NCBI RefSeq assembly: GCF_011290485.1
Contig: NZ_CP048029.1
Coordinates: 1,471,155 to 1,535,154 of the forward strand
Direction: 5' to 3'
DNA from: Caldichromatium japonicum
GTDB lineage: Bacteria; Pseudomonadota; Gammaproteobacteria; Chromatiales; Chromatiaceae
Length of the DNA stretch: 64,000 nt
Part shown: in pieces, positions 1 through 64,000 of the stretch
Layout: every line of letters begins with the position of its first letter
How positions within the stretch are numbered: the stretch's first letter is position 1
The notes under the pieces: generated by a model
Databases searched by the model: none
The model's input: the letters and a program-made list of their open reading frames with translations, nothing else
Told to the model about the DNA's origin: nothing
Translations under genes and position numbers: made by a program

Positions 1-372
1 GGTAGGTCTCCTCAAGCCACGTCTTGCCCGCCGGCGGGCTTTGCTCATAGGCGCGCCGAATCGGTTTCTGGGGCGTCAATCCCCAGCGCACCAAGTACTT
101 GCCCTCCCCCTGCGGCCTGAGCTCGATGCCAAAACGGTCGAGGATCAACTGCCACAGCGCAAACGGCAGCTTCAGCTCATCCGGTGTCCCGTCGCACATG
201 AGCTTGCGTATCTGGGCGTCCTGCTCCGCCAACAGCGCCCGCTTCTCACCCACCTTGCGCCCACCCCGCTTGCCCTTGGGCCCCTTCGCGCCCATAGCGT
301 TTGCAGATGTCGAACACCCCTGCGCCCAACAATCCCCTCTGCGCGCCTATCGCTTCATACGTCCAGCCCCGA
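1..372 (-). pseudogene. IS630-family transposase, N-terminal fragment at window edge
   Basis: The minus strand matches the N-terminal third of the IS630 transposase seen in four other copies in this window. The element continues off the left edge, so its 3' part is unseen. Its 5' end is missing: homology stops near 370, just after the codons for the helix-turn-helix segment. It lacks the 18 bp encoding SRQAVR that the copies at 817 and 30120 keep, and it shares this gap with the copy at 13522. It is a broken copy and no function is expected. Confidence 0.85.
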
Positions 373-383
373 CCTTGGCCGCC

Positions 384-719
384 TCAACCTTGCAGGAAAG
401 GCGTCTGCCTCGAATCCTGAGACGACGAAGCGCAGAGGAGATTCAACAGACTCGCCATTGGAAAGCCTGGCCGCCGCCTCAACGCCCAGGTCAACACCAG
501 TCGTTTCATGCACCTGAGATAGAACGCAGCATCGACCACTTCAACCTGAATGGCGACGAACCAGCGTCCGCAGTACGCGAAACGGTCGCACCAAGAGTCT
601 TGCCATTTCCACTCGGCAAGCGCCCAATTCCAGACACACCGCCCCGTGCCGCAGGCGCAGGTGAAGTAAACCGCCCGCTCAGGCGTCGGACAAAGGGCGA
701 TTTTGTGGGTCAGTTGCAT
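384..719 (-). pseudogene. TnpB (IS200/IS605-type) remnant
   Basis: The start at 719 encodes a TnpB-like N-terminus (KIALCPTPE, then NWALAEWK). In other frames of the same strand lie RWFVAIQVEV and, farther on, GVDLGVEAAARLSNGE, which is the RuvC-I region with its catalytic aspartate. The rest of the nuclease is absent. Several frameshifts and an internal deletion therefore separate recognisable pieces. It is a dead relic abutting the IS630 fragment on its left. Confidence 0.7.
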
Positions 720-816
720 GGCTTACTCGTTGGTGTTCTGTCGAACGCTAAACAATTTCGCTAGATTCATGAGCTAATCAGATTCAATCATGATCACTCA
801 TGACTCACCCCCTTTC

Positions 817-1796
817 TTATTGATAAGAAACACATGCTTTTGAAATTGAGTGAGCTGTCCAGATGTCGTGGGCATGGAAAGACGAGACATGAGATTGCTG
901 TCGTTTGCGGCGCGCGAAGGGGCCCAAGGGAAAGGGGGGTGGGCGCAAAGTGGGTGAGAAGCGGGCGCTGTTGGCGGAGCAGGACGCCCAGATACGCAAG
1001 CTCATGTGCGACGGGACACCGGATGAGCTGAAGCTGCCGTTTGCGCTGTGGAGCCGGCAGGCGGTGCGGCAGTTGATCCTCGACCGTTTTGGCATCGAGC
1101 TCAGGCCGCAGGGGGAGGGCAAGTACATGGCGCGCTGGGGATTGACGCCCCAGAAACCGATTCGGCGCGCCTATGAGCAAAGCCCGCCGGCGGGCAAGAC
1201 GTGGCTTGAGGAGATCTACCCGGACATTGCCCGGCGCGCCAAGGCCGAGGGCGCCGAAATCCACTGGGGCGATGAAACGGGGCTGCGCTCGGACGAGGTG
1301 CGCGGGCGCTCTTATGCGCCGGCGATCAAGACGTCCGAGATTCGCGTCACGCACCGTCGCGAAGGCCTGTCGGTGATCTCGACGCTGACCAACCGCGGAA
1401 AGGTGCGTCGGAAGGCGTTCGCGGGGGCGATGAACGCCGACATCCTGATCGACTTCATGAAGCGGCTCGTCAAGGACGCCAGGGGCAAGAAGATCTTCCT
1501 CATCCTCGACAACCTGCGCGTGCATCACACCAAGCCAGTCAAGGCGTGGCTGGCTGCATGCGCCAATCAAATCGAGGCCTCCTCCCTCCCCTATAGCCCG
1601 GCACTGAACCCCAACGAGATGCTCAAGGCCACCATCACCGCGCAGGCGCCCTCCCGCGCCAAGGGCGATCTGAAGAAGGCGACCGTCAGCCACCTGCGCC
1701 GCCTTCTCAATTCCCCCCAACGCATCATGCGCTACTTCCAGCATCCCAAGCTCCATGATGCCGCGTAATACAAGTTCATTGGTTTCGGATCAATAA
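817..1796 (+). mobile_element. IS630-family element, copy A
   Basis: The ends form an imperfect inverted repeat: left TTATTGATAAGAAAC, right GTTTCGGATCAATAA. A TA dinucleotide sits at each end (818-819 and 1794-1795), as expected for IS630/Tc1-type insertion at TA. The element has inserted into a TnpB reading frame, whose 3' end resumes at 1788. It carries one transposase gene, shortened near its 5' end. Confidence 0.85.
905..1768 (+). pseudogene. IS630 transposase with N-terminal deletion
   Basis: 287 residues holding the whole DDE catalytic domain: HWGDETGLRSDE (first Asp), FLILDNLRVHH (second Asp) and YSPALNPNE (Glu). The DNA-binding N-terminus is lost. Compared with the copy at 61435, a 120-bp segment between two GCGCGAAG repeats is missing, fusing the initial codons to the linker. 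The copy at 30120 has the identical deletion. Without its helix-turn-helix domain the protein is probably inactive or needs help in trans. Confidence 0.85.
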
Positions 1797-1990
1797 TGCC
1801 GCGCTCAACCTCAAACGGCTGGCAACCGCAACTGCCCTACCCGGGGCGAGTCCGTCCGGTAACGGCGGCGCTACAGCAGAGAGGGTCTCTGCCGTAGTCG
1901 GGAAAGTCACGCCTGTCAGAGACGAATGCACTCCGCATTTCGGGGCAGGAAGAGAATTGTGTGCACGTTTGTGCACTTTCTTGAGAGCAG
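1788..1990 (+). pseudogene. TnpB C-terminal remnant
   Basis: Reading from the IS630 junction, the frame gives NNAALNLKRLATATALPG, then SPSGNGG, then VVGKVTPVRDEC. This is the characteristic tail after the RuvC-III motif (DRDxNAAxNL) of many proteobacterial TnpB proteins. Only this tail remains; the IS630 copy A interrupts the frame at the AATAAT codons. The N-terminal part is not found on the far side of that IS in the same orientation, so a rearrangement followed or accompanied the insertion. Confidence 0.65.
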
Positions 1991-2038
1991 ATATAGGGTG
2001 GACGAGCGCAGCGAAGTCCACTTCCACCAAGCCAAGTC

Positions 2039-2830
2039 TCACAGGCCAAGGGCCTGCAAGATCTCCGGCCAGCGTTCGATCCAACCGCGCCGGTGATCGG
2101 TCCCGGCGATCATCTGGATATGGGCCTGCGGATAGTGCACCAGATAACGGGCTAGGGTGCTGGCCGGGACCTCTTGATCCTGCTCAGCGATGAGATGGAG
2201 CTGGCGGATGGTTGGAGGCAGGGGCGGTTGGTTGGAGGGATCCAGCGAACCGCTCAGCGGGCTATAGCCTCGATGCTTAGCCCAGGCTGCCACATCGAGA
2301 TTGGCAGCCAGGGTGACCACGGTAGAGACCTCTGGCAGGCGGTAGGCAAGCAACACCGCCAGCACCCCTCCGCCGCTATGCCCGATCAGTATCAGTTCGC
2401 GTCCCGGCTGGGGCGGTAAGGCCTGTTGTATCGCCTGGGCAAGGCTTGCCACCACCTGTTCGCTATAGCGCCCGTGGGTCCACAACCAAGGTGTGCAACC
2501 TGGCGAACGCGCCAGGCCATGATAACAAGGGCGGCCGATCAGGATCGCTGGGTTTGGATCGCGCGCCATGAGCCTAAGGGCTAAGGGGGAAAAGGGTCCT
2601 GGGTCGGCGGCGATCTGAGTTCGCCCGATCCAAGGCCTACCGTCTCCCTCGAGATAAACATGGACGCGGGGTGCGGCGAGATCCCCATGCCAAAAGACCT
2701 TGTGTTGAAAGCCCAAGCCTTCGATCAGAGCCGAACCTACCCCCGGCGGGGTCTCGGGTACTGAGGCGCATCCCCCCAGCCCAGCCAGCAGGCCATAACT
2801 CAAACACGCCAGACGCCACCTGCCGCCCAA
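2039..2830 (-). CDS. Predicted lipoprotein, alpha/beta-hydrolase fold
   Basis: 263 residues from a TTG start at 2830, preceded by a GAGG ribosome-binding site. This start gives a lipoprotein signal peptide ending in the lipobox LAGLGGC (Cys at about residue 21). A longer start would place the lipobox far inside the protein and overlap the upstream gene. The hydrolase nucleophile motif GHSGGG and a late TDH suggest a Ser-Asp-His triad. The substrate is unknown; it is probably anchored in the outer or inner membrane facing the periplasm. It is the last gene of a three-gene minus-strand cluster with the dioxygenase and VanZ-like genes. Confidence 0.7.
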   Translation of the reverse strand: MGGRWRLACLSYGLLAGLGGCASVPETPPGVGSALIEGLGFQHKVFWHGDLAAPRVHVYLEGDGRPWIGRTQIAADPGPFSPLALRLMARDPNPAILIGRPCYHGLARSPGCTPWLWTHGRYSEQVVASLAQAIQQALPPQPGRELILIGHSGGGVLAVLLAYRLPEVSTVVTLAANLDVAAWAKHRGYSPLSGSLDPSNQPPLPPTIRQLHLIAEQDQEVPASTLARYLVHYPQAHIQMIAGTDHRRGWIERWPEILQALGL

Positions 2831-2915
2831 TGGATCAGGCCTCGTCTTGAATACCCGAATCGGTGACCACGCCCCCTTGTCTGAGGCCTGTCCGCTATAG
2901 GCAACCGCGCCCCCT

Positions 2916-3788
2916 TCAGGTCCCCTGGATCCGGTCGTAATAGCGCGCCCGATAGAGCAGGCGCGGGGCGGGGCCATCGGTAAAGCCGGTGCGGGTGTGC
3001 AGGACATTGTTGCAGACCAGACCCCAGCCGGACTCCAGGCGCGCCTCGAAGGTCCAGGGGATGCCTTGTTGGAGTAATGATTTCAAGGCTGCGACCGCCT
3101 GCTGCGTCAAAGGGTCCTCGCGCCAGCGGATGTTGCGCGCGCGGTTGGTAAAGCGCATCTGCAGATGACCATCCGGATGGACCGCAAAGACCGGCCCTGA
3201 ACGCTCGGGGCGAGGGATGTTTTCGTCGCTCTCGTTGGCGGGGATGGTCATGCACTCAGGGTGCATGAGCACACGGATGAACTCGGGGTCCTGATCGCGT
3301 AACAAGAGATAAACGATCTCCGGGTCGAGCAGACTGTTGGCACCCCCTATCTCGGCGGGTCGCACGCAATGCAGGATCAGGCCGCGGATCTGGCGCTCAG
3401 GTGGGTTGTAATAGCCGTCGGTATGCCAGGAGATGGGGAGATTGGAATACGGGATATAGTCGCGATGCCGCCGGTCGGTCTGGACGGTCAGCGAGGTGAT
3501 GGCGTCCTCATCCGCACCTGGATTGTGATCAAGCCTCACCAGCCCTAGGCACCGACCCAGGGCGCGTGGGATCCCCTTATCGGGTTCGTCCCCGGTCTTA
3601 CTGACATAGATCGCCATATTGGCCCGCCGGCAACGCTCTATGATCGCTGAACGCTCGGCCTCCGTTAGGCGACGCGGGTCGCAGACCTCGACGATCAACG
3701 GATCGATCTGGGTGGGCGCCTGATCGAGCTTATGCTCGCGCCAGCTTTGATAGGCAGATACATGATCGAGCGCAAAGGGGGTGTTCAT
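2916..3788 (-). CDS. TauD/TfdA-family Fe(II)/2-oxoglutarate dioxygenase-like protein
   Basis: 290 residues. The facial triad can be placed as WHTDGYY (His and Asp) and LHTRTGF (distal His), with a late Arg in PRLLYRARY that could bind 2-oxoglutarate. These are hallmarks of the TauD/TfdA superfamily, whose members hydroxylate small molecules in the cytoplasm. The substrate cannot be read from sequence. The start at 3788 overlaps the stop of the VanZ-like gene by four bases (ATGA), indicating translational coupling. Confidence 0.75.
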   Translation of the reverse strand: MNTPFALDHVSAYQSWREHKLDQAPTQIDPLIVEVCDPRRLTEAERSAIIERCRRANMAIYVSKTGDEPDKGIPRALGRCLGLVRLDHNPGADEDAITSLTVQTDRRHRDYIPYSNLPISWHTDGYYNPPERQIRGLILHCVRPAEIGGANSLLDPEIVYLLLRDQDPEFIRVLMHPECMTIPANESDENIPRPERSGPVFAVHPDGHLQMRFTNRARNIRWREDPLTQQAVAALKSLLQQGIPWTFEARLESGWGLVCNNVLHTRTGFTDGPAPRLLYRARYYDRIQGT

Positions 3789-4174
3789 CGTTTGGGTGTA
3801 ATCCGCATAGATAGGGTGCGCAGATGCGGCCAAACCCTAGGCCGTGCGCGCTTGAGAGCCGGATAAAGGGCCAGACCCAATAGATCGGCCAGCAGATCAA
3901 ACCAAGAGGCCTCGCGCTGAGGAAGCTCATATTGCAGCAACTCGATAAACGCCGCATAACAGATCAACCAGCCATAGCGTCTCCACGCCTGTTCTCGCCC
4001 CGGCCATCCCCCCTCGGCCAGCCAGGCCATGACCCAAAAGGCCAGGACATGATTGGCCTTGTCATAACCGAGCCCTGGTGTCGTTTTCATTGGCGTTAGG
4101 GCGAGATAGAGCACCACCAGTACACAAACGACCAAGACCAAGCGATAAAACCAGCGGATAGGGTGAGGGGGCAT
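3785..4174 (-). CDS. VanZ-like small membrane protein
   Basis: 129 residues with a strongly hydrophobic N-terminal segment (FYRLVLVVCVLVVLYLAL) and further apolar helices. The pattern PGLGYDKANHVLAFWVMAW, then ELLQYELPQREASWFDLLADLLG, is typical of VanZ/YccF-like membrane proteins, where conserved D, K, H and E residues line the membrane face. The molecular role of the family is unclear. It is first in a coupled cluster with the dioxygenase-like gene. Confidence 0.7.
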   Translation of the reverse strand: MPPHPIRWFYRLVLVVCVLVVLYLALTPMKTTPGLGYDKANHVLAFWVMAWLAEGGWPGREQAWRRYGWLICYAAFIELLQYELPQREASWFDLLADLLGLALYPALKRARPRVWPHLRTLSMRITPKR

Positions 4175-4282
4175 ATCTCACATCAAGGCAGTGACAGCGC
4201 AGCGCTATTGTATCCCTTTTGCGGAGTGGATTGCTGAAGGATTGTCCAGCTCAACCGTCCCATCAGACTTACTCGTTCCTGC

Positions 4283-5142
4283 TCAAACGGGAACAAATCT
4301 GACTTCCTGCTTCATCGAGGCGGTTTCACGCACCAAGCACAAGCTTGGTGCGCCAGAGTCTTTCTCTCCACAGGCTTCAGGTTCGGCGGAACTCGCCGTA
4401 GGGCCGCTTAGGCGGGCCAGACCATTGGCCAGGATATTCCTGGCCGCATTCACGTCACGGTCGTGGGTTGTGCCACACTCAGGGCACGTCCAGCGCCTCA
4501 CCGACAGCGGCATCTCCTCCATCACATGGCCGCACGCCGAGCACCGCTTGCTGCTTGGGTAGAAGCGATCTACTACCATCACCCACCCGCCACGCATCGC
4601 CGCCTTGTACTGCAGTTGCCGACGGAACTCGGTAACGCCCATATCGGCAATACTGCGGGCCAGATGCCGGTTGCGCGGCGTCCCGCGCACGTGCAGGTCT
4701 TCGATGCAGATGGTGTGGAAGCGTCGTGTCAGGCTTGCGGGCCAAGATTGGGAATGCGTATGCGGCAACCGTCGATATTCACCTGGTCGTTGGTGAGGGT
4801 GAAGCGATCGTGCCCGCCCTTCTTACGGAAGGTTGGGTAGCGGGCACGGTCAGCAAAGAAGCTCTTGAACGCAGCCCCCAGCTGGATGATCGCCAGCTGC
4901 GGCGCGCATTTGGTGACCTCCAGCATTCACGGAAACTGCTGCCGCTTGATCGCGTTGAGCTGTCGGCGCAGCGCCGCCTCGCTTGGCTTGGGCAGGCCGT
5001 TGTCCCGCTTCCACGCCTCATACTGCTTGCCCCACTGCTCAAGCGCCCAGTTATAGGCAAAACGCGCCACACCGCACGCCTTGGCAAAATACGTGACCTG
5101 CGCATTATTGGGATCGGGCGCGATTTTGTGCGCCATCAGCAT
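4283..5142 (-). pseudogene. TnpB of the IS607 remnant, stop codon plus internal deletion
   Basis: The N-terminus (FAKACGVARFAYNWALEQW) reads from 5142 to an in-frame TGA near 4929, where homologues carry Trp (FPWMLEVTK). The next segment continues to NLGPQA and then jumps directly to SLTRRFHTICIEDLHV, so the RuvC-I region is deleted. The C-terminus keeps the RuvC-II glutamate (CIEDLHV), zinc-binding CSACG and CPECG, and RuvC-III DRDVNAARN. The nuclease cannot be functional. Confidence 0.85.
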
Positions 5143-5288
5143 ACTTGTGCCTCCTCCACGGCGCGGTGCACGCCAGCCGTGCGCTCATCGGGAAGCAGCC
5201 GACCCTCGCGCCCCCAGCGCCGCAGCGTCTGCACGTGTACACCCAGCGCTTCGGCGGCCTCGCGAATGCTGATAAGCTTGCATTTCAT
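5136..5288 (-). pseudogene. IS607 serine recombinase, N-terminal MerR helix-turn-helix only
   Basis: A 50-codon frame starting MKCKLISIREAAEALGV and continuing VQTLRRWGREGRLLPDERTAG matches the MerR-like DNA-binding domain of IS607 TnpA. The catalytic serine-recombinase domain is gone; the frame runs into the start of tnpB and stops. It is a relic of about a quarter of the usual length. Confidence 0.7.
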
Positions 5289-5444
5289 AAACAAATCATT
5301 AAACGCACAACAATGGTCAAATAATTGGCGAGCAGTTCAAGCCCCTGGCCATAGGCTATGCATTGCGTACCTTCCAGCTCTGCGGACAGCCCTGAAAGCC
5401 TGCGATCAGCGGCTCTCCGTAGGCGAAACGGCTCAGTGAGCGCC

Positions 5445-6020
5445 TCAAGCAGAATCTGCAAGCCAGTGCCCGATCGCCGCGATCGCTCGTTCGAGACGCT
5501 CCTCCCAACCGCCCGCGATCAGTATCGCCTGAGAACCCATCTCGGCCAGGCGCGTTTGAAAGAGCGCCATCTGCCCTGCTCGGTCGCCCGGGCGATCGCG
5601 GATGCCATCGGCGATCCAAGGGACATCGATATCGGTGAGCAGGTAAAGGTCCTGGGGCAGACGCGACCTGAGCTGTTCTAACAACGGCTCGATCTCAGTG
5701 GGGACCCTGCCAAAGAAGCATTCAGACCAGATGCGGATGGTCAAAAGATCAGTGTCGCAGATGATCAACCCCTCTGGACTCTGGGCCAGGGCCTTGTCCT
5801 CCGCGGCCCGCTGCCCCCAAGCGATGGCCGGGACGTCTTCAAGCGCACAGTTTCGCCCACAGCGCAGGAGCTTGTCTTGGATATAGGCGCGGGCAAATTC
5901 GGGGACTAGGGGGACGCGAAAATGGGCGGCTAAACGCACTGCCAGGGTGCTCTTGCCCGTGGACTCGGGTCCAGTGAGGACCAAGCGGCGCGGTTTAAAA
6001 ACCCCCATTCGACTATTCAT
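5445..6020 (-). CDS. NadR-like ATP-binding kinase (predicted nicotinamide riboside kinase-type)
   Basis: 191 residues. A P-loop GPESTGKST lies near residues 17-25, followed by VPEFARAYI and CDTDLLTIRIWSECFFG, the pattern of the C-terminal kinase domain of NadR, which phosphorylates nicotinamide riboside. The NMN adenylyltransferase and helix-turn-helix domains of full NadR are absent, so this is a stand-alone kinase domain. The role in NAD salvage is inferred from the family. It is isolated between the IS607 and IS3 remnants. Confidence 0.7.
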   Translation of the reverse strand: MNSRMGVFKPRRLVLTGPESTGKSTLAVRLAAHFRVPLVPEFARAYIQDKLLRCGRNCALEDVPAIAWGQRAAEDKALAQSPEGLIICDTDLLTIRIWSECFFGRVPTEIEPLLEQLRSRLPQDLYLLTDIDVPWIADGIRDRPGDRAGQMALFQTRLAEMGSQAILIAGGWEERLERAIAAIGHWLADSA

Positions 6021-6168
6021 GGGTGAACTATATTACTTAGGCTATTCAAGCTCGGTCTGATTGCTGGTAAAAGGGGGAAAGGGATGATGCGCGGGGCAAT
6101 AGCGTTTATCAAGGACGCCGGGTTTAAACTGAGTTTTCCTCGGTTTTTCGTCCTCCAACCCAGCGGCA

Positions 6169-6683
6169 TTATGCTGCCAATTTTTGCTTGTGCTGAGCCG
6201 TGATCCAGTCTTCCAGGAATTGTCTGGGAAAGGCGTAGCCGCGTGTGGAATGCTTTCGCCTGCGGTTGTAGAACGGCTTGATGTCATCAAAGATATCTGC
6301 CTTGACTTCGGCCTGCGTACTGTAACACCTGCCATGCACCCGTTCATTCTGCAGGCTGTGTAAGAAGCTCTCCGTCGACGCGTTGTCCCAACAATTCCCT
6401 TTGCGACTCAGCGAGCAGATCATGCCGTACTCTTGCAACTGCGCCTGAAAGGCGTGGTTCGTATACTGGCTTCCCCTGTCCGAATGGTGAATCAGTCTCG
6501 GTGCAGGCTTTCTGCGGAACCACGCTATGCTCAACCTAGCGATCACAATGTCCGCCGTCATCTGTGGCTTGATCGACCAGCCCCAGTTCCTTCGCGACTG
6601 CACCGATCGTCTGGCCAGCCTTTACCCGCTTGACCGCCAACTCCAGAAATTCTGGGTGTGTATTCCTACTTTGGTTTCTTCAA
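6169..6683 (-). pseudogene. IS3-family orfA-orfB remnant fused by internal deletion
   Basis: From a TTG at 6683, orfA reads MKKPK, a stop, then EYTPEFLELAVKRV and GAVAKELGLVDQ, a typical helix-turn-helix. It runs directly into the integrase core of orfB: GWSIKPQMTADIV, HHSDRGSQYT (second Asp) and DNASTESF (Glu). The join lies in GGCTGGTCGATCAAGCC, which reads as GLVDQ in orfA and GWSIK in orfB, so a deletion between these similar sequences removed about 300 codons. The first catalytic Asp is lost and the element is inactive. Confidence 0.8.
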
Positions 6684-6898
6684 CTTCGTTGCTCCTTCCA
6701 ATTTACTGGGCGTTATACCTCATCCCTTGGAAGACGAAATTTTGGGGGAAGCCACTTCTGAGCAAGATCAAAATACATTCACCGGTAGCTGGGGCTATGG
6801 CGAAGGTGATCTGACCGGAAACTATACGGGGACACGCCGGCGTTCACCTTAAATGGCAATTCCCTGAGATCTGAATAGAACCCCCTTGGACCAAGACC

Positions 6899-9800
6899 AT
6901 GCTTGACTCTAGACCATGGATTCGCCTAAGGCAGTTCATCTGTTTAGGGCGACAGCTTCTCAAAAGCGCTAGGGGTGAGATCCTGTCTGTCATTGTCCTC
7001 CCGCTTTGCTGCCTACTGCAGGCAAACGCCAGTGCCCAACCGGTCTTATCGGGTAAAGCGATTCAGACGCTAGCCGTCGATGGGCCAGCCATGCGGATAG
7101 GCCCGGCCTTTGCCTCCTCTGCTCTGCCCATCCAGGGCCCTACCCCCCAAGCTGAGCCCCCTGCATCGGGGAAGGTTTCCCAAACTGACAGTCCTTCCCC
7201 TGTTCAACTGACTCAATCCAAGCCTCAGATCAGAGAGCGCCTTTGGTCCCCAGCCCCGGCCATGCGTGTCTTCGAGCGGGGGATGTCTGTCGAGGGACTG
7301 GATCTCGAATATCTCGAGGGGACACGTATCCTGGCCCTGCCCGATGGGGGCTATGTCGCAGCGGCAGGCGTCAAGGGCCCGGGTGGATTGGAGATCTGGG
7401 TGGCGCGTTTCAGCCGCCAGCACGAACTGCTCTGGACCCGCTCCTTGGACGGCCCATTCGATGCCCAGGTGACCGCTTTGGTGTGGAACCCAGGGGTGGG
7501 TCTCTTGGTTGCAGGCGAGCTTGGGCCCGAGCACCCTGGCTTTATGCTGGCGCTGGATGATGGGGGCGAGCCGCTGTGGTCCAGGATCATCGATGTCCAG
7601 CCGTTCGCGATCCAGCAGGATCGAGATAGCGGTCAGCTCCTGGTCGCGGGCCAGTACTGGTCGGAGGACGGTATCCCCGTGGGTCTGGTCGCCTCGCTCA
7701 GACCCAATGGCGATATGTTCTGGCGCCTATCGTTCCCCCACGTCAAGACCGTCCGCGGTCTGACAGCGGTTGCCGAGGGTTGGGCGGCCGTCGGTCTCAC
7801 CGAGCAAGGCATGGTCTGGTCCGCCGGTATCGATCGCCAGGGTCGACTCAGATGGGAGCGCCTGCATGAGGGGCTGAAGACCGAACGCTTACCGCCCCTC
7901 CTTACCCTTGCCGATGGCCGGATGCTGCTCGCTGGAGTGGAACGGGAGACGGCTAGCCTATGGCTGCGCTGGTGTGCAGGCGATGGCAGGCCGCTTGAGA
8001 CCCAACGCCTTGCGCTCGGCAGCGGGATGCTGGCGGGGGCTTCAACCCTCGAGCTGTTGGAACGCGATGACTCAGGGGATCTATGGCTGGGCGGCATGAC
8101 CCAGGGACAGGACGCCTGGCTTGCACGGCTCTCAGCACAGGCCGAACCGCTTTGGCTTCGGGTCTATGGCCGCGATCCAGGGCTCGATCGCTGGACGGAT
8201 CTGAGGCGTCATGGTGAAGCGCTACTCCTCGGCGGGATCAGCCAAGCATCTGTGGATCTTGCACCTGGGCTGTGGATGGCGGTCTTGGATCGCAACGGTC
8301 AACCCCTGGCGGCCCCTCAGCCTACGCAGAGCGCGCGGGCCCTGGCTGCCTGGCTCGATGAGGGCCTCGCGGACGCTGGTTGGCTCAAGCTCGGCGGCCG
8401 CCCCGAGGTCAGCGAGGATAAGGGAATCATAAGCCTGCTTCTACCCTTTGCGCGCCTCGAACTCCCTGTAGATCCAGAGGAATCCGAACCATTGGCCGCC
8501 TTTGAGCTCGGGTGGGTCAGGGGGGAGCTCATTTCAACCAATGGTCGCTGGCAAGGGGTGCTTGATTGGCCGGCGCGGGTCGTCCTGTGGGATCGCTCCA
8601 GGTCTGTGACCGACATCCTCGAAATCTCCGAGCGGCGCCTGGGTCTAGGCTGGTCGTCCGACCAGGGGCTTGAGTCGTTGGACCTCGAGCTCGAAGACCT
8701 GAAGCTCAAGCCAGGTATCCCGCTGGTCCTCCTGACTTTCTATGAGGGCTTGGCCCTGACCTCACCGCTAGAGGAGCTCCCTCAAGGCAGCCTGCAGCTT
8801 GGTTCGGTGCAGTATCAGGTTATCTCTGGGCATGGACCGCGGCAGACCTATAACGAGTCGCTGTCCATCAAAGATCTAAGCGCTGAGGGAGAAGACAACG
8901 CGTTCAGGCTCGGGGTCCTGGAACTCAGGTTTGACTACCGCAGTCAGGACCTTGAAGAACAGATGGCTGCTGCCTCGGACCTGTTCGAGCTGCTTGATGC
9001 GGGTACGGTCGATCCGGAGACCTTGGATCAGGGCATCGCCCGTCTCTTCCAGGGGAGCGAACCGATCGAGGCCGCAGTCAGCTTAAGCGACCTCGAGGTC
9101 GCTGATCGCTCAGCACAGGTCCAGTACCGCCTAGGGGGGTTCGCTCTGAGGGCGCAGGGCACCCCAAATGCGCTCGACGGCAGTCTCTGGACGCTTAAGC
9201 TGCGACCCGAGCTCAAAGAGCTGCGCATCCAAGGCCCGAAGGGCAAGATGGACCTTGACGCCTGGTCGATGGAGCTTGCCATCGAGCGGTTGGCTGTGGG
9301 ACCGCTCCTTAAGACCCTGTTGGCAGCGGGGACCGATCAACCGCCGGCGCTTGACAGCCTCACCCAAGTCCTTGCCCGACTGCTCGCCTCTTGCGCGATT
9401 GGTTTTGACCTTGAAGGTCTGCACGTCCGCCCCCTGGATAAGGAGCCCCTTGACCTTAAAGCCCTGGGGGCCAGATTGACCCTGAGCGACCTGGATACCT
9501 GTCGCCCCAGTCTGCGCCTCTCCTATCGACACGATGGCATCCAAGCGCTACCTGATCCTGATGTCCCCCCTGGACTCATTCCCACCCAGGCCGAGCTAGA
9601 TGGAGCATTCTCAGCCGACAACCTGGGCCTCTTGCTGCTCGCCTTGTCGCTTGCCCAGCCGGATCAGGAACAGGCGCTGGAATGGCTCGCCCGACAAAAG
9701 GCCGTGCTTGAGGTCAAGACCCTGGACCTCGGGATGCCTGCCGGTCGGGTGACCCTAACCGGTAGGGTGGAGGTCAAGGAGAGCGATGGATCCGCAACCT

Positions 9801-10060
9801 CTGTGCCGGCAGTCCTCGATCTAGATCTGGAGATAGGGGTGCAGGACCTAGATCGCCTAATCGAGGAGATCGCCCGTAACAAGCCGCCCGAGCAACAGCG
9901 TAGTCTTAGGGCAGCAGCAGTGGTGCTTAAACTCATGGGTGAGGAGAAACGTCAGTCCAAGGGCCCAAGCCGGCATCGGTTCCGCATCCAAGGCGACCCA
10001 GCGGGGTCGCTTAGAATCAATGACAAGGACATCAAGACGCTCATTGAGGCGTTTCAATAA
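6899..10060 (+). CDS. Large secreted protein of unknown function
   Basis: 1053 residues. A signal peptide is likely: a basic N-terminus, a hydrophobic stretch (ILSVIVLPLCCLL) and an ASA-type cleavage site near residue 46. Residues about 140-440 repeat short units such as LLVAGELG, LLVAGQYW, LLAGVE and LWLGGMTQ, separated by LWxRxL-like strands, which suggests a beta-propeller. The C-terminal half is rich in Leu, Asp and Glu and ends in FRIQGDPAGSLRINDKDI, faintly like the C-terminus of DUF945 proteins. I do not recognise the family. It is flanked by the IS3 remnant and the dead nif region, yet its 3.2-kb frame is open, so it is probably expressed. Confidence 0.75.
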   Translation: MLDSRPWIRLRQFICLGRQLLKSARGEILSVIVLPLCCLLQANASAQPVLSGKAIQTLAVDGPAMRIGPAFASSALPIQGPTPQAEPPASGKVSQTDSPSPVQLTQSKPQIRERLWSPAPAMRVFERGMSVEGLDLEYLEGTRILALPDGGYVAAAGVKGPGGLEIWVARFSRQHELLWTRSLDGPFDAQVTALVWNPGVGLLVAGELGPEHPGFMLALDDGGEPLWSRIIDVQPFAIQQDRDSGQLLVAGQYWSEDGIPVGLVASLRPNGDMFWRLSFPHVKTVRGLTAVAEGWAAVGLTEQGMVWSAGIDRQGRLRWERLHEGLKTERLPPLLTLADGRMLLAGVERETASLWLRWCAGDGRPLETQRLALGSGMLAGASTLELLERDDSGDLWLGGMTQGQDAWLARLSAQAEPLWLRVYGRDPGLDRWTDLRRHGEALLLGGISQASVDLAPGLWMAVLDRNGQPLAAPQPTQSARALAAWLDEGLADAGWLKLGGRPEVSEDKGIISLLLPFARLELPVDPEESEPLAAFELGWVRGELISTNGRWQGVLDWPARVVLWDRSRSVTDILEISERRLGLGWSSDQGLESLDLELEDLKLKPGIPLVLLTFYEGLALTSPLEELPQGSLQLGSVQYQVISGHGPRQTYNESLSIKDLSAEGEDNAFRLGVLELRFDYRSQDLEEQMAAASDLFELLDAGTVDPETLDQGIARLFQGSEPIEAAVSLSDLEVADRSAQVQYRLGGFALRAQGTPNALDGSLWTLKLRPELKELRIQGPKGKMDLDAWSMELAIERLAVGPLLKTLLAAGTDQPPALDSLTQVLARLLASCAIGFDLEGLHVRPLDKEPLDLKALGARLTLSDLDTCRPSLRLSYRHDGIQALPDPDVPPGLIPTQAELDGAFSADNLGLLLLALSLAQPDQEQALEWLARQKAVLEVKTLDLGMPAGRVTLTGRVEVKESDGSATSVPAVLDLDLEIGVQDLDRLIEEIARNKPPEQQRSLRAAAVVLKLMGEEKRQSKGPSRHRFRIQGDPAGSLRINDKDIKTLIEAFQ

Positions 10061-10310
10061 TGGCAATCCCTCGCTGCGCACCTGCCTGCATGGACGTCTC
10101 AACACCAACACGCCTTGGATAGGTTCCGCGCAAATCTGGCCCTAGCCGGAGGGGAGCGGAGTGTGCTTTTGCCAGGTGCCGAAAAACAACCTGACGGCTA
10201 GAGAGGGATTGGTCGCCCATACGACAAATTGCACCTTACAAGTTGGCCGCCACGCCAAATTAAAAATACCCTTTAAAATTAAAAATTTATGTATTGTAAT
10301 TTTTTGCATA

Positions 10311-10483
10311 ATGACCAGCAAACCCATCGACGGAGACGCAGCTTGGCCCAGCCTATCAAGACCCTTGTGCAAGGCAGCTGTCGCCCGGGCGGGTGCAGCA
10401 CCCCTACCCTGCCCGAGCCGATCGAGCGGTGGATCGCCGAGCATCCCTGTTATTCCGCGTCGGCGCAGCATCGCTTTGCGCTC
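10311..10483 (+). pseudogene. nifB: nifB fragment (nitrogenase cofactor biosynthesis), N-terminus only
   Basis: A frame through this stretch reads GGCSTPTLPEPIERWIAEHPCYSASAQHRFA in pieces. This corresponds to the N-terminus of NifB just before its radical-SAM motif. NifB normally makes the iron-sulfur core of the FeMo cofactor. Homology stops at about 10483, so the CxxxCxxC motif and everything after it are missing. A plausible ATG at 10311 is out of frame with the HPCYS segment, pointing to a frameshift too. An AT-rich tract upstream (10250-10310) may be the old promoter. Confidence 0.65.
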
Positions 10484-10985
10484 TTAAATCTGACAGTTAG
10501 AGACCTTCTATCAGCTCGGACGCCTAACCGACATGGCTGAGCTGTTGGAGAACATCCGCCCGCAATACGCCGAACCGCGGCCGATCCATCGCTTTGTCGA
10601 GGAGTGGGGGCGAAACAGCGCCGGGCAAGCCCCGTCTTTTCCAACCATTGGCTCCTCAGCATCCGCACCCATCTCGACCACTATCGCCAATGGCGCCAAG
10701 AGGCCAGCCGTTGCGCAAACCCTGTCCCAAGAGGACAGGTCTGATGCCTGCTGCACCGAGGCCGGTTTCACTTCGGTTTTGCCACCTCAGCCAGCGCCTT
10801 CTTCTACATCGGCGTGACTTCGGGCGCCACTCGCCCAAGAGAGCGCTATGCGGTGGAGATTCTTTGCTGCATCACAGGTCCATCACGCCGTCGCCACCGC
10901 GATCATGGAGAACGTTCAGGAGGGTTTTAGCTATCTACCCGAACGCGATGTCCAGGTCGTGCGCGATTGGCTGCATCGATCTTAT
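10484..10985 (+). pseudogene. Unrecognised coding remnant in several frames
   Basis: No continuous gene is present, but protein-like stretches appear in different frames: MAELLENIRPQYAEPRPIHRFVEEWG (from 10533), FSNHWLLSIRTHLDHYRQW, FHFGFATSASAFFYIGVTSG, RERYAVEILCCITGP, and VMENVQEGFSYLPERDVQVV ending at a TAG near 10987. Together they look like one gene of about 160 codons broken by at least three frameshifts. I cannot assign a family. Its place between nifB and mod fragments suggests it belonged to the nitrogen-fixation island. Confidence 0.4.
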
Positions 10986-10987
10986 TA

Positions 10988-11893
10988 GGTCCTCTTCTCA
11001 ATCGTGCGCATAGTGCTATGTCATATGCAAGCGAGGTTGCATAAATCGTTCACAGTCACTGACATGGCGAGGGGCTGTTCACAGTGGGTGAAGTCTGGTC
11101 ATATCCTGACTTTTGCGCAGGAGTCAGGATGGAGCGGAAGATGTTATGAGATGAGCGGTGGGCACGCATTGAGCAGCTGTTACCGGGGAAGAAGAGCGAT
11201 CCGGGTTGCACAGCGAGGGACAACCGGCGCGTTGTCGAAGCCGTGCTCTGGATCATGCGCACCGGCTGTCTGTGGCGCGATTTGCCAGCCGAGCTGGGCC
11301 ACTGGCACCGGACATATGTGCGTTTCTCGCGCTGGCGCGAGAAAGGTGTTTGGGAGCGCGTGGCCGCCGCACTGCAAGGCGATGCCGACATGGAGCATCT
11401 GTTCATCGACTCGACCATCGTGCGCGCCCACTCACATTCTGCTGGCGCCCCAAAAAAGCGGGCCAACAGGAAATCGGTCGCTTGCGGGGCGGGTTGACGA
11501 CCAAACTGCACGTTGCGGTGGATGCCTTGGGCAATCCGCTGCGCGTCATTCTCTCGGCAGGGCAGGTCGCCGACATCGAGCAGGCCGCGGCGTTAATCCA
11601 GGACCAACCGACCGAGTGCGTCATTGCCGACAAGGGTTACGACTCGGATGCCCTTGTCGAAACGGTGACCGCACAGGGCAGCCAGGCGGTCATCCCCCAC
11701 GCTCCAACCGACTCAATCCGCGCTCGTTCAACCGGCATCTCTACAAAAACCGCAATCTGATCAAGCGCTTCTTCTGTCGCATCCAGCAATTCAGACGCAT
11801 CACCACGCGCTACGACAAGCTCGCCTCGTCTTCCCTGTCGTTCGTTTATCTGGCTTGCACCATCGCCTGATTGACTTGATTGAGAATACACCC
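10988..11893 (+). mobile_element. IS5-family (IS427-like) element, copy 1
   Basis: Nearly identical to the element at 20155-21060. Ends are GGTCCTCTTCTCAATC and its imperfect inverted repeat GATTGAGAATACACC, each next to a TA (10986-10987 and 11894-11895). It carries a single broken transposase gene. Confidence 0.8.
11129..11870 (+). pseudogene. IS5-family transposase, copy 1
   Basis: The reading starts MERKML, hits a TGA at codon 7, then continues DERWARIEQLLPGKK through the DDE domain (FIDSTIVRAH, IADKGYDSD). At 11453-11459 lies A AAA AAG in the frame of the first half, a canonical -1 slippery heptamer; a -1 shift there would join both halves, as used by some IS families. Farther on, a C is missing from a run of C near 11695 relative to copy 2, giving early termination. 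The catalytic Glu position reads NLIKRFF (Lys). The copy is inactive. Confidence 0.85.
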
Positions 11894-11985
11894 TAGGTTT
11901 TAGGGAAGCGCTGATCAAGCGACAGCCTGGTGCCCGCTGACTTCCGCACCTTACTTGAATTTTTCTCGATTTTTTAAATCAATAG

Positions 11986-12002
11986 GGTGCGCATCGCGCA
12001 CC
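11986..12002 (-). terminator. Possible terminator of modC
   Basis: GGTGCGC-ATC-GCGCACC is a perfect 7-bp stem located 8 bp beyond the modC stop codon. On the minus strand it is followed by CTATTGATTTAAAAAAT, which is AT-rich but not a classic U tract, so termination efficiency is uncertain. Confidence 0.4.
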
Positions 12003-12009
12003 TTACCGC

Positions 12010-13085
12010 CTATACCAGCACGCCCGCGACCTTGAGCTGGGCCCAGACCCGATCCTCCGGCTTGAGCGCCAGAGACTCAGCCGAGCGGCGGGTTAGGCGC
12101 GCCAGGAGCCATTGTTCGCCGACGGCGACGCGCGCCAAACACAGTGCCGGATGGACATCTGGGGTGATCTCTTGGACGGTAAGCGGAAAGTGGTTGAAGA
12201 TACTGGAGCCCAAAAGCTCGGCGTGCGAGAGACTCACATCCCGCGCCAGCACCCGCACTCGCACCTGTTTGCCCAGCGGATAGCCTTCATCGCGCGCCCA
12301 GAGACTGATACCGCCAGGCAGTTCGATGCGCGCCAGGTGCCAATCGGGGTCGCGTTCGACCGGGGCCCCGGCGAGCACTACCCCTGCGTTCTCGCCCAGA
12401 CGGATCAGCAGGTCGAGACGGGTTAGGGTCTCGGCCAGGGGGCCAGAGGCGATGACCCGCCTGCCTTCCAGGGCCACTAGATGATCGACCAGACGCGCGA
12501 CCTCCTCTGGGGCGTGGCTGACATAGAGCACGGGGATCTTGAGGGTCTCGTGTAGATGTTCGAGATAGGGCAGGATCTCGCGCTTGCGCGCGACATCTAA
12601 GGCCCCCAACGGTTCGTCCATCAGCAACAGGCGCGGCTTGGTGAGCAAGGTACGGGCGATCGCCACCCGTTAGCGCTCGCCGCCCGACAGACGCTCGGGC
12701 CGGCGGTCGAGCAGATGGCCTATCCCCAGAAGCTCGATCGTTTCGGCGAAGCCGGCGCCATTGGCGCCGCGTCGCTTCATTCCATAGTCGAGGTTCTCAC
12801 GCACTGACAGATGGGGGAATGGGCTCGCCTCCTGAAAGACATAGCCGAGCGGTCGCCGATAGGTCGGCACAAAGGTCTTGCCCTCCTGCCAGACCTCGCC
12901 GTCGAACAGCAGCCGCCCGTCAGGGACGCACTCAAGACCGGCGATCGCGCGCAGATCGCGCACAGGAGCGTGGTCTTGCCCGAACCCGAATGACCGAAGA
13001 GCGCCGTCACCCCGCTGGCGGGTAGTTTGAGGTCCACATCCAGGGTGAATGCCGGATAATTCAGTCGGAAACGTGCCTCGATCAT
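12010..13085 (-). pseudogene. modC: modC, molybdate ABC transporter ATPase, frameshift and nonsense
   Basis: The three pieces together give a full-length ModC: Walker [12 protein letters not shown], signature LSGGER, Walker B LLLMDEPLGALD and a C-terminal MOP-type domain. It would energise molybdate import. Two lesions break it. An 11-bp near-perfect tandem duplication at 12943-12964 shifts the frame just after Walker A. A TAA near 12672 replaces the Gln of LSGGERQRVA. The start at 13085 overlaps the modB stop (ATGA). Molybdate supply matters mainly for nitrogenase here, and the linked nif genes are also broken. Confidence 0.9.
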
Positions 13086-13522
13086 GTCTTTTTCCCTGTC
13101 GGGTTCAGGCTATAGAGGGCGGCGAGCACCAAGAAGGAGAAGATCACCATGCTCGCCGACAGCCAGTGCGCCTGGGCATATTCAAGCGCCTCGACATGGT
13201 TATAGATCTGCACCGAGACCACCCGTGTCTTGTCGGGGATGTTGTCGCCGATCATCAAGACCACCCCGAACTCGCCAACCGTATGGGCAAAGCAGAGGAC
13301 AATAGCGGTCAAAAAACCCGGCTTGGCGAGCGGGACTACCACGCTGAAGAAGGCGTCCAGCGGCTTGGCGCCCAAGGTGGCAGCTACCTCCAGGGGTCGG
13401 TCGCCGAGTGATTCGAAAGCGTTTTGGATCGGCTGCACCACAAAGGGCAGCGAATAGAATACCGATGCCACCACCAACCCCCAAAAGGTGAAGGGTAGCA
13501 GCCCAATCCTTAGCCATTGGGT
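13082..13522 (-). pseudogene. modB: modB, molybdate permease, N-terminus removed by IS630
   Basis: The C-terminal two thirds of ModB is readable: [33 protein letters not shown], and the EAA-like loop [25 protein letters not shown] in pieces, ending in a last membrane helix. The frame is cut at 13522 by the terminal repeat of IS630 copy B, and the N-terminal helices and modA are absent. The remaining part overlaps modC by four bases. Confidence 0.9.
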
Positions 13523-14461
13523 TATTAATCCGAAACCAATGAACTTATATTACGCGGCATCATGGAGCTTGGGATGCTGGAAGTAGCGCATGATGCGTTG
13601 GGGGGAATTGAGAAGGCGGCGCAGGTGGCTGACGGTCGCCTTCTTCAGATCGCCCTTGGCGCGGGAGGGCGCCTGCGCGGTGATGGTGGCCTTGAGCATC
13701 TCGTTGGGGTTCAGTGCCGGGCTATAGGGGAGGGAGGAGGCCTCGATTTGATTGGCGCATGCAGCCAGCCAGGCCTTGACTGGCTTGGTGTGATGCACGC
13801 GCAGGTTGTCGAGGATGAGGAAGATCTTCTTGCCCCTGGCGTCCTTGACGAGCCGCTTCATGAAGTCGATCAGGATGTCGGCGTTCATCGCCCCCGCGAA
13901 CGCCTTCCAAGGCACCTTGCCGCGGTTGGTCAGCGTCGAGATCACCGACAGGCCTTCGCGACGGTGCGTGACGCGAATCTCGGGCGTCTTGATCGCCGGC
14001 GCATAAGAGCGCCCGCGCACCTCGTCCGAGCGCAGCCCCGTTTCATCGCCCCAGTGGATTTCGGCGCCCTCGGCCTTGGCGCGCTGGGCAATGTCCGGGT
14101 AGATCTCCTCAAGCCACGTCTTGCCCGCCGGCGGGCTTTGCTCATAGGCGCGCCGAATCGGTTTCTGGGGCGTCAATCCCCAGCGCGCCATGTACTTGCC
14201 CTCCCCCTGCGGCCTGAGCTCGATGCCAAAACGGTCGAGGATCAACTGCCACAGCGCAAACGGCAGCTTCAGCTGATCCGGTGTCCCGTCGCACATGAGC
14301 TTGCGTATCTGGGCGTCCTGCTCCGCCAACAGCGCCCGCTTCTCACCCACCTTTCCTTGAGCCCTTGGGCCCCTTCGCGCCCATAGCCTTTGCAGATGTC
14401 GAACACCCCTGCGCCCAACAATCCCCTCTGCGCGCCTATCGCTTCATACGTCCAGCCACGC
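13522..14461 (-). mobile_element. IS630-family element, copy B (one end lost)
   Basis: The 3' terminal repeat (TTATTAATCCGAAACC on the plus strand) is intact at 13522 inside modB. The other end is missing: homology breaks near 14461 and passes straight into nifV. A deletion starting inside this IS therefore joined nifV to modB, removing modA and the rest of both genes. Confidence 0.85.
13550..14450 (-). pseudogene. IS630 transposase, copy B
   Basis: The catalytic domain is complete (HWGDETGLRSDE, FLILDNLRVHH, YSPALNPNE). The first codons are cut off by the nifV junction. The helix-turn-helix part (ERWVRSG side) is out of frame with the catalytic part. The 18 bp for SRQAVR is deleted, as in the left-edge copy, so those two form a sublineage. 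Confidence 0.8.
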
Positions 14462-14713
14462 GCAGGTCGCGATGTCCTGGGCATTGAGCCGGCTCCAGAC
14501 CATCAGGCGTGCCGCAAGTCCCAGGGCAGAAATGGTACAGATGTCATCGCGCTCGACCTCGCCCATTGCGGGGATGCCAACCTGGGGATGCCAACCTCCA
14601 TCTCGGGGACGCCGAGCATCGAGCAGGCCGGCGATGGCCAGACGTTCAGCACGAGCCAAGGCCACCCCTACCGACTGCTCGCCATCGTGCAAGGTGGTGT
14701 CATAGATGATCAT
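14459..14713 (-). pseudogene. nifV: nifV fragment (homocitrate synthase)
   Basis: From ATG at 14713 the frame reads MIIYDTTLHDGEQSVGVALARAERLAIAGLL, in pieces the N-terminus of homocitrate synthase, which makes the organic ligand of the FeMo cofactor. A 14-bp perfect tandem duplication (14570-14597) and an apparent 2-bp loss just upstream together restore the frame but scramble about 15 residues before VGIPAMGEVE. The gene is then cut off by IS630 copy B after about 85 codons, so most of the barrel is missing. Confidence 0.8.
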
Positions 14714-15082
14714 GGCTGATTGGATAGAGTGATGAGGCTCTATGCCTGGTATCAAGCAATTTGAATTCCAAAATAAATACTTTGATAATCAATCTTTTGC
14801 GATTAAACGCTGGGCATTTTGTAGCGTTTATGACAAGGGTACGGGGGCGATATGCGCTGGTCGAGCAGCGATCATGCTGAATGCTAGAGACCCTCGCCAA
14901 CGCCCTGCGCCTCCTGAACATCCTCCTGAACATCCGTCCCAAGCAGCGCCAGCCAGAATGCTGCACATAGAACAGCTGTGGGTGCCAAGATGAATGAGGA
15001 CTCGAACTATAGCGCGCATTTCCGCCGGCCCCGGCTTTCAGCGACAATCCCCGGGTCCATCCGCAACCACGGGGCCGACCCT
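14714..15082. other. Intergenic region between nifV remnant and MFS gene
   Basis: No gene is supported here. The part 14750-14840 is AT-rich and could hold divergent promoters. At 14910-14933 a 12-bp unit CCTCCTGAACAT is perfectly duplicated in tandem. A frame upstream of the MFS gene is open from 14978, but its 35 extra residues are not hydrophobic and look non-native. Confidence 0.6.
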
Positions 15083-16420
15083 ATGCCATCCCGCACCCTT
15101 GCCCCCCGCCGCGAGATCCTGGGCTGGGCGATGTTCGACTTTGCCAATTCGTCCTATACGCTCCTCATCATCACCGTGGTCTTCGGCGACCTCTTCACCC
15201 GGGTGATCGTGGGCGACGGGCCTGAATACCGGTTAGGGAATTTGTTATGGAGCCTGTCCTTGGCGTTCAGCTATCTGTTGGTGGTGGTCATCTCACCCGT
15301 GGCCGGGGCAATCATGGACTATCGAGCGGCCAAAAAACGCTTTTTATTCGCAAGCTATGTGCTCACAGTCATCACCACCGCCGGGCTCTATTGGGCTGCG
15401 CCAGGCTGGGTGTGGCTGGCCATAATGCTCTTGATCCTGTCTAACCTTGGCTTTGCCCTGGGCGAATCCTTTGTGGCGAGCTTTTTACCCGACCTAGGAC
15501 CGCCCGAGGACCTGGGCAAGATCTCGGGATTCGGCTGGGCCTTGGGCTATGTCGGTGGACTGGTCGCAGCGATGTTCGTCCTCTTGGTGCTCGGCGAGGT
15601 GAGCGCCGAAAACTTTGAGCGCATCCGCTGGGTTGGGCCTTGGACCGCCTTGTTTTTTATGCTCGCCGCCATCCCGACCTTTCTCTGGGTGCGCGAGCTC
15701 GCCAGTCCCAGAGCCTTGCCCCCCGGCCAAACCTATATCGGTCTCGGCCTCAGCCGCGTCAGCCATACCTTGCGCCATCTCGATCGGCATCGCGATCTGG
15801 CCTGGCTCCTGCTTTCGGTCTTCTTTTCGATGGCGGGGATCGCCATCATCATCACCTATGCCTTCATCTATGGGGCGCAGGTGATCCAATGGGATGAGGA
15901 GACGCGCCGCTTGATGTTCGTTCTAGTGCAATTGACCGCAGCAGCCGGGGCCTTTGTCTTCGGATTGATCCAGGACTGGTTCGGGGCGCGCCGGACCTAT
16001 GTCTTGACCCTGGTGTTGTGGATCATCGCGATCCTATTGATCTATCTCACCCCGCAGATTGCGGCCCAGGCGCATCGATGGCTGGGGTTGGATTGGCAGG
16101 CGCAACAGGTGTTTTTGGTCGTCGGCTGTATCGCTGGCGCCAGCCTCGGCGCCTGCCAATCGAGCACCCGTACCCTGGTTGGACTCTTTGCCCCGCCCTC
16201 GCGCTCAGCTGAGCTCTTTGGCTTTTGGGGGCTGGCGATGAAGCTGGCTGGGGTCTTTGGGCTGATGGGGATCGGCCTGCTCCAGACCTGGCTCGGGCTG
16301 CAACAAGCGATGCTCTTGTGCGCCCTGTTGTTTGGTATCGCGCTTTTGCTCGCAGGCCGAATCGATGAAAGACGCGGGCGCGAGGCAGCCGAGGCGCATG
16401 AGGCGGGGGTGGACGTTTAG
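15083..16420 (+). CDS. MFS permease, UMF1/Atg22-like family
   Basis: 445 residues from ATG at 15083 (MPSRTLAPRREILGWAMFDFANSSY). That opening, with WAMFDFANSSYT in the first helix, is the signature of the UMF1 family of major facilitator proteins. About twelve hydrophobic helices follow, with the loop DYRAAKKRF after helix 2. It should transport a small molecule across the inner membrane; the substrate is unknown. The start was chosen because it places the family motif at the N-terminus. It stands alone between the dead mod/nif island and the rnf operon. Confidence 0.8.
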   Translation: MPSRTLAPRREILGWAMFDFANSSYTLLIITVVFGDLFTRVIVGDGPEYRLGNLLWSLSLAFSYLLVVVISPVAGAIMDYRAAKKRFLFASYVLTVITTAGLYWAAPGWVWLAIMLLILSNLGFALGESFVASFLPDLGPPEDLGKISGFGWALGYVGGLVAAMFVLLVLGEVSAENFERIRWVGPWTALFFMLAAIPTFLWVRELASPRALPPGQTYIGLGLSRVSHTLRHLDRHRDLAWLLLSVFFSMAGIAIIITYAFIYGAQVIQWDEETRRLMFVLVQLTAAAGAFVFGLIQDWFGARRTYVLTLVLWIIAILLIYLTPQIAAQAHRWLGLDWQAQQVFLVVGCIAGASLGACQSSTRTLVGLFAPPSRSAELFGFWGLAMKLAGVFGLMGIGLLQTWLGLQQAMLLCALLFGIALLLAGRIDERRGREAAEAHEAGVDV

Positions 16421-16474
16421 TAAGGGCGGACGACTGGGTGAGGCTGACTTTATCCCTAAACGCTATCGTGTTGC

Positions 16475-16490
16475 TGGCAAGCCAAGGGCA
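16475..16490 (+). promoter_or_regulatory. Candidate sigma-54 promoter upstream of rnfA
   Basis: TGGCAAGCCAAGGGCA has the GG-N10-GC core of -24/-12 promoters, and TGGCA matches the -24 box. The -12 box is weak (GGGCA rather than TTGCA). rnf genes of phototrophs that work with nitrogenase are NifA/sigma-54 controlled, which fits. No NifA upstream site was seen, so this is tentative. Confidence 0.3.
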
Positions 16491-16508
16491 GCGTATTCTT
16501 GCTGCCCT
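16485..16508. terminator. Stem-loop after the MFS gene
   Basis: AGGGCAGC and GCTGCCCT form a perfect 8-bp stem with an 8-nt loop. No U tract follows on either strand, so it may be a weak terminator or a processing hairpin. It overlaps the possible sigma-54 -12 box, and the two readings compete. Confidence 0.35.
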
Positions 16509-16630
16509 GATCCGACTGCCGGGGGGAGCTCGGGGCTCCTGGGTGCAATAGTATCCCCGAGGGGTTCCCCGCTCGGCCCAGACAGGACTATACAGCGTCT
16601 CTCTTGCGAGCAGGCAGCAAAGCGATCCGC

Positions 16631-17212
16631 ATGACCGAATACATCCTCATCCTGGTCGGGACCATCCTGGTCAACAACTTCGTCCTGGTGAAGTTTTTGG
16701 GCCTATGCCCTTTCATGGGGGTCTCGAAGAAACTGGAGACGGCGACAGGGATGGGTCTGGCGACCACCTTTGTGCTGACCCTGTCCTCGGTGATCAGTTG
16801 GATCGTCAATACCCTGATCCTCGAGCCCCTAGGGATCGGTTATCTGCGCACCATCGCCTTTATCCTGGTGATCGCCTCGGTCGTCCAGTTCACCGAGACG
16901 GTGATGCGCAAGACAAGCCCGCTTTTGTACCAATTGCTTGGGATCTATCTGCCCCTGATCACCACCAATTGCGCTGTGCTGGGGGTGGCCCTGCTCAATC
17001 AACAGACGGGGCATACCCTGGTCGAATCGGCGCTCTATGGGTTTGGTGCCGCCCTTGGGTTTTCCTTGGTCTTGACGCTCTTTGCCGCCATCCGCGAGCG
17101 GGTGGCGGTGGCTGATGTCCCTGGGCCCTTTAAAGGAAGCCCGATCGCCTTGATCACAGCAGGCCTCATGTCACTGGCCTTCATGGGTTTCGCAGGGCTC
17201 GTGCCCAACTGA
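16631..17212 (+). CDS. rnfA: RnfA, ion-translocating electron transport complex subunit A
   Basis: 193 residues, all six expected transmembrane helices, starting [20 protein letters not shown]. RnfA is an integral inner-membrane subunit of the Rnf complex, which couples NADH:ferredoxin electron transfer to ion movement. The motifs [11 protein letters not shown] and TTNCAVLG, whose Cys residues bind an iron-sulfur cluster in the membrane, are present. The start at 16631 fits the family; upstream codons are not conserved. It is the first gene of rnfABC. Confidence 0.95.
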
Positions 17213-17246
17213 TCCTTGTCTTGAGCGCCTTACCTGTTTTTAAGCC

Positions 17247-17819
17247 ATGTCTGCCGCCATTTTGGCCCTCGCTGCCCTCGCTGCTTTTTTCGGCGCCTTG
17301 CTCGGTTATTCGGCCTTGCGCTTTCGGGTCGAGGGTAACCCGATCGCCGATCAGATCGAATCCCTCTTGCCCCAGACCCAATGCGGGCAATGCGGTTATC
17401 CGGGATGCCGGCCTTATGCTGAGGCTCTTGCCAAGGGCGAGGTCGAGATCAATCGTTGTCTTCCGGGGGGTGAGTCCCTGGTCCTGACCCTCGCCGATTT
17501 GCTTGGCCGTGAGCCGATGGCGATGGAGATCAAACACAAGGACCCGGTGGTAGCCTATATCGATCCGGAACGCTGTATCGGCTGTACCCGCTGCATCCTG
17601 GCCTGCCCGGTCGATGCGATCATCGGCGCGACCAAACAGCTGCATGCGGTGCTCGAAAGCGAATGCACCGGCTGCGAGCTATGCGTTGCCCCTTGCCCAG
17701 TAGATTGTATCGAGATGCGCCCTATCCCTCAGGACATCCAGAATTGGCGCTGGCCTTATCCGTCCTCTGCCTCATGGCCGCTGAGCAGCAACGCCATCGA
17801 TGTGACCAAGGCCGCCTAG
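17247..17819 (+). CDS. rnfB: RnfB, iron-sulfur subunit
   Basis: 190 residues. An N-terminal membrane anchor (residues 3-20) precedes the [15 protein letters not shown] cluster motif and two 4Fe-4S ferredoxin motifs, [12 protein letters not shown] and [12 protein letters not shown]. RnfB accepts or donates electrons at the ferredoxin side of the complex. It follows rnfA by 34 bp and precedes rnfC by 14 bp, so the three are co-transcribed. The sequence appears intact. Confidence 0.95.
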
Positions 17820-17833
17820 GATCGACCCGACTC

Positions 17834-19414
17834 ATGGCAAATCCCCTTCCCGACACAAACGCCCGTCCGCTTTGGTGCTTTCATGGCGGTATCCATATAC
17901 CCGATGAAAAGGGACTATCGAGCCAGTGCCCGATCGAGTCAGTTCCCCTGCCGGAGCGCCTTTGGGTCCCGCTGCAACAGCATATCGGCGCCCCCACCCG
18001 CCCCTTGGTCGCCCCGGGCGAACGGGTCTTAAAAGGGCAACTGATCGCCGAACCTCAGGGTTTGGTGAGCGCCCCTATCCATGCCCCGACCTCAGGGCGA
18101 ATCCTGGCGATTGAGCCGCATCCGGTACCGCACCCATCAGGTCTCTCTGCCCCTTGTTTCCTGATTGAAGCAGATGGCGAAGAGACCTGGGCTGAGCTGC
18201 CGCCCCCCCTACTTGATTACCCTCAGCTCGATCCGGGCTTGATCCGCGAGCGTATCCGCTGGGCGGGGGTCGTGGGTTTAGGTGGAGCGACCTTTCCGAC
18301 CCATGTCAAGCTGAATTCAGCGCCTGACCGCCCGATCCATACCCTGATCATCAATGGCGCCGAGTGCGAGCCCTATATCACCTGCGATGATCGGCTGATG
18401 CGCGAGCGCGCCCTGCATATCTTCGAGGGAGTGCGGATCATCCATCATCTCCTGCAGCCCAGGGTCGTGCTGATCGGTATCGAGGACAACAAGCCCGAGG
18501 CGATCGCTGCCATGCGCCAAGCCCTGGCGGCTACTGACATGGGCGGCTACACTGAGATCGTTGCGATCCCCACCCTCTATCCGAGCGGCGGCGAGAAACA
18601 ACTCATCAAGATCCTCAGTGGGCGCGAGGTCCCCACGAGCAGTATCCCTGCCCAGATCGGCATCGTCTGCCAAAACGTCGGGACGGCAGCGGCGGTCGCA
18701 GATGCTGTTTTAGAAGGGCGACCTTTGATCAGCCGCGTGGTGACGGTGTCGGGACGGGCCATTGCCAATCCAAGCAACCTTGAGGTCTGGGTCGGCACCC
18801 CGATCACCCATCTTATCGACCAGTGCGGCGGCTATCGCCAAGCGCCTGCCAAGCTCATCTGCGGCGGCCCAATGATGGGTTTTAAGATAGAAGATTCCCG
18901 AACACCGATCGCCAAGGGGACCAATTGTGTGCTCGCCTTGACCGCCGCTGAGTCGCCTGACCCCGGGCCCGCCCTGCCCTGCATCCGCTGCGGGCGTTGC
19001 GCCGAGGTCTGTCCGGCCAATCTCTTGCCGCAGCAGCTCTATTGGTATGCGCGCGCCAAGGATTTGGATCGGGTACAGGACTATCACCTGTTCGACTGTA
19101 TCGAATGCGGCTGCTGCGCCTATGTCTGCCCAAGCCATATCCCGCTCGTGCAGTATTATCGCTATGCCAAGACCGAGATCTGGGCGCGCGAAAAGGAGCG
19201 CCGGAAGGCCGAACAAACGCGCACGCGCCATCTCGCCAAGCAGGCCAGGCTCGAACGCCAGGCGCGCGAGCGTCAGGCAAGGTTACAGCAACATAAAGAG
19301 GCGCTTGCCAGCCAAGACAAGGGGCACCCAGAGGCTCAAGCGGCCATGATCGAGACCATCGAGACCGCCCGTCAGCGTGCCGCAGCGCGCAAGTTGTACG
19401 CATCCGAAGATTGA
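17834..19414 (+). CDS. rnfC: RnfC, NADH-binding subunit
   Basis: 526 residues from ATG at 17834 (MANPLPDTNARPLWCFHGGIH). It has the Rnf barrel-sandwich domain, an NADH/FMN-binding domain similar to NuoF (GVVGLGGATFPTHVK, NGAECEPY), two 4Fe-4S motifs CIRCGRCAEVCP and CIECGCCAYVCP, and a charged, probably coiled C-terminal tail. It is peripheral on the cytoplasmic face and oxidises NADH. The gene is intact, but its usual partner rnfD lies 5.1 kb away, beyond an interrupting segment. Confidence 0.95.
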   Translation: MANPLPDTNARPLWCFHGGIHIPDEKGLSSQCPIESVPLPERLWVPLQQHIGAPTRPLVAPGERVLKGQLIAEPQGLVSAPIHAPTSGRILAIEPHPVPHPSGLSAPCFLIEADGEETWAELPPPLLDYPQLDPGLIRERIRWAGVVGLGGATFPTHVKLNSAPDRPIHTLIINGAECEPYITCDDRLMRERALHIFEGVRIIHHLLQPRVVLIGIEDNKPEAIAAMRQALAATDMGGYTEIVAIPTLYPSGGEKQLIKILSGREVPTSSIPAQIGIVCQNVGTAAAVADAVLEGRPLISRVVTVSGRAIANPSNLEVWVGTPITHLIDQCGGYRQAPAKLICGGPMMGFKIEDSRTPIAKGTNCVLALTAAESPDPGPALPCIRCGRCAEVCPANLLPQQLYWYARAKDLDRVQDYHLFDCIECGCCAYVCPSHIPLVQYYRYAKTEIWAREKERRKAEQTRTRHLAKQARLERQARERQARLQQHKEALASQDKGHPEAQAAMIETIETARQRAAARKLYASED

Positions 19415-19462
19415 GCCCACCTCGGCGGAGGTTGCGAGGTCAGCCGCCGATACATTGCGCAA

Positions 19463-19952
19463 TTAAAGTGCCAGGGCACATAGCAAACCGCGCAAGAGCT
19501 CTACCGGTGCGGGTGGACAACCAGGGATCTTTATATCCACTGGGATGACGTTCTCGACTGGCCCGCAGCTTGCCTAAGAGATCCCGAACTCACCACCAGT
19601 GCAAGGCGCAGTCGCCAGCAGCGATGACGAACTTGGGTGCCGGGACCGCCCGCCAGGTGCGGCGTAAAGCGGTTTCCATATGGCGCGAGACCGGGCCGGT
19701 GACCAAAAGCGCGTCGGCATGTCGCGGGGAGGCGACGAAATGCACACCGAACCGCTCGAGATCGCAATAGGGGTTAGTGAGCGCATGAAGCTCGAGCTCA
19801 CAGGCATTGCATGAACCGGCATCCACCTGGCGGATCGTCAGGCTCCGCCCGAGACGAAGCTCGATACCAAACCGTTCGAGCTCAAAATCGGTCACTGGGA
19901 CCGCCTTGGTGACTACACCGGTCTGCAGGGATTTTTTGAGAATACGCAACAT
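19463..19952 (-). pseudogene. Group-4-hydrogenase/NuoB-like small subunit, frameshift and stop
   Basis: The frame starts MLRILKKSLQTG and reads QVDAGSCNACELELHALTNPYCDLERFG, in pieces the CxxC region of HyfI/MbhJ-type subunits that hold the proximal 4Fe-4S cluster. At GDCA the frame shifts (one base short), continuing CTGGEFGIS. A TAG follows, then ASCGPVENVIPVDIKIPGCPP and APVELLRGLL in the same new frame. So a complete gene is present with one deletion and one nonsense change. It lies opposite to the rnf genes. Confidence 0.85.
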
Positions 19953-20154
19953 CTTTATCTGTGAGGTTTAAATAAACGGCGGTCTTGAAGACCTTTCTCT
20001 TGCTGCGCAATGCATACTCGAAAAGCGCTGATTCATTCACAGCCACGCATGCGCTGCCCCGTATCTCAGTGAACTCTCTGGATGCCGTTCTGACTTTTTG
20101 GCCGGCATGACCGCGCCGAAATGATGGTTATAGGTTGATTCGGTATTTCTCTAG

Positions 20155-21060
20155 GTCCTCTTCTCAATCGTGCGCATAGTGCTATGTCATATGCAAGCGA
20201 GGTTGCATAAATCGTTCACAGTCACTGACATGGCGAGGGGCTGTTCACAGTGGGTGAAGTCTGGTCATATCCTGACTTTTGCGCAGGAGTCAGGATGGAG
20301 CGGAAGATGTTATGAGATGAGCGGTGGGCACGCATTGAGCAGCTGTTACCGGGGAAGAAGAGCGATCCGGGTTGCACAGCGAGGGACAACCGGCGCGTTG
20401 TCGAAGCCGTGCTCTGGATCATGCGCACCGGCTGTCTGTGGCGCGATTTGCCAGCCGAGCTGGGCCACTGGCACCGGACATATGTGCGTTTCTCGCGCTG
20501 GCGCGAGAAAGGTGTTTGGGAGCGCGTGGCCGCCGCACTGCAAGGCGATGCCGACATGGAGCATCTGTTCATCGACTCGACCATCGTGTGCGCCCACTCA
20601 CATTCTGCTGGCGCCCCAAAAAAAGCGGGCCAACAGGAAATCGGTCGCTTGCGGGGCGGGTTGACGACCAAACTGCACGTTGCGGTGGATGCCTTGGGCA
20701 ATCCGCTGCGCGTCATTCTCTCGGCAGGGCAGGTCGCCGACATCGAGCAGGCCGCGGCGTTGATCCAGGACCAACCGACCGAGTGCGTCATTGCCGACAA
20801 GGGTTACGACTCGGATGCCCTTGTCGAAACGGTGACCGCACAGGGCAGCCAGGCGGTCATCCCCCCACGCTCCAACCGACTCAATCCGCGCTCGTTCAAC
20901 CGGCATCTCTACAAAAACCGCAATCTGATCAAGCGCTTCTTCTGTCGCATCCAGCAATTCAGACGCATCGCCACGCGCTACGACAAGCTCGCCTCGTCTT
21001 CCCTGTCGTTCGTTTATCTGGCTTGCACCATCGCCTGATTGACTTGATTGAGAATACACC
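20155..21060 (+). mobile_element. IS5-family (IS427-like) element, copy 2
   Basis: Near-identical to the element at 10988. It is bounded by CTAG on both sides (20151-20154 and 21061-21064), with imperfect inverted ends GTCCTCTTCTCAATC and GATTGAGAATACACC. It sits between the two halves of the decayed hydrogenase-like locus, next to IS630 copy C. Confidence 0.85.
20295..21038 (+). pseudogene. IS5-family transposase, copy 2
   Basis: It shares with copy 1 the TGA at codon 7 (MERKML then stop) and Lys in place of the catalytic Glu (NLIKRFF). It differs by an extra A in the A-run (7 A), which fuses the two half-frames, and by a full C-run, so it reads on to the natural end at 21038. If initiation occurs downstream (GTG near 20409), a 209-residue protein with two of the three DDE acids could be made. 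It is probably inactive. Confidence 0.85.
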
Positions 21061-21133
21061 CTAGCAACCTCGCATGTCCGGGCAGCAGGCCGAATGACCG
21101 CGCCGTTTTGCATCGCTAGGAGGTTATTTTATA

Positions 21134-21418
21134 TATTGATAAGAAACACATACTTTTGAAATTGAGTGAGCTGTCCAGATGTCGTGGGCATGGAAAGACG
21201 AGACATGAGATTGCTGTCGTTTGCGGCGTGCGAAGAGCGGCGGCGTGGCTGGAGGTATGAAGCGATAGGCGCGCAGAGGGGATTGTTGGGCGCAGGGGTG
21301 TTCGACATCTGCAAACGCTATGGGCGCGAAGGGGCCCAAGGGCAAGGGGGGTGGGCGCAAGGTGGGCGAGAAGCGGGCGCTGTTGGCGGAGCAGGACGCC
21401 CAGATACGCAAGCTCATC
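21134..21418 (+). mobile_element. IS630-family element, copy C (5' end only)
   Basis: It begins with the left terminal repeat (TATTGATAAGAAACACA) and the first codons of transposase (ATGGAAAGACGAGAC). A 24-bp deletion between two GCGGCGGCGT repeats removes eight codons. Homology stops at 21418 after QIRKL and passes directly into the hydrogenase-like gene, so the right end is lost. It is not functional. Confidence 0.8.
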
Positions 21419-21817
21419 GCACTCCCAGCCCTGGTTGAGCGAATATCTGACGCAGCTTGCAGCAGCGGGAGTCGAGGTCAAGGACAGCAACCCCAGGGCC
21501 CTGGCTCCTGCCTGGCGTCTGCCGCTCGCCCCTGAGCATTGGGGCCAAGCCGCCCAGGTGGCCCAGGCAATGGGTCTGCGCCATGCGGGTCTATGGGCCG
21601 ATGTGCGCGATGGCGAGGATGAGTCTGAAGCGATCGAGGTCTATGCCTGTCTCGAACAAGCGGGCCAATATCTGGTGTTGGTCACCCAGGTGCCGCTCGC
21701 CGAACCCAGGCTTAGCTCACATAGCCATTGCTATCCCGGGGTCAATCGGCTGGAACGCCATGCCCATGACCTGACCGGACTCGACTGGCTCGATCAGCCA
21801 GACAATCGGCGTGCGCC

Positions 21818-22020
21818 TTTGAGGCTGTTCACGAGGCTGGAGACGGCAACCTTGGGCGGGTACTCTACCAACAGGTGGACATGATCGTCCTCGCCGTCCA
21901 TCTTGATCAGTTGTGCTTCAAAATCCGTGCAGACGTTGGTGAAGATCGTTCGCAGTTGTGCGATGGCATCGCCGTTGAACACATTGCGGCGATGGTCATC
22001 GACCAAGAGACTGATTGAGC
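21818..22020 (-). pseudogene. tnpA: IS200-like Y1 transposase (TnpA) fragment
   Basis: About 65 codons read NVFNGDAIAQLRTIFTNVC, then EDDHVHLLVEYPPKVAVS and LVNSLKG. DHVHLL is the HUH metal-binding motif of Y1 transposases. The N-terminal strand is degraded and the catalytic tyrosine helix is missing, because homology ends at the left junction with the hydrogenase-like gene. It is divergent from tnpB, with almost no gap. Confidence 0.75.
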
Positions 22021-22021
22021 T

Positions 22022-23176
22022 ATGCAACGGCTTCAAGCCTTCAAATTTGAGTTGAAGCCCAACGGCGATCAGGCGCGCGACCTGCGCCGCTTCGCGGGGT
22101 CGTGCCGCTTCGTCTACAACCGGGCGCTGGCGTTGCAACAGGAGCGGTACGCGACCGGCGAAAAGAAGCTTGGCTATTTTGGACTGAGCAAGCTACTTAC
22201 CGAGTGGCGCAACAGCACGGAGACGGCGTGGCTGGCTGATGTCCCGGTTCATCCCTTGCGGCAGTCTCTCAAGGATCTGGACCAGGCCTACGCCAACTTT
22301 TTCGCCAAGCGCGCGGACGCGCCGCGCTTCAAGAAGAAAGGGCAATCCGACAGTTTCCGTTACTCCGATTCGGAAAAAATCAAACTCGACCAGGCCAACA
22401 GCCGTATCTTCCTGCCGAAACTTGGCTGGCTGAGGTATCGCAACAGCCGTGAGGTGCTTGGCGTGGTGAAGAACGTCACCGTGAGCCAGTCCGGCGGCAA
22501 GTGGTTCGTGAGTATCCAGACCGAGCGCGAGGTAGAGCGGCCCATCCCGCAGGGTGGCGCAGTTGGCATCGACATGGGCATTGTCCGCTTCGCCACCTTG
22601 AGCGACGGGACGGTCTACGCCCCGCTCAATAGTTTCAAGCGGCATGAGACGCGCTTGCGCAAGGCGCAACAGGCGCTCTCCCGCAAGGTGAAATTCAGCA
22701 ACAACTGGAAGAAGGCGAAAGCCAGAGTCCAGCGCATTCATTCCCGCATCCGTAATGCCCGCCGCGACTTCCTACATAAGACCTCGACCGCGATCAGCAA
22801 AAACCACGCGATGGTGTGTATCGAGGACTTGCAGGTAGGGAACATGACCAAGTCGGCGGCTGGGACAATCGAACAGCCGGGCAGAAACGTTCGGGGCAAG
22901 TCTGGCCTAAACAAGTCCATTCTCGACCAGGGCTGGTTTGAGTTTCGCCGGCAACTGGACTACAAGCTGGCATGGCGGGGTGGCTGGCTCATTGCCGTGC
23001 CGCCGCAGAACACAAGCCGCACCTGCCCGTGCTGCGGCCATGTGTCGGCGGACAACCGCCAGACGCAAGATCGGTTCGAGTGCGTGGAATGCGGTTTTGA
23101 GGAAAACGCCGATGTGGTCGGCGCGATCAATGTGCTAAGGGCGGGACACGGCAGACGCTTCTGTCGGGATGTGTGA
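22022..23176 (+). CDS. tnpB: TnpB, RNA-guided RuvC-like nuclease (intact)
   Basis: 384 residues, full length for the family. Helix-turn-helix N-terminus (FAGSCRFVYNRALALQQ), RuvC-I GIDMGIV (D184), RuvC-II CIEDLQV (E268), zinc ribbon with C335/C338 and C354/C357, and RuvC-III ENADVVGAIN (D364). All three catalytic acids are present. TnpB proteins cut DNA guided by an RNA from the transposon right end. This gene is intact although its partner tnpA and the element's left end are destroyed, so it survives as an immobile nuclease gene. Confidence 0.9.
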   Translation: MQRLQAFKFELKPNGDQARDLRRFAGSCRFVYNRALALQQERYATGEKKLGYFGLSKLLTEWRNSTETAWLADVPVHPLRQSLKDLDQAYANFFAKRADAPRFKKKGQSDSFRYSDSEKIKLDQANSRIFLPKLGWLRYRNSREVLGVVKNVTVSQSGGKWFVSIQTEREVERPIPQGGAVGIDMGIVRFATLSDGTVYAPLNSFKRHETRLRKAQQALSRKVKFSNNWKKAKARVQRIHSRIRNARRDFLHKTSTAISKNHAMVCIEDLQVGNMTKSAAGTIEQPGRNVRGKSGLNKSILDQGWFEFRRQLDYKLAWRGGWLIAVPPQNTSRTCPCCGHVSADNRQTQDRFECVECGFEENADVVGAINVLRAGHGRRFCRDV

Positions 23177-23318
23177 TGAGCATGTCAGCCCGGATGGCCT
23201 GTGGATCGAGCCGCGCTGGCGGCCGGAAGCAGGAACCCACCGAAGCGGTTCAGGAGCGCTTCAATACCACTCCTGAGCGCCGTTGGAATCCCCGGCCTTC
23301 AGGCCGGGGAGGATGTCA
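23177..23318 (+). ncRNA. Predicted omega (reRNA) guide region and right end of the IS200/IS605 element
   Basis: In this family the guide RNA is transcribed from the 3' part of tnpB through the right end, with the guide taken from flanking DNA. The right-end hairpin (23290-23309, 8-bp GC-rich stem, TTCA-type loop) is perfect. The bases just after 23318, TTTCCACTGCTCGGTG, would form the guide and derive from the hydrogenase pseudogene. The RNA itself is inferred. Confidence 0.5.
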
Positions 23319-24512
23319 ATTTCCACTGCTCGGTGAATCTGTCTGCCGTACCCCGGCCGATGTCGATTACCCCTTTCTCTCTGTTCAGAGTCCGGGTGTG
23401 TTTGAGATCCCGGTCGGGACAATACACGCCGGGATCATCGAACCCGGTCATTTTCGCTTTCATGCGGCAGGCGAGGATGTGTTGCGGCTCGAGGAGCGGC
23501 TCGACTATGTGCATAAGGGGATCGAGAAACTCGCGGTTGGTCACGATCCGCAGGGATTGGTGCGGCTTGCCAGCCGGGTCTCTGGTGATTCCACGGTTAC
23601 CCATGCCTGGGCGGCTTGTCAGGCGATCGAGCGCGCGCTGGGCTGCGAGCCCCCCCGCGGGCGCTGTTGGCTGAACGCGAGCGCATCGTCAATCATCTCT
23701 GGGACATCGGGGCGATCTGTAATGACGTCGGCTTTGCCTTTGCCCAGGTACAGGGCGCGCGCCTGCGTGAGCAGTGGCTGCGGCGCAATCAGGCGCTATT
23801 CGGCCATCGCCTGCTGATGGATCGGCTTGTACCAGGTGGGGTAGTATGCGATCTCTCAAACGAGGGGTTTCAGCGTCTGCGTCAGGATCACGCCGCCCTC
23901 CGCCAGGCGATCGAACCAGTTTTCGATGTGATCGAGGATTATCACTCGCTCGATGACCGGCTGATCGGTACGGGTATCCTCTCTGAGGCCGATGCGCACG
24001 CCCTGGGTTGTACTGGCCATGTCGGCAAGGCGAGCGTCCTTGGCTGCGATGTCCGCCGTGATTGTCCCTATCCGCCCTATGACCGGTTGCGGGTCGAGGT
24101 GCCCGTGCAGCAGGAAGGAGACGTGGCAGCGCGGGTGCGGGTGCGCATCCAGGAGGTCCGCAACAGCCTCTGGTTGCTCGATCGACTGCTCGATGAGCTC
24201 CTGGGAGGAGAGATCACCGTGCCTCTCCCCGAGCCAAGGGGTCTGGCAGCTGCTGGTCTAGGGATCGTCGAGGGCTGGCGCGGGGAGATCCTCTGCTTTG
24301 TGCGTTTCGATCGCGCAGGACGCATCGCCCGCTATTTCCCGCGCGACCCGAGTTGGTTTACCTGGCCTGCGCTTGAGCGTCTGATCCTTGGCAACATCGT
24401 CCCTGACTTTCCAGTGTGCAATAAGTCAGTCAACGCATCCTATGCTGGGCATGACCTTTAACAACCAATTGGGGTGCGCCGACCGGATTCGAGTCACCCA
24501 AAGGCATTATCC

Positions 24513-25553
24513 ATGACCCAACCGATCATCTCCTCCCCTCATGTCCCACGCATCAACCGGGTCAATCGGGTCATGGCCGAGGTCCTGGTGGGTCTGATCC
24601 CCGGGGTCGTCGCTCTGACCTGGGTCTTTGGTTGGGGCACCCTGATCAATATCGCCTTGGCGTCTTTGTTTGCGGTCATGGCCGAATCAGCGGTGATGTT
24701 GCTTCGCCGCCGCTCGCCTTGGGTCGCGCTGCGCGATCTCAGCGCCCTGGTGACGGCCGCGCTCTTTGCCATCGCCGTACCTCCCTCTCTCCCTTGGTGG
24801 TTGACCCTTTTGGGCATCGTGTTTGCCATCGTCATCGTCAAACAGCTGTATGGGGGGCTTGGCTATAACTCATTCAATCCGGCGATGGCGGCCTATGTGT
24901 TTCTGTTGATCTCTTATCCAGTGGCCATGACCGCCTGGATAGCCCCTGAGGGTCTTGGGAGCGACCGTCTAGGTTTTGCCGATTCGTTACAGCTGATCCT
25001 AACCGGTACCCTCCCCCAGGGCCTTCATTGGGACGCCATCTCCTCGGCCACCCCGCTTGACCATCTGCGCGGCAGGCTCGATCTCGGCCATACCATCGAC
25101 CAGATCGCCCAAGGGCCGACCTGGGGTATCCTCGGCGGCCATGGCTGGGAATGGGTCAATCTCGGCTTTCTCATCGGCGGCATTTATCTGCTTGCCCGGC
25201 GGATCATCACCTGGCATGTCCCGATCGCGTTGTTGATCGGTCTGGCCGCACTCTCGACACTCTTTTGGGCGTTCGCCCCCCAAACCCATGCCAGCCCTTG
25301 GTTTCATCTGTTTAGTGGCGCCACCATGCTCGGTGCCTTTTTTATTGCCACCGACCCGGTGACCGGCTGTACCACGCAGCGCGGCCAGATCATCTTTGGT
25401 GCCTGTATCGGGGCCATCGTCTATATCATCCGTACTTGGGGCGGCTATCCAGACGCCATCGCCTTTGCCGTCTTGTTGATGAATATCGCCGCCCCTATGA
25501 TCGATTATTACACCCAGCCTCGGGTCTTTGGTCATGGGAGCATGCGCCTATGA
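24513..25553 (+). CDS. rnfD: RnfD, FMN-binding membrane subunit
   Basis: 346 residues from ATG at 24513, with about nine hydrophobic helices. The covalent FMN site lies in LFSGATMLGAFFIATDPVTG, where the Thr of SGAT carries the flavin. RnfD passes electrons within the membrane part of Rnf. Its gene begins 52 bp after the broken hydrogenase-like large subunit rather than after rnfC, so its promoter or read-through source is unclear. It overlaps rnfG by four bases. Confidence 0.95.
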   Translation: MTQPIISSPHVPRINRVNRVMAEVLVGLIPGVVALTWVFGWGTLINIALASLFAVMAESAVMLLRRRSPWVALRDLSALVTAALFAIAVPPSLPWWLTLLGIVFAIVIVKQLYGGLGYNSFNPAMAAYVFLLISYPVAMTAWIAPEGLGSDRLGFADSLQLILTGTLPQGLHWDAISSATPLDHLRGRLDLGHTIDQIAQGPTWGILGGHGWEWVNLGFLIGGIYLLARRIITWHVPIALLIGLAALSTLFWAFAPQTHASPWFHLFSGATMLGAFFIATDPVTGCTTQRGQIIFGACIGAIVYIIRTWGGYPDAIAFAVLLMNIAAPMIDYYTQPRVFGHGSMRL

Positions 25554-26206
25554 AATCCAAGATACGATCCATTTTTTTATCCAGCGCCGTGCTCGGTGGC
25601 TTTGCCGTCTCTGGTGTGACCATCGTTGCCTTGACCCACGGATCAGTAGATGGACGCATCGCTGCTAACCAATATCAGGCGATGAGACGCCAGCTCGATG
25701 CCATTTTGCCGATCGGCGAGATCACCAATGATCCACTGGCCGATCGCATCCAGGTAAGCGACCCCCAGCGACTGGGGGCACCTACAAGCTGGGTTTATCG
25801 CGCCCGCCGCAGCGATCAGCCTGCGGCACTGATCATCGAATCAGTGGTTCCGGATGGTTATGCGGGTCCGATCAAGCTCCTGATTTCGGTCCTTGCGGAT
25901 GGGACACTCGGCGGGGTGCGGGTGCTCTCGCATCACGAGACCCCGGGGCTTGGGGATAAGATCGAGGAGACCAAGTCGGACTGGATCCTCGGCTTTACGG
26001 GTAAATCATTGACCAATCCCCCGCTCGATCAATGGGCGGTCAAGCGCGATGGCGGTGCCTTCGATCAGTTTACCGGAGCTACCATCACCCCGCGCTCGGT
26101 GGTCAAGGCGGTGCGCGATACCCTGATCTATGTTCAACAGCAGGGGCCCTCGCTCTATGCCCTACCTCAATCCAAACAGCCGATCGCCGCTAGAGGTCAG
26201 GGCTGA
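25550..26206 (+). CDS. rnfG: RnfG, FMN-binding periplasmic subunit
   Basis: 218 residues from ATG at 25550, which overlaps the rnfD stop (ATGA). One N-terminal membrane helix (residues 8-27) anchors a periplasmic FMN-binding domain. [11 protein letters not shown] and the flavinylation motif [11 protein letters not shown] are present. The frame is intact. Confidence 0.95.
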
Positions 26207-26922
26207 TGTCTGCACCCCTTGCACCCCAGCAGATCCTAAAGACGGGCCTTTGGACCAACAACCAGATGTTGGTCGCCCTATTGGGTCTTTGTCCACTCTT
26301 GGCGACCACTACCTCGGCGACAAATGGCCTGGGGATGGGGTTGGCAACCACTGCGGTCCTGGTGTGCTCGAACGGCACGGTCTCGCTGATCCGCCATCTG
26401 GTGCGCCCCGAGATCCGCATCCCTGTCTTCGTCCTGGTCATTGCCTCGTTCGTGACCCTGGTCGAGCTTTTGATGCAGGCCTTTTTCTATGAACTGTATC
26501 GGGTATTGGGTCTATTCATCGCCCTGATCGTGGTCAATTGCATCATCATCGGACGCGCCGAGGCGTTCGCCTCCAAGAACCGCCTCGAGGGTGCCCTGTT
26601 GGATGGTCTAGCGGTTGGTCTGGGCGCGACCCTGGTCTTGACGACCCTAGGGGGCCTGCGCGAGCTCATCGGCCAAGGGACCCTGTTTGCTCAAGCCGAT
26701 CTCTTACTCGGCGACTGGGCGCGGGTGCTGTCTTTAAACCTCGGTTCTGGCTTTCAGGGGGCGCTCATCGCTATCCTGCCGCCTGGCGCATTCATCGGTT
26801 TGGGGCTCATGATCGCCCTCAAAAACCTCATCGATGAGCAGATCAAACGCCGCCGGTCTCATCCCGCCCCCGCTCAGCCTCAAACTGTTCCCATCGCCCC
26901 CGCCGAGGTTCCACGCGCTTGA
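26206..26922 (+). CDS. rnfE: RnfE, membrane subunit
   Basis: 238 residues, six helices homologous to RnfA ([34 protein letters not shown]). The paired Cys residues bind the intramembrane cluster with RnfA. The start overlaps the rnfG stop by one base (TGATG). A Pro-rich cytoplasmic tail ends the protein. It is the last gene of rnfDGE. Confidence 0.95.
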
Positions 26923-26976
26923 TCCTGCAAGCCGAGCCTGGGGTTCATGGTATATTAGCCAATTACCGTATAAGGG

Positions 26977-27000
26977 TCTGCCCCATTCCTTAGGGGCAGA
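26977..27000. promoter_or_regulatory. Stem-loop between rnfE and phosphoribulokinase
   Basis: TCTGCCCC and GGGGCAGA form a perfect 8-bp stem with an 8-nt loop, ending 36 bp before the prk start. No U tract follows, so a simple intrinsic terminator is unlikely. It could protect the prk mRNA 5' end, terminate rnf weakly, or bind a regulator. Confidence 0.4.
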
Positions 27001-27036
27001 TCGACCAAAGACACTCGAGAGAACGGGGAGAGATTT

Positions 27037-27927
27037 ATGTCTAAAAAGCATCCGATCATCGCTGTTACCGGCTCCTCAGGGGCCGGCACCACCACTGTCA
27101 AGCGCGCCTTCGAGCATATCTTCCGGCGCGATAAGATCAGCGCCGCGGTCATCGAGGGCGACAGCTTCCATCGCTATGATCGGGTGGCGATGAAGGCGGC
27201 CATGGCTGAAGCCTCCGCGCGCGGTGAAAACCTCAGCCATTTTGGACCGGCGGCCAATTGTTTCGACCTTCTGGAGGCGCTCTTTCGCGAATATGGTGAA
27301 AGCGGCACCGGCAAAAAACGCTATTACATCCATAGCGATGAAGAGGCGCGCGAGCACAATGCCCGCCTGGGCACGGCCCTTAAGCCGGGCGAGTTCACCC
27401 CTTGGGAAGACCTGCCAGCGCATACCGACCTGCTGTTCTATGAGGGTCTGCATGGCCTAGTCGTGACCGAGGAATATCACGTCGCCCGATATGTGGATCT
27501 CGGGATCGGGGTCGTTCCCATCATCAACCTGGAATGGATCCAGAAGATCCAGCGCGACAACCTCGAACGCGGCTATTCTGCCGAGGCCATCGTCGATACC
27601 ATCCTGCGGCGCATGCCTGATTATGTTCGTTATATCACACCCCAGTTCTCGCTGACCGACATCAACTTCCAGCGCGTACCCACGGTCGATACCTCGAATC
27701 CCTTCATCGCCCGCGACATCCCGACCCCAGACGAGAGCTTTGTCATCATCCGCTTCCGCGATCCCAAAAAGTTCGATATCGACTTCCAGTATCTCCTGGC
27801 GATGATCCATGACTCATTCATGTCACGCCCCAATACCATCGTGGTGCCCGGCGGCAAGATGGGCTTTGCCATGGAGATCATCCTCCAACCTATCATCGAA
27901 CGCATGATGGAGGCCCGTCGGGTGTAA
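27037..27927 (+). CDS. cbbP: Phosphoribulokinase
   Basis: 296 residues, usual length for proteobacterial class I enzymes. P-loop GSSGAGTTT (residues 12-20), EGDSFHRYDR, FYEGLHG, and a C-terminal NTIVVPGGKMGFAMEIILQP. It phosphorylates ribulose 5-phosphate with ATP, giving the CO2 acceptor for Rubisco. A strong ribosome-binding site (GGGGAGAG) lies 6 bp before the ATG. No other cbb gene is in the window. It marks an autotroph using the Calvin cycle. Confidence 0.95.
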   Translation: MSKKHPIIAVTGSSGAGTTTVKRAFEHIFRRDKISAAVIEGDSFHRYDRVAMKAAMAEASARGENLSHFGPAANCFDLLEALFREYGESGTGKKRYYIHSDEEAREHNARLGTALKPGEFTPWEDLPAHTDLLFYEGLHGLVVTEEYHVARYVDLGIGVVPIINLEWIQKIQRDNLERGYSAEAIVDTILRRMPDYVRYITPQFSLTDINFQRVPTVDTSNPFIARDIPTPDESFVIIRFRDPKKFDIDFQYLLAMIHDSFMSRPNTIVVPGGKMGFAMEIILQPIIERMMEARRV

Positions 27928-27933
27928 GTCCTC

Positions 27934-27969
27934 CTGCGCCCACTGAGGCTTAGGTGGAGGTGGGCGCAG
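27934..27969. terminator. Stem-loop after phosphoribulokinase
   Basis: CTGCGCCCAC and GTGGGCGCAG pair perfectly over 10 bp, with 16 nt between them, 7 bp beyond the prk stop codon. There is no U tract. The position suggests a 3' end or mRNA-protecting hairpin. Confidence 0.45.
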
Positions 27970-28078
27970 ATGGTGCTTATCCGCTTGCGGCGACAGACCG
28001 GACAGGACCCGCTCGATACGCAGCGGCCCTTCCCATGTTCTAGAGCGAGACTGATCAGGCCCAGTACTGATTGGCCTC

Positions 28079-28681
28079 TTAGATCAAAACCCCCTGTCCC
28101 TTGAGTTGGCGCCGGACGATCGGATCAGTGCGATTCTTCGATGTGGCTGCCTTCATGAAGACCACCACCCGGTCGATGTCTCGGATCACCCCGAGGAGGG
28201 TCTGTTGATCCGGATACTGCCTGCTCAACGATTCGAAGGTTAATTCCATCAGTGGCTCATCGGCGCGTGCGATGCCGATCGCATAGGCGATATTGCAGGC
28301 GATGCCGGGCTGCTGATGATGAATCCGCTGGGCGAAGCGCCGCCAGACCTCGACCCATCCCTTCCATTCGATGGCCGACACATTGGACCGGCTAATGCGC
28401 AAAAACAATACGATCTTGACCAATTCGGCCTGCCAGTTCCAGGGGTTGGTGTGCGCCTGTTCGCGCCGCAAGCGTTCGATCGCGTGCCCGTGATAGTGCT
28501 GACAATGCTCGCACTGGTAATAGATCGCGAGCGCATAGGCGATCATCTCGCGTTCGAGCTCGCTTAAGGTGAACGGATCGGATTCACCTGGCGCGCCTGA
28601 AAAGGTATGCGCATGCAGCTCATTTAAGACATCATTGAATGACTGACCCTGGATCGACTCGCGGACTGACTGTTCGGCCAT
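28079..28681 (-). CDS. AhpD/carboxymuconolactone decarboxylase-like protein
   Basis: 200 residues. The motif CEHCQHYHGHAI near residue 57 resembles the CxxC-x-x-x-H site of AhpD-like proteins, in which two cysteines and a histidine act in peroxide reduction. It is surrounded by helices, as in that all-alpha fold. Activity and partner are unknown. It is separated from prk by a hairpin and transcribed toward it. The gene looks intact. Confidence 0.55.
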   Translation of the reverse strand: MAEQSVRESIQGQSFNDVLNELHAHTFSGAPGESDPFTLSELEREMIAYALAIYYQCEHCQHYHGHAIERLRREQAHTNPWNWQAELVKIVLFLRISRSNVSAIEWKGWVEVWRRFAQRIHHQQPGIACNIAYAIGIARADEPLMELTFESLSRQYPDQQTLLGVIRDIDRVVVFMKAATSKNRTDPIVRRQLKGQGVLI

Positions 28682-28844
28682 TGGACACCTTTGAACCTCG
28701 GTTGATGGCGGGCGCTGATGCTAAGCAGAGCCGCACCCTTTGGCAACCTGCTCGCATCACCGCTCGGCGATCTTCATGCCTTCTGCCGACCGCGCCCTTT
28801 CATCCCTGCGCTCAGGGACGCGAGGTTGGGCAGCGCAGACAGGC

Positions 28845-29186
28845 TCAGCCTCCCTGACAGACTGGATACAGGGTGCCTTGCCGGGAGCGCGCCGCAAGCC
28901 AACGCCAATGACGCATCAGTCGACAGTAGCGACAGGATTCATCCGGATCAAGCCAGAAATCCGGACGCAGATACAGGGCCTCAAGATGGGCAACGATGGA
29001 TACCGCCAATTCTGGATGCGCCTGCTCGACATAGCGGCGAATGAGTTCGCACAGCCGGGCGGATAGGTCTCGGGGCTCGAGATGAAGCAATGACTCGCTC
29101 AGCGAAGGGGGATGGACAGAACGGTCGGGATCGGCCAGCCACCCGTGATCAGTATAGATATCAACCACAGCCTCTCTTGGCAGCAT
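28845..29186 (-). CDS. Small hypothetical protein with CxxC
   Basis: 113 residues from ATG at 29186, preceded by AGGAGA. No family is recognised. The sequence has acidic and aromatic character (WLADPDRS, DFWLDPDES) and a late CRYCRLMRHWRWLA, where the two Cys could bind metal or form a disulfide. It is divergent from the neighbouring thioesterase gene. The ribosome-binding site and codon use suggest it is real. Confidence 0.5.
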   Translation of the reverse strand: MLPREAVVDIYTDHGWLADPDRSVHPPSLSESLLHLEPRDLSARLCELIRRYVEQAHPELAVSIVAHLEALYLRPDFWLDPDESCRYCRLMRHWRWLAARSRQGTLYPVCQGG

Positions 29187-29324
29187 GATCTGTTCTCCTG
29201 CAAGGTTAAAGAAACGCCTGGCAGGCAAAGGCTGGCTGGGCGCAGTGGACCCTCTCTATGGCCGAGCCACAAACGAGAATTTTTCTCAAGAAATAGCAAA
29301 GGGGCTGCCCCTGGTCAAGCACCG

Positions 29325-29792
29325 ATGGATGACAGCGTCTCACAATACAGCTTCATCGTCCGGCTGCACGATACCGATGCCGCTGGGCGATTATTCTTCG
29401 GCCATCTGTTCCGCCATGCCCAGGATGCCTTTGAATCCTTCATGGCGCATCTTGGCTGGCCGATCCCCGACTTGATCCAACGGGGCGAATGGCTGCTACC
29501 CGTCATTCATGCCGAGGCCGATTACCAACGCCCGATTCATCACGGTGAATTGATTTGGGTCGAGGTTGGGGTCGAGGAGATCAGACGGCGTTCGTTTGCC
29601 CTCGCTTATTGGTTTCGCAAGGAGGATGGGACAGAGACAGCCCAGGCCAGGACCGTCCATATCTTGATGTCAGCGGTCGGGGAGAAGGACCTTGCCTTAC
29701 CTGAGGCCCTGCGCCTTGCCCTAGCTCGCCATCTCAAGGACGCAGCGGTAGGGGTGTCTTGCGCCCGTGCTCATCCAGACGCACAAAGCTGA
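29325..29792 (+). CDS. Hotdog-fold acyl-CoA thioesterase (4HBT type)
   Basis: 155 residues from ATG at 29325. FIVRLHDTDAAGRLFFGHLFRHAQDAFE is, in pieces, the 4-hydroxybenzoyl-CoA thioesterase pattern, with the catalytic Asp in HDTDAAG. It should hydrolyse an acyl- or aryl-CoA in the cytoplasm; the substrate is unknown. Its last 59 bp overlap, tail to tail, a second thioesterase gene on the other strand. Confidence 0.75.
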   Translation: MDDSVSQYSFIVRLHDTDAAGRLFFGHLFRHAQDAFESFMAHLGWPIPDLIQRGEWLLPVIHAEADYQRPIHHGELIWVEVGVEEIRRRSFALAYWFRKEDGTETAQARTVHILMSAVGEKDLALPEALRLALARHLKDAAVGVSCARAHPDAQS

Positions 29793-30096
29793 TATGGGTC
29801 GAAAAGATCGGCTCCTCGCGCCCGCTTTCCAGATCATCGGTATAGACCTGGACCTCATAGGTGACCGAGGTGCGCCCGCGCCTGCTCTCATGACAGACAA
29901 AACGCAGTACCGCACCCAGATTGACACCGCGATGGAACTCGACCCGGTCCATGCCCACAGTCACAAATCGGCAGCCTGGATAATCGCGGCTGGCCGCGAT
30001 CCAGGCGATCTCATCGACCCATTTGAGCAGGCAGCCACCGAAGAGATGGCCATATTGATTGAGATGCTCGGGACGAACGACGGTATAGCTTTCCAC
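29734..30096 (-). CDS. YciA-like acyl-CoA thioesterase
   Basis: 120 residues with NQYGHLFGGCLLKWVDEIAWIAA, the helix and catalytic loop of the YciA/BFIT hotdog family, where N, G and D residues shape the CoA site. It differs clearly from the 4HBT-type neighbour, with which it converges and overlaps by 59 bp. Its start lies 24 bp from IS630 copy D, which may have replaced its promoter. Confidence 0.75.
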   Translation of the reverse strand: MESYTVVRPEHLNQYGHLFGGCLLKWVDEIAWIAASRDYPGCRFVTVGMDRVEFHRGVNLGAVLRFVCHESRRGRTSVTYEVQVYTDDLESGREEPIFSTHISFVRLDEHGRKTPLPLRP

Positions 30097-30119
30097 GGCT
30101 CCTGACCTTCCGGCAAAGA

Positions 30120-31097
30120 TAGTGATCCGAAACCAATGAACTTGTATTACGCGGTATCATGGAGCTTGGGATGCTGGAAGTAGCGCATGATGCGTTGGGG
30201 GGAATTGAGAAGGCGGCGCAGGTGGCTGACGGTCGCCTTCTTCAGATCGCCCTTGGCGCGGGAGGGCGCCTGCGCGGTGATGGTGGCCTTGAGCATCTCG
30301 TTGGGGTTCAGTGCCGGGCTATAGGGGAGGGAGGAGGCCTCGATTTGATTGGCGCATGCAGCCAGCCACGCCTTGACTGGCTTGGTGTGATGCACGCGCA
30401 GGTTGTCGAGGATGAGGAAGATCTTCTTGCCCCTGGCGTCCTTGACGAGCCGCTTCATGAAGTCGATCAGGATGTCGGCGTTCATCGCCCCCGCGAACGC
30501 CTTCCGACGCACCTTGCCGCGGTTGGTCAGCGTCGAGATCACCGACAGGCCTTCGCGACGGTGCGTGACGCGAATCTCGGACGTCTTGATCGCCGGCGCA
30601 TAAGAGCGCCCGCGCACCTCGTCCGAGCGCAGCCCCGTTTCATCGCCCCAGTGGATTTCGGCGCCCTCGGCCTTGGCGCGCCGGGCAATGTCCGGGTAGG
30701 TCTCCTCAAGCCACGTCTTGCCCGCCGGCGGGCTTTGCTCATAGGCGCGCCGAATCGGTTTCTGGGGCGTCAATCCCCAGCGCGCCATGTACTTGCCCTC
30801 CCCCTGCGGCCTGAGCTCGATGCCAAAACAGCCGAGGATCAACTGCCGCACCGCCTGCCGGCTCCACAGCGCAAACGGCAGCTTCAGCTCATCCGGTGTC
30901 CCGTCGCACATGAGCTTGCGTATCTGGGCGTCCTGCTCCGCCAACAGCGCCCGCTTCTCACCCACCTTGCGCCCACCCCCCTTGTCCTTGGGCCCCTTCG
31001 CGCGCCGCAAACGACAGCAATCTCATGTCTCGTCTTTACCATGCCCACGACATCAGGACAGCTCACTCAATTTCAAAAGCATGTGTTTCTTATCAAG
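30120..31097 (-). mobile_element. IS630-family element, copy D
   Basis: Both terminal repeats are recognisable: GTGATCCGAAACC on the left, GTTTCTTATCAA on the right. TA lies at the left junction (30120-30121), but GA follows the right end, so one flank has mutated or recombined. The enclosed transposase is on the minus strand. Confidence 0.8.
30147..31010 (-). pseudogene. IS630 transposase, copy D
   Basis: 287 residues, with the same 120-bp deletion between GCGCGAAG repeats as copy A, removing the helix-turn-helix domain. The catalytic Asp, Asp, Glu motifs are present. Small differences from copy A (for example LGCFGIEL, LEETYPD, KLHDTA) show the two have diverged a little since they shared that deletion. 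Confidence 0.85.
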
Positions 31098-31138
31098 AAT
31101 TGATTGCACATGACTGTGAGGCGCTTGGCCAAGCCGGT

Positions 31139-31167
31139 TTGTCTTGGCTATCCATCTTTGTTACCCT
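31139..31167 (+). promoter_or_regulatory. Possible promoter of the SRP RNA
   Basis: TTGTCT (-35) and TACCCT (-10) are 17 bp apart. Each box keeps three or four consensus bases. Transcription would begin about 35 nt before the SRP RNA. The site lies 40 bp beyond IS630 copy D. Confidence 0.3.
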
Positions 31168-31208
31168 CTACGTCCTATCGAGCGGTCGCTTGGCCGCACA
31201 TGTGTCGT

Positions 31209-31323
31209 GGCGGCCCGCGCCGGTCCCCTCACACTGCCGAGCCGTGAACCCGGTCAGGCCCGGAAGGGAGCAGCCGTAGCGGTGCAGGTAGGTGCCGGGG
31301 TGTGGCTGGTGCGGGTTGCCGCC
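31209..31323 (+). ncRNA. ffs: 4.5S RNA, bacterial signal recognition particle RNA
   Basis: The universally conserved apical part is present: GTCAGGCCCGGAAGGGAGCA with the GGAA tetraloop, followed by GCAGCC and the symmetric loop. The 5' GGCGGCCCGC pairs with the 3' GCGGGTTGCCGCC to close a hairpin of about 115 nt. The RNA binds Ffh and targets nascent membrane proteins. Location just upstream of dnaX-ybaB-recR is common in gammaproteobacteria. Confidence 0.95.
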
Positions 31324-31426
31324 TATCCAGGATCCTGCTGCTGCCGGCCTCGATCCAGAGACATCACGATGAAGCTGCGTGGACATGGTCCGCGCCGCGC
31401 CAAACCGTCTGGCCACAGATCCCGTC

Positions 31427-33016
31427 ATGTCCTACCAAGCCCTGGCCCGCAAATGGCGCCCGCGTCTGTTCGATGACCTGGTCGGGCAAGAGCATGTCGT
31501 ACGTGCCCTGGCCAATGCCCTCGACCGCGACCGGCTCCATCATGCCTATCTGTTCACTGGCATCCGCGGGGTCGGCAAGACGACACTCGCGCGCATCTTC
31601 GCCAAGGCGCTCAATTGCGAACAGGGGATCGGCTCGCATCCCTGTGGGATCTGTACAACCTGCCGCGAGATCGACAGCGGACGCTGCGTCGATCTACTGG
31701 AGATCGATGCCGCCTCGCGCACCAAGGTCGAACAGACCCGCGAGCTGCTGGAGAATGTCCCCTATGCCCCTGTGCGAGCGCGCTTCAAGGTGTATCTCAT
31801 CGACGAGGTGCACATGTTCTCGGCGCATAGCTTCAATGCCCTGCTCAAGACCCTGGAAGAGCCGCCGCCGCATGTGAAGTTTCTGTTTGCGACCACGGAC
31901 CCGCAGAAGATCCCCGTCACCGTTTTGTCGCGTTGTCTCCAATTCAACCTGCGCCGTTTGCTCCCTGCCGAGATCAGCGCGCGGCTTGCCTATGTCCTAG
32001 AACAAGAAGGCATCCCCTATGAACCGGGTGCCCTTCCCCTGATTGCCCGCGCCGCTGATGGCAGCCTGCGCGATGCCCTAAGCCTGCTCGATCAGGCGAT
32101 CGCCTTTGGCGGCGGCCAGGTCGGTGAGGCCGATACCCGCACCATGTTGGGGACCATCAGCGGAGATCTGGTCTTCGCGATCGCCTGGGCCCTTGCCCAG
32201 GGCGATGGCGCGGCCTTGCTTGATCAGGTTGCCCGTGCTGCTTCCCTGACACCCGACTTCGTTGGACTGCTGCGCGAACTCATCGCCCTCTTGCACCGCC
32301 TAGCCCTGATCCAGCAGGTCCCCGCCTCCCTGGTCCCAGACGACCCTGATCGCCAGCGTCTTCAGGACCTGGCTGCTGCGATCGCTCCGGAAGACATCCA
32401 ACTGTTTTATGAGATCGCGCTTCTGGGTCAGAACGATCTGATGCTGGCCCCCGATCCGCGGACTGGACTGGAGATGGTCTTGCTGCGAGCGCTAGCCTTT
32501 CGCCCTGCCGGTACCCAACCGCCGTGCGCTGCGCGACAGGATACGCCCGATATCCAACCTAGGCTCGCCCTGGCATCCAAATCGCCAGATCCGACGCCGA
32601 CTCCAGGCCCTTCTACCGCACTACTGCCTCTCAAAGATATGGACGATTGGCAGCGGCTGATTGCAAATCTGGGTCTCGGTGGGATCGCCCGGGAGCTTGC
32701 TCATCACTGTGTCTTTCGCGACCATAGCGCTGGGCGGTTACGGCTCCAGCTCGACCCAAACCTCGGGCATCTACAGGTGCCAAATGCCTTGGCGCGCCTC
32801 AAAGAGGCCATCGAGCGGGCGCTTGGCACACCGGTGATACTCGATATCCAGCTCGGGACACCAGACCAAGAGACCCTGGCCCAGCGTCAGGCACGCGCTG
32901 CTGCTGCCCGTCAGCAGGCGGCGGTGGCCCGCTTGGATGCAGACCCTGTGGCCCAGGCGCTGCGAGAACAACTTGAGGCCGATTGGCGACCTGGCAGTAT
33001 TCGCCCAGATGATTGA
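31427..33016 (+). CDS. dnaX: DNA polymerase III subunit gamma/tau
   Basis: 529 residues from [12 protein letters not shown] at 31427. Walker [10 protein letters not shown], a zinc module ([11 protein letters not shown]), Walker [11 protein letters not shown], and sensor residues near [10 protein letters not shown]. It is the clamp-loader ATPase that organises the replisome. It is shorter than E. coli DnaX, mainly in the tau-specific C-terminus. No A-rich slippery site for a gamma form was seen. ybaB and recR follow. Confidence 0.95.
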
Positions 33017-33089
33017 CGAGCCTATATCCCATACAGGGACTCGGCTCAATACAACCAAATTCATCGATACTAAGCTTGAGGTATCAGGT

Positions 33090-33413
33090 ATGAAGGCACT
33101 CGGTGGCCTGCTCAAACAGGCGCAAAAGATGCAGGAAGACATGCAGCAGGCGCAGGCGCGCCTAGCCCAAGAAGAGGTGACCGGCGAGGCCGGTGGTGGT
33201 CTGGTCAAGGTCACCATGAATGGCCAGCATCAAGCCAAACGGGTCGAGATCGACCCCTCTCTGCTCTCTGAGGATAAGGAGATGCTGGAAGACCTGATCA
33301 CAGCGGCGATCAATGCCGCCAGCCAGCAGATCGCCGAAAAGGCCAAAGAGAGTCTCGCTGCCCTGACGGCGGGGATGCCCCTACCCCCTGGACTCAAGCT
33401 GCCCTGGTCCTAA
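33090..33413 (+). CDS. ybaB: YbaB/EbfC family nucleoid-associated protein
   Basis: 107 residues from [19 protein letters not shown] at 33090. The helical N-terminus, [10 protein letters not shown] strand region and C-terminal helices are typical. Family members are dimers that bind DNA. It lies between dnaX and recR, its conserved place. Confidence 0.92.
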
Positions 33414-33417
33414 TGGG

Positions 33418-34014
33418 GTGAACGCGGACGCGCTGCTCGACCGTCTGATCGAGGCCCTGCGCTGTTTGCCGGGGGTAGGGCCCAAATCGGCCCGGCGCAT
33501 CGCCTTCCATCTGCTGGAACGCGATCGTGCCGGGGGCATCCATCTAGCCGAAGTGTTGGCCGAGTCCATGGTCCGGATTAAGCGCTGTTCGCGCTGCCGC
33601 ACCCTGACCGAACGCGAGGTCTGTGCCCTTTGCACCAATCCAGAGCGCGATGATGGCCTCCTGTGTATCGTCGAACAGCCCTCCGATATCTTGGCGATCG
33701 AGCAAGCGACCGATTACCGCGGGCGTTATTTCGTACTCGGCGGTCGGCTCTCGCCACTCGACGGTGTCGGTCCTGAGGAGCTGGGTCTGGACCTCTTGGC
33801 AAGGCGCCTGCATGATGAGCCGATCGCAGAGCTCATCCTGGCCATCAGCCCCACCGTTGAGGGGAGCGCAACGGCGCATTTCATCGGTGAGCGTGCGGCA
33901 GCACAGGGTATCCGCGTCACCCGTCTCGCCCAGGGTGTCCCCCTGGGTACGGAGCTCGAATATCTCGATGGCGGCACCCTGGCGCTCGCCTTTTCGACAC
34001 GGTGTACCCTGTAA
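33418..34014 (+). CDS. recR: Recombination mediator RecR
   Basis: 198 residues from a GTG at 33418, four bases after the ybaB stop. Helix-hairpin-helix (LPGVGPKSARRIAFHLL), a zinc finger (CSRC and CALC) and a Toprim domain (CIVEQPSDILAIE) are all present. RecR works with RecO/RecF to load RecA on gapped DNA. The length is normal. Confidence 0.95.
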   Translation: MNADALLDRLIEALRCLPGVGPKSARRIAFHLLERDRAGGIHLAEVLAESMVRIKRCSRCRTLTEREVCALCTNPERDDGLLCIVEQPSDILAIEQATDYRGRYFVLGGRLSPLDGVGPEELGLDLLARRLHDEPIAELILAISPTVEGSATAHFIGERAAAQGIRVTRLAQGVPLGTELEYLDGGTLALAFSTRCTL

Positions 34015-34069
34015 GAGACCGCATGCAGCTTAAAAGTCCGTTCAACCCTTGTTGGAAGAGCATTAGGCC

Positions 34070-34414
34070 ATGTCAGACAACATCTTTACCAAGATCGCAC
34101 GCGGCGAGATCCCTGCCGACATCGTCTATAAGGACGATGAGGTCGTCGCCTTCCGCGACATCAATCCCCAGGCGCCGACCCATCTCCTGGTGATCCCGCG
34201 CAAACCCATCCCCACGCTCGACGCTGCCGGCCCCGAAGACGCCACCCTGCTCGGCAAGCTCTTGCTCGTTGCCGCTCAGGTTGCCCGTGAATCCGGCATT
34301 GCCGAACAGGGTTATCGCACCGTGATCAATTGCAACGCTGCAGCAGGTCAGACCGTCTATCATCTGCATTTGCATGTCCTCGGCGGACGCCCATTCAATT
34401 GGCCGCCAGGCTGA
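34070..34414 (+). CDS. HIT-family nucleotide hydrolase (HinT-like)
   Basis: 114 residues with IFTKIARGEIPADIVYKDD at the start and the histidine triad HLHLHV near the end. These proteins hydrolyse purine phosphoramidates. The gene stands between recR and the min operon and appears intact. Confidence 0.9.
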   Translation: MSDNIFTKIARGEIPADIVYKDDEVVAFRDINPQAPTHLLVIPRKPIPTLDAAGPEDATLLGKLLLVAAQVARESGIAEQGYRTVINCNAAAGQTVYHLHLHVLGGRPFNWPPG

Positions 34415-34417
34415 GCG

Positions 34418-34446
34418 TTGACAACATCTTACACATGATGTGCTCA
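34418..34446 (+). promoter_or_regulatory. Possible promoter of the min operon
   Basis: A perfect -35 box TTGACA lies at 34418. The hexamer at 17-bp spacing, TGCTCA, is a poor -10 box, so the site is weakly supported. It lies about 85 bp before minC. Confidence 0.3.
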
Positions 34447-34532
34447 TGAATCCTTATAAAGCCCTGTTCGCCACCTTAAGACCCTGACTGCCTTGATGTC
34501 AGCGGTTTGCAAGCTGGTCACAGACGCAAGAC

Positions 34533-35309
34533 ATGGCTGAGAAACCCGTTGCCCCATCCGCTAGCCCCGACCCTTTCGAGCTCAAGATGGCGAGCTTCAG
34601 CCTGCCTGTCATGCGCCTGCTCGCCGTTGACCTCGAGACCCTGCTACTGCATCTGGGGAATCGTATCGAACGTGCCCCTGATTTCTTTCGCAATACCCCG
34701 ATTGTCATCGACCTGACCGCTGTCAACCAGGCCAAGGCGCCGATCGACCTGCCACAGCTGGTCAAGATGTTACGCGGTTATGGCCTGTTGCCGGTCGGGG
34801 TCAGTGGCGCCAATACTGACCAAGCGCTGGCCGCTCAGTCTATCGAGCTCGCCGTGCTGCGCGACGGTGCGGGCCGCCGCCCCAGACCAGCCGAGGAGCC
34901 CCCTGCAGGCCAGGCGGTTGCCTTACCCAATGGCCGGCGGCTGCAAACGGTGGCATCCAACTCACCGCCTCCGCCAGCTCCACCTGCCTTTACCCTGATC
35001 ACCAAACCGGTGCGCTCGGGTCAGCGGATCTATGCTGAGGGTGGCGACCTGTCGATCGTCGCACCCGTCAGCTCGGGCGCCGAACTCATGGCCGATGGCA
35101 ATATTCATGTCTATGGGCCGTTGCGCGGGCGCGCGCTCGCCGGCATGCGTGGCAACACCGAGGCGCGGATCTTCTGCCAGGACCTTCAGGCCGAACTCAT
35201 CTCAATCGCCGGCCATTACCGGGTCAGCGAAGGAATCCCTAACGAACTGCGCGGTGTACCGGTCCAGGTCTTTCTAGACCAGCAGATCCTTCGTATCGAA
35301 AGGCTCTAA
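34533..35309 (+). CDS. minC: Septum-site determining protein MinC
   Basis: 258 residues: an N-terminal MinC_N domain (FELKMASFSLPVMRLL), a Pro-rich linker (residues about 120-152), and a C-terminal beta-helix that binds MinD and FtsZ (DLSIVAPVSSGAELMADGNI, HVYGPLRGRALAG). It inhibits FtsZ ring formation away from mid-cell. It is the first gene of minCDE. Confidence 0.95.
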   Translation: MAEKPVAPSASPDPFELKMASFSLPVMRLLAVDLETLLLHLGNRIERAPDFFRNTPIVIDLTAVNQAKAPIDLPQLVKMLRGYGLLPVGVSGANTDQALAAQSIELAVLRDGAGRRPRPAEEPPAGQAVALPNGRRLQTVASNSPPPPAPPAFTLITKPVRSGQRIYAEGGDLSIVAPVSSGAELMADGNIHVYGPLRGRALAGMRGNTEARIFCQDLQAELISIAGHYRVSEGIPNELRGVPVQVFLDQQILRIERL

Positions 35310-35340
35310 ACCCAATTCAAGTGAATCGCCTCATCACCCC

Positions 35341-35357
35341 AAGGAGTCAACAACTTG
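35341..35357 (+). promoter_or_regulatory. Ribosome-binding site and TTG start of minD
   Basis: AAGGAG at 35341-35346 lies 8 bp before TTG at 35355. The TTG gives MARIIVITSGKGGVGKTT, the normal MinD N-terminus, and no ATG is nearby. Start by TTG may keep MinD output moderate. Confidence 0.7.
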
Positions 35358-36164
35358 GCAAGAATCATTGTGATCACCTCTGGCAAAGGCGGCGTCGGCA
35401 AGACCACGACCGCCGCTGCCATGTCGATGGGCCTAGCCCAGCGCGGTAAGCGTACGGTTGTTATCGATTTTGACATCGGCCTGCGTAACTTGGATCTCGT
35501 CATGGGCTGCGAGCGCCGCGTCGTTTATGACTTCATCAATGTGATCAACGGCGAAGCCAATCTCAATCAGGCCCTCATCCGCGACAAACGCTGCGATAAT
35601 CTCTACATTCTCCCAGCCTCCCAGACGCGCGACAAGGATGCCCTAACCCGCGAGGGTGTGGAGCGGGTGCTCGACCAGCTCTGCGAGCACTACGATTTCA
35701 TCGTCTGTGACTCGCCGGCGGGGATTGAACACGGCGCCACCATGGCCATGTATTTCGCCGATGATGCCATTGTGGTCACCAATCCCGAGGTCTCATCGGT
35801 GCGCGACTCCGACCGTATGCTGGGCATCCTGGCCAGCCGCTCCAAACGCGCCGAGGAGAACCGCGAGCCGATCCGCGAATATCTTCTCCTCACCCGCTAT
35901 GATCCGGTGCGGGTGGCGCGCGGCGAGATGCTGAGCGTCGACGACGTACAAGAGATCCTATCGCTGCGTCTGCTCGGCGTGATCCCCGAATCCAAGGCGG
36001 TCCTCAATGCCTCGAACGCCGGCATCCCAGTCATTCTGGATCGCGAGAGTGACGCAGGCCAGGCCTATGGCGACATGGTTGCGCGCTATCTCGGCGAGGA
36101 TATCCCGCATCGCTTCCTCCAGCCGGAAAAGAAGGGCCTACTTAGCCGTCTTTTTAAGGGGTGA
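35355..36164 (+). CDS. minD: Septum-site determining ATPase MinD
   Basis: 269 residues. Deviant Walker A GKGGVGKTT (with the signature Lys), VIDFDIGLRNLDLVMG, CDSPAGIEHGA, and a C-terminal amphipathic membrane-targeting helix (KKGLLSRLFKG). It recruits MinC to the membrane and oscillates with MinE. minE begins three bases after the stop. Confidence 0.97.
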   Translation: MARIIVITSGKGGVGKTTTAAAMSMGLAQRGKRTVVIDFDIGLRNLDLVMGCERRVVYDFINVINGEANLNQALIRDKRCDNLYILPASQTRDKDALTREGVERVLDQLCEHYDFIVCDSPAGIEHGATMAMYFADDAIVVTNPEVSSVRDSDRMLGILASRSKRAEENREPIREYLLLTRYDPVRVARGEMLSVDDVQEILSLRLLGVIPESKAVLNASNAGIPVILDRESDAGQAYGDMVARYLGEDIPHRFLQPEKKGLLSRLFKG

Positions 36165-36167
36165 GCC

Positions 36168-36443
36168 ATGGGTCTGCTCGACTATTTCATCTCATCTCGC
36201 CCCAAGGGAAACGCCAGCCTTGCCAAGGAACGGCTACAGATCCTGGTCGCCCGCGATCGCATCGCGCGCGACAAACCATCCTATCTACCACAGCTCCAGC
36301 AAGAGATCCTCGAGGTCATCCGCAAATATGTCGAGGTCGATATGGATTCGGTCTCGGTGAACTATGAGCAGGCCGAATCACATGAGATCCTGGAGCTGAA
36401 TATCATCCTACCCGAATCGGGTGTGGTGGGCGGACGCCGTTGA
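36168..36443 (+). CDS. minE: Topological specificity factor MinE
   Basis: 91 residues. The N-terminal membrane-binding helix MGLLDYFIS is followed by the MinD-contact segment ERLQILVARDR and the dimerisation domain. It stimulates MinD ATPase and drives pole-to-pole oscillation. Last gene of the operon. Confidence 0.95.
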   Translation: MGLLDYFISSRPKGNASLAKERLQILVARDRIARDKPSYLPQLQQEILEVIRKYVEVDMDSVSVNYEQAESHEILELNIILPESGVVGGRR

Positions 36444-36603
36444 GGATGGGCCTCTAGCCCTAGCCCGGCGGGGGCAGAAGGCCTATCCCTCGTCGGGATG
36501 GGAGGGACGATCCTGCTGCTGGGTGCAGCCGGATCATTGAGCGCTTGATCGGTGCGCTATCCGTCACAACGGCTGGGGAGCAATTTGGCCGTCGCTGCTC
36601 CAT

Positions 36604-36630
36604 AAAAAACCCCGCGCTAATGGCGGGGTT
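36604..36630 (-). terminator. Rho-independent terminator of the tRNA-Ala gene
   Basis: AACCCCGC and GCGGGGTT pair perfectly over 8 bp (36608-36630, 7-nt loop). On the minus strand they are followed by TTTTTT. It begins 8 bp after the tRNA CCA end. Confidence 0.85.
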
Positions 36631-36637
36631 GGGGACT

Positions 36638-36713
<76 letters not shown>

Positions 36714-37037
36714 TTGTTCCGGTCTGCTTAGACCATGGCAGTACCTAGGCTAGGCATCATATTATCTATCATCCCAGATCCTCTGACAAGGACCTGTATG
36801 TGTCCACCACCTTTGGCACTCAGGATGCCATTCTCAGCAGGTATGAGAGCATGGGTTTCTGGCCCAAGCGGTGGTGAAGGCGCTCAGGCCTCGGAGAACT
36901 TGTGCTATAGACCGTCGGGCACGCGCGCCACCGTGTCGATGGCCAGGTACTGCCAGTGCGCTGCCATGCGTCTGTTTTATGTCAGGCGCCCGACCTAGTA
37001 TCATGATGGTGATTCCAGATCTCTCGATGAGACAGCT
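36714..37037. other. Intergenic region upstream of folD
   Basis: 324 bp without a supported gene. A frame from 36735 to 36998 has no family features and no ribosome-binding site. The region should contain the tRNA-Ala promoter on the minus strand and the folD promoter on the plus strand, but no clear boxes were identified. Confidence 0.6.
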
Positions 37038-37895
37038 ATGACCGCCGCTCTACTCGATGGCAAGGCCATCGCCGCTGCGCTCCAGGGCGAGATCAAACAA
37101 CGCGCCGCCCTGTTCGCTGAACGCCAGGGACGCCCCCCAGGGCTAGCCGTGATCCTGGTGGGCGACAATCTAGCCTCCCAGGTCTATGTGCGCAACAAGC
37201 GCCGCGCCTGTGCAGAGGCCGGGTTTCATTCCGCGCTCCATGCACTGCCGGCGACGACCACCCAAGCCGAGCTATTGGAGCTGATCAACCGCTTGAACGC
37301 CGATCCCACCATCGATGGCATCCTGGTCCAGCTCCCGCTCCCCGAGGATCTAGATGAATCGGCGGTCACCGAATGCATCTGCCCGACCAAGGACGTCGAT
37401 GGCTTTCACCCCGACAATGTGGGACGGCTGGTACTGCGCCGGCCCAGGCTGCGCCCCTGCACCCCCAAGGGGATCATGCGTCTCTTGGCCGAGACCGGGG
37501 CACGGCTGGAGGGGCTGGATGCGGTGGTGATCGGTCAATCCAATATCGTTGGGCGCCCGATGGCCTTGGAGCTTTTGGCCGCACGCTGCACCGTAACCAT
37601 TTGCCACAGCCGTACCCGCGATCTGGCAGACAAGGCACGCAGCGCCGACATCCTGGTCGCTGCGGTCGGGCGCCCTGCCTTTGTTCCGGGCGATTGGATC
37701 AAGCGGGGCGCGATCCTGATCGATGTCGGGATCAATCGCCTGGCCGATGGTCGTCTCGTCGGGGATTTAGAGTTTGCCACCTGCGCCGAACGCGCCGCAT
37801 GGATCACGCCGGTGCCCGGCGGGGTCGGGCCCATGACCATCGCCAGCCTGCTTGAAAACACCCTCGAGGCCGCCGAGTTGCACGCCGGCGCCTAA
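37038..37895 (+). CDS. folD: Bifunctional methylenetetrahydrofolate dehydrogenase/cyclohydrolase
   Basis: 285 residues. [14 protein letters not shown] (catalytic Lys), [31 protein letters not shown] (NADP-binding loop) and [13 protein letters not shown] are all present. It interconverts methylene-, methenyl- and formyl-tetrahydrofolate for one-carbon metabolism. The gene is intact. Confidence 0.95.
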
Positions 37896-37918
37896 GCCTG
37901 GAGCCTGGTCTCGCCCTC

Positions 37919-38359
37919 ATGATCGATGCGCTCTGGACCTGGATCGGCACCCATGAGTCCTTGTTGCTGGCCCTAGTCGGTCTGTCGGCCCTGATCCTGA
38001 TCGCGTCCCTCTTGACCCTCCCCTTCGCGATCGCTGCGATCCCCGAGGATTATTTTGCGGCGGACCGACGCAGCAGCGGTTTTCGGGCCGGGCATCCTCT
38101 GGCATCTATCGGCCTGCGGCTCATCAAAAACGCCCTGGGGTGGCTGCTGATCCTGGCCGGGCTTGCGATGTTGGTCCTGCCCGGTCAGGGGATCCTGACC
38201 CTTTTTGTCGGCCTGATCCTGAGCGATTTCCCAGGCAAGCATGCGCTCGAACGGCGCCTTGCCGCCGATCCCCGTATCCTGGCGGCGCTGAACTGGCTGC
38301 GCCAGCGCGCTGGGCGGGCGCCATTTCGAGTACCCTCCCCAAGCGGGGACCGGGATTGA
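37919..38359 (+). CDS. PGPGW-like small membrane protein
   Basis: 146 residues with two clear membrane segments, at residues about 16-42 and 70-90. The second contains LVLPGQGILTLFVGLILSDFPGK, like the PGPGW family of putative transmembrane proteins. Function is unknown. It lies 23 bp after folD, so co-transcription is likely, and converges on the glutathione-peroxidase-like gene. Confidence 0.7.
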   Translation: MIDALWTWIGTHESLLLALVGLSALILIASLLTLPFAIAAIPEDYFAADRRSSGFRAGHPLASIGLRLIKNALGWLLILAGLAMLVLPGQGILTLFVGLILSDFPGKHALERRLAADPRILAALNWLRQRAGRAPFRVPSPSGDRD

Positions 38360-38364
38360 GCCTG

Positions 38365-38910
38365 TCACAATAGCGCTTCGATCGCCTGGATGATCTGCGG
38401 GCTATCGGGCGGGGTCTGGCTCGGATAGTGCGCGACCAACCGGCCATCGCGATCGATGAGATATTTGAAAAAGTTCCATTGCGGGTAGGGCGCACCTGCC
38501 TGGGCCAACCGCTCAAACAGTGGTGCGGCCTTGCCGGGCTTAACGCTGACCTTCTCGAACATGGGGAACTCGACGGCATAGGTCAGACGGCAAAAGTCCT
38601 GGATCTCGCGCTCACTGCCCGGTTCCTGATTGGCGAAGTTATTGGACGGAAAGCCCAGGACGACCAGACCGCGATCCTTATAGGTGCGATAGAGCCGCTC
38701 AAGTGCATCGTATTGAGGGGTAAAGCCGCAACGGCTGGCTGTATTGACGACCAAGATGACCTGACCGCGATACTGCTCGCAGAGATTGATCCGCTCATCG
38801 CTCGCCAGGCGCCGTATCTCCAGATCGAGCAAGGGCGGACAATCCTTGGGTTCGGCGACCAGGACCATCCCTACGGCCAACAGACCCACCAACCAGACCA
38901 ATGGCTTCAT
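38365..38910 (-). CDS. Glutathione peroxidase-like thiol peroxidase, exported
   Basis: 181 residues. An N-terminal hydrophobic segment (PLVWLVGLLAVGMVLVA) should be a signal peptide. The peroxidase site VVNTASRCGFTPQY carries the peroxidatic Cys; LGFPSNNFANQEPG and WNFFKYLIDRDG complete the fold, with Gln and Trp of the active-site tetrad. It reduces peroxides, probably in the periplasm with thioredoxin-like reductants. Confidence 0.88.
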   Translation of the reverse strand: MKPLVWLVGLLAVGMVLVAEPKDCPPLLDLEIRRLASDERINLCEQYRGQVILVVNTASRCGFTPQYDALERLYRTYKDRGLVVLGFPSNNFANQEPGSEREIQDFCRLTYAVEFPMFEKVSVKPGKAAPLFERLAQAGAPYPQWNFFKYLIDRDGRLVAHYPSQTPPDSPQIIQAIEALL

Positions 38911-39039
38911 CGCATATCTCCGTTTCAGAGGATTCTCGGTGTGCCCCTAACTGGGGCGACTGGGGCAGTATTGCAATCGTTCGGGTAAGCCCGAATCATA
39001 GGGCCTTAGATTGTCCGTTGATACAGATAGGGCAGGATC

Positions 39040-39783
39040 ATGAACGATTGGGTCAAGGCGCAGGTCGTCGGCAAACACCGTTGGAATGAAGGTCTGCATA
39101 GCCTCCAGTTTGAGTCGGAGCCGATCGAGTTTGTTGCTGGTCAATTCATCAAGGTCGCGCTCGAGATCGCGGGTGAGCGCATCGGGCGCCCCTATTCGCT
39201 GGTCAATCCACCCGGGCAGCAACCCATTGAGATCTTTTTCAATGAGATCAGCGAAGGCCCATTGACCCCAAGACTGTCAGCGCTTGAACCGGGCGACCCC
39301 GTCTGGCTCACCCGCAAGGCGAGCGGGGTCTTCACCCTCGAAACCGTCCAGCCCGCTTCTACCCTCTGGCTCTTGGCGACGGGCACGGGTCTGGGGGTAT
39401 ATCTCTCGATCCTGCGCACGCCCGACCCCTGGCGGCTATTCGAGCGGGTGATCCTGGTCCACGGGGTGCGGCATGGCGCCGACCTGGCCTATGGCGAGTG
39501 TCTCGATGCGGTCGGGGCCCAGTATCCAGGCCGGTTGCTGCGCTTGAATGCGGTCAGCCGCGAGCCCTGGCCGGGGGCCTTCGCCGGGCGGATCACCGAG
39601 TTCTTGACCAGCAGCGCCCTGGAGCAACAGGCGGGCACCCTGATCGACCCCCAGACCAGCCATGTCATGCTCTGCGGCAACTCGGCGATGATCAAGGACA
39701 TCAAGGCGATCTTAGAGGCGCGGGGGCTCAAACGCCATCGGCGCGATGCGCCGGGTCAGTATACGACCGAGCAGTATCACTGA
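39040..39783 (+). CDS. fpr: Ferredoxin--NADP(+) reductase
   Basis: 247 residues, the size of bacterial Fpr. RPYSLVNPP (FAD-binding), LLATGTGLGVYLSIL (NADP-binding) and VMLCGNSAMIKD are present, and the protein ends near an aromatic/His tail (TEQYH). It transfers electrons between ferredoxin or flavodoxin and NADP(H). Its last 56 bp overlap msbA on the other strand. Confidence 0.92.
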   Translation: MNDWVKAQVVGKHRWNEGLHSLQFESEPIEFVAGQFIKVALEIAGERIGRPYSLVNPPGQQPIEIFFNEISEGPLTPRLSALEPGDPVWLTRKASGVFTLETVQPASTLWLLATGTGLGVYLSILRTPDPWRLFERVILVHGVRHGADLAYGECLDAVGAQYPGRLLRLNAVSREPWPGAFAGRITEFLTSSALEQQAGTLIDPQTSHVMLCGNSAMIKDIKAILEARGLKRHRRDAPGQYTTEQYH

Positions 39784-41530
39784 ATTGCAGCCGGTAGAGG
39801 TGTGCATAACGCCCCCCGCGCGCCAGGAGCTCGGCATGCCGCCCCTGTTCGACGATGCGCCCCTCGTCGAGCACCAGGATACGGTCGGCACGTTCGACGG
39901 TCGAGAGCCGGTGGGCGATGATCAGGGTAGTGCGGCGGGACATCAGGGTCTCGAGCGCGGCCTGGATATGGCGCTCGGACTCGGCATCGAGCGCCGAGGT
40001 TGCCTCGTCCAGGATCAGGATGGGGGCATCCTTGAGCATGACACGGGCGATGGCGAGCCGCTGGCGCTGGCCGCCCGAGAGTAAGACCCCACGGTCGCCG
40101 ATCAGGGTCTCGAACCCCTGGGGAAGCGCCTGGATGAACTCCAGGGCATGGGCACTGGCCGCCGCCGCTGCAAGCTCGGCGCGGCTGGGCGGATGGGGGC
40201 AGCCATAGGCGATATTGTTGGCGATCGTATCATTCAACAGCATCACCTCCTGGCTGACCAAGGCGATCTGGGCGCGCAGGCTGGCCAGGGTCAACTCATG
40301 GATCGGTATGCCATCGAGCTGGATCTCGCCCTCGCTCGGGTCATAGAACCGCGGCAAGAGATTGACGAGCGTGCTCTTGCCACTGCCCGAGCGTCCGACC
40401 AAGGCCACCCGCTCGCCCGGCTCGATCAGCAGATTGATCCCGCGCAGTGCCGGCGGCTGATCCGGGGCATAGCGATGGGTGACCTGCCGATATTCGATCC
40501 GCCCCTGGGCACGGGCAATCACTCGCTGACCGGTGTCGGGCTCCACTTCGACGTCGATCAGCTCGAACAGGCTCTCTGCGGCGATAATCCCGCGCTGCAG
40601 CTGGCCATTGACCGCCGTGAGCCGCTTGACCGGCGGCAACAACAGGCCCATCGCCACCACGAACGACATGAAGGTCCCCACCGAGATGTCCTCCTTGAGC
40701 CCTTGCAGGGTGGAGAGATAGACAACGATGGCGATGGCGATGGCCGAGATAAGCTGGACGAGCGGGACGCTGGCCGCCTCGGTGGCGATCAGCTTCATCT
40801 GCAATGAGCGGGTCTTTTCGTTGATTGCCGAAAAGCGCGCTGCCTCACGCGCCTGCGCCCCGAACGCCTTGACCAGGCGATGGCCCTCGATGGCCTCCTG
40901 CGCGACCTGGGTGAGTTCCCCGACCCGCTCCTGGATGCGCCGACTGTGGCGGCGCAGGCGCTTGGTGGCATATTTAAGCGCCCCCGCCATCGTCGGCCCG
41001 ATGATCAAAAAGATCAGCGCCAGCCCCGCGTTGAGATACAGCATATAGGCCATGAGCCCAAGCACGCTGAAACCGTCGCGCACCAAGGTGGTGACCGCCG
41101 AGGTCGCAGCCGTGGCCACGTTTTCGACGTTATAGGTCAGCTTGGCCAGCAATGTCCCCGCGCCCTGATGGTCGTAGAAACGCGCCGGTGCGCGCAGTAG
41201 GTGCTCGAACATCTCCTGGCGCAGGTCGGCCACCACCCTCCGCCCGACCCAGCTCAGGAAATAGGTATTCACGAAGCCCGCCACCCCGCGCACCAGAAAC
41301 AGCCCGATCAATAACCAGGGCATCAGGCGCACGACCGCGGGGTCGCGCTGGACGAAGCTGCCGTCGATCAGGGGCCGCATCAGGGCGGCAAACACCGGCT
41401 CGGTGGCGGCAAAGACCAGCATGCCGGCGATCGACAGCGCAAAGACCCGCCAATAGGGACGGACATACCCGAGCAGACGCCGATAGACCTGACGCGCCCC
41501 TGTCGAGGAAAGCCCGACGCCCTGGCTCAT
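39728..41530 (-). CDS. msbA: Lipid A export ABC transporter MsbA
   Basis: 600 residues, a fused membrane and ATPase half-transporter. Six helices precede Walker A GRSGSGKST, the signature LSGGQRQRLAIARVML and Walker B ILILDEATSALD, with a switch His in IAHRLST. It flips lipid A-core across the inner membrane. The start overlaps the exbD stop by four bases, so it is coupled to the ExbB/ExbD genes, a common arrangement. Confidence 0.93.
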   Translation of the reverse strand: MSQGVGLSSTGARQVYRRLLGYVRPYWRVFALSIAGMLVFAATEPVFAALMRPLIDGSFVQRDPAVVRLMPWLLIGLFLVRGVAGFVNTYFLSWVGRRVVADLRQEMFEHLLRAPARFYDHQGAGTLLAKLTYNVENVATAATSAVTTLVRDGFSVLGLMAYMLYLNAGLALIFLIIGPTMAGALKYATKRLRRHSRRIQERVGELTQVAQEAIEGHRLVKAFGAQAREAARFSAINEKTRSLQMKLIATEAASVPLVQLISAIAIAIVVYLSTLQGLKEDISVGTFMSFVVAMGLLLPPVKRLTAVNGQLQRGIIAAESLFELIDVEVEPDTGQRVIARAQGRIEYRQVTHRYAPDQPPALRGINLLIEPGERVALVGRSGSGKSTLVNLLPRFYDPSEGEIQLDGIPIHELTLASLRAQIALVSQEVMLLNDTIANNIAYGCPHPPSRAELAAAAASAHALEFIQALPQGFETLIGDRGVLLSGGQRQRLAIARVMLKDAPILILDEATSALDAESERHIQAALETLMSRRTTLIIAHRLSTVERADRILVLDEGRIVEQGRHAELLARGGRYAHLYRLQFSDTARSYTDPAHRADGV

Positions 41531-41955
41531 GGGGCAGCGTCTTCCGCACGGTTGGCGGCAAAGGCGATCCGGCTCAAACCCGCTTGGCTGGCGGCATCCA
41601 TCGCGCTCATCACCGCCTGGTGCGGTGTGGCGGCGTCGGCCTGGATCAGGACGGGCAGGCTGCGATCCTCGCCGCGGCGTTCGGTGAGGATCTTGACCAG
41701 GGTCGAGAGACGCGGATCGATCACCTCGCGGTCATCGATGAAAAAACGCCCGGCGCGATCGATGACAATCCGAATCATCGCCTGCTCTTGGGCAGGCACA
41801 TCCTCGCCCTGGGCGTGTGGAAGCTGTACCCGCAGACGCGCATCGTCCTTGAAAGTGGTCGAGACCATAAAAAAGATCAGGAGCAAAAAGACGATGTCGA
41901 TCAAAGGCGCCAGATTGATCTCGACCGGTGGGGGGCGGCGCGGGCGAAAGTTCAT
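41527..41955 (-). CDS. exbD: ExbD/TolR-type biopolymer transport protein
   Basis: 142 residues: one N-terminal helix (INLAPLIDIVFLLLIFFMV) with the proton-coupling Asp in LID, then a periplasmic domain. With ExbB it converts proton motive force into mechanical work for TonB-type systems. Four-base overlaps join it to exbB and msbA. Confidence 0.92.
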   Translation of the reverse strand: MNFRPRRPPPVEINLAPLIDIVFLLLIFFMVSTTFKDDARLRVQLPHAQGEDVPAQEQAMIRIVIDRAGRFFIDDREVIDPRLSTLVKILTERRGEDRSLPVLIQADAATPHQAVMSAMDAASQAGLSRIAFAANRAEDAAP

Positions 41956-42581
41956 GCATCCACCTCGGTACTCAACTCACGTCCGCTCTGCAAGATCTCG
42001 ATCAGACGCAGCGCCTCTTCCTCCATCTCCAGCGCCAAGCGGTTGACGTGGCCCTCGAAGAACCGATGGAACATCAGCGCCGGAATACCGACCGAAAGCC
42101 CAGCCGCCGTGGTGATCAGCGCCTTGGAGATCCCGCCGGCCAACACCGCCGCATTACCCACACCTGCTTGCATAATTACACCAAAGATATCGATCATCCC
42201 CAGAACCGTGCCGAGCAGCCCGAGCAGGGGCGCGATCGCGGCGATGGTCCCGAGGGTGTTGAGAAAACGCTCCAGCTCGGCTACGACATGGCGTCCAGCA
42301 TCATCGATCGCCTCCTTCATCACCTCACGTGCATGCCGGCGGTTGATCAGCCCGGCGGCCAAGATTCGCCCCAAGGCAGAACCATCGCGGATGTCGAGGA
42401 TCGCCGTCTCGGTCAGCCGGCCTTGCTGATCGAGTCGCCAGATCTCTTCGATCAGACCGGAAGGCATGAGCCGACTGCGGCGCAATGTCCAGGCGCGCTC
42501 GATCACGATGGCCGTGGCTAGGATCGAACAGGCCAGGATCGGCGCCATCACCCAACCGCCGGCATAGATCAGTTCAAGCAT
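41952..42581 (-). CDS. exbB: ExbB/TolQ-type proton channel protein
   Basis: 209 residues from ATG at 42581 (MLELIYAGGWVMAPILACSI). Three helices; the conserved cytoplasmic stretch RFLNTLGTIAAIAPLLGLLGTVLGM is present, in pieces. It forms the pentameric motor ring around ExbD. The downstream exbD overlaps by four bases; the PP2C gene is 89 bp upstream on the same strand. Confidence 0.92.
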   Translation of the reverse strand: MLELIYAGGWVMAPILACSILATAIVIERAWTLRRSRLMPSGLIEEIWRLDQQGRLTETAILDIRDGSALGRILAAGLINRRHAREVMKEAIDDAGRHVVAELERFLNTLGTIAAIAPLLGLLGTVLGMIDIFGVIMQAGVGNAAVLAGGISKALITTAAGLSVGIPALMFHRFFEGHVNRLALEMEEEALRLIEILQSGRELSTEVDA

Positions 42582-42670
42582 GGATCCCCCGCATGACCGA
42601 CGCGGCACGCCGGCATTGATTGGATGTCTGATGATACCCGAAGCATCTCGGTGTGCCCGCGGGACATCCC

Positions 42671-43438
42671 TCACCTATCGCTGGACAGCGTTGGTCCAGT
42701 CGATGGATCAATCGCACTGACCCAGACCGTGAGCGCGGTGTAATTGTCCTGGTCGGGCAACTGGCGCGTGCGGAGGATGCCCTCCATCCGGTCGAGCCAA
42801 TCTTGCGTACTGGATGCCTCGGCAAGGGTGGAGAGCATCTCGGCCTCGGTCACCGCCTCCCAGAACCCATCGGTGCACAGCAAGAAGGCATCGTCCGGCA
42901 GAAGGGCCAGCGGCGCCTCGGCAAGGGTCGGGCGCGGTGGGTATTGATCGCCCAGGGTCCGTAACAGGCGATGGCGATCCTCATGAAAGCGCACCGCCTC
43001 GGGCGCAACATCGCCGGCGCGCACCAAGGCCTGGGCCACGCTATGATCAGCGGTCTGAAACATAATCCTGCCGGCGCGAAAGCCATAGACCCTGCTGTCG
43101 CCCAGATGCAACCAGAGCGCCTGTCTGCCATCGCTCATCAGGAGCGCAAGCGTGGTGCGCATCCCAGCCAATGCCTGGTGAGATTGCTGGTATGCCTGTA
43201 AGACCGCGGCTGTAGCGGTTATCCCGGACGCAAGCACTTGGGACTCAAGTGGACACTCAGGCGGCAACACCTGCAAGAAGGTTTCAACAGCAACCCGCGC
43301 GGCGACCGCCCCACCGCCGTGCCCGCCCAGACCATCGGCCACCAGCCATAACCCATCGCGCCAACAATAGGCGTCCTGATTATCAGCTCGCCTGCCGGCC
43401 ATGCTCAGGACAGCGGTTTGAAAGTGCAGAGCGGTCAT
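42671..43438 (-). CDS. PP2C-type Ser/Thr protein phosphatase
   Basis: 255 residues with the metal-binding motifs of PPM phosphatases: RADNQDAYC, VADGLGGHGGG, LHLGDSRVY, LLCTDGFWEAV and a final DNYTAL. No membrane segment. It removes phosphate from Ser/Thr, possibly counteracting the kinase encoded at 56696. It is upstream of exbB on the same strand. Confidence 0.88.
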   Translation of the reverse strand: MTALHFQTAVLSMAGRRADNQDAYCWRDGLWLVADGLGGHGGGAVAARVAVETFLQVLPPECPLESQVLASGITATAAVLQAYQQSHQALAGMRTTLALLMSDGRQALWLHLGDSRVYGFRAGRIMFQTADHSVAQALVRAGDVAPEAVRFHEDRHRLLRTLGDQYPPRPTLAEAPLALLPDDAFLLCTDGFWEAVTEAEMLSTLAEASSTQDWLDRMEGILRTRQLPDQDNYTALTVWVSAIDPSTGPTLSSDR

Positions 43439-43592
43439 GGGTCATCGTCAAAGCCGTTTTGCTGGGCGAGATGCTAAAGGATCCCTCTTGGGGTGCTGGC
43501 CAGAAAACACTGCCGATGCACGGTCTGACCTGTCAAGACGCCACTGCGCCCGGCCAAAACGATTGACAGCAAATTGTCGCTGCGGCCGCTTT

Positions 43593-45867
43593 TTAGGGCA
43601 TATCATGGCTGATCGCCCCCGCTTGGTCGGGATCGGCTGCCTCTCGGCGCATTTGCGAGCGCGACAACCAGTGATCGAGCATGTCATAGAGGGTTTCGGG
43701 ACGCACGGGCTTGGGCAGGAAACCATCCATCCCCGCTGCAAGACAACGCTCGCGATCCTCGACGAAGATATTGGCGGTCATGGCGATGATCGGCAGCGGA
43801 CGTTTCGACAACTGCTGGCGAATCAGTTGGGTCGCTGCCAAACCGTCCATCCCCGGCATTTGTACATCCATCAGGATCAGGTCATAGGACTGGGTCGCGC
43901 TCAGGCGCACGGCCTCGGCCCCATCGTTGGCCGTCATAACAGTCAGACCCGCTGCTTCAAGCAAAAAGCGGGCGATCTCTTGATTGATGGGTTCATCCTC
44001 GACCAACAGGACCCGCCTCCCGGCATGATGGCGCTTGAGGCGTTCTTGGGCGCTCGCTCCAGTCAACTGAGACTGAGGGGTCAAGACGGGGGCGGGGGCC
44101 TTGCGCAGACGGGCGGTAAACCAAAACAGACTACCGACCCCAGGCGTACTATCGGCGCCGGCATCGCCGCCCATCAAGCGCGCCAGATGCTGGGTGATGG
44201 CCAAACCTAGCCCCGTGCCTCCGCGCAGCCGTGCATTTGCATCCTGGCCCTGTTCGAATGGTTTGAAGAGACGCGCCAATACATCAGGCGCGATCCCGCT
44301 GCCTGTGTCCTCGACCTCGAAGCGCAGCAGGATGCCTTGTCCATCCTCCTCGACCTGTTTAACTCGCACCCTGACCCAACCGCGCTCGGTGAATTTGATG
44401 GCATTACCGATATAGTTGATCAGGGCCTGCTTGATTCGGGTGGGATCGCCGATGAGCGGCGGCAAGGAATCGACAAGCTCGCTGCTAAGCACAAGCCCCT
44501 TGGCCTGGGCCTGGCTCTGGAGGATCTCTATGACCTGGGCCACCAGCTCGGCAGGTACGAATGGCTCTTCAGCGAGCAGCGAGCCTGAGCTGACCGGCCT
44601 CGATCTTGGAGAACTCGAGGATGGCGTCGATGAGATTGAGGAGATGCTGGCTGGCGCTATCCAGCTTGACCAGCAGAACCTCCTGCTCGGGGGTCAAACC
44701 CGTCTGGCGCAAGAGGTGCACTATGCCGGAGATGGCATGGAGCGGGGTGCGGATCTCGTGGCTCATACTAGCCAGAAATGCGCTCTTGGCGCGATTGGCG
44801 GCATCGGCGGCATTGCGGGCAGCGGCAAGCTCATTGGTGCGTGCCTCAACGATGGCCTCGAGCTGATCGCGATGCTGTCTTAGTTCTGTCTCCGCTCGCC
44901 GCAAGGCAGTGATGTCGCGTGCGATCCCCAAGACCCCGATCAGCCGTCCATCCGGGCCATACAGCGGGGCCCTGATGGTCTCGAGATGCTCCTGGTGGCC
45001 GTCGTCGGCAAAGGTCAAGATCTCTTCGCTGACCGTTGGTCCGCCGGCGGCGATAGCCTTGCGATCATGTTCGCGAAAGACCTCGGCCTTGGCCTCGAGA
45101 AAGAAATCGCGGTCGCTGTGCCCTACGATCTCGGAGGCAGGTTTCCCGATAAAGCGTTCAAAGCGGGCATTGCAGGCAAGATAAGCCCCATCGAGGTCTT
45201 TGAGCCAGACGAGATCAGGGATCGAGCGGATCAGGCTCTGTAACAGGGTGCGTTCGCCTGCCAGCAACTGCTCGCTCTCGATCCGTTTCTCTTGGGTATA
45301 GAGCAGTAGTCCCATGAGGACCGTTAACCCCGGGAGGACGATGAGGCAGGGGATGGCGATCTGCTCGATCACCTGGTTGCGCCAGTTCAGTGGTAAGGTG
45401 ATGATCAAGCTCAGGGATAGAATATGCACCAGCAGGCCTAATGCCGCCAGCGACCAGACATTGATCTCGAGCCCACGGCGCACGTGCCAGACATGCCAGA
45501 GACTGCCTAGAAGGGCGGCGCCCAAGATGCTTCCCACGCCCATATAGATCGCCGGACCGCCGATCCAGAGACGATAACCGGCTGCAATCGCCGCCGCCAA
45601 CCCAGCAGAGGGGATACCGCCAAACAAGCCCGCCAGGCTGATCACCACGGTGCGCCCGTCAAAGATGAACTGGGGATCGAGCCTGACCGGATAGATCATG
45701 CCGATGACTGCGACTAGCCCAAAGCTTAGGCCATTGAGAAGTCTTACCCAGAGGCATTCGCGCGGAAGCCGCGCCAGTATCAATCCATGCACTGCCACCA
45801 GGGTCAGCAGCAAAGCAGCGTTGTTGATCAGATCAACTAGGATACTCATATCAACTAGGATACTCAT
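43593..45867 (-). pseudogene. Hybrid sensor histidine kinase broken by a 7-bp duplication
   Basis: Before the break: a 5TM-5TMR_LYT sensor region (YPVRLDPQFIFDGRTVVIS), a PAS domain (WLKDLDGAYLACNARFERF) and HisKA with the phospho-His in SMSHEIRTPLH. A perfect 7-bp tandem duplication (44571-44584) then shifts the frame. The second part holds HATPase (TGSGIAPD, GGTGLGLAI) and a receiver domain (LILMDVQMPGMDG). An 18-bp tandem duplication (45832-45867) doubles MSILVD at the start. The ATG at 45867 has a GAAGG site upstream. It could still make a kinase without its catalytic domain. Confidence 0.9.
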
Positions 45868-45902
45868 GAAGACCTTCGGGCCAGAGCAAAACGGCACCTA
45901 GT

Positions 45903-47324
45903 CTAATCCAGATTGATTGACAAGGGGTACGTAAGCCCAGGCCAGAGCTGCTGCCAAGGGCAGCCCTGCCAGGTCAATGACCCCGCCGGGGTATCCCTGA
46001 TCCCGTCTGGGTGACAGGCTGTGATCCCTGCGATCGCGATCAGTCGCCCATTGCAAAAGAGCATGGGCCAGCGCGGGCGCAGCCAGGCTGGGATGCCAGC
46101 CTCCTGGAACAGCTTTTTGACATCGCGCCGCGCTCCCCCGGGGCGGGCGCGGCAGGGCCGACCCCATTGGCCAAAGCGGACTTGGGTCAGGATCGGAACG
46201 TCTCGCCATCTTTTAAGCGGTTCCCATACGAGGCGCCCTAAACCGGCCGGCAGCTCCAGATGCACCGACCGCTCTCCGAGTAGCCACAGCAGCGTTGTCT
46301 CACTGGGCAAGGGTGGGAATGGCGGCAAGGCCAGAAGCAGATCGCGGTAGCGCCGGATCTCGCACCCTGACCACTGGATCAGCGGATAGGCATCGGCACG
46401 GGCGGGGATGAACTCGGTGAGTAGACGCTTGAGGCGCTGGGCATCCGGAGGCTGAAACCCCTGCTCGCTGAGCCAGAGACGGATGACCGCCTTGGCCAAG
46501 GAAGGATCTAGAGACATGAGATGGGCGATCGACAGCGTCCCCGGCAGAGCGCCCCGCACCTCCTCCAGGGTCTGGGCCGCCAGCCGCTCGCTCAGTTCAG
46601 CCGCTTCGGCGCATAGACGCGCGCTGCGCACGAGATTTTGGACGGTTGCCGGCCAGCGGGCGCGCAAATGCGGCAGTATCTGATGACGCAGATAGTTGCG
46701 GTCGAAACGCGTCTCGGCATTGCTGGGATCATCGATCCAGAACAGGCCATAATGTTGGGCATAGGCGACAAGCAAGGCCCGGTCGAGGTCGAGGAATGGG
46801 CGGAAGAGACGGCCAGCGCCCAAGGGGGCAAGGGCCGGCATGGCGGCCAATCCCGCAGGCCCGCTGCCGCGCAGCAAGGCCAAGAGCAGCGTCTCAGCCT
46901 GGTCATCGCCATGCTGGGCGAGCAGCAATACCTCGCCTGGCATGAGCAGGCGCCCAAAGATGGCGCGGCGCGCTGCACGCGCCCAGGATTCGATGCTTGT
47001 GCCTCGGGTGGGCGGTAGGTCCGGCCAGTCGATCATCAGAGGGATGGCGAGCTCGGCGCAACGGGCGGCGCAGTGTTCGGCCCATGTGCCTGAGGCCGGA
47101 TGCAGATCATGATCAACATGGACGGCTGCAAGCCGCCCTATACCAGGGAGATCGGGTGCCTGTCGGCGCAGCTCGGCAAGGACAGCTAACAAGACGCTCG
47201 AATCCAGACCACCGCTATAGGCAAGCCAATAACGTTGGACATCACCGAGCGCAGCAAGCTGTCTGTGCAGATGTTCAAGCAGGCGCCCTACCCCGTCCCG
47301 TTCATCCCTCCTTGAAGCGCCCAT
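45903..47324 (-). CDS. tilS: tRNA(Ile)-lysidine synthetase
   Basis: 473 residues. The PP-loop [10 protein letters not shown] (residues about 37-46), HVDHDLHP and [13 protein letters not shown] are typical of TilS, which modifies C34 of the AUA-reading tRNA-Ile. The C-terminal substrate-binding domains follow. The start overlaps the accA 3' end by 23 bp. The gene is intact. Confidence 0.92.
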
Positions 47325-48261
47325 AGCGCATGAGACGCTGATAACGCAGGGCGACCAAGGCGTCGGGATCGATAGCGCTGAATTGGTCGAGCCGCGCCAA
47401 TAGCGCCGCTTTGAGAGTACTGGCCATGGCTCCGGGATCGCGGTGGGCCCCGCCCAGGGGCTCGGGGATGATCTCGTCGATTAGACCGTGTTCGCGCAAG
47501 CGTTCTGAGGTGATGGCCATGGCCTCGGCGGCGAGCTGGGCCTTGTCCACGCTCTTCCATAGGATCGAGGCGCAGCCCTCGGGTGAGATCACTGAATAGG
47601 TGCTGAACTGCAACATCCCCAGCCAGTCGCTGACCCCGATCGCCAAGGCCCCGCCCGAACCGCCCTCACCGATCACGGTCGCCAGGATGGGGGTGCGCAG
47701 ACGTGACATCTTGCGCAGGTTGCGGGCAATCGCCTCGCTTTGCCCACGCTCCTCGGCACCGACACCTGGATAGGCGCCTGGGGTATCGATAAAGGTCAGG
47801 ATTGGCAGACGAAAGCGCTCGGCGAGCTCCATCAGACGCAACGCCTTGCGGTAACCCTCTGGCCTGGGCATGCCAAAGTTACGCAAGAGTTTTTCCTTGG
47901 TGTCGCGGCCCTTTTGATGGCCGATGATCATCACCGGACGCCCGTCTAACCGCGCCAGACCACCGACGATGGCCGGGTCATCGGCGAAGGCACGATCGCC
48001 GTGCAGTTCGTAAAACTCATCGAAGATCCGCGGCACATAGTCGAGCAAATAGGGGCGCTGCGGATGCCGCGACAATTGCGAGATCTGCCAGGGGGTGAGG
48101 TTGGCGAAGATGGACTCGGTAAGTGCCCGGCATTTGGCCTGGAGACGCTCGATCTCCTCTTGGATGTTGAGCGCGTTATCGAAACCGACCCGCTTGAGCT
48201 CATCGAGCTTGGCCTCGAGCTCGGCGATGGGTTGTTCGAAATCAAGAAAATTGAGATCCAT
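47302..48261 (-). CDS. accA: Acetyl-CoA carboxylase carboxyltransferase subunit alpha
   Basis: 319 residues from [22 protein letters not shown] at 48261. [42 protein letters not shown] and [13 protein letters not shown] are conserved motifs of AccA. It forms malonyl-CoA with AccD for fatty-acid synthesis. The upstream frame to 48414 is not conserved and overlaps the neighbouring gene. Confidence 0.96.
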
Positions 48262-48356
48262 GTAGCCTGTCTTTAGGGTTGAAACTCGCCCCGTGCGATC
48301 GTTGTAGGCGAGATAGGATACCAAAGCCGGGTGCTGAGGCCACAAGGTAGCCTCGC

Positions 48357-49133
48357 TCAGCCGCTGACCAGGGCCGTCAGCCGCGGGCCCAGCCAGTTCC
48401 ACCAGCCGGCCCACTCGCTGCGCGCCCAGCGCATCCCCGATGTCAGCGCGGCCTCGAGCTCGGCCCAGGCTGTCTGGGGATCCCAGCCGAGCCGCGCGAT
48501 CAGGCTATCGGGCGGTGGGGCGAGCAAGATCAGTCCGGCCAGACCCACCGCCATCAGAAAGGTCCCTAGGGGATATCTCAGGCTAAAGGGCTTGAGGGCA
48601 CTGCCGAACGAACGATTGATGCGGACATTGAACAGATTGACGCTATAGATCTCATCGAGCACCAGATGGGTGAGATACCCGACACCAACCATTAGCCCCA
48701 CGAGCCAGGCTGCCTCGGGGCGCTGTCCACCGAGCCAATAGGCGAGATCAGCGGTTGCGGTCGCCGCCGTAGCAGCAGCCAACCAAGAATGCCAGATCCC
48801 GCGATGGACGGTCAGCCATCCGAAGAGCCGAAGCACCCCATAGCGCACCGCAACAAAGACCAGACACCACAGGCCGAGCATGACCCAAGGCGCAAAGCGC
48901 CCGCCTAAAGGGAGGGTCACGGCAAAGGCCAAGGCTGCGCCCAAGACATTGAATAGGGCATGGCTGGGGACCGAGTGCGTACTGTCGATGTCTGGCACCA
49001 GACTGCCGGCCACCCCGAGGGCGAACAAGAGCGGAATCTGCGCCGAGCCCGCGAGTCCGCCGAGATGCAGGGCCAACACCGTCCCTGCGCTCATCAGGAT
49101 GCCGACATTGAGATGGGTTTGAAAATTGGCCAT
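48357..49133 (-). CDS. YdjM/DUF457-like membrane-bound metal-dependent hydrolase
   Basis: 258 residues from [12 protein letters not shown] at 49133. Several helices and the metal-ligand pattern [25 protein letters not shown] and [11 protein letters not shown] place it in the family of E. coli YdjM. The natural substrate is unknown. It is intact and upstream of accA on the same strand. Confidence 0.8.
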
Positions 49134-49201
49134 CAGGATTTCAAGAACGGTATTTAAGCGGATAATCCGTCCCGTCGCTCTCATCAACTGGAGTTCATTG
49201 C

Positions 49202-50092
49202 ATGCCCGGCTCGTCCTTGACCCTTGCGCTCGTCCAGCAGTCCGATCAGGGGAGCACCGCGGCCAACCTCGAGGACTGCGAGGCGGCGATCCGCGCGGCC
49301 TCGATCCGCGGCTGTGACCTGGTCGTACTCCAGGAGCTGCACAACGGCCCCTATTTTTGTCAGATCGAAGATAACAACCTGTTCGACCTGGCCGAGACCA
49401 TCCCAGGTCCCAGCACCGAGCGCCTGAGCACCTTGGCGCGCGAGCTCAACCTGGTGATCGTGGGCTCGCTCTTCGAGCAACGCGCGCCCGGGATCTACCA
49501 CAGCACCGCCGTGGTATTGGATGCCGATGGCAGCCTTGCGGGGATCTATCGCAAGATGCACATCCCCGACCTCCCTGGACATGCCGAGACATTCTATTTC
49601 ACTCCGGGTGATCTGGGCTTCAACCCGATCGATACCAGCCTGGGGCGGCTGGGGGTACTGATCGGTTGGGACCAGTGGTTTCCAGAGGCTGCGCGCGCCA
49701 TGGCCTTAGGGGGCGCCCAAATCCTACTCTACCCCAGCGCCATGGGCGCCGATCCGAACGAGGATGAGGACGAGGTCAGGCGTCAGATCGATGCCTGGCT
49801 GACCATCCAGCGCGGCCATGCCATCGCCAATGCGCTCTATGTCGCGGCCTGCAACCGTGTCGGCTATGAACCGGACCCCAGCGGGGTTACATCCGGTCTG
49901 CGTTTCTGGGGCCATTCATTCATCTGCGGGCCGCAGGGTGAGCTCATTGCCCAGGCCGATGATCAGACGCCAAAATTGCTCATCGCCGAAGTCGATCTCG
50001 CGCGCACTGAACCTATCCGCCGGCGCTGGCCCTTTTTGCGCGACCGGCGCATCGAATCCTATGACGATCTGGCGCGCCGATTCCGCGATTGA
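49202..50092 (+). CDS. aguB: N-carbamoylputrescine amidase-like nitrilase, catalytic Cys replaced by Gly
   Basis: 296 residues, colinear with bacterial AguB, which converts N-carbamoylputrescine to putrescine. The catalytic Glu (VVLQE, E45) and Lys (YRKMHIPD, K118) are present. The nucleophile motif, normally CWDQWFPEAAR, reads GWDQWFPEAAR: G155, codon GGT at 49664-49666 instead of TGT. Without Cys the amidase reaction should not work. The rest is unbroken, so this is either a recent inactivation, a non-enzymatic role, or a base-call error. Confidence 0.85.
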   Translation: MPGSSLTLALVQQSDQGSTAANLEDCEAAIRAASIRGCDLVVLQELHNGPYFCQIEDNNLFDLAETIPGPSTERLSTLARELNLVIVGSLFEQRAPGIYHSTAVVLDADGSLAGIYRKMHIPDLPGHAETFYFTPGDLGFNPIDTSLGRLGVLIGWDQWFPEAARAMALGGAQILLYPSAMGADPNEDEDEVRRQIDAWLTIQRGHAIANALYVAACNRVGYEPDPSGVTSGLRFWGHSFICGPQGELIAQADDQTPKLLIAEVDLARTEPIRRRWPFLRDRRIESYDDLARRFRD

Positions 50093-50154
50093 AAGACCCC
50101 AGGCATTTGCCCCATGCTCTAGCCCAGATGATCAACCGATGATGAGGAGCACCC

Positions 50155-51264
50155 ATGACCCAGGCCGCCGACCCCAAAACCCTGATGCGCTCGATCATCC
50201 AGCGTATCGCGACGGGTCCAGAGCTATCCAAGGACATCAGCCGCGAGGAGGCGCACGCCGGCATGCGCGCCATCCTCGACAACGCGGTCGATCCCGTCCA
50301 GGCAGGGATCTTTTTGATCGCTCTGCGCATGAAGCGCGAGACCGATGAGGAGCTCAAAGGGATCTTGGATGGCCTCCGCGAGGCCACGGGTCATGTGGTG
50401 GCCGAGGTCGATGAGGTAGTGGATATCGCCGACCCCTATGACGGCTATAACCGCTGTCTGCCGGCCTCGCCATTTCTGCCGGCGGTGCTTGCCGAATGCG
50501 GGGTCCCGGCGATCAGTCACGGCGCCCATGCCATCGGTCCTAAGTTTGGGGTCACCCATCGCCATGTCTTGGAGGCCGCAGGCTTGCCTGTGGACCTCAG
50601 CCCCGTCGAGGCCGCAGATCGCCTCTCTGATCCAGAGATCGGCTGGAGCTATGTCGATCAGCGCGCCTTTTGTGCCTCCTTATATAACCTGGCTGAACTG
50701 CGCACCGCTATCGTCAAGCGCCAGGCGATCACCACCACCGAGGTCTTGGCGCGCCCGATCCATGGACGCCGCCATACCCATCTCATCACCGGCTATGTCC
50801 ATCCACCCTATCCGCGCATCTATGCGATGCTGGCGCGTCATGCCGGCTTTGAGTCGGCCCTGATCATCCGCGGGGTGGAAGGGGGGGTTATCCCCTCGCT
50901 GCGCCAAAAGAGCATTTGTTTCAGCTATCAGCATCATGCAGAGGAACAGGTCTTTGAGATCGACCCCACTGCCCTGGGGATCGAACAGACGTCGCGCGCT
51001 GTGCCCCTGCCCGAGAACCTCCCCCAGACCACCCGCCCAGACGATGATGTTGCGATTACCGTGGATGTCGAGGCCACGGCCCAGGCCGCTGCTGCTGCGG
51101 GAATAGAGGCGCTCTCAGGCAAGAAGGGTCCGACCTATGACAGCCTGGTCTGCGCCGGGGCGCTGATCCTCTGGCATCTAGGGCGCGAGCGTACATTTGA
51201 GCTCGCTGCCGATCGCATCCGCGATGTCCTCGATTCGGGGTGCGCCGCGCGGAGGCTCTGCTAA
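50155..51264 (+). CDS. TrpD2-like glycosyl transferase family protein
   Basis: 369 residues, resembling anthranilate phosphoribosyltransferase: helical N-terminus with ISREEAHAGMRAILD, YDGYNRCLPASPFLPAV, SHGAHAIGPKFGVTHRHVLEA in pieces, and LIIRGVEGG. The strict PRPP motif of TrpD (GTGGD) is altered to DPYDGYN, as in TrpD2/YbiB-like proteins, some of which bind nucleic acid. It overlaps the Rieske gene start (TAATG), so they are co-translated. Confidence 0.75.
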   Translation: MTQAADPKTLMRSIIQRIATGPELSKDISREEAHAGMRAILDNAVDPVQAGIFLIALRMKRETDEELKGILDGLREATGHVVAEVDEVVDIADPYDGYNRCLPASPFLPAVLAECGVPAISHGAHAIGPKFGVTHRHVLEAAGLPVDLSPVEAADRLSDPEIGWSYVDQRAFCASLYNLAELRTAIVKRQAITTTEVLARPIHGRRHTHLITGYVHPPYPRIYAMLARHAGFESALIIRGVEGGVIPSLRQKSICFSYQHHAEEQVFEIDPTALGIEQTSRAVPLPENLPQTTRPDDDVAITVDVEATAQAAAAAGIEALSGKKGPTYDSLVCAGALILWHLGRERTFELAADRIRDVLDSGCAARRLC

Positions 51265-51581
51265 TGGCTGACGGCTCGATCCCTGTAGCTGATTGCGCTG
51301 CCATCCCCGAGGGGCGATTCATCAAGGTCAAGGTGGAGAGTCTAGACCTCATCATCGCCCATGCTGGCGGGCGCTATTACGCAATCGAGGACCTGTGCAG
51401 CCATGAGGACTATCCGCTTTCCTTCGGCTGTCTACATGGGGCGACCATCAAGTGCTCACTACACGGTAGCGCCTTTGATCTTGCGAGCGGTCAGCCCCTC
51501 AGCCCACCTGCTGAGCAGCCGATCCGGGTCTTTCCCGTCCAGATCAGGGATGAAAAGGTCTGGGTCGATCCCATTGTCTAA
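51264..51581 (+). CDS. Rieske 2Fe-2S ferredoxin-like protein
   Basis: 105 residues from ATG at 51264. Cluster ligands CSHEDYPLSFG and CSLHGSAFD give the C-x-H and C-x2-H pairs of soluble Rieske ferredoxins. It should carry single electrons; the partner oxygenase or reductase is unknown. The start overlaps the stop of the TrpD2-like gene by one base. Confidence 0.88.
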   Translation: MADGSIPVADCAAIPEGRFIKVKVESLDLIIAHAGGRYYAIEDLCSHEDYPLSFGCLHGATIKCSLHGSAFDLASGQPLSPPAEQPIRVFPVQIRDEKVWVDPIV

Positions 51582-51599
51582 CCAGATACCCCGCCCATG

Positions 51600-51765
51600 C
51601 ATCATTTCTGAGCGCCCCTCAATCTGCTATCAAGTTAAGGTGTGCATCCATACGCATCGTTCTCTTCCTACTCCGTGGGGTCTCGTTGACCACTGTCGTC
51701 TCCGACAGGCATGACTTTCCCACCTGGGACAGAGACCCTCTTGGCAAAGAGATGCGCGGTAGAAG
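51600..51765 (-). pseudogene. TnpB 3'-end remnant
   Basis: On the minus strand AGAGGGTCTCTG, GGGAAAGTCATGCCTGTC and AGGAAGAGAA match, in order, the TnpB tail at 1880-1955 (GAGAGGGTCTCTGCC, GGGAAAGTCACGCCTGTC). The encoded tail reads RVSVPGGKVMPVGDD. Only the last 40 or so codons and the right end remain. It sits between the Rieske gene and the DUF2726-like gene. Confidence 0.5.
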
Positions 51766-51769
51766 GCAC

Positions 51770-52402
51770 CTAACCCTCTGCAGGATCTGTGGCGCGTTGC
51801 GCCTTGATGGCCTGTGCCAGGTCTGCGAGCGCTGCCAGCTCATCGCGATCGGCAGGCAGACCGTCCTGGTCCTTACTGAGAGGTTGGACGGGCGTTGGCT
51901 CAACCCAGCGGTCTGCCTGGAGCAGCTGCTCAAGCTCGGCAGCCAGCTCAGCGAGTACATAATGCGGACGCTCGATGAGACGCAGCAACGGCAACCTTAC
52001 CCGTTTGCATAGGGGTTCCAGTTCATCCGGCGGCAATGTCTTGCGCCAGCGGGGAGGGGAGATGCGCTTGATGGCCGCACGGACAACGAGGGTATCGCGC
52101 TTGCAGATCAGATAATCAAAACGCTGGCGCTCCAGGCGCGCGAGTATGCGTGCCTGCTCGCGCCGGCTCAGTCCAGGCGCAGGCGCCAGCACCTCGCTCG
52201 CCCGCACCCGCACGAAGACGCGATAGCCATCGCCCAGCACGTGTTCAAGCATCGCGAGCAGGATGCGCTCGCGAGGCGTCAGCCAATGTGGGTCAAAGAC
52301 ATAAGGCTCGCGCCTGCGCCAGCCAAGGGCTTGCGCCAGATCGAACACCAGGGCCAGAACGACCAGCGCCCCCAATCCCAGCAGGGCATACAAGTGCGCC
52401 AT
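51770..52402 (-). CDS. DUF2726-like membrane-anchored protein
   Basis: 210 residues. An N-terminal helix (LYALLGLGALVVLALVFDLA) precedes LTPRERILLAMLEHVLGDGY, FVRVRASEVLAP and DYLICKRDTLVVRAAI, resembling the nuclease-like DUF2726 fold. No clear catalytic set was identified. It begins one base beyond the stop of the small membrane protein upstream, so the two form an operon. Function unknown. Confidence 0.6.
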   Translation of the reverse strand: MAHLYALLGLGALVVLALVFDLAQALGWRRREPYVFDPHWLTPRERILLAMLEHVLGDGYRVFVRVRASEVLAPAPGLSRREQARILARLERQRFDYLICKRDTLVVRAAIKRISPPRWRKTLPPDELEPLCKRVRLPLLRLIERPHYVLAELAAELEQLLQADRWVEPTPVQPLSKDQDGLPADRDELAALADLAQAIKAQRATDPAEG

Positions 52403-52403
52403 C

Positions 52404-52859
52404 TCAACGGGCCACTGGGCTCAAGGGTGGCGGTGGCGGCAGCTCGATCCCGTTTTGGTGATACCAGGCGCGATCGAGCGCCCAATTGACCGTTTGCACA
52501 TCCGGCTCATTCATCATCATTTCGACCGCATGGGCCTCAACCGACCGAAAACGCCTCTCGGCGTCCTGGACCTCAGGCGCATTGTCCGGCTTGCCGGTGA
52601 GTGCAGGCTCGATGCGGTCCAAGAACGGGCGCAAGGGGCGCTCCAGGGCATGCGGGCTGCTCAGGGTGACAGTGCCGTTGAGAAAGACCAGCGCACGGAA
52701 ACGATAGGGATAGCTGGCGAGCATCGGGTCCTGTTCCAGGATCTCATTGAGTCGCCAGATGCGCGGGCGCAGTTCGTCATTGTGCCAGCTTAGGGTGACG
52801 ATTAGAAAGACCAGAAAGGCAGCCGAGGCGATGATAGCGCTGAGTGTTAGACGGTCCAT
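52404..52859 (-). CDS. Small membrane-anchored hypothetical protein
   Basis: 151 residues from MDRLTLSAIIASAAFLVFLIV at 52859. One N-terminal helix, then a hydrophilic domain with no recognised motif (WRLNEILEQDPMLASYPYR, MMMNEPDVQTVNWALDRAW) and a Pro-rich end. It is paired with the DUF2726-like gene and divergent from the large coiled-coil gene. Confidence 0.6.
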   Translation of the reverse strand: MDRLTLSAIIASAAFLVFLIVTLSWHNDELRPRIWRLNEILEQDPMLASYPYRFRALVFLNGTVTLSSPHALERPLRPFLDRIEPALTGKPDNAPEVQDAERRFRSVEAHAVEMMMNEPDVQTVNWALDRAWYHQNGIELPPPPPLSPVAR

Positions 52860-53179
52860 GGGAGGGATGTTGCGACCTTTTTTGCCAGTTGGGTTGAGCC
52901 TAAGGGAGGCGATATCCGCCTTGCCAGAATACTCGAAACATCCATCGCACCGACGCCTCTGCCTGGGCATTGCCTACAGGCAGGTGTGAAAGCACTATGA
53001 CACTGGCGAACCCCGCTATCCAAGCTGCATGGATCTGGTTGCGGCTGAGGCTGCAATGGCGGGCCGGCTTGCGCCGGAACGGTCGGAACGATCCGGCAGG
53101 CATGTTTCGAGGTCCCTTATTGAAACAAAAGCTGGGGCCAATGGCCAAATGCGAAGCGGGCGGTAAGTCCGGTTAAACT

Positions 53180-55594
53180 ATGTCCGGCCTGGCAACGGAC
53201 CCACCTGCGCTTGCCAAACAAGATCCGAGATCCCCAAAACCGATTGAAGAACCCATCGCTATGACCCTAGACCAAGGGGTAGGCCGTAGTGCCCCAAAAC
53301 CGCGCCTGTGGGACCAGCTGCGCCTGCGGCCCTATGGTGACAGGATGCTCACCCCTGCGGTACGGGTGTGGCTTGCCTTTGCCTGGGCGATCATCCTGCT
53401 GATGGCGACCATCGAGGGCCTGGTCTGGGGGCTGGTGGGCTCGACCATCGTCCCGCAAGAGAGCGCCTGGCTAAAACCATTCATTGGCACCCTGCTATTT
53501 GCGGTTATCTTTGGGGTGGTCTGGGTGATCGACGCCTCGCTCATCATGTCCGAGCGTCCGGTAGTGCGCGCACGCCGCTGGGACCCAGGGGCAAATCAAG
53601 GACTCGGCGCCTTGCTGCGTTGGTTGTTTGGTTTCATCGCGCGCCTGGCGATCGTGGCCCTCTCGCTCTACGTTACCGCACCCTTCCTCGGCAAGTTGAT
53701 CCGCGCCGATGACATCGAGGTCTATCACCAACAGCAGGTGGAGCGCTATTTCGCCGAGCGCGAGACCCAGCTCAAGGCCCAGATCGCGGCGCGCACCGCC
53801 CAGATCGACGAGACCTATCGTGCGCGCAGCGAGCCGATCAAAGGCGAGATCGAGCAGCTCTCAGCGGGCCTTGTCGCCGAGCGCGCGCGCCGTGCTGCGA
53901 TCGAGTCCGAATATGCCCCGGAGATCGAGGTCTTGCGCCGTGATCTGGCCGCCGCCCAAGCGAAGGTCGGCGATGAGATCCTCGGGCGCAATGGGCGCCC
54001 TTCGGGGCGCGGGCCGGAGGCGCGCAAATGGGAGGCCAATGCTGCTTTGCTCGCCGAGCAGCTCAATGCCAAGCAGTCCGAGCGCGATGCGCGCGTGTCT
54101 GAGATCGATCGGCGGATTCAGGAGTGGGAACAGCGGCTGGCCGAGCAGACCGAGCGCCTGCAACGTCTGACCCAGGAATACGAGCAGCGGGTCAGCGCGA
54201 TCGCCGATGAGCTCAAGGCCCAGCAGCCCCCGCCCAATCCGCCGCGTCTGACCTTTGCCGCCCGTTCCAAGATCTTGCAAGCGATCCAGGAAAGCCCAGA
54301 GGAACAAAGTGTCCCCCATTTCGAAAGGGTCGAGGGCTTTTCGCAGGCACTGCTCGGGGTGCTGTTTTTGTCGCTGATCGCACTCAAGCTCTTCGAGCCA
54401 ACCGCGGTGCGCGCCTATTTCAGCGAGACCCTGCAGATGCAATATTGCAAATATCTCGAGGGTGGGCTCGACGACATCCCTGGCTTTGCGCCGCCGGCAA
54501 ATCCGGGCCAAAGGCTCAATCCGGTCGAGTTTGCCCGCCTGTGGCTCGCCTATGAAAAGGACCCGGCGGCCTTTTTTGCCGAACGCCAGGCGATCATTGA
54601 GGTACGCGAGCCCCTGTTGCGTTATCTTGCCGAACGCGAGCTCGAGCGCGATCGGATTGCCTTGCGACGCGCCAACCTCGATGATGAGTTCAGCTTCATC
54701 CGCGAACGGCGCCGCTGCGAGCTGGTGGCGCTCGAACGCGAGCTGAAATTACGCACCGATGCCCTCCAGTCCCAGCTTGCCCTCGAGACCCGCACCCTCA
54801 AGGATCAGAGGCGGGTGCAACTGGCCATCGAGCTGCAAAAGGCGCGTCAAGATTGGAACCTGCGCCAGTTGCATGAAGAGGAACAACTGCGTCTGGAACG
54901 CGAACGACTTGCGCAGGAGCATGAACGGGCGATGGCCGAGCTGCGACTGCGCGAGCAAGAGCTCTTCGAGGCACAGGCCCGCGCCGAGTCGGAGCTCCAA
55001 CAGGCCGAGCTCGCCGAGCGCTTAGAACATGAGCGCAAGCGCTTTGCCCTCCAGCAGGAACAACAGCGCGAGGAACGCAAGGCCCGCATCCAGGCGGTGC
55101 GCGAAGAGATCAGCCGCCTGCTCGCCCTCGAGGCCAAACAGCGCGCCGACTACCAGACCCTGCGCGAGGCCGAACGCCGGCTCGAGGACGAGGCGGGGAT
55201 GTTGCGCGCCAGCATAGCGGTCTCTGAGGTCGAGCTGGCCGAGCTAAGACAGCGAATCGCCGCGCTGAAGACGGCCCTTGTTCATCAAGCCGTCAAGACA
55301 GACGAGTCCTTAGAGGTCCGACGTAGCCTCTGGTCGCGGTTGGCCCAGACCCCGGATGACGCCCGCGACATCGAACGGGAGTTGCGAGGCGCGGAGAAGG
55401 CCGAGCGCAGCGAGCTTGAACAGCTCGCTAAGCTTAAAGGCGCCCTTGAGGGGCTTGAACGACGCCTGACAGCCAAATCAGACGAACGGCGCGAGGCCGA
55501 ACAGCGTCTTCGTGACACCCTCAACCGCATCCAGTTCCATGAGGACAGCCTCAAGACACTACTTGAACCCAAGGGTCTTTTGGTCGAGGATTAA
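53180..55594 (+). CDS. Large membrane coiled-coil protein, DUF4407-like
   Basis: 804 residues. Three to four N-terminal helices (residues about 60-175, e.g. VWLAFAWAIILLMATIEGLV) match the DUF4407 layout. A cytoplasmic or periplasmic coiled coil follows (residues about 185-350), another helix (FSQALLGVLFLSLIALKLFEP), then a very long charged coiled coil (residues about 470-790). It could be a membrane-anchored scaffold. It is followed by the FHA and kinase genes, suggesting a phosphorylation-linked role. No enzyme motif. Confidence 0.7.
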   Translation: MSGLATDPPALAKQDPRSPKPIEEPIAMTLDQGVGRSAPKPRLWDQLRLRPYGDRMLTPAVRVWLAFAWAIILLMATIEGLVWGLVGSTIVPQESAWLKPFIGTLLFAVIFGVVWVIDASLIMSERPVVRARRWDPGANQGLGALLRWLFGFIARLAIVALSLYVTAPFLGKLIRADDIEVYHQQQVERYFAERETQLKAQIAARTAQIDETYRARSEPIKGEIEQLSAGLVAERARRAAIESEYAPEIEVLRRDLAAAQAKVGDEILGRNGRPSGRGPEARKWEANAALLAEQLNAKQSERDARVSEIDRRIQEWEQRLAEQTERLQRLTQEYEQRVSAIADELKAQQPPPNPPRLTFAARSKILQAIQESPEEQSVPHFERVEGFSQALLGVLFLSLIALKLFEPTAVRAYFSETLQMQYCKYLEGGLDDIPGFAPPANPGQRLNPVEFARLWLAYEKDPAAFFAERQAIIEVREPLLRYLAERELERDRIALRRANLDDEFSFIRERRRCELVALERELKLRTDALQSQLALETRTLKDQRRVQLAIELQKARQDWNLRQLHEEEQLRLERERLAQEHERAMAELRLREQELFEAQARAESELQQAELAERLEHERKRFALQQEQQREERKARIQAVREEISRLLALEAKQRADYQTLREAERRLEDEAGMLRASIAVSEVELAELRQRIAALKTALVHQAVKTDESLEVRRSLWSRLAQTPDDARDIERELRGAEKAERSELEQLAKLKGALEGLERRLTAKSDERREAEQRLRDTLNRIQFHEDSLKTLLEPKGLLVED

Positions 55595-55702
55595 GCGCAG
55601 AGATATCTTTGAGCCATGGATCTGAGGTGTGCAGCCTGTATCCTGCCCTCATTGTCTTGCCTCATGGCCGCCTGCCCCCGCGGGCGTGACCCCGAACATA
55701 CC

Positions 55703-56602
55703 TCAGCGCCGTCCCCTTTGCCCAACCAAGGCAGCGCGGATCTCAAGCAAAATCCCGGGATAGGCGGCCTTAAACCCCTGCCAGCAACGCGCCTGCCCCT
55801 CTTCGCTGAGATCCGGTCCGGCATGACCCACCAGTCTTTGCTCCCAGCGGACGGGATCGAGGCGCGTACTGAGCTCCGCTATGACTGCATCGATCAGGGC
55901 ATCCGATACAAATTTGCCAGGCACAAGCGCCTGGCTGCATCCTGGTTCCGACGGCTGCGCCATGATCTGGGTCGAGCCTTTAGCAGAAGGGGGTGGTGGG
56001 GAGAGAACCTGGGTGCGTTGCGCGAGGACTGCGGTTGGGTCGCCGGACAGCGGGGGGTCTGTGGGCCAATCCAGGCAGACCGTTTTGTCCTCAGCGGGTA
56101 TAGTCTTGGGCCCCGGTTGGGTGCAGCCGGTACCTTCAAGCCTTTGCGTAACCTCGCCCATAACTGCAGTCTGGGACTCAGTCAGCACCTGGGTCTGATC
56201 GGCGCATACCACACGCTGGGCCGAGGTGACCAGGGCTGTCGCCTCTGGCCCAACCGCCGGCTGGGGCGGGTCGATCCCCTCCAGACCGCTGTCCAAGCCG
56301 ATCCAGATGTCATAGGCCCCGATCGTCAGCACGTCTCTGTCTTTGAGCGCCACCGGCTGGCCTAAGGGCAGCGGCCTGTCGTTGAGCAGCGTCCCATTGC
56401 GGCCGAGATCGGTCACCCAGAGCCTCCCCTCCGCCTCATAGATGCGCGCATGCCGGTGCGAGATGACCCGCTCCGTATCCTCAAGACAAAGATCGCAGCT
56501 TAAGGCGCGCCCGATCTCAATGCCCGTCTCGTTGACCACAAACGGCAAGGCGCGAGGGCGCACCGCCCCAGCGCGATGGATGACGCAGACCATAATCTCC
56601 AT
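55703..56602 (-). CDS. FHA-domain protein
   Basis: 299 residues. The N-terminal FHA domain (residues about 20-100) shows IGRALSCDLCLEDTERVISHRHARIY in pieces and DLGRNGTLLNDRPL, with the Arg, Ser, His and Asn that bind phosphothreonine. A low-complexity Thr/Gln-rich stretch follows (repeated T-Q-V/T-A-V), then a helical C-terminus. The Thr-rich linker could be the target of the divergent kinase, whose start is 93 bp away. Confidence 0.8.
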   Translation of the reverse strand: MEIMVCVIHRAGAVRPRALPFVVNETGIEIGRALSCDLCLEDTERVISHRHARIYEAEGRLWVTDLGRNGTLLNDRPLPLGQPVALKDRDVLTIGAYDIWIGLDSGLEGIDPPQPAVGPEATALVTSAQRVVCADQTQVLTESQTAVMGEVTQRLEGTGCTQPGPKTIPAEDKTVCLDWPTDPPLSGDPTAVLAQRTQVLSPPPPSAKGSTQIMAQPSEPGCSQALVPGKFVSDALIDAVIAELSTRLDPVRWEQRLVGHAGPDLSEEGQARCWQGFKAAYPGILLEIRAALVGQRGRR

Positions 56603-56695
56603 ACCGGATGCAGACCTCTCTTTTATGTGTCGGCGTGGGAATCGGTTATATCATCCAGCCGATCCCTGGAATTAGTTGAAGACCTTGAAGATAGC

Positions 56696-59374
56696 GTGAA
56701 CATCCCTGGCTATACCATCCTCCGCGAACTCGGACAGGGCGGCATGGCGACGGTCTATCTGTCCCGCCAGGATCGTCTCGGGCGCGAGGTGGCGCTCAAG
56801 GTGATGAAGCCGCAGGCCCTCGCAGGCGATGAGTTTATCGCCCGTTTCATCAAGGAAGGCCAGATCATCGCCCGTCTCCAGCACCCGCAGATCATCACCA
56901 TCTATGACCTGGACGTTGCAGACGGCCTGTATTACTTCTCAATGGAATATCTGCCGGGTGGGACCCTGCTCGATGAGATCAAGCAGGGGTTGCCGGTCGG
57001 GCGCGCCCTCTCCATCGCGCACAAGGTCGCCGAGGCGCTCGCCGTCGCCCATGCCCGCGGGGTGATCCATCGCGATGTCAAGCCGCAGAATATCCTGTTT
57101 CGCGCCGACGGCACCCCGGTCCTGACCGATTTCGGGATTGCCCGCGCCATCACCCCCGGCCCTGAGTCGGTCCAGTTCACGCGGATCGGGATGGTGATCG
57201 GCAGCCCGCAGTACATGAGCCCAGAGCAATGCCTGGGCCAGCCCCTCGATCCGCGCTCCGACCTCTATAGTCTTGGGGTGGTGATCTATCAGATGCTCAC
57301 CCAGCACCTGCCCTATGAGGCGGCTGATCCCGTCAGCCTGGCGATGAAACACTGCCAGGACCCCATCCCGCGCCTGCCTGAGCCGCTGGTTGCCTATCAA
57401 CCCCTGATCGAAAAGCTGCTCGCCAAGCGCCCAGAGGATCGCTTCACCAGCGCCGGTCAGCTCATCCGCGCCCTGGACGCCCTGGGGTCCAAACTCGGAG
57501 ACTCCTATGACGCCACGCGCTTGCTTCGGCCCGCTACCCCAGCGGTCTTAGAGCCGACGCAAGGCCCAGCGGCCCTTCCCTCCCCCGAGATCCGGCGCCC
57601 CCGACCCTGGCCGTGGGGACTGGCGCTGGTCCTCTTGGGCTTGGTCGCGGTCATCTATCTCGGCGTACAGCGGTCGCTGCCGCCTGCACCTCCCCAGCCC
57701 GAGTTTGCCATCAAGCTCCCCCCTGCCCCGACCGATCGCCCCCAGACCGCCACCCAATACGAGGCGCTTGTTCTGGATCATCTGCGCCGCGGTCAGAGCG
57801 AGCAGGCCCAAGAGATCCTCCGCCTGGCGCTTGCTACCACACCCGATGATCAACGCCTTTTGGCGCTGCGCAAACATCTCGACGATCAGAACCGCCTTGC
57901 CCAGCGGCTCGCCGATGCCCGCCGCGCCCTGCTCGAAAACCGCCTCGACGACGCCGCTCAAGGGGTGGAGGCCGGACTTGCCCTCGACCCCGAGCATGCC
58001 GACCTTTTGGCACTGCGTACCGAGATCCAGGAGCGCTTTGCCGCCCGCCGGCGACTCGCCGCCGAGCGTCTGCTCGAACAGGCGCAGTCTGCCCAGGCAA
58101 GGGGCGATCTGGCGAGCGCCGAACGTCTAGCCCGCGAGGGGCTTGCCCAGGTTCAGGACCATCCAGGTCTTTTGGCCCTGTTGGCTGCGATCGATCAGAT
58201 CCGCGCGCGCCAATCCCAAACCGAACAGCTCTATGACCAGGCGATCGCCGCTCATGACCTCGGGGATCTTACGGGGTCATTCAGGCTGATCGCTGAGGGC
58301 CTTAAGTTTAGCCCAGGGCATGCTGGGCTACTCGCCCTACGCGAACGGCTGATCAATGCTCAGATCCAGGCGGCGCGTGCACATCTTAAAGAGACCGCCG
58401 AACGCTATGCCGCGGAGGCCGCCGAGCTCCTCAAGCGCTACCGGCTGGATACAGCCGAAAGCCAGATCGAGCGCCTGCGGGCGATCGCCCCAGATCACCC
58501 CCAGCTCGCCGGCCTGAGCGAGACCCTCAAACAACATCGCGCCTTCCTGCCCGAGATGGTCGCGATCCCAGGCGGTTGCTTCATGATGGGCAGTCCGGAG
58601 AACGAGCCCGGTCATGAGCCCGACGAGGGGCTCCATCGCGTCTGCATCGAGCCGTTCAAGCTGGCGGTGCGCGAGGTGAGCGTCGGTGAGTTCAAGCGTT
58701 TCGTCGCAGCGACCGGTTATCGCACCGACGCCGAGCGCGGGCGCGGCGACGGGCCAGGCTGCGAGAGCCTCGACCGCACCGATCGCCAAACCCCTTGGGG
58801 CATAAAGCCCTGGGCCCATTGGCGCGAGCCCAATCGCCAACAGGCACTTGCTGACCGCCAGGCGGTGACCTGTGTGAGCTGGAACGATGCCCTGGCCTAT
58901 ATCGCTTGGCTCAAGACCGAGACCACTTTACCCTTTCGCTTGCCGACCGAGGCCGAGTGGGAATATGCCGCGCGCGCCGACACCTCAGGCGCACGGTTCT
59001 GGGAAACAGATCCCGCTGCTAACCCCTGTCTCTATGTCAATTCCGCTGATCGCGGTCAAGGCTGGGATGCCGGTTTTGCGTGTGACGACGGTCACGAATG
59101 GGTCGCGCCGGTCGGTAGCCTCAAGCCCAATCCTTGGGGACTGTTCGACATCCTCGGCAACGTCTGGGAATGGACCTGTTCGGAGTACGAGACCAACTAT
59201 CGGGGCGCTGAGCAGATCTGCGCCCCCCCCGAGATCGATGCCCCGCGGGTCATGCGCGGCGGGGGCTGGAACAGCGCCCCGAATCTGGTGCGCGCGGCCT
59301 ATCGCAACCGCAATTTTCCCGAAACGCGCTATAGCTTTGTCGGCTTTCGCCTGGCGCTCGATAATGCCCAATAG
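56696..59374 (+). CDS. Ser/Thr protein kinase with C-terminal formylglycine-enzyme-like domain
   Basis: 892 residues from GTG at 56696 (NIPGYTILRELGQGG). Kinase domain, residues about 5-270: GQGGMATVY, K35, HRDVKPQN (D127), DFG at 145-147. A membrane helix (WGLALVLLGLVAVIYLGV) near residue 305 is followed by a helical repeat region and, from about residue 620, an FGE-sulfatase/SUMF1-like domain (MVAIPGGCFMMGS, PTEAEWEYAARA, GNVWEWTCSEY, MRGGGWNS). The topology puts the FGE-like domain in the periplasm. The GTG was chosen because it precedes the kinase fold; a TTG seven codons earlier is possible. Confidence 0.88.
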   Translation: MNIPGYTILRELGQGGMATVYLSRQDRLGREVALKVMKPQALAGDEFIARFIKEGQIIARLQHPQIITIYDLDVADGLYYFSMEYLPGGTLLDEIKQGLPVGRALSIAHKVAEALAVAHARGVIHRDVKPQNILFRADGTPVLTDFGIARAITPGPESVQFTRIGMVIGSPQYMSPEQCLGQPLDPRSDLYSLGVVIYQMLTQHLPYEAADPVSLAMKHCQDPIPRLPEPLVAYQPLIEKLLAKRPEDRFTSAGQLIRALDALGSKLGDSYDATRLLRPATPAVLEPTQGPAALPSPEIRRPRPWPWGLALVLLGLVAVIYLGVQRSLPPAPPQPEFAIKLPPAPTDRPQTATQYEALVLDHLRRGQSEQAQEILRLALATTPDDQRLLALRKHLDDQNRLAQRLADARRALLENRLDDAAQGVEAGLALDPEHADLLALRTEIQERFAARRRLAAERLLEQAQSAQARGDLASAERLAREGLAQVQDHPGLLALLAAIDQIRARQSQTEQLYDQAIAAHDLGDLTGSFRLIAEGLKFSPGHAGLLALRERLINAQIQAARAHLKETAERYAAEAAELLKRYRLDTAESQIERLRAIAPDHPQLAGLSETLKQHRAFLPEMVAIPGGCFMMGSPENEPGHEPDEGLHRVCIEPFKLAVREVSVGEFKRFVAATGYRTDAERGRGDGPGCESLDRTDRQTPWGIKPWAHWREPNRQQALADRQAVTCVSWNDALAYIAWLKTETTLPFRLPTEAEWEYAARADTSGARFWETDPAANPCLYVNSADRGQGWDAGFACDDGHEWVAPVGSLKPNPWGLFDILGNVWEWTCSEYETNYRGAEQICAPPEIDAPRVMRGGGWNSAPNLVRAAYRNRNFPETRYSFVGFRLALDNAQ

Positions 59375-60259
59375 CTAGACCTGGATCAGTATCTCAGCCC
59401 CCTGCGGCAAGACGTCGACCTGGGCATGGGAGGCTAGAAGCTGATCGGTCTCCATCACTGCCAACACCGCCTCCAGAATCTCCGGATCATTGCGCGCGAT
59501 CGCATTGAGCGCTGCACCTACAATCGCTGGGCGGCTTGCTGCGGCCTCGGCAAGCTTCCGTGAGACCTTATAAGCGGTCTCGCTCTTAATGAGCCCCACC
59601 CGATTTTCGCCGTACTGTTTCATGGCGCTGGTGACCTGTACCAGACGCTTGACCACCTTCTCGGTGATGTTTTCGACCATTTGTTGATCAGTGAACGAGA
59701 CCTTGCGGATATAGACCGATCCCAGGGTATAATCCCATTGCTCCGACAGGGGCGAGACCGTAGTTCGTACTCGGCAGCTGAGTTGGTGCCGGTCCTCGAG
59801 CATCTGGTCCATCTTCAGGTTGCTGAGGGTCAAGATGGTCGAGCTGGCGACATTGGCCTGGAGCGAGGCATCGGGATTGGCATTATTGAAGAGATAGGCG
59901 ACGGGGTCGCTGACCCGCATCTCATACCAGATGCCAACCCCCATCAGCGTACCCTCCTCGGAATTGACCGTCAGGTTGCGCAGATAATGTTGACGCAGGC
60001 AGATCGAAACCCGGTAGGTCTTCCCAAATAAAGGCAAAAGCAATGCTTTAAGGCCGAAATGACTTAAGGGAAAACGCAAGCCCGGCTCGTCCACTGTCCC
60101 TATGACCTTACCAAACAGAGTGAAGACATGGGCCTCGCGCTCGCGCACGATGGTATAGAGCCCGCACGCCCGGGCAATGAAGAGCAGCAGCGGCAAATAG
60201 ACGAGACCCAATACAAAACCGAGGACTGTGCCAAGGATGGACTCTAGGTCAAGTAACAT
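59375..60259 (-). CDS. SPFH/band 7 family protein
   Basis: 294 residues. One N-terminal helix (LGFVLGLVYLPLLLFIARA) then an SPFH domain (VREREAHVFTLFGKV to VKRLVQVTSAMKQ). Such proteins form membrane-associated oligomeric rings that organise protease or stress complexes. It is tail-to-tail with the kinase gene (stop codons adjoin). It lies downstream of a second, broken SPFH gene on the same strand. Confidence 0.8.
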   Translation of the reverse strand: MLLDLESILGTVLGFVLGLVYLPLLLFIARACGLYTIVREREAHVFTLFGKVIGTVDEPGLRFPLSHFGLKALLLPLFGKTYRVSICLRQHYLRNLTVNSEEGTLMGVGIWYEMRVSDPVAYLFNNANPDASLQANVASSTILTLSNLKMDQMLEDRHQLSCRVRTTVSPLSEQWDYTLGSVYIRKVSFTDQQMVENITEKVVKRLVQVTSAMKQYGENRVGLIKSETAYKVSRKLAEAAASRPAIVGAALNAIARNDPEILEAVLAVMETDQLLASHAQVDVLPQGAEILIQV

Positions 60260-60364
60260 GAAGCCTCCTCCCTTAGGGAGAGATTACGCGCCACTTGTGA
60301 TCCCGCACACGGAAGGCGGCAACTCGGACCGATCTCTATAAGAACAGGCAATCAAAGCCCTCAC

Positions 60365-60402
60365 CTTAAACCCATTAGCCAGGCTTAAACCCATTAGCCA
60401 GG
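60365..60402. repeat. 19-bp perfect tandem duplication
   Basis: CTTAAACCCATTAGCCAGG occurs twice, head to tail. It includes the stop codon of the broken SPFH gene, so the second copy is outside the frame. It is one of seven short tandem duplications in the window. Confidence 0.9.
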
Positions 60403-61422
60403 GAGGTAGATGCCTTGGGGTTCTATCAAGGGTTTGATGAGCTCTGGATGATACGGACAGCGCGCGCGAGCAAAGGCAACCTCTGGTTGGGCAGATAGCT
60501 CTTGAGCGCCGTCGGCCCGCCTTGGTCCTTGATCTGGGCGAGTGTCGCTGCCAGCTCATTCAAGGGCGCAACCTCGGCCTGGGCTTGTTACGCGCGATCT
60601 CGACCGCCCGCTCGCTCATGGTGATCTGCTGCTCAGCCTCAGCACGTGCGGTTGAGATGTCAGCGGCGATCTGGTTGCGGGTTGTATTGATCGCCGAGAG
60701 CGCGCGATCGACCTCGGATGGCGGGTCGATTTGGGTGATTAAGGCGGCATCCAGTTCGATCCCATAACGCGCCGCGGTAGAACGGCATTGTTCCTCCATG
60801 TAGGCATTCATCAGTAGGGGCAGGTTCTTGCGTAGGTCGTTGATCGAGACGCCTTCAGAAAGCTCAGGACCACTGCTAAAAGCTCAGGACCAATGCTATT
60901 GGTATCAGGACCGCTGCCCAGGGTCTGAGCCTTGGGATCAACAAAATTAGCAATGCGTTCGCGCAAGACGGAGATGAAATACCCCATGACATGCTCCAAG
61001 GGGCTATCGACCCCGAGGAGATAGGCATAGAGGTTATTTTCTGCAACGCGAAAGCGAATCTGGCCGCTGACCCCGATGGTGAGGTTATCCTTGGTCACCG
61101 CCTCGATCGTGCTCTGCGTCTTGGTCGGGTCCCAGGTAAGGTCGATCGCCTGAGTCACAACCCGCACCTTGTGCACCTCCTGCCAGGGCCACTTGAAATA
61201 AGGCCCACCTGGACCGATGACCCGCAAGCCAGGATAGCGATAACTGGCCCTTTCATCGCCCTCCACCGCTGGGTCCTCAACCATCAGATGCCCTAGGCGC
61301 TGGGCGCGTCCCAAGGTCGTGATGGCCGCGCGCTCATCCGGCTTGACGGTATAGATGCCACCTTTGAAAAGCCGGTAGATCACGAAGATCAGGAGACCGA
61401 GCAGAAAGGCAGTGACCTGCAT
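60394..61422 (-). pseudogene. Second SPFH/band 7 protein, multiply frameshifted
   Basis: The start MQVTAFLLGLLIFVIYRLF and SPFH core (KPDERAAITTLGRAQRLG, TKDNLTIGVSGQIRFRV) are intact. A 20-bp tandem duplication with one mismatch (60859-60898) then shifts the frame. The next part (MNAYMEEQCRSTAARYGI to SERAVEIARNK) shifts again by one missing base near 60585, and a third shift precedes PELIKPLIEPQGIYLPG. IS630 copy E lies 12 bp upstream of the start codon and probably removed the promoter. Confidence 0.88.
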
Positions 61423-61434
61423 GACGCACCCCGC

Positions 61435-62182
61435 TTATTGATTTAAGAAACACATGCTTTTGAAATTGAGTGAGCTGTCCTGATGTCGTGGGCATGGAAA
61501 GACGAGACATGAGATCGCTGTTGTTTGCGGCGCGCGAAGAGCGGCGGCGTCAGGTGGTGAGTTTGCGGCGGCGTGGCTGGACGTATAAAGCGATAGGCGC
61601 GCAGAGGGGATTGTTGGGCGCAGGGGTGTTCGACATCTGCAAAGGCTATGGGCGCGAAGGGGCCCAAGGGCTCAAGGACGAGAAGCGGGCGCTCTTATGC
61701 GCCGGCGATCAAGACGCCCGAGATTCGCGTCACGCACCGTCGCGAAGGCCTGTCGGTGATCTCGACGCTGACCAACCGCGGCAAGGTGCGTCGGAAGGTG
61801 TTCGCGGGGGCGATGAACGCCGACATCCTGATCGACTTCATGAAGCGGCTCGTCAAGGACGCCAGGGGCAAGAAGATCTTCCTCATCCTCGACAACCTGC
61901 GCGTGCATCACACCAAGCCGGTCAAGGCGTGGCTGGCTGCATGCGCCAATCAAATCGAGGCCTCCTCCCTCCCCCCCTACAGCCCAGCACTGAACCCCAA
62001 CGAGATGCTCAAGGCCACCATCACCGCGCAGGCGCCCTCCCGCACCAAGGGCGATCTGAAGAAGGCGACCGTCAGCCACCTGCGCCGCCTTCTCAATTCC
62101 CCCCAACGCATCATGCGCTACTTCCAGCATCCCAAGCTCCATGATGCCGCGTAATACAAGTTCGTTGGTTTCGGATCAATAA
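61435..62182 (+). mobile_element. IS630-family element, copy E (internally deleted)
   Basis: Both ends are present with flanking TA (61436-61437 and 62180-62181): left TTATTGATTTAAGAAAC, right GTTTCGGATCAATAA. It keeps the full 5' part, including the helix-turn-helix, but has lost 341 bp between two GCGGGCGCT repeats. Confidence 0.85.
61500..62154 (+). pseudogene. IS630 transposase, copy E
   Basis: The N-terminus is the most complete in the window: REERRRQVVSLRRRGWTYKA, FDICKGYGREGAQG. It runs into the deletion at EKRALL and then shifts frame. The C-terminal half continues out of frame as GRSYAPAIKTPEIRV to the end. The first catalytic Asp (HWGDETG) is inside the deletion. Here the motif reads SSLPPYSPALNPNE, while copies A, B and D lack one Pro codon. 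Confidence 0.85.
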
Positions 62183-62218
62183 AGACAGATAGCCTCGCGC
62201 CTGGGGTCTGCGCTGCGC

Positions 62219-63409
62219 TTATATCCCCGCCGCCTCGCGCAGCTCCTCCGCCTTGTCAGTGCGCTCCCAGGTAAATCCGGGCTCATCGCGCCCGAAGTGA
62301 CCATAGGCCGCGGTATCCTGGTACTTGATCCGCTGGGGATTGGCAAGGTCGAGCATGCGGATCAGGCCATAGGGCCTAAGGTCGAAATGCGCCCTTACCA
62401 GCTCGGCGATACGCCCCTCACTGATCTTGTGTGTGCCGAAGGTCTCGATCGAGACCGAAGTCGGTTCGGCGACCCCAATGGCATAGGAAACCTGGATCTC
62501 GCAGCGATCGGCCAGTCCCGCAGCGACGATGTTCTTGGCGACATAGCGCGCGGCATAGGCCGCCGAGCGATCGACCTTGGAAGGGTCCTTGCCCGAGAAG
62601 GCACCGCCCCCGTGCCGTGCCATGCCGCCGTAGGTATCGACGATGATCTTGCGCCCGGTGACTCCACAGTCGCCCATGGGCCCGCCGATGACGAAACGAC
62701 CTGTTGGATTGATGTGATACTTGGTGCCAGCATGCAGCCAGCCGGTGGGTCCGAGCACCGGCTTGATGATCTCTTCCATTACCCCTTCGTGCAGCATGCT
62801 GTCGCTGACCTCCGGGCTATGCTGGGTCGAGAGGACCACGGCCTCGACGGCGACCGGTTTGCCGTCGCTGTAGCGGATGGTGATCTGCGACTTGGCGTCC
62901 GGACGCAGCCAGGGGAGGATCCCCTGTTTACGCATCTCAGCCTGCCGCTTGACCAGGCGATGGGCATAGGCGATGGGTGCCGGGATCAGCATCTCGGTCT
63001 CATTGGTGGCATAGCCGAACATCAACCCCTGGTCGCCCGCGCCCTGAGCCTCCTCGGTCTCGCGATCGACGCCCTGTTTGATGTCCTTGGACTGCTCGCC
63101 GAGGGCGATCAGGACCCCGCAAGTATTGCCGTCAAAGCCGACCTCTGAGCTGTCATAGCCGATCTCGGTCACCACGCGGCGCACGACCCGCTCATAGTCG
63201 ATCTTGAGATCGGCGTTGGTGACCGTGATCTCACCAGCCAGCATGACAAATCCCGTCTTGACCAGAGTCTCGCAGGCGACGCGCGCCTTGGCAGGGTTAG
63301 GATCGCAGCGATAGATCTCATCGAGCACAGCGTCTGAGATCTGGTCGGCCATCTTATCGGGGTGGCCTTCGGAGACGGATTCGGAGGTGAAGAGATAGTC
63401 TTTGCGCAT
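62219..63409 (-). CDS. metK: S-adenosylmethionine synthetase
   Basis: 396 residues from [20 protein letters not shown] at 63409. Motifs [28 protein letters not shown] and [16 protein letters not shown] carry the ATP- and metal-binding residues. It makes the main methyl donor. No SAM riboswitch was seen in the upstream 195 bp. IS630 copy E lies 37 bp beyond the stop codon. Confidence 0.96.
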
Positions 63410-63604
63410 GGTCGATTCAGGAGGCTGAGGTTTGGGCGCCGACTGGCGCGTTGGTGAAATTGGGCAATGATAATGCACCGCGCCAGCGCTTGAAACCGAC
63501 TAGACACGCCAATTCAGGATTGTGCAGTGCACGATTTTGTAGCGGGCGCGCTTTGGGTACCATCGCGTCATGCGCATTCTATTCAATGCCCTTGTGGAGT
63601 GAAT

Positions 63605-64000
63605 ATGGCATCAACCGAAACCCCTGTCTGCGATTTTGGCGCCCCCGCGCCCGATTTTGCCCTCGCCGGCGTTGATGGCCGGATCTGGACCCGCGATCAA
63701 TGCAGCGGCCCGCGTGGTCTTTTGGTCATGTTTATCTGTAACCATTGTCCTTATGTCAAGGCGGTGCGCGAACGGATCGTGCGCGATGCACGCGATCTGA
63801 CGGCACTCGGGATCGGCTGTGTGGCCATCAATGCCAACGACGCCAGCCAATACCCCGATGACTCGTTCGAGAATATGAAGCGGGTCGCCGAGGAATATGC
63901 CTTCCCCTTCCCTTATCTCTTCGATGAGACCCAAGAGGTCGCGCGTGCCTATGGTGCTGTCTGCACCCCCGACTTCTTTGGCTATAACGCAGACCTGAAA
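63605..64000 (+). CDS. Thioredoxin-like/AhpC-TSA-fold protein, partial at window end
   Basis: 132 codons are visible from ATG at 63605, with GGAG 7 bp upstream; the gene continues off the window. APDFALAGVDGRIW and MFICNHCPYVKAV are typical of the thioredoxin-fold family with a CxxC redox site (CNHC). SFENMKRVAEEYAFPFPYL supports the fold. It is likely a thiol-disulfide or peroxiredoxin-like protein; the partner is unknown. It is divergent from metK. Confidence 0.85.
   Translation, partial: MASTETPVCDFGAPAPDFALAGVDGRIWTRDQCSGPRGLLVMFICNHCPYVKAVRERIVRDARDLTALGIGCVAINANDASQYPDDSFENMKRVAEEYAFPFPYLFDETQEVARAYGAVCTPDFFGYNADLK

What the first reader, a model, noticed from the sequence alone, without database searches (positions are those of the whole stretch)
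51770..61422. Possible membrane signalling module: DUF4407-like scaffold, FHA protein, kinase-FGE receptor, SPFH proteins
A long membrane coiled-coil protein, an FHA protein with a Thr-rich linker, and a membrane kinase with a periplasmic FGE-like sensor are contiguous, with two SPFH proteins and two small membrane proteins. A PP2C phosphatase lies 9-14 kb away. The set suggests sensing on one side of the membrane and a phospho-Thr-dependent scaffold on the other. I know no described system with this composition.
Basis: inference. Interest (0 to 1): 0.7.

Follow-up and report, generated by a model that had tools for sequence, protein, structure and literature searches.

The report
Leftover type VI secretion signalling pair
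The kinase and the phosphothreonine-reading protein next to each other here look like the control switch of a toxin-injection machine (type VI secretion) whose machine parts were not found in this bacterium, and they sit beside other membrane genes rather than clearly forming a new conserved system with them.

Summary
The genes exist, but the 'module' looks composite. (1) The FHA protein and the kinase-TM-TPR-FGE receptor resemble a head-to-head TagH/PpkA pair, the threonine-phosphorylation arm of type VI secretion (T6SS): the closest kinase relatives outside the genus mostly lie in T6SS clusters. Three T6SS core families searched were not found in this genome or three congeners, so the pair appears orphaned. 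The FHA protein lacks the T6SS C-terminal domain and has a linker of T-x-x-hydrophobic sites (8 against 2.8 in shuffles). (2) The 804-aa 'scaffold' is a Chromatiaceae protein; beside it lie the two small membrane genes in 12 and 10 of 30 relatives, but FHA and kinase in 1 of 30 and SPFH in 1 of 30. It resembles DUF4407 in layout without scoring as a member. (3) One SPFH gene is intact; the second is broken by two frameshifts. A parallel keeps the idea alive: true DUF4407 proteins on Rhodococcus plasmids are fused to kinases beside PP2C and FHA genes.

The parts
55703..56602 (-). FHA protein (299 aa): N-terminal FHA domain of TagH/Fha type, linker with eight T-x-x-hydrophobic sites, eroded C-terminus
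   Evidence: Pfam FHA; best NCBIfam TIGR03354 TagH, 84 bits against a cut-off of 120.25; TagH profile 96 bits for residues 1-108, 4-7 bits for a C-terminal remnant; linker test
56576..59374 (+). Ser/Thr kinase - TM - TPR region - FGE-like domain (932 aa as an ORF; the G073 relative starts about 40 codons later), PpkA-like
   Evidence: Pfam; 53-63% identity over about 500-580 aa to kinases of five T6SS-bearing genomes; tree
53180..55594 (+). 804-aa membrane coiled-coil protein (DUF4407-like layout): predicted helices 59-90, 93-123, 142-174 and 384-404 of membrane type, helical hairpin 176-348, long helices 462-711 and 726-795
   Evidence: ORF; alignment of 29 sequences, window plus 28 of the 30 relatives; AlphaFold2 model pLDDT 79.8, pTM 0.43; membrane assignment by reading
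52404..52970 (-). Small membrane protein; relatives begin at the inner Met (52859); beside the scaffold in 12 of 30 relatives
51770..52402 (-). DUF2726 protein with an N-terminal hydrophobic segment; beside the scaffold in 10 of 30 relatives
   Evidence: PF10881 E 2.6e-15
59375..60259 (-). Intact SPFH/Band 7 protein (SPFH1, 294 aa)
   Evidence: PF01145; dN 0.14, dS 1.20 against G103
60560..61422 (-). Second SPFH gene (SPFH2), broken by two frameshifts into 203-aa and 83-aa pieces; its tail continues in another frame downstream
   Evidence: intact in L032 and L195
42671..43438 (-). PP2C phosphatase; possible but unproven partner
   Evidence: PF13672 E 8e-13; 30% identity to the PP2C of a T6SS cluster

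Best explanation
The stretch is three neighbouring gene groups, not one system. The signalling core is an orphaned TagH-PpkA pair from a type VI secretion threonine-phosphorylation pathway. Likely working (all steps inferred): an envelope signal reaches the periplasmic TPR-FGE part of the kinase, which dimerises and autophosphorylates; it phosphorylates threonines in T-x-x-hydrophobic sites, in its own juxtamembrane segment (DATRLL) and in the FHA linker; FHA domains read these sites in trans, so the FHA protein multimerises under the membrane; a PP2C may reverse it. None of three T6SS core families searched was found and the T6SS-type C-terminal domain of the FHA protein is gone, so the output is something other than T6SS assembly, or nothing. 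The 804-aa coiled-coil protein with its two small membrane neighbours is a separate Chromatiaceae envelope unit, and the SPFH pair a third group that is decaying here.
For: FHA and kinase genes lie adjacent and head to head in G018, G101 and G087 (L151, L153, L154; the FHA gene of L153 placed) beside T6SS genes (T6SS families shown by Pfam for L151, for the others by BLAST clusters with it). Closest kinase relatives outside the genus (G018, G031, G101, G087, G070; 74-78% identity in the kinase domain): 4 of 5 have T6SS genes in the fetched stretch, 5 of 5 genomes have VipB/TssC. The three kinases of the genus (G000, G073, G026) group with them (support 93/100, just below treekit's star). VipB not found in 4 of 4 sampled genomes of the genus including this one; IcmF_C and TssK not found in the same 4, found in 2 of 2 positive controls. 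FHA best curated family is TagH. Linker: 8 sites, 21 of 20000 shuffles reach it. dN below dS between this genome and G073: kinase domain 0.14/0.78, FGE 0.23/1.09, FHA domain 0.34/1.18. Scaffold loci lack FHA and kinase in 29 of 30 and 45 of 45, including L193, the closest by sequence (82%).
Against: Kinases matching the query's TM-TPR region also occur away from T6SS genes: none was seen in 7 of 13 fetched loci; and 2 of the 6 loci with T6SS genes (L155, L156) have only about 30% identical kinase domains and fall in the outgroup. Leaving those two out, 4 of 11 loci are T6SS-linked, so the claim rests on the closest clade. 10 of 16 inner branches of the tree are open, and no starred set holds the window row. 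The FHA match is below the TagH cut-off. G073 has the same scaffold-FHA-kinase order. Scaffold and kinase co-occur in genomes more than expected. dS near 1 is close to saturation. Phosphorylation, topology and output were not tested.
Confidence: 0.72

Rival explanations
1. One functional system: the kinase senses in the periplasm, phosphorylates the coiled-coil scaffold, and the FHA protein docks on it, with SPFH proteins organising the membrane domain.
For: Same order scaffold-FHA-kinase in G073; SPFH pair beside the scaffold in G103 and in A. palmeri L195; genome co-occurrence scaffold-SPFH2 26 of 31 against 10.2 expected and scaffold-kinase 12 of 15 against 4.0 expected; DUF4407-kinase/PP2C/FHA cassettes on two Rhodococcus plasmids.
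Against: Adjacency is missing in nearly all relatives (FHA and kinase 1 of 30 and 0 of 45; SPFH 1 of 30 and 1 of 45); SPFH2 is broken here; the co-occurrence is not corrected for descent; the scaffold does not reach DUF4407 thresholds.
Confidence: 0.12
2. The FHA-kinase pair is a decaying remnant without function.
For: Three T6SS core families not found; FHA C-terminal domain lost in both G000 and G073; neighbouring SPFH2 is broken; no FHA match in congeners G026 and G103.
Against: Both ORFs open, kinase HRD/DFG and FHA GR/S-H/NGT residues present by reading (motifs recalled), dN/dS well below 1, linker sites enriched in this copy.
Confidence: 0.2
3. The FGE part is the variable protein of a diversity-generating retroelement.
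For: PDB hits of the FGE part include a 'non-specific serine/threonine protein kinase' (5nxl) and 'Treponema denticola variable protein 1' (2y3c); their link to such retroelements is recalled.
Against: Search of the own genome with the last 175 bases gives itself; the next hit is 38 bases at 79%, E 0.04. No reverse transcriptase search was made.
Confidence: 0.02

Closest known systems
T6SS threonine phosphorylation pathway (PpkA-Fha/TagH-PppA with periplasmic input TagR or RtkS)
   Same: Membrane Ser/Thr kinase and FHA protein with head-to-head genes; closest kinase homologues mostly in T6SS clusters
   Different: Three T6SS core families not found; FHA C-terminal T6SS domain lost and linker sites enriched; a periplasmic FGE domain is part of the kinase; PP2C not in the cluster
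DUF4407 (PF14362) membrane proteins
   Same: Scaffold: three helices of membrane type, a long helical hairpin with a Gly-rich G-x-G-P tip, then a fourth
   Different: No Pfam match; hhalign probability 2-12%; long C-terminal coiled coil; found only in Chromatiaceae-type records in the searches made
DUF4407-kinase / PP2C / FHA / RodA-transpeptidase / NYN cassettes of two Rhodococcus plasmids
   Same: DUF4407 with kinase, PP2C and FHA in one gene cluster
   Different: Kinase fused to DUF4407, cell-wall enzymes present; no SPFH or FGE in the scanned or annotated genes
HflK/HflC and other SPFH pairs
   Same: Two SPFH genes side by side
   Different: NCBIfam HflK score 27.7 bits against a cut-off of 159.4; second gene broken here

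Membership tests
T6SS threonine phosphorylation pathway | PpkA-type membrane kinase related to T6SS-encoded kinases | tested here: met
   53-63% identity over about 500-580 aa; grouping with mostly T6SS-linked kinases, support 93/100
T6SS threonine phosphorylation pathway | TagH/Fha protein with FHA domain and T6SS_FHA_C domain | tested here: not met
   FHA half TagH-like, 84 bits, below the TIGR03354 cut-off of 120.25; C-terminal domain absent from the Pfam scan, 4-7 bit remnant
T6SS threonine phosphorylation pathway | T6SS structural genes in the genome | tested here: not met
   PF05943, PF06744, PF05936 not found in G000; other T6SS families not searched
T6SS threonine phosphorylation pathway | PppA phosphatase partner | tested here: inconclusive
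   PP2C in the window, 30% identical to the T6SS-cluster PP2C, about 13 kb from the kinase
T6SS threonine phosphorylation pathway | Kinase phosphorylates Thr of the FHA protein or a T6SS subunit | not testable with these tools
   Needs phosphoproteomics
DUF4407 (PF14362), for the scaffold | Score above Pfam gathering cut-off | tested here: not met
   No match
DUF4407 (PF14362), for the scaffold | Profile-profile homology | tested here: inconclusive
   hhalign probability 2-12%; local score 31.5 against 15.9 and 16.7 for reversed controls, global alignment co-linear
SPFH/Band 7 | PF01145 domain | tested here: met
   SPFH1 E 1.2e-13; SPFH2 pieces 3.4e-9 and 2.6e-7
Anti-phage defence systems (PADLOC) | System-specific models beyond a generic kinase or phosphatase domain | tested here: not met
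   Of the 8 proteins scanned only the kinase (25 of 33 families shown, matches in the kinase part) and the PP2C matched

The most novel reading that the evidence does not exclude
A T6SS threonine-phosphorylation switch has been recruited, after loss of the secretion machine, to a new target: the FHA protein dropped its T6SS-type C-terminal domain, multiplied pThr-binding sites, and with the kinase now controls a DUF4407-like periplasm-spanning coiled-coil protein, converging on the DUF4407-kinase-PP2C-FHA arrangement of Rhodococcus plasmids.
Probability: 0.12. Interest if true: 0.65.

Novelty: new variant of a known kind. Interest (0 to 1): 0.4.

Why it matters
It turns a 'new system' into a concrete candidate for a regulatory arm that outlived its secretion machine, testable in cultured purple sulfur bacteria. 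It places a kinase with an FGE-like domain beside T6SS genes in this family, and it points to DUF4407 as a possible receptor or scaffold domain in Ser/Thr kinase signalling.

Tried and rejected
DUF4407 membership by Pfam and hhalign: not met or weak; the set A3 has five rows of which two come from two records of the same plasmid. Diversity-generating retroelement: no template repeat found. Known defence system: only kinase and phosphatase models. Fold search of the scaffold in the PDB: 0 matches at E 0.001 or better; the 50 listed are long helical and other proteins with query TM-scores up to 0.15. Scaffold on plasmids and in viral contigs: none. Literature: no held paper for PpkA with formylglycine, TagR with sulfatase and PpkA, TagR with FGE, or at least 4 of NYN/PP2C/FHA/RodA/conflict system. 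A search for orphan or T6SS-independent PpkA/Fha/TagH gave 49 papers, of which I saw the listing only apart from those read for other reasons, and Chromatiaceae with T6SS gave 8, listing only; so I do not claim that orphan pairs are unreported. TagR being FGE-like is recalled, not shown here. The narrow motif T-[QEDA]-[VI]-[LMI] (5 against 0.05) was chosen after seeing the linker and is not relied on. Six TagH linkers of other genomes had 1, 1, 2, 2, 2 and 4 T-x-x-hydrophobic sites (the 4, in L155, is reached by 147 of 5000 shuffles), and G073 has 2 in a 63-aa linker (858 of 5000), so the excess is clearest in the window copy.

Rows dropped: one search used 15 of the 20 kinase-positive genomes (E below 1e-9; G010, G042, G044, G068, G099 dropped), with handle lists typed from the tables. 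One search used 28 of 30 relatives (L039, where the ORF picker missed the scaffold frame, and L059, a contig-end piece, left out). In some searches several loci end soon after the scaffold (for example L041, L059, L060; L203, L214, L218, L220, L236, L237), so absences there say little.
Full report
What is there. The window lies in a 2.99-Mb single-contig genome (G000). Its GTDB genus (g1) includes G026, whose contig C44 of 155,883 bases has the length of the Allochromatium warmingii DSM 173 contig; I did not name the window's own species. Genes in the region: DUF2726 protein, a small membrane protein, the 804-aa coiled-coil protein, the FHA protein, the kinase-TM-TPR-FGE protein, SPFH1, and a second SPFH gene in pieces. 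Against intact relatives (L032, L195) the second SPFH gene has two frame-changing differences, so only one SPFH protein is likely made.

The scaffold's neighbourhood. The 804-aa protein occurs in 31 of 116 family genomes including this one and in 45 loci of the GTDB contigs. Of those 45 records, 3 are titled only Chromatiaceae bacterium, 2 only Gammaproteobacteria bacterium, and the rest bear genus names that I recall as Chromatiaceae. No relative was found on plasmids or in viral contigs. In the 30 relative loci of the first set the small membrane gene lies beside it in 12, the DUF2726 gene in 10, FHA and kinase in 1 (G073), the SPFH pair in 1 (G103). In the second set (45 loci, overlapping with the first) the counts are 17, 14, 0 and 1. 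Some loci are cut short by contig ends. The closest relative by sequence, L193 (82% identity), has neither FHA, kinase nor SPFH in its stretch. Homologues of the small protein occur in 62 of 116 genomes, many of them distant paralogues; those with 43% identity or more occur in 21 genomes, 20 of which have the scaffold, while 11 of the 31 scaffold genomes have none that close (counted by eye). Scaffold plus small protein is therefore the best-supported unit. Within the genus the orders scaffold-FHA-kinase (G073) and scaffold-SPFH1-SPFH2 (G103, L195) suggest that the full order in the window may be old there, with parts lost elsewhere; this is inference.

What the FHA-kinase pair is. The FHA protein's best curated family is TagH (TIGR03354; 84 bits, below the cut-off of 120.25). 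A profile of six TagH-like proteins from the fetched loci matches its first 108 residues with 96 bits and a short C-terminal remnant with 4-7 bits; the G073 copy ends at 167 aa. The kinase aligns over about 500-580 aa at 53-63% identity with kinases of G031, G018, G101, G087 and G070, while kinase-domain hits elsewhere in its own genome are 29-36% identical. Of 13 loci found with the TM-TPR region whose surroundings I fetched, 6 (L151-L156) hold T6SS genes in the same stretch and 7 (L157-L160, L170, L269, L270) show none. Two of the six, L155 and L156, have kinase domains only about 30% identical and fall in the outgroup, so within the kinase's own clade it is 4 of 11. In L151, Pfam shows TssM (IcmF), TssL (DotU/OmpA), TssK (VasE), TagH with T6SS_FHA_C, and a PP2C, with TagH and kinase head to head; for the other loci the T6SS genes were named by BLAST clusters with these. 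In the kinase-domain tree the three kinases of the genus (G000, G073, G026) group with G018, G031, G101, G087, G070 and G015 at support 93/100; the order inside is unresolved and 10 of 16 inner branches are open. G026's kinase lies away from its scaffold and no FHA match was found in G026. VipB/TssC is found in 40 of 116 genomes but not in G000, G026, G073 or G103; IcmF_C and TssK are also not found in these four and are found in both positive controls. In the review PMC10482370 (passages read) PpkA autophosphorylates and phosphorylates Fha, PppA reverses it, and TagQRST or RtkS give periplasmic input; in PMC3953482 (passages) the FHA domain binds phosphothreonine of TssL in Agrobacterium; in PMC6082577 (passages) phosphorylated Fha is said to multimerise.

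How it may work. The FHA linker (residues 105-228) holds eight T-x-x-[LIVM] sites against a mean of 2.8 in shuffles (21 of 20000 reach 8); six TagH linkers of other genomes have 1-4, the G073 linker 2. FHA domains bind pThr with selectivity at position +3 (recalled), so the linker reads as a ladder of docking sites for other FHA domains; the kinase has a similar site about 30 residues before its membrane helix (DATRLL). The FGE part has no cysteine in its last 45 residues, where formylglycine-generating enzymes carry their catalytic pair (sequence reading; pair recalled), so it is more likely a binding domain than an enzyme. dN is below dS in the kinase, FGE and FHA domains between G000 and G073, though dS near 1 is close to saturation, and the regions outside these domains change fast (linker and TPR of the kinase 0.41/1.27; FHA linker 0.84/1.65). 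Signal, substrates and output are unknown.

The DUF4407 question. The scaffold gives no Pfam match. Profile comparison with one to five DUF4407-type proteins gives probability 2-12%. In some searches the only aligned part is the tip of the hairpin (GRNGRPSGRGPEARKWE in the window against GKTGKRGIGPIYRKLE in a DUF4407 protein), and the local score is 31.5 against 15.9 and 16.7 for reversed controls, with a co-linear global alignment. The model shows three helices of membrane length, a long helical hairpin, a fourth, and a long coiled coil (sidedness inferred from Arg-rich loops), without a PDB match at E 0.001. I think distant kinship likely but not shown.

A parallel. While gathering DUF4407 sequences I found on Rhodococcus plasmids pLW2 and pFiD188 a cassette NYN, DUF4407 (one or two genes, one fused to a Ser/Thr kinase domain), PP2C, FHA, RodA-transpeptidase fusion. 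The two copies are diverged (37% identity in the DUF4407-kinase protein). A third Rhodococcus plasmid with a DUF4407 match (L285) gave only a kinase-part hit nearby, and the two viral contigs with DUF4407 matches (L283, L284) gave no PP2C, FHA, NYN or RodA hit; the neighbourhoods of the proteobacterial DUF4407 genes (L171, L172) were not studied. DUF4407 appears in 3 papers of the library (listing only).

Co-occurrence. Over the 116 genomes, scaffold and SPFH2 co-occur in 26 of 31 scaffold genomes (10.2 expected), scaffold and kinase in 12 of 15 kinase genomes (4.0 expected), scaffold and VipB in 13 of 31 (10.7 expected), kinase and VipB in 10 of 15 (5.2 expected). None is corrected for shared descent, which could explain them.

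Noticed in passing
L280:9776-18809 and L281:10108-19476 (Rhodococcus plasmids pLW2, pFiD188): Cassette of NYN, DUF4407 fused to a Ser/Thr kinase, PP2C, FHA and a RodA-transpeptidase fusion, shared by two diverged plasmids. Suggests DUF4407 is a membrane receptor or scaffold domain in kinase signalling.
   Followed up: partly
L268:1569-5190 (G026:C20): Another PpkA-like kinase-FGE gene in a congener where three T6SS core families were not found, next to a Sel1-repeat gene whose homologues neighbour the kinase in other loci.
   Followed up: partly
window 794-1756, 13562-14386, 30159-31103, 61470-62154: Stretches with the same sequence start in the ORF lists, probably copies of one insertion element (the forward ORFs at 61470-62154 read like an IS630-type transposase), one just upstream of the broken SPFH gene.
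   Followed up: no
L153:1488-3074: An FHA-SLT transglycosylase fusion gene near a T6SS-linked kinase in G101.
   Followed up: no
window 51770-52402: The DUF2726 protein seems to lack the acidic and His residues of the family's putative nuclease motif (motif recalled), so it may be a non-catalytic membrane-anchored version.
   Followed up: no
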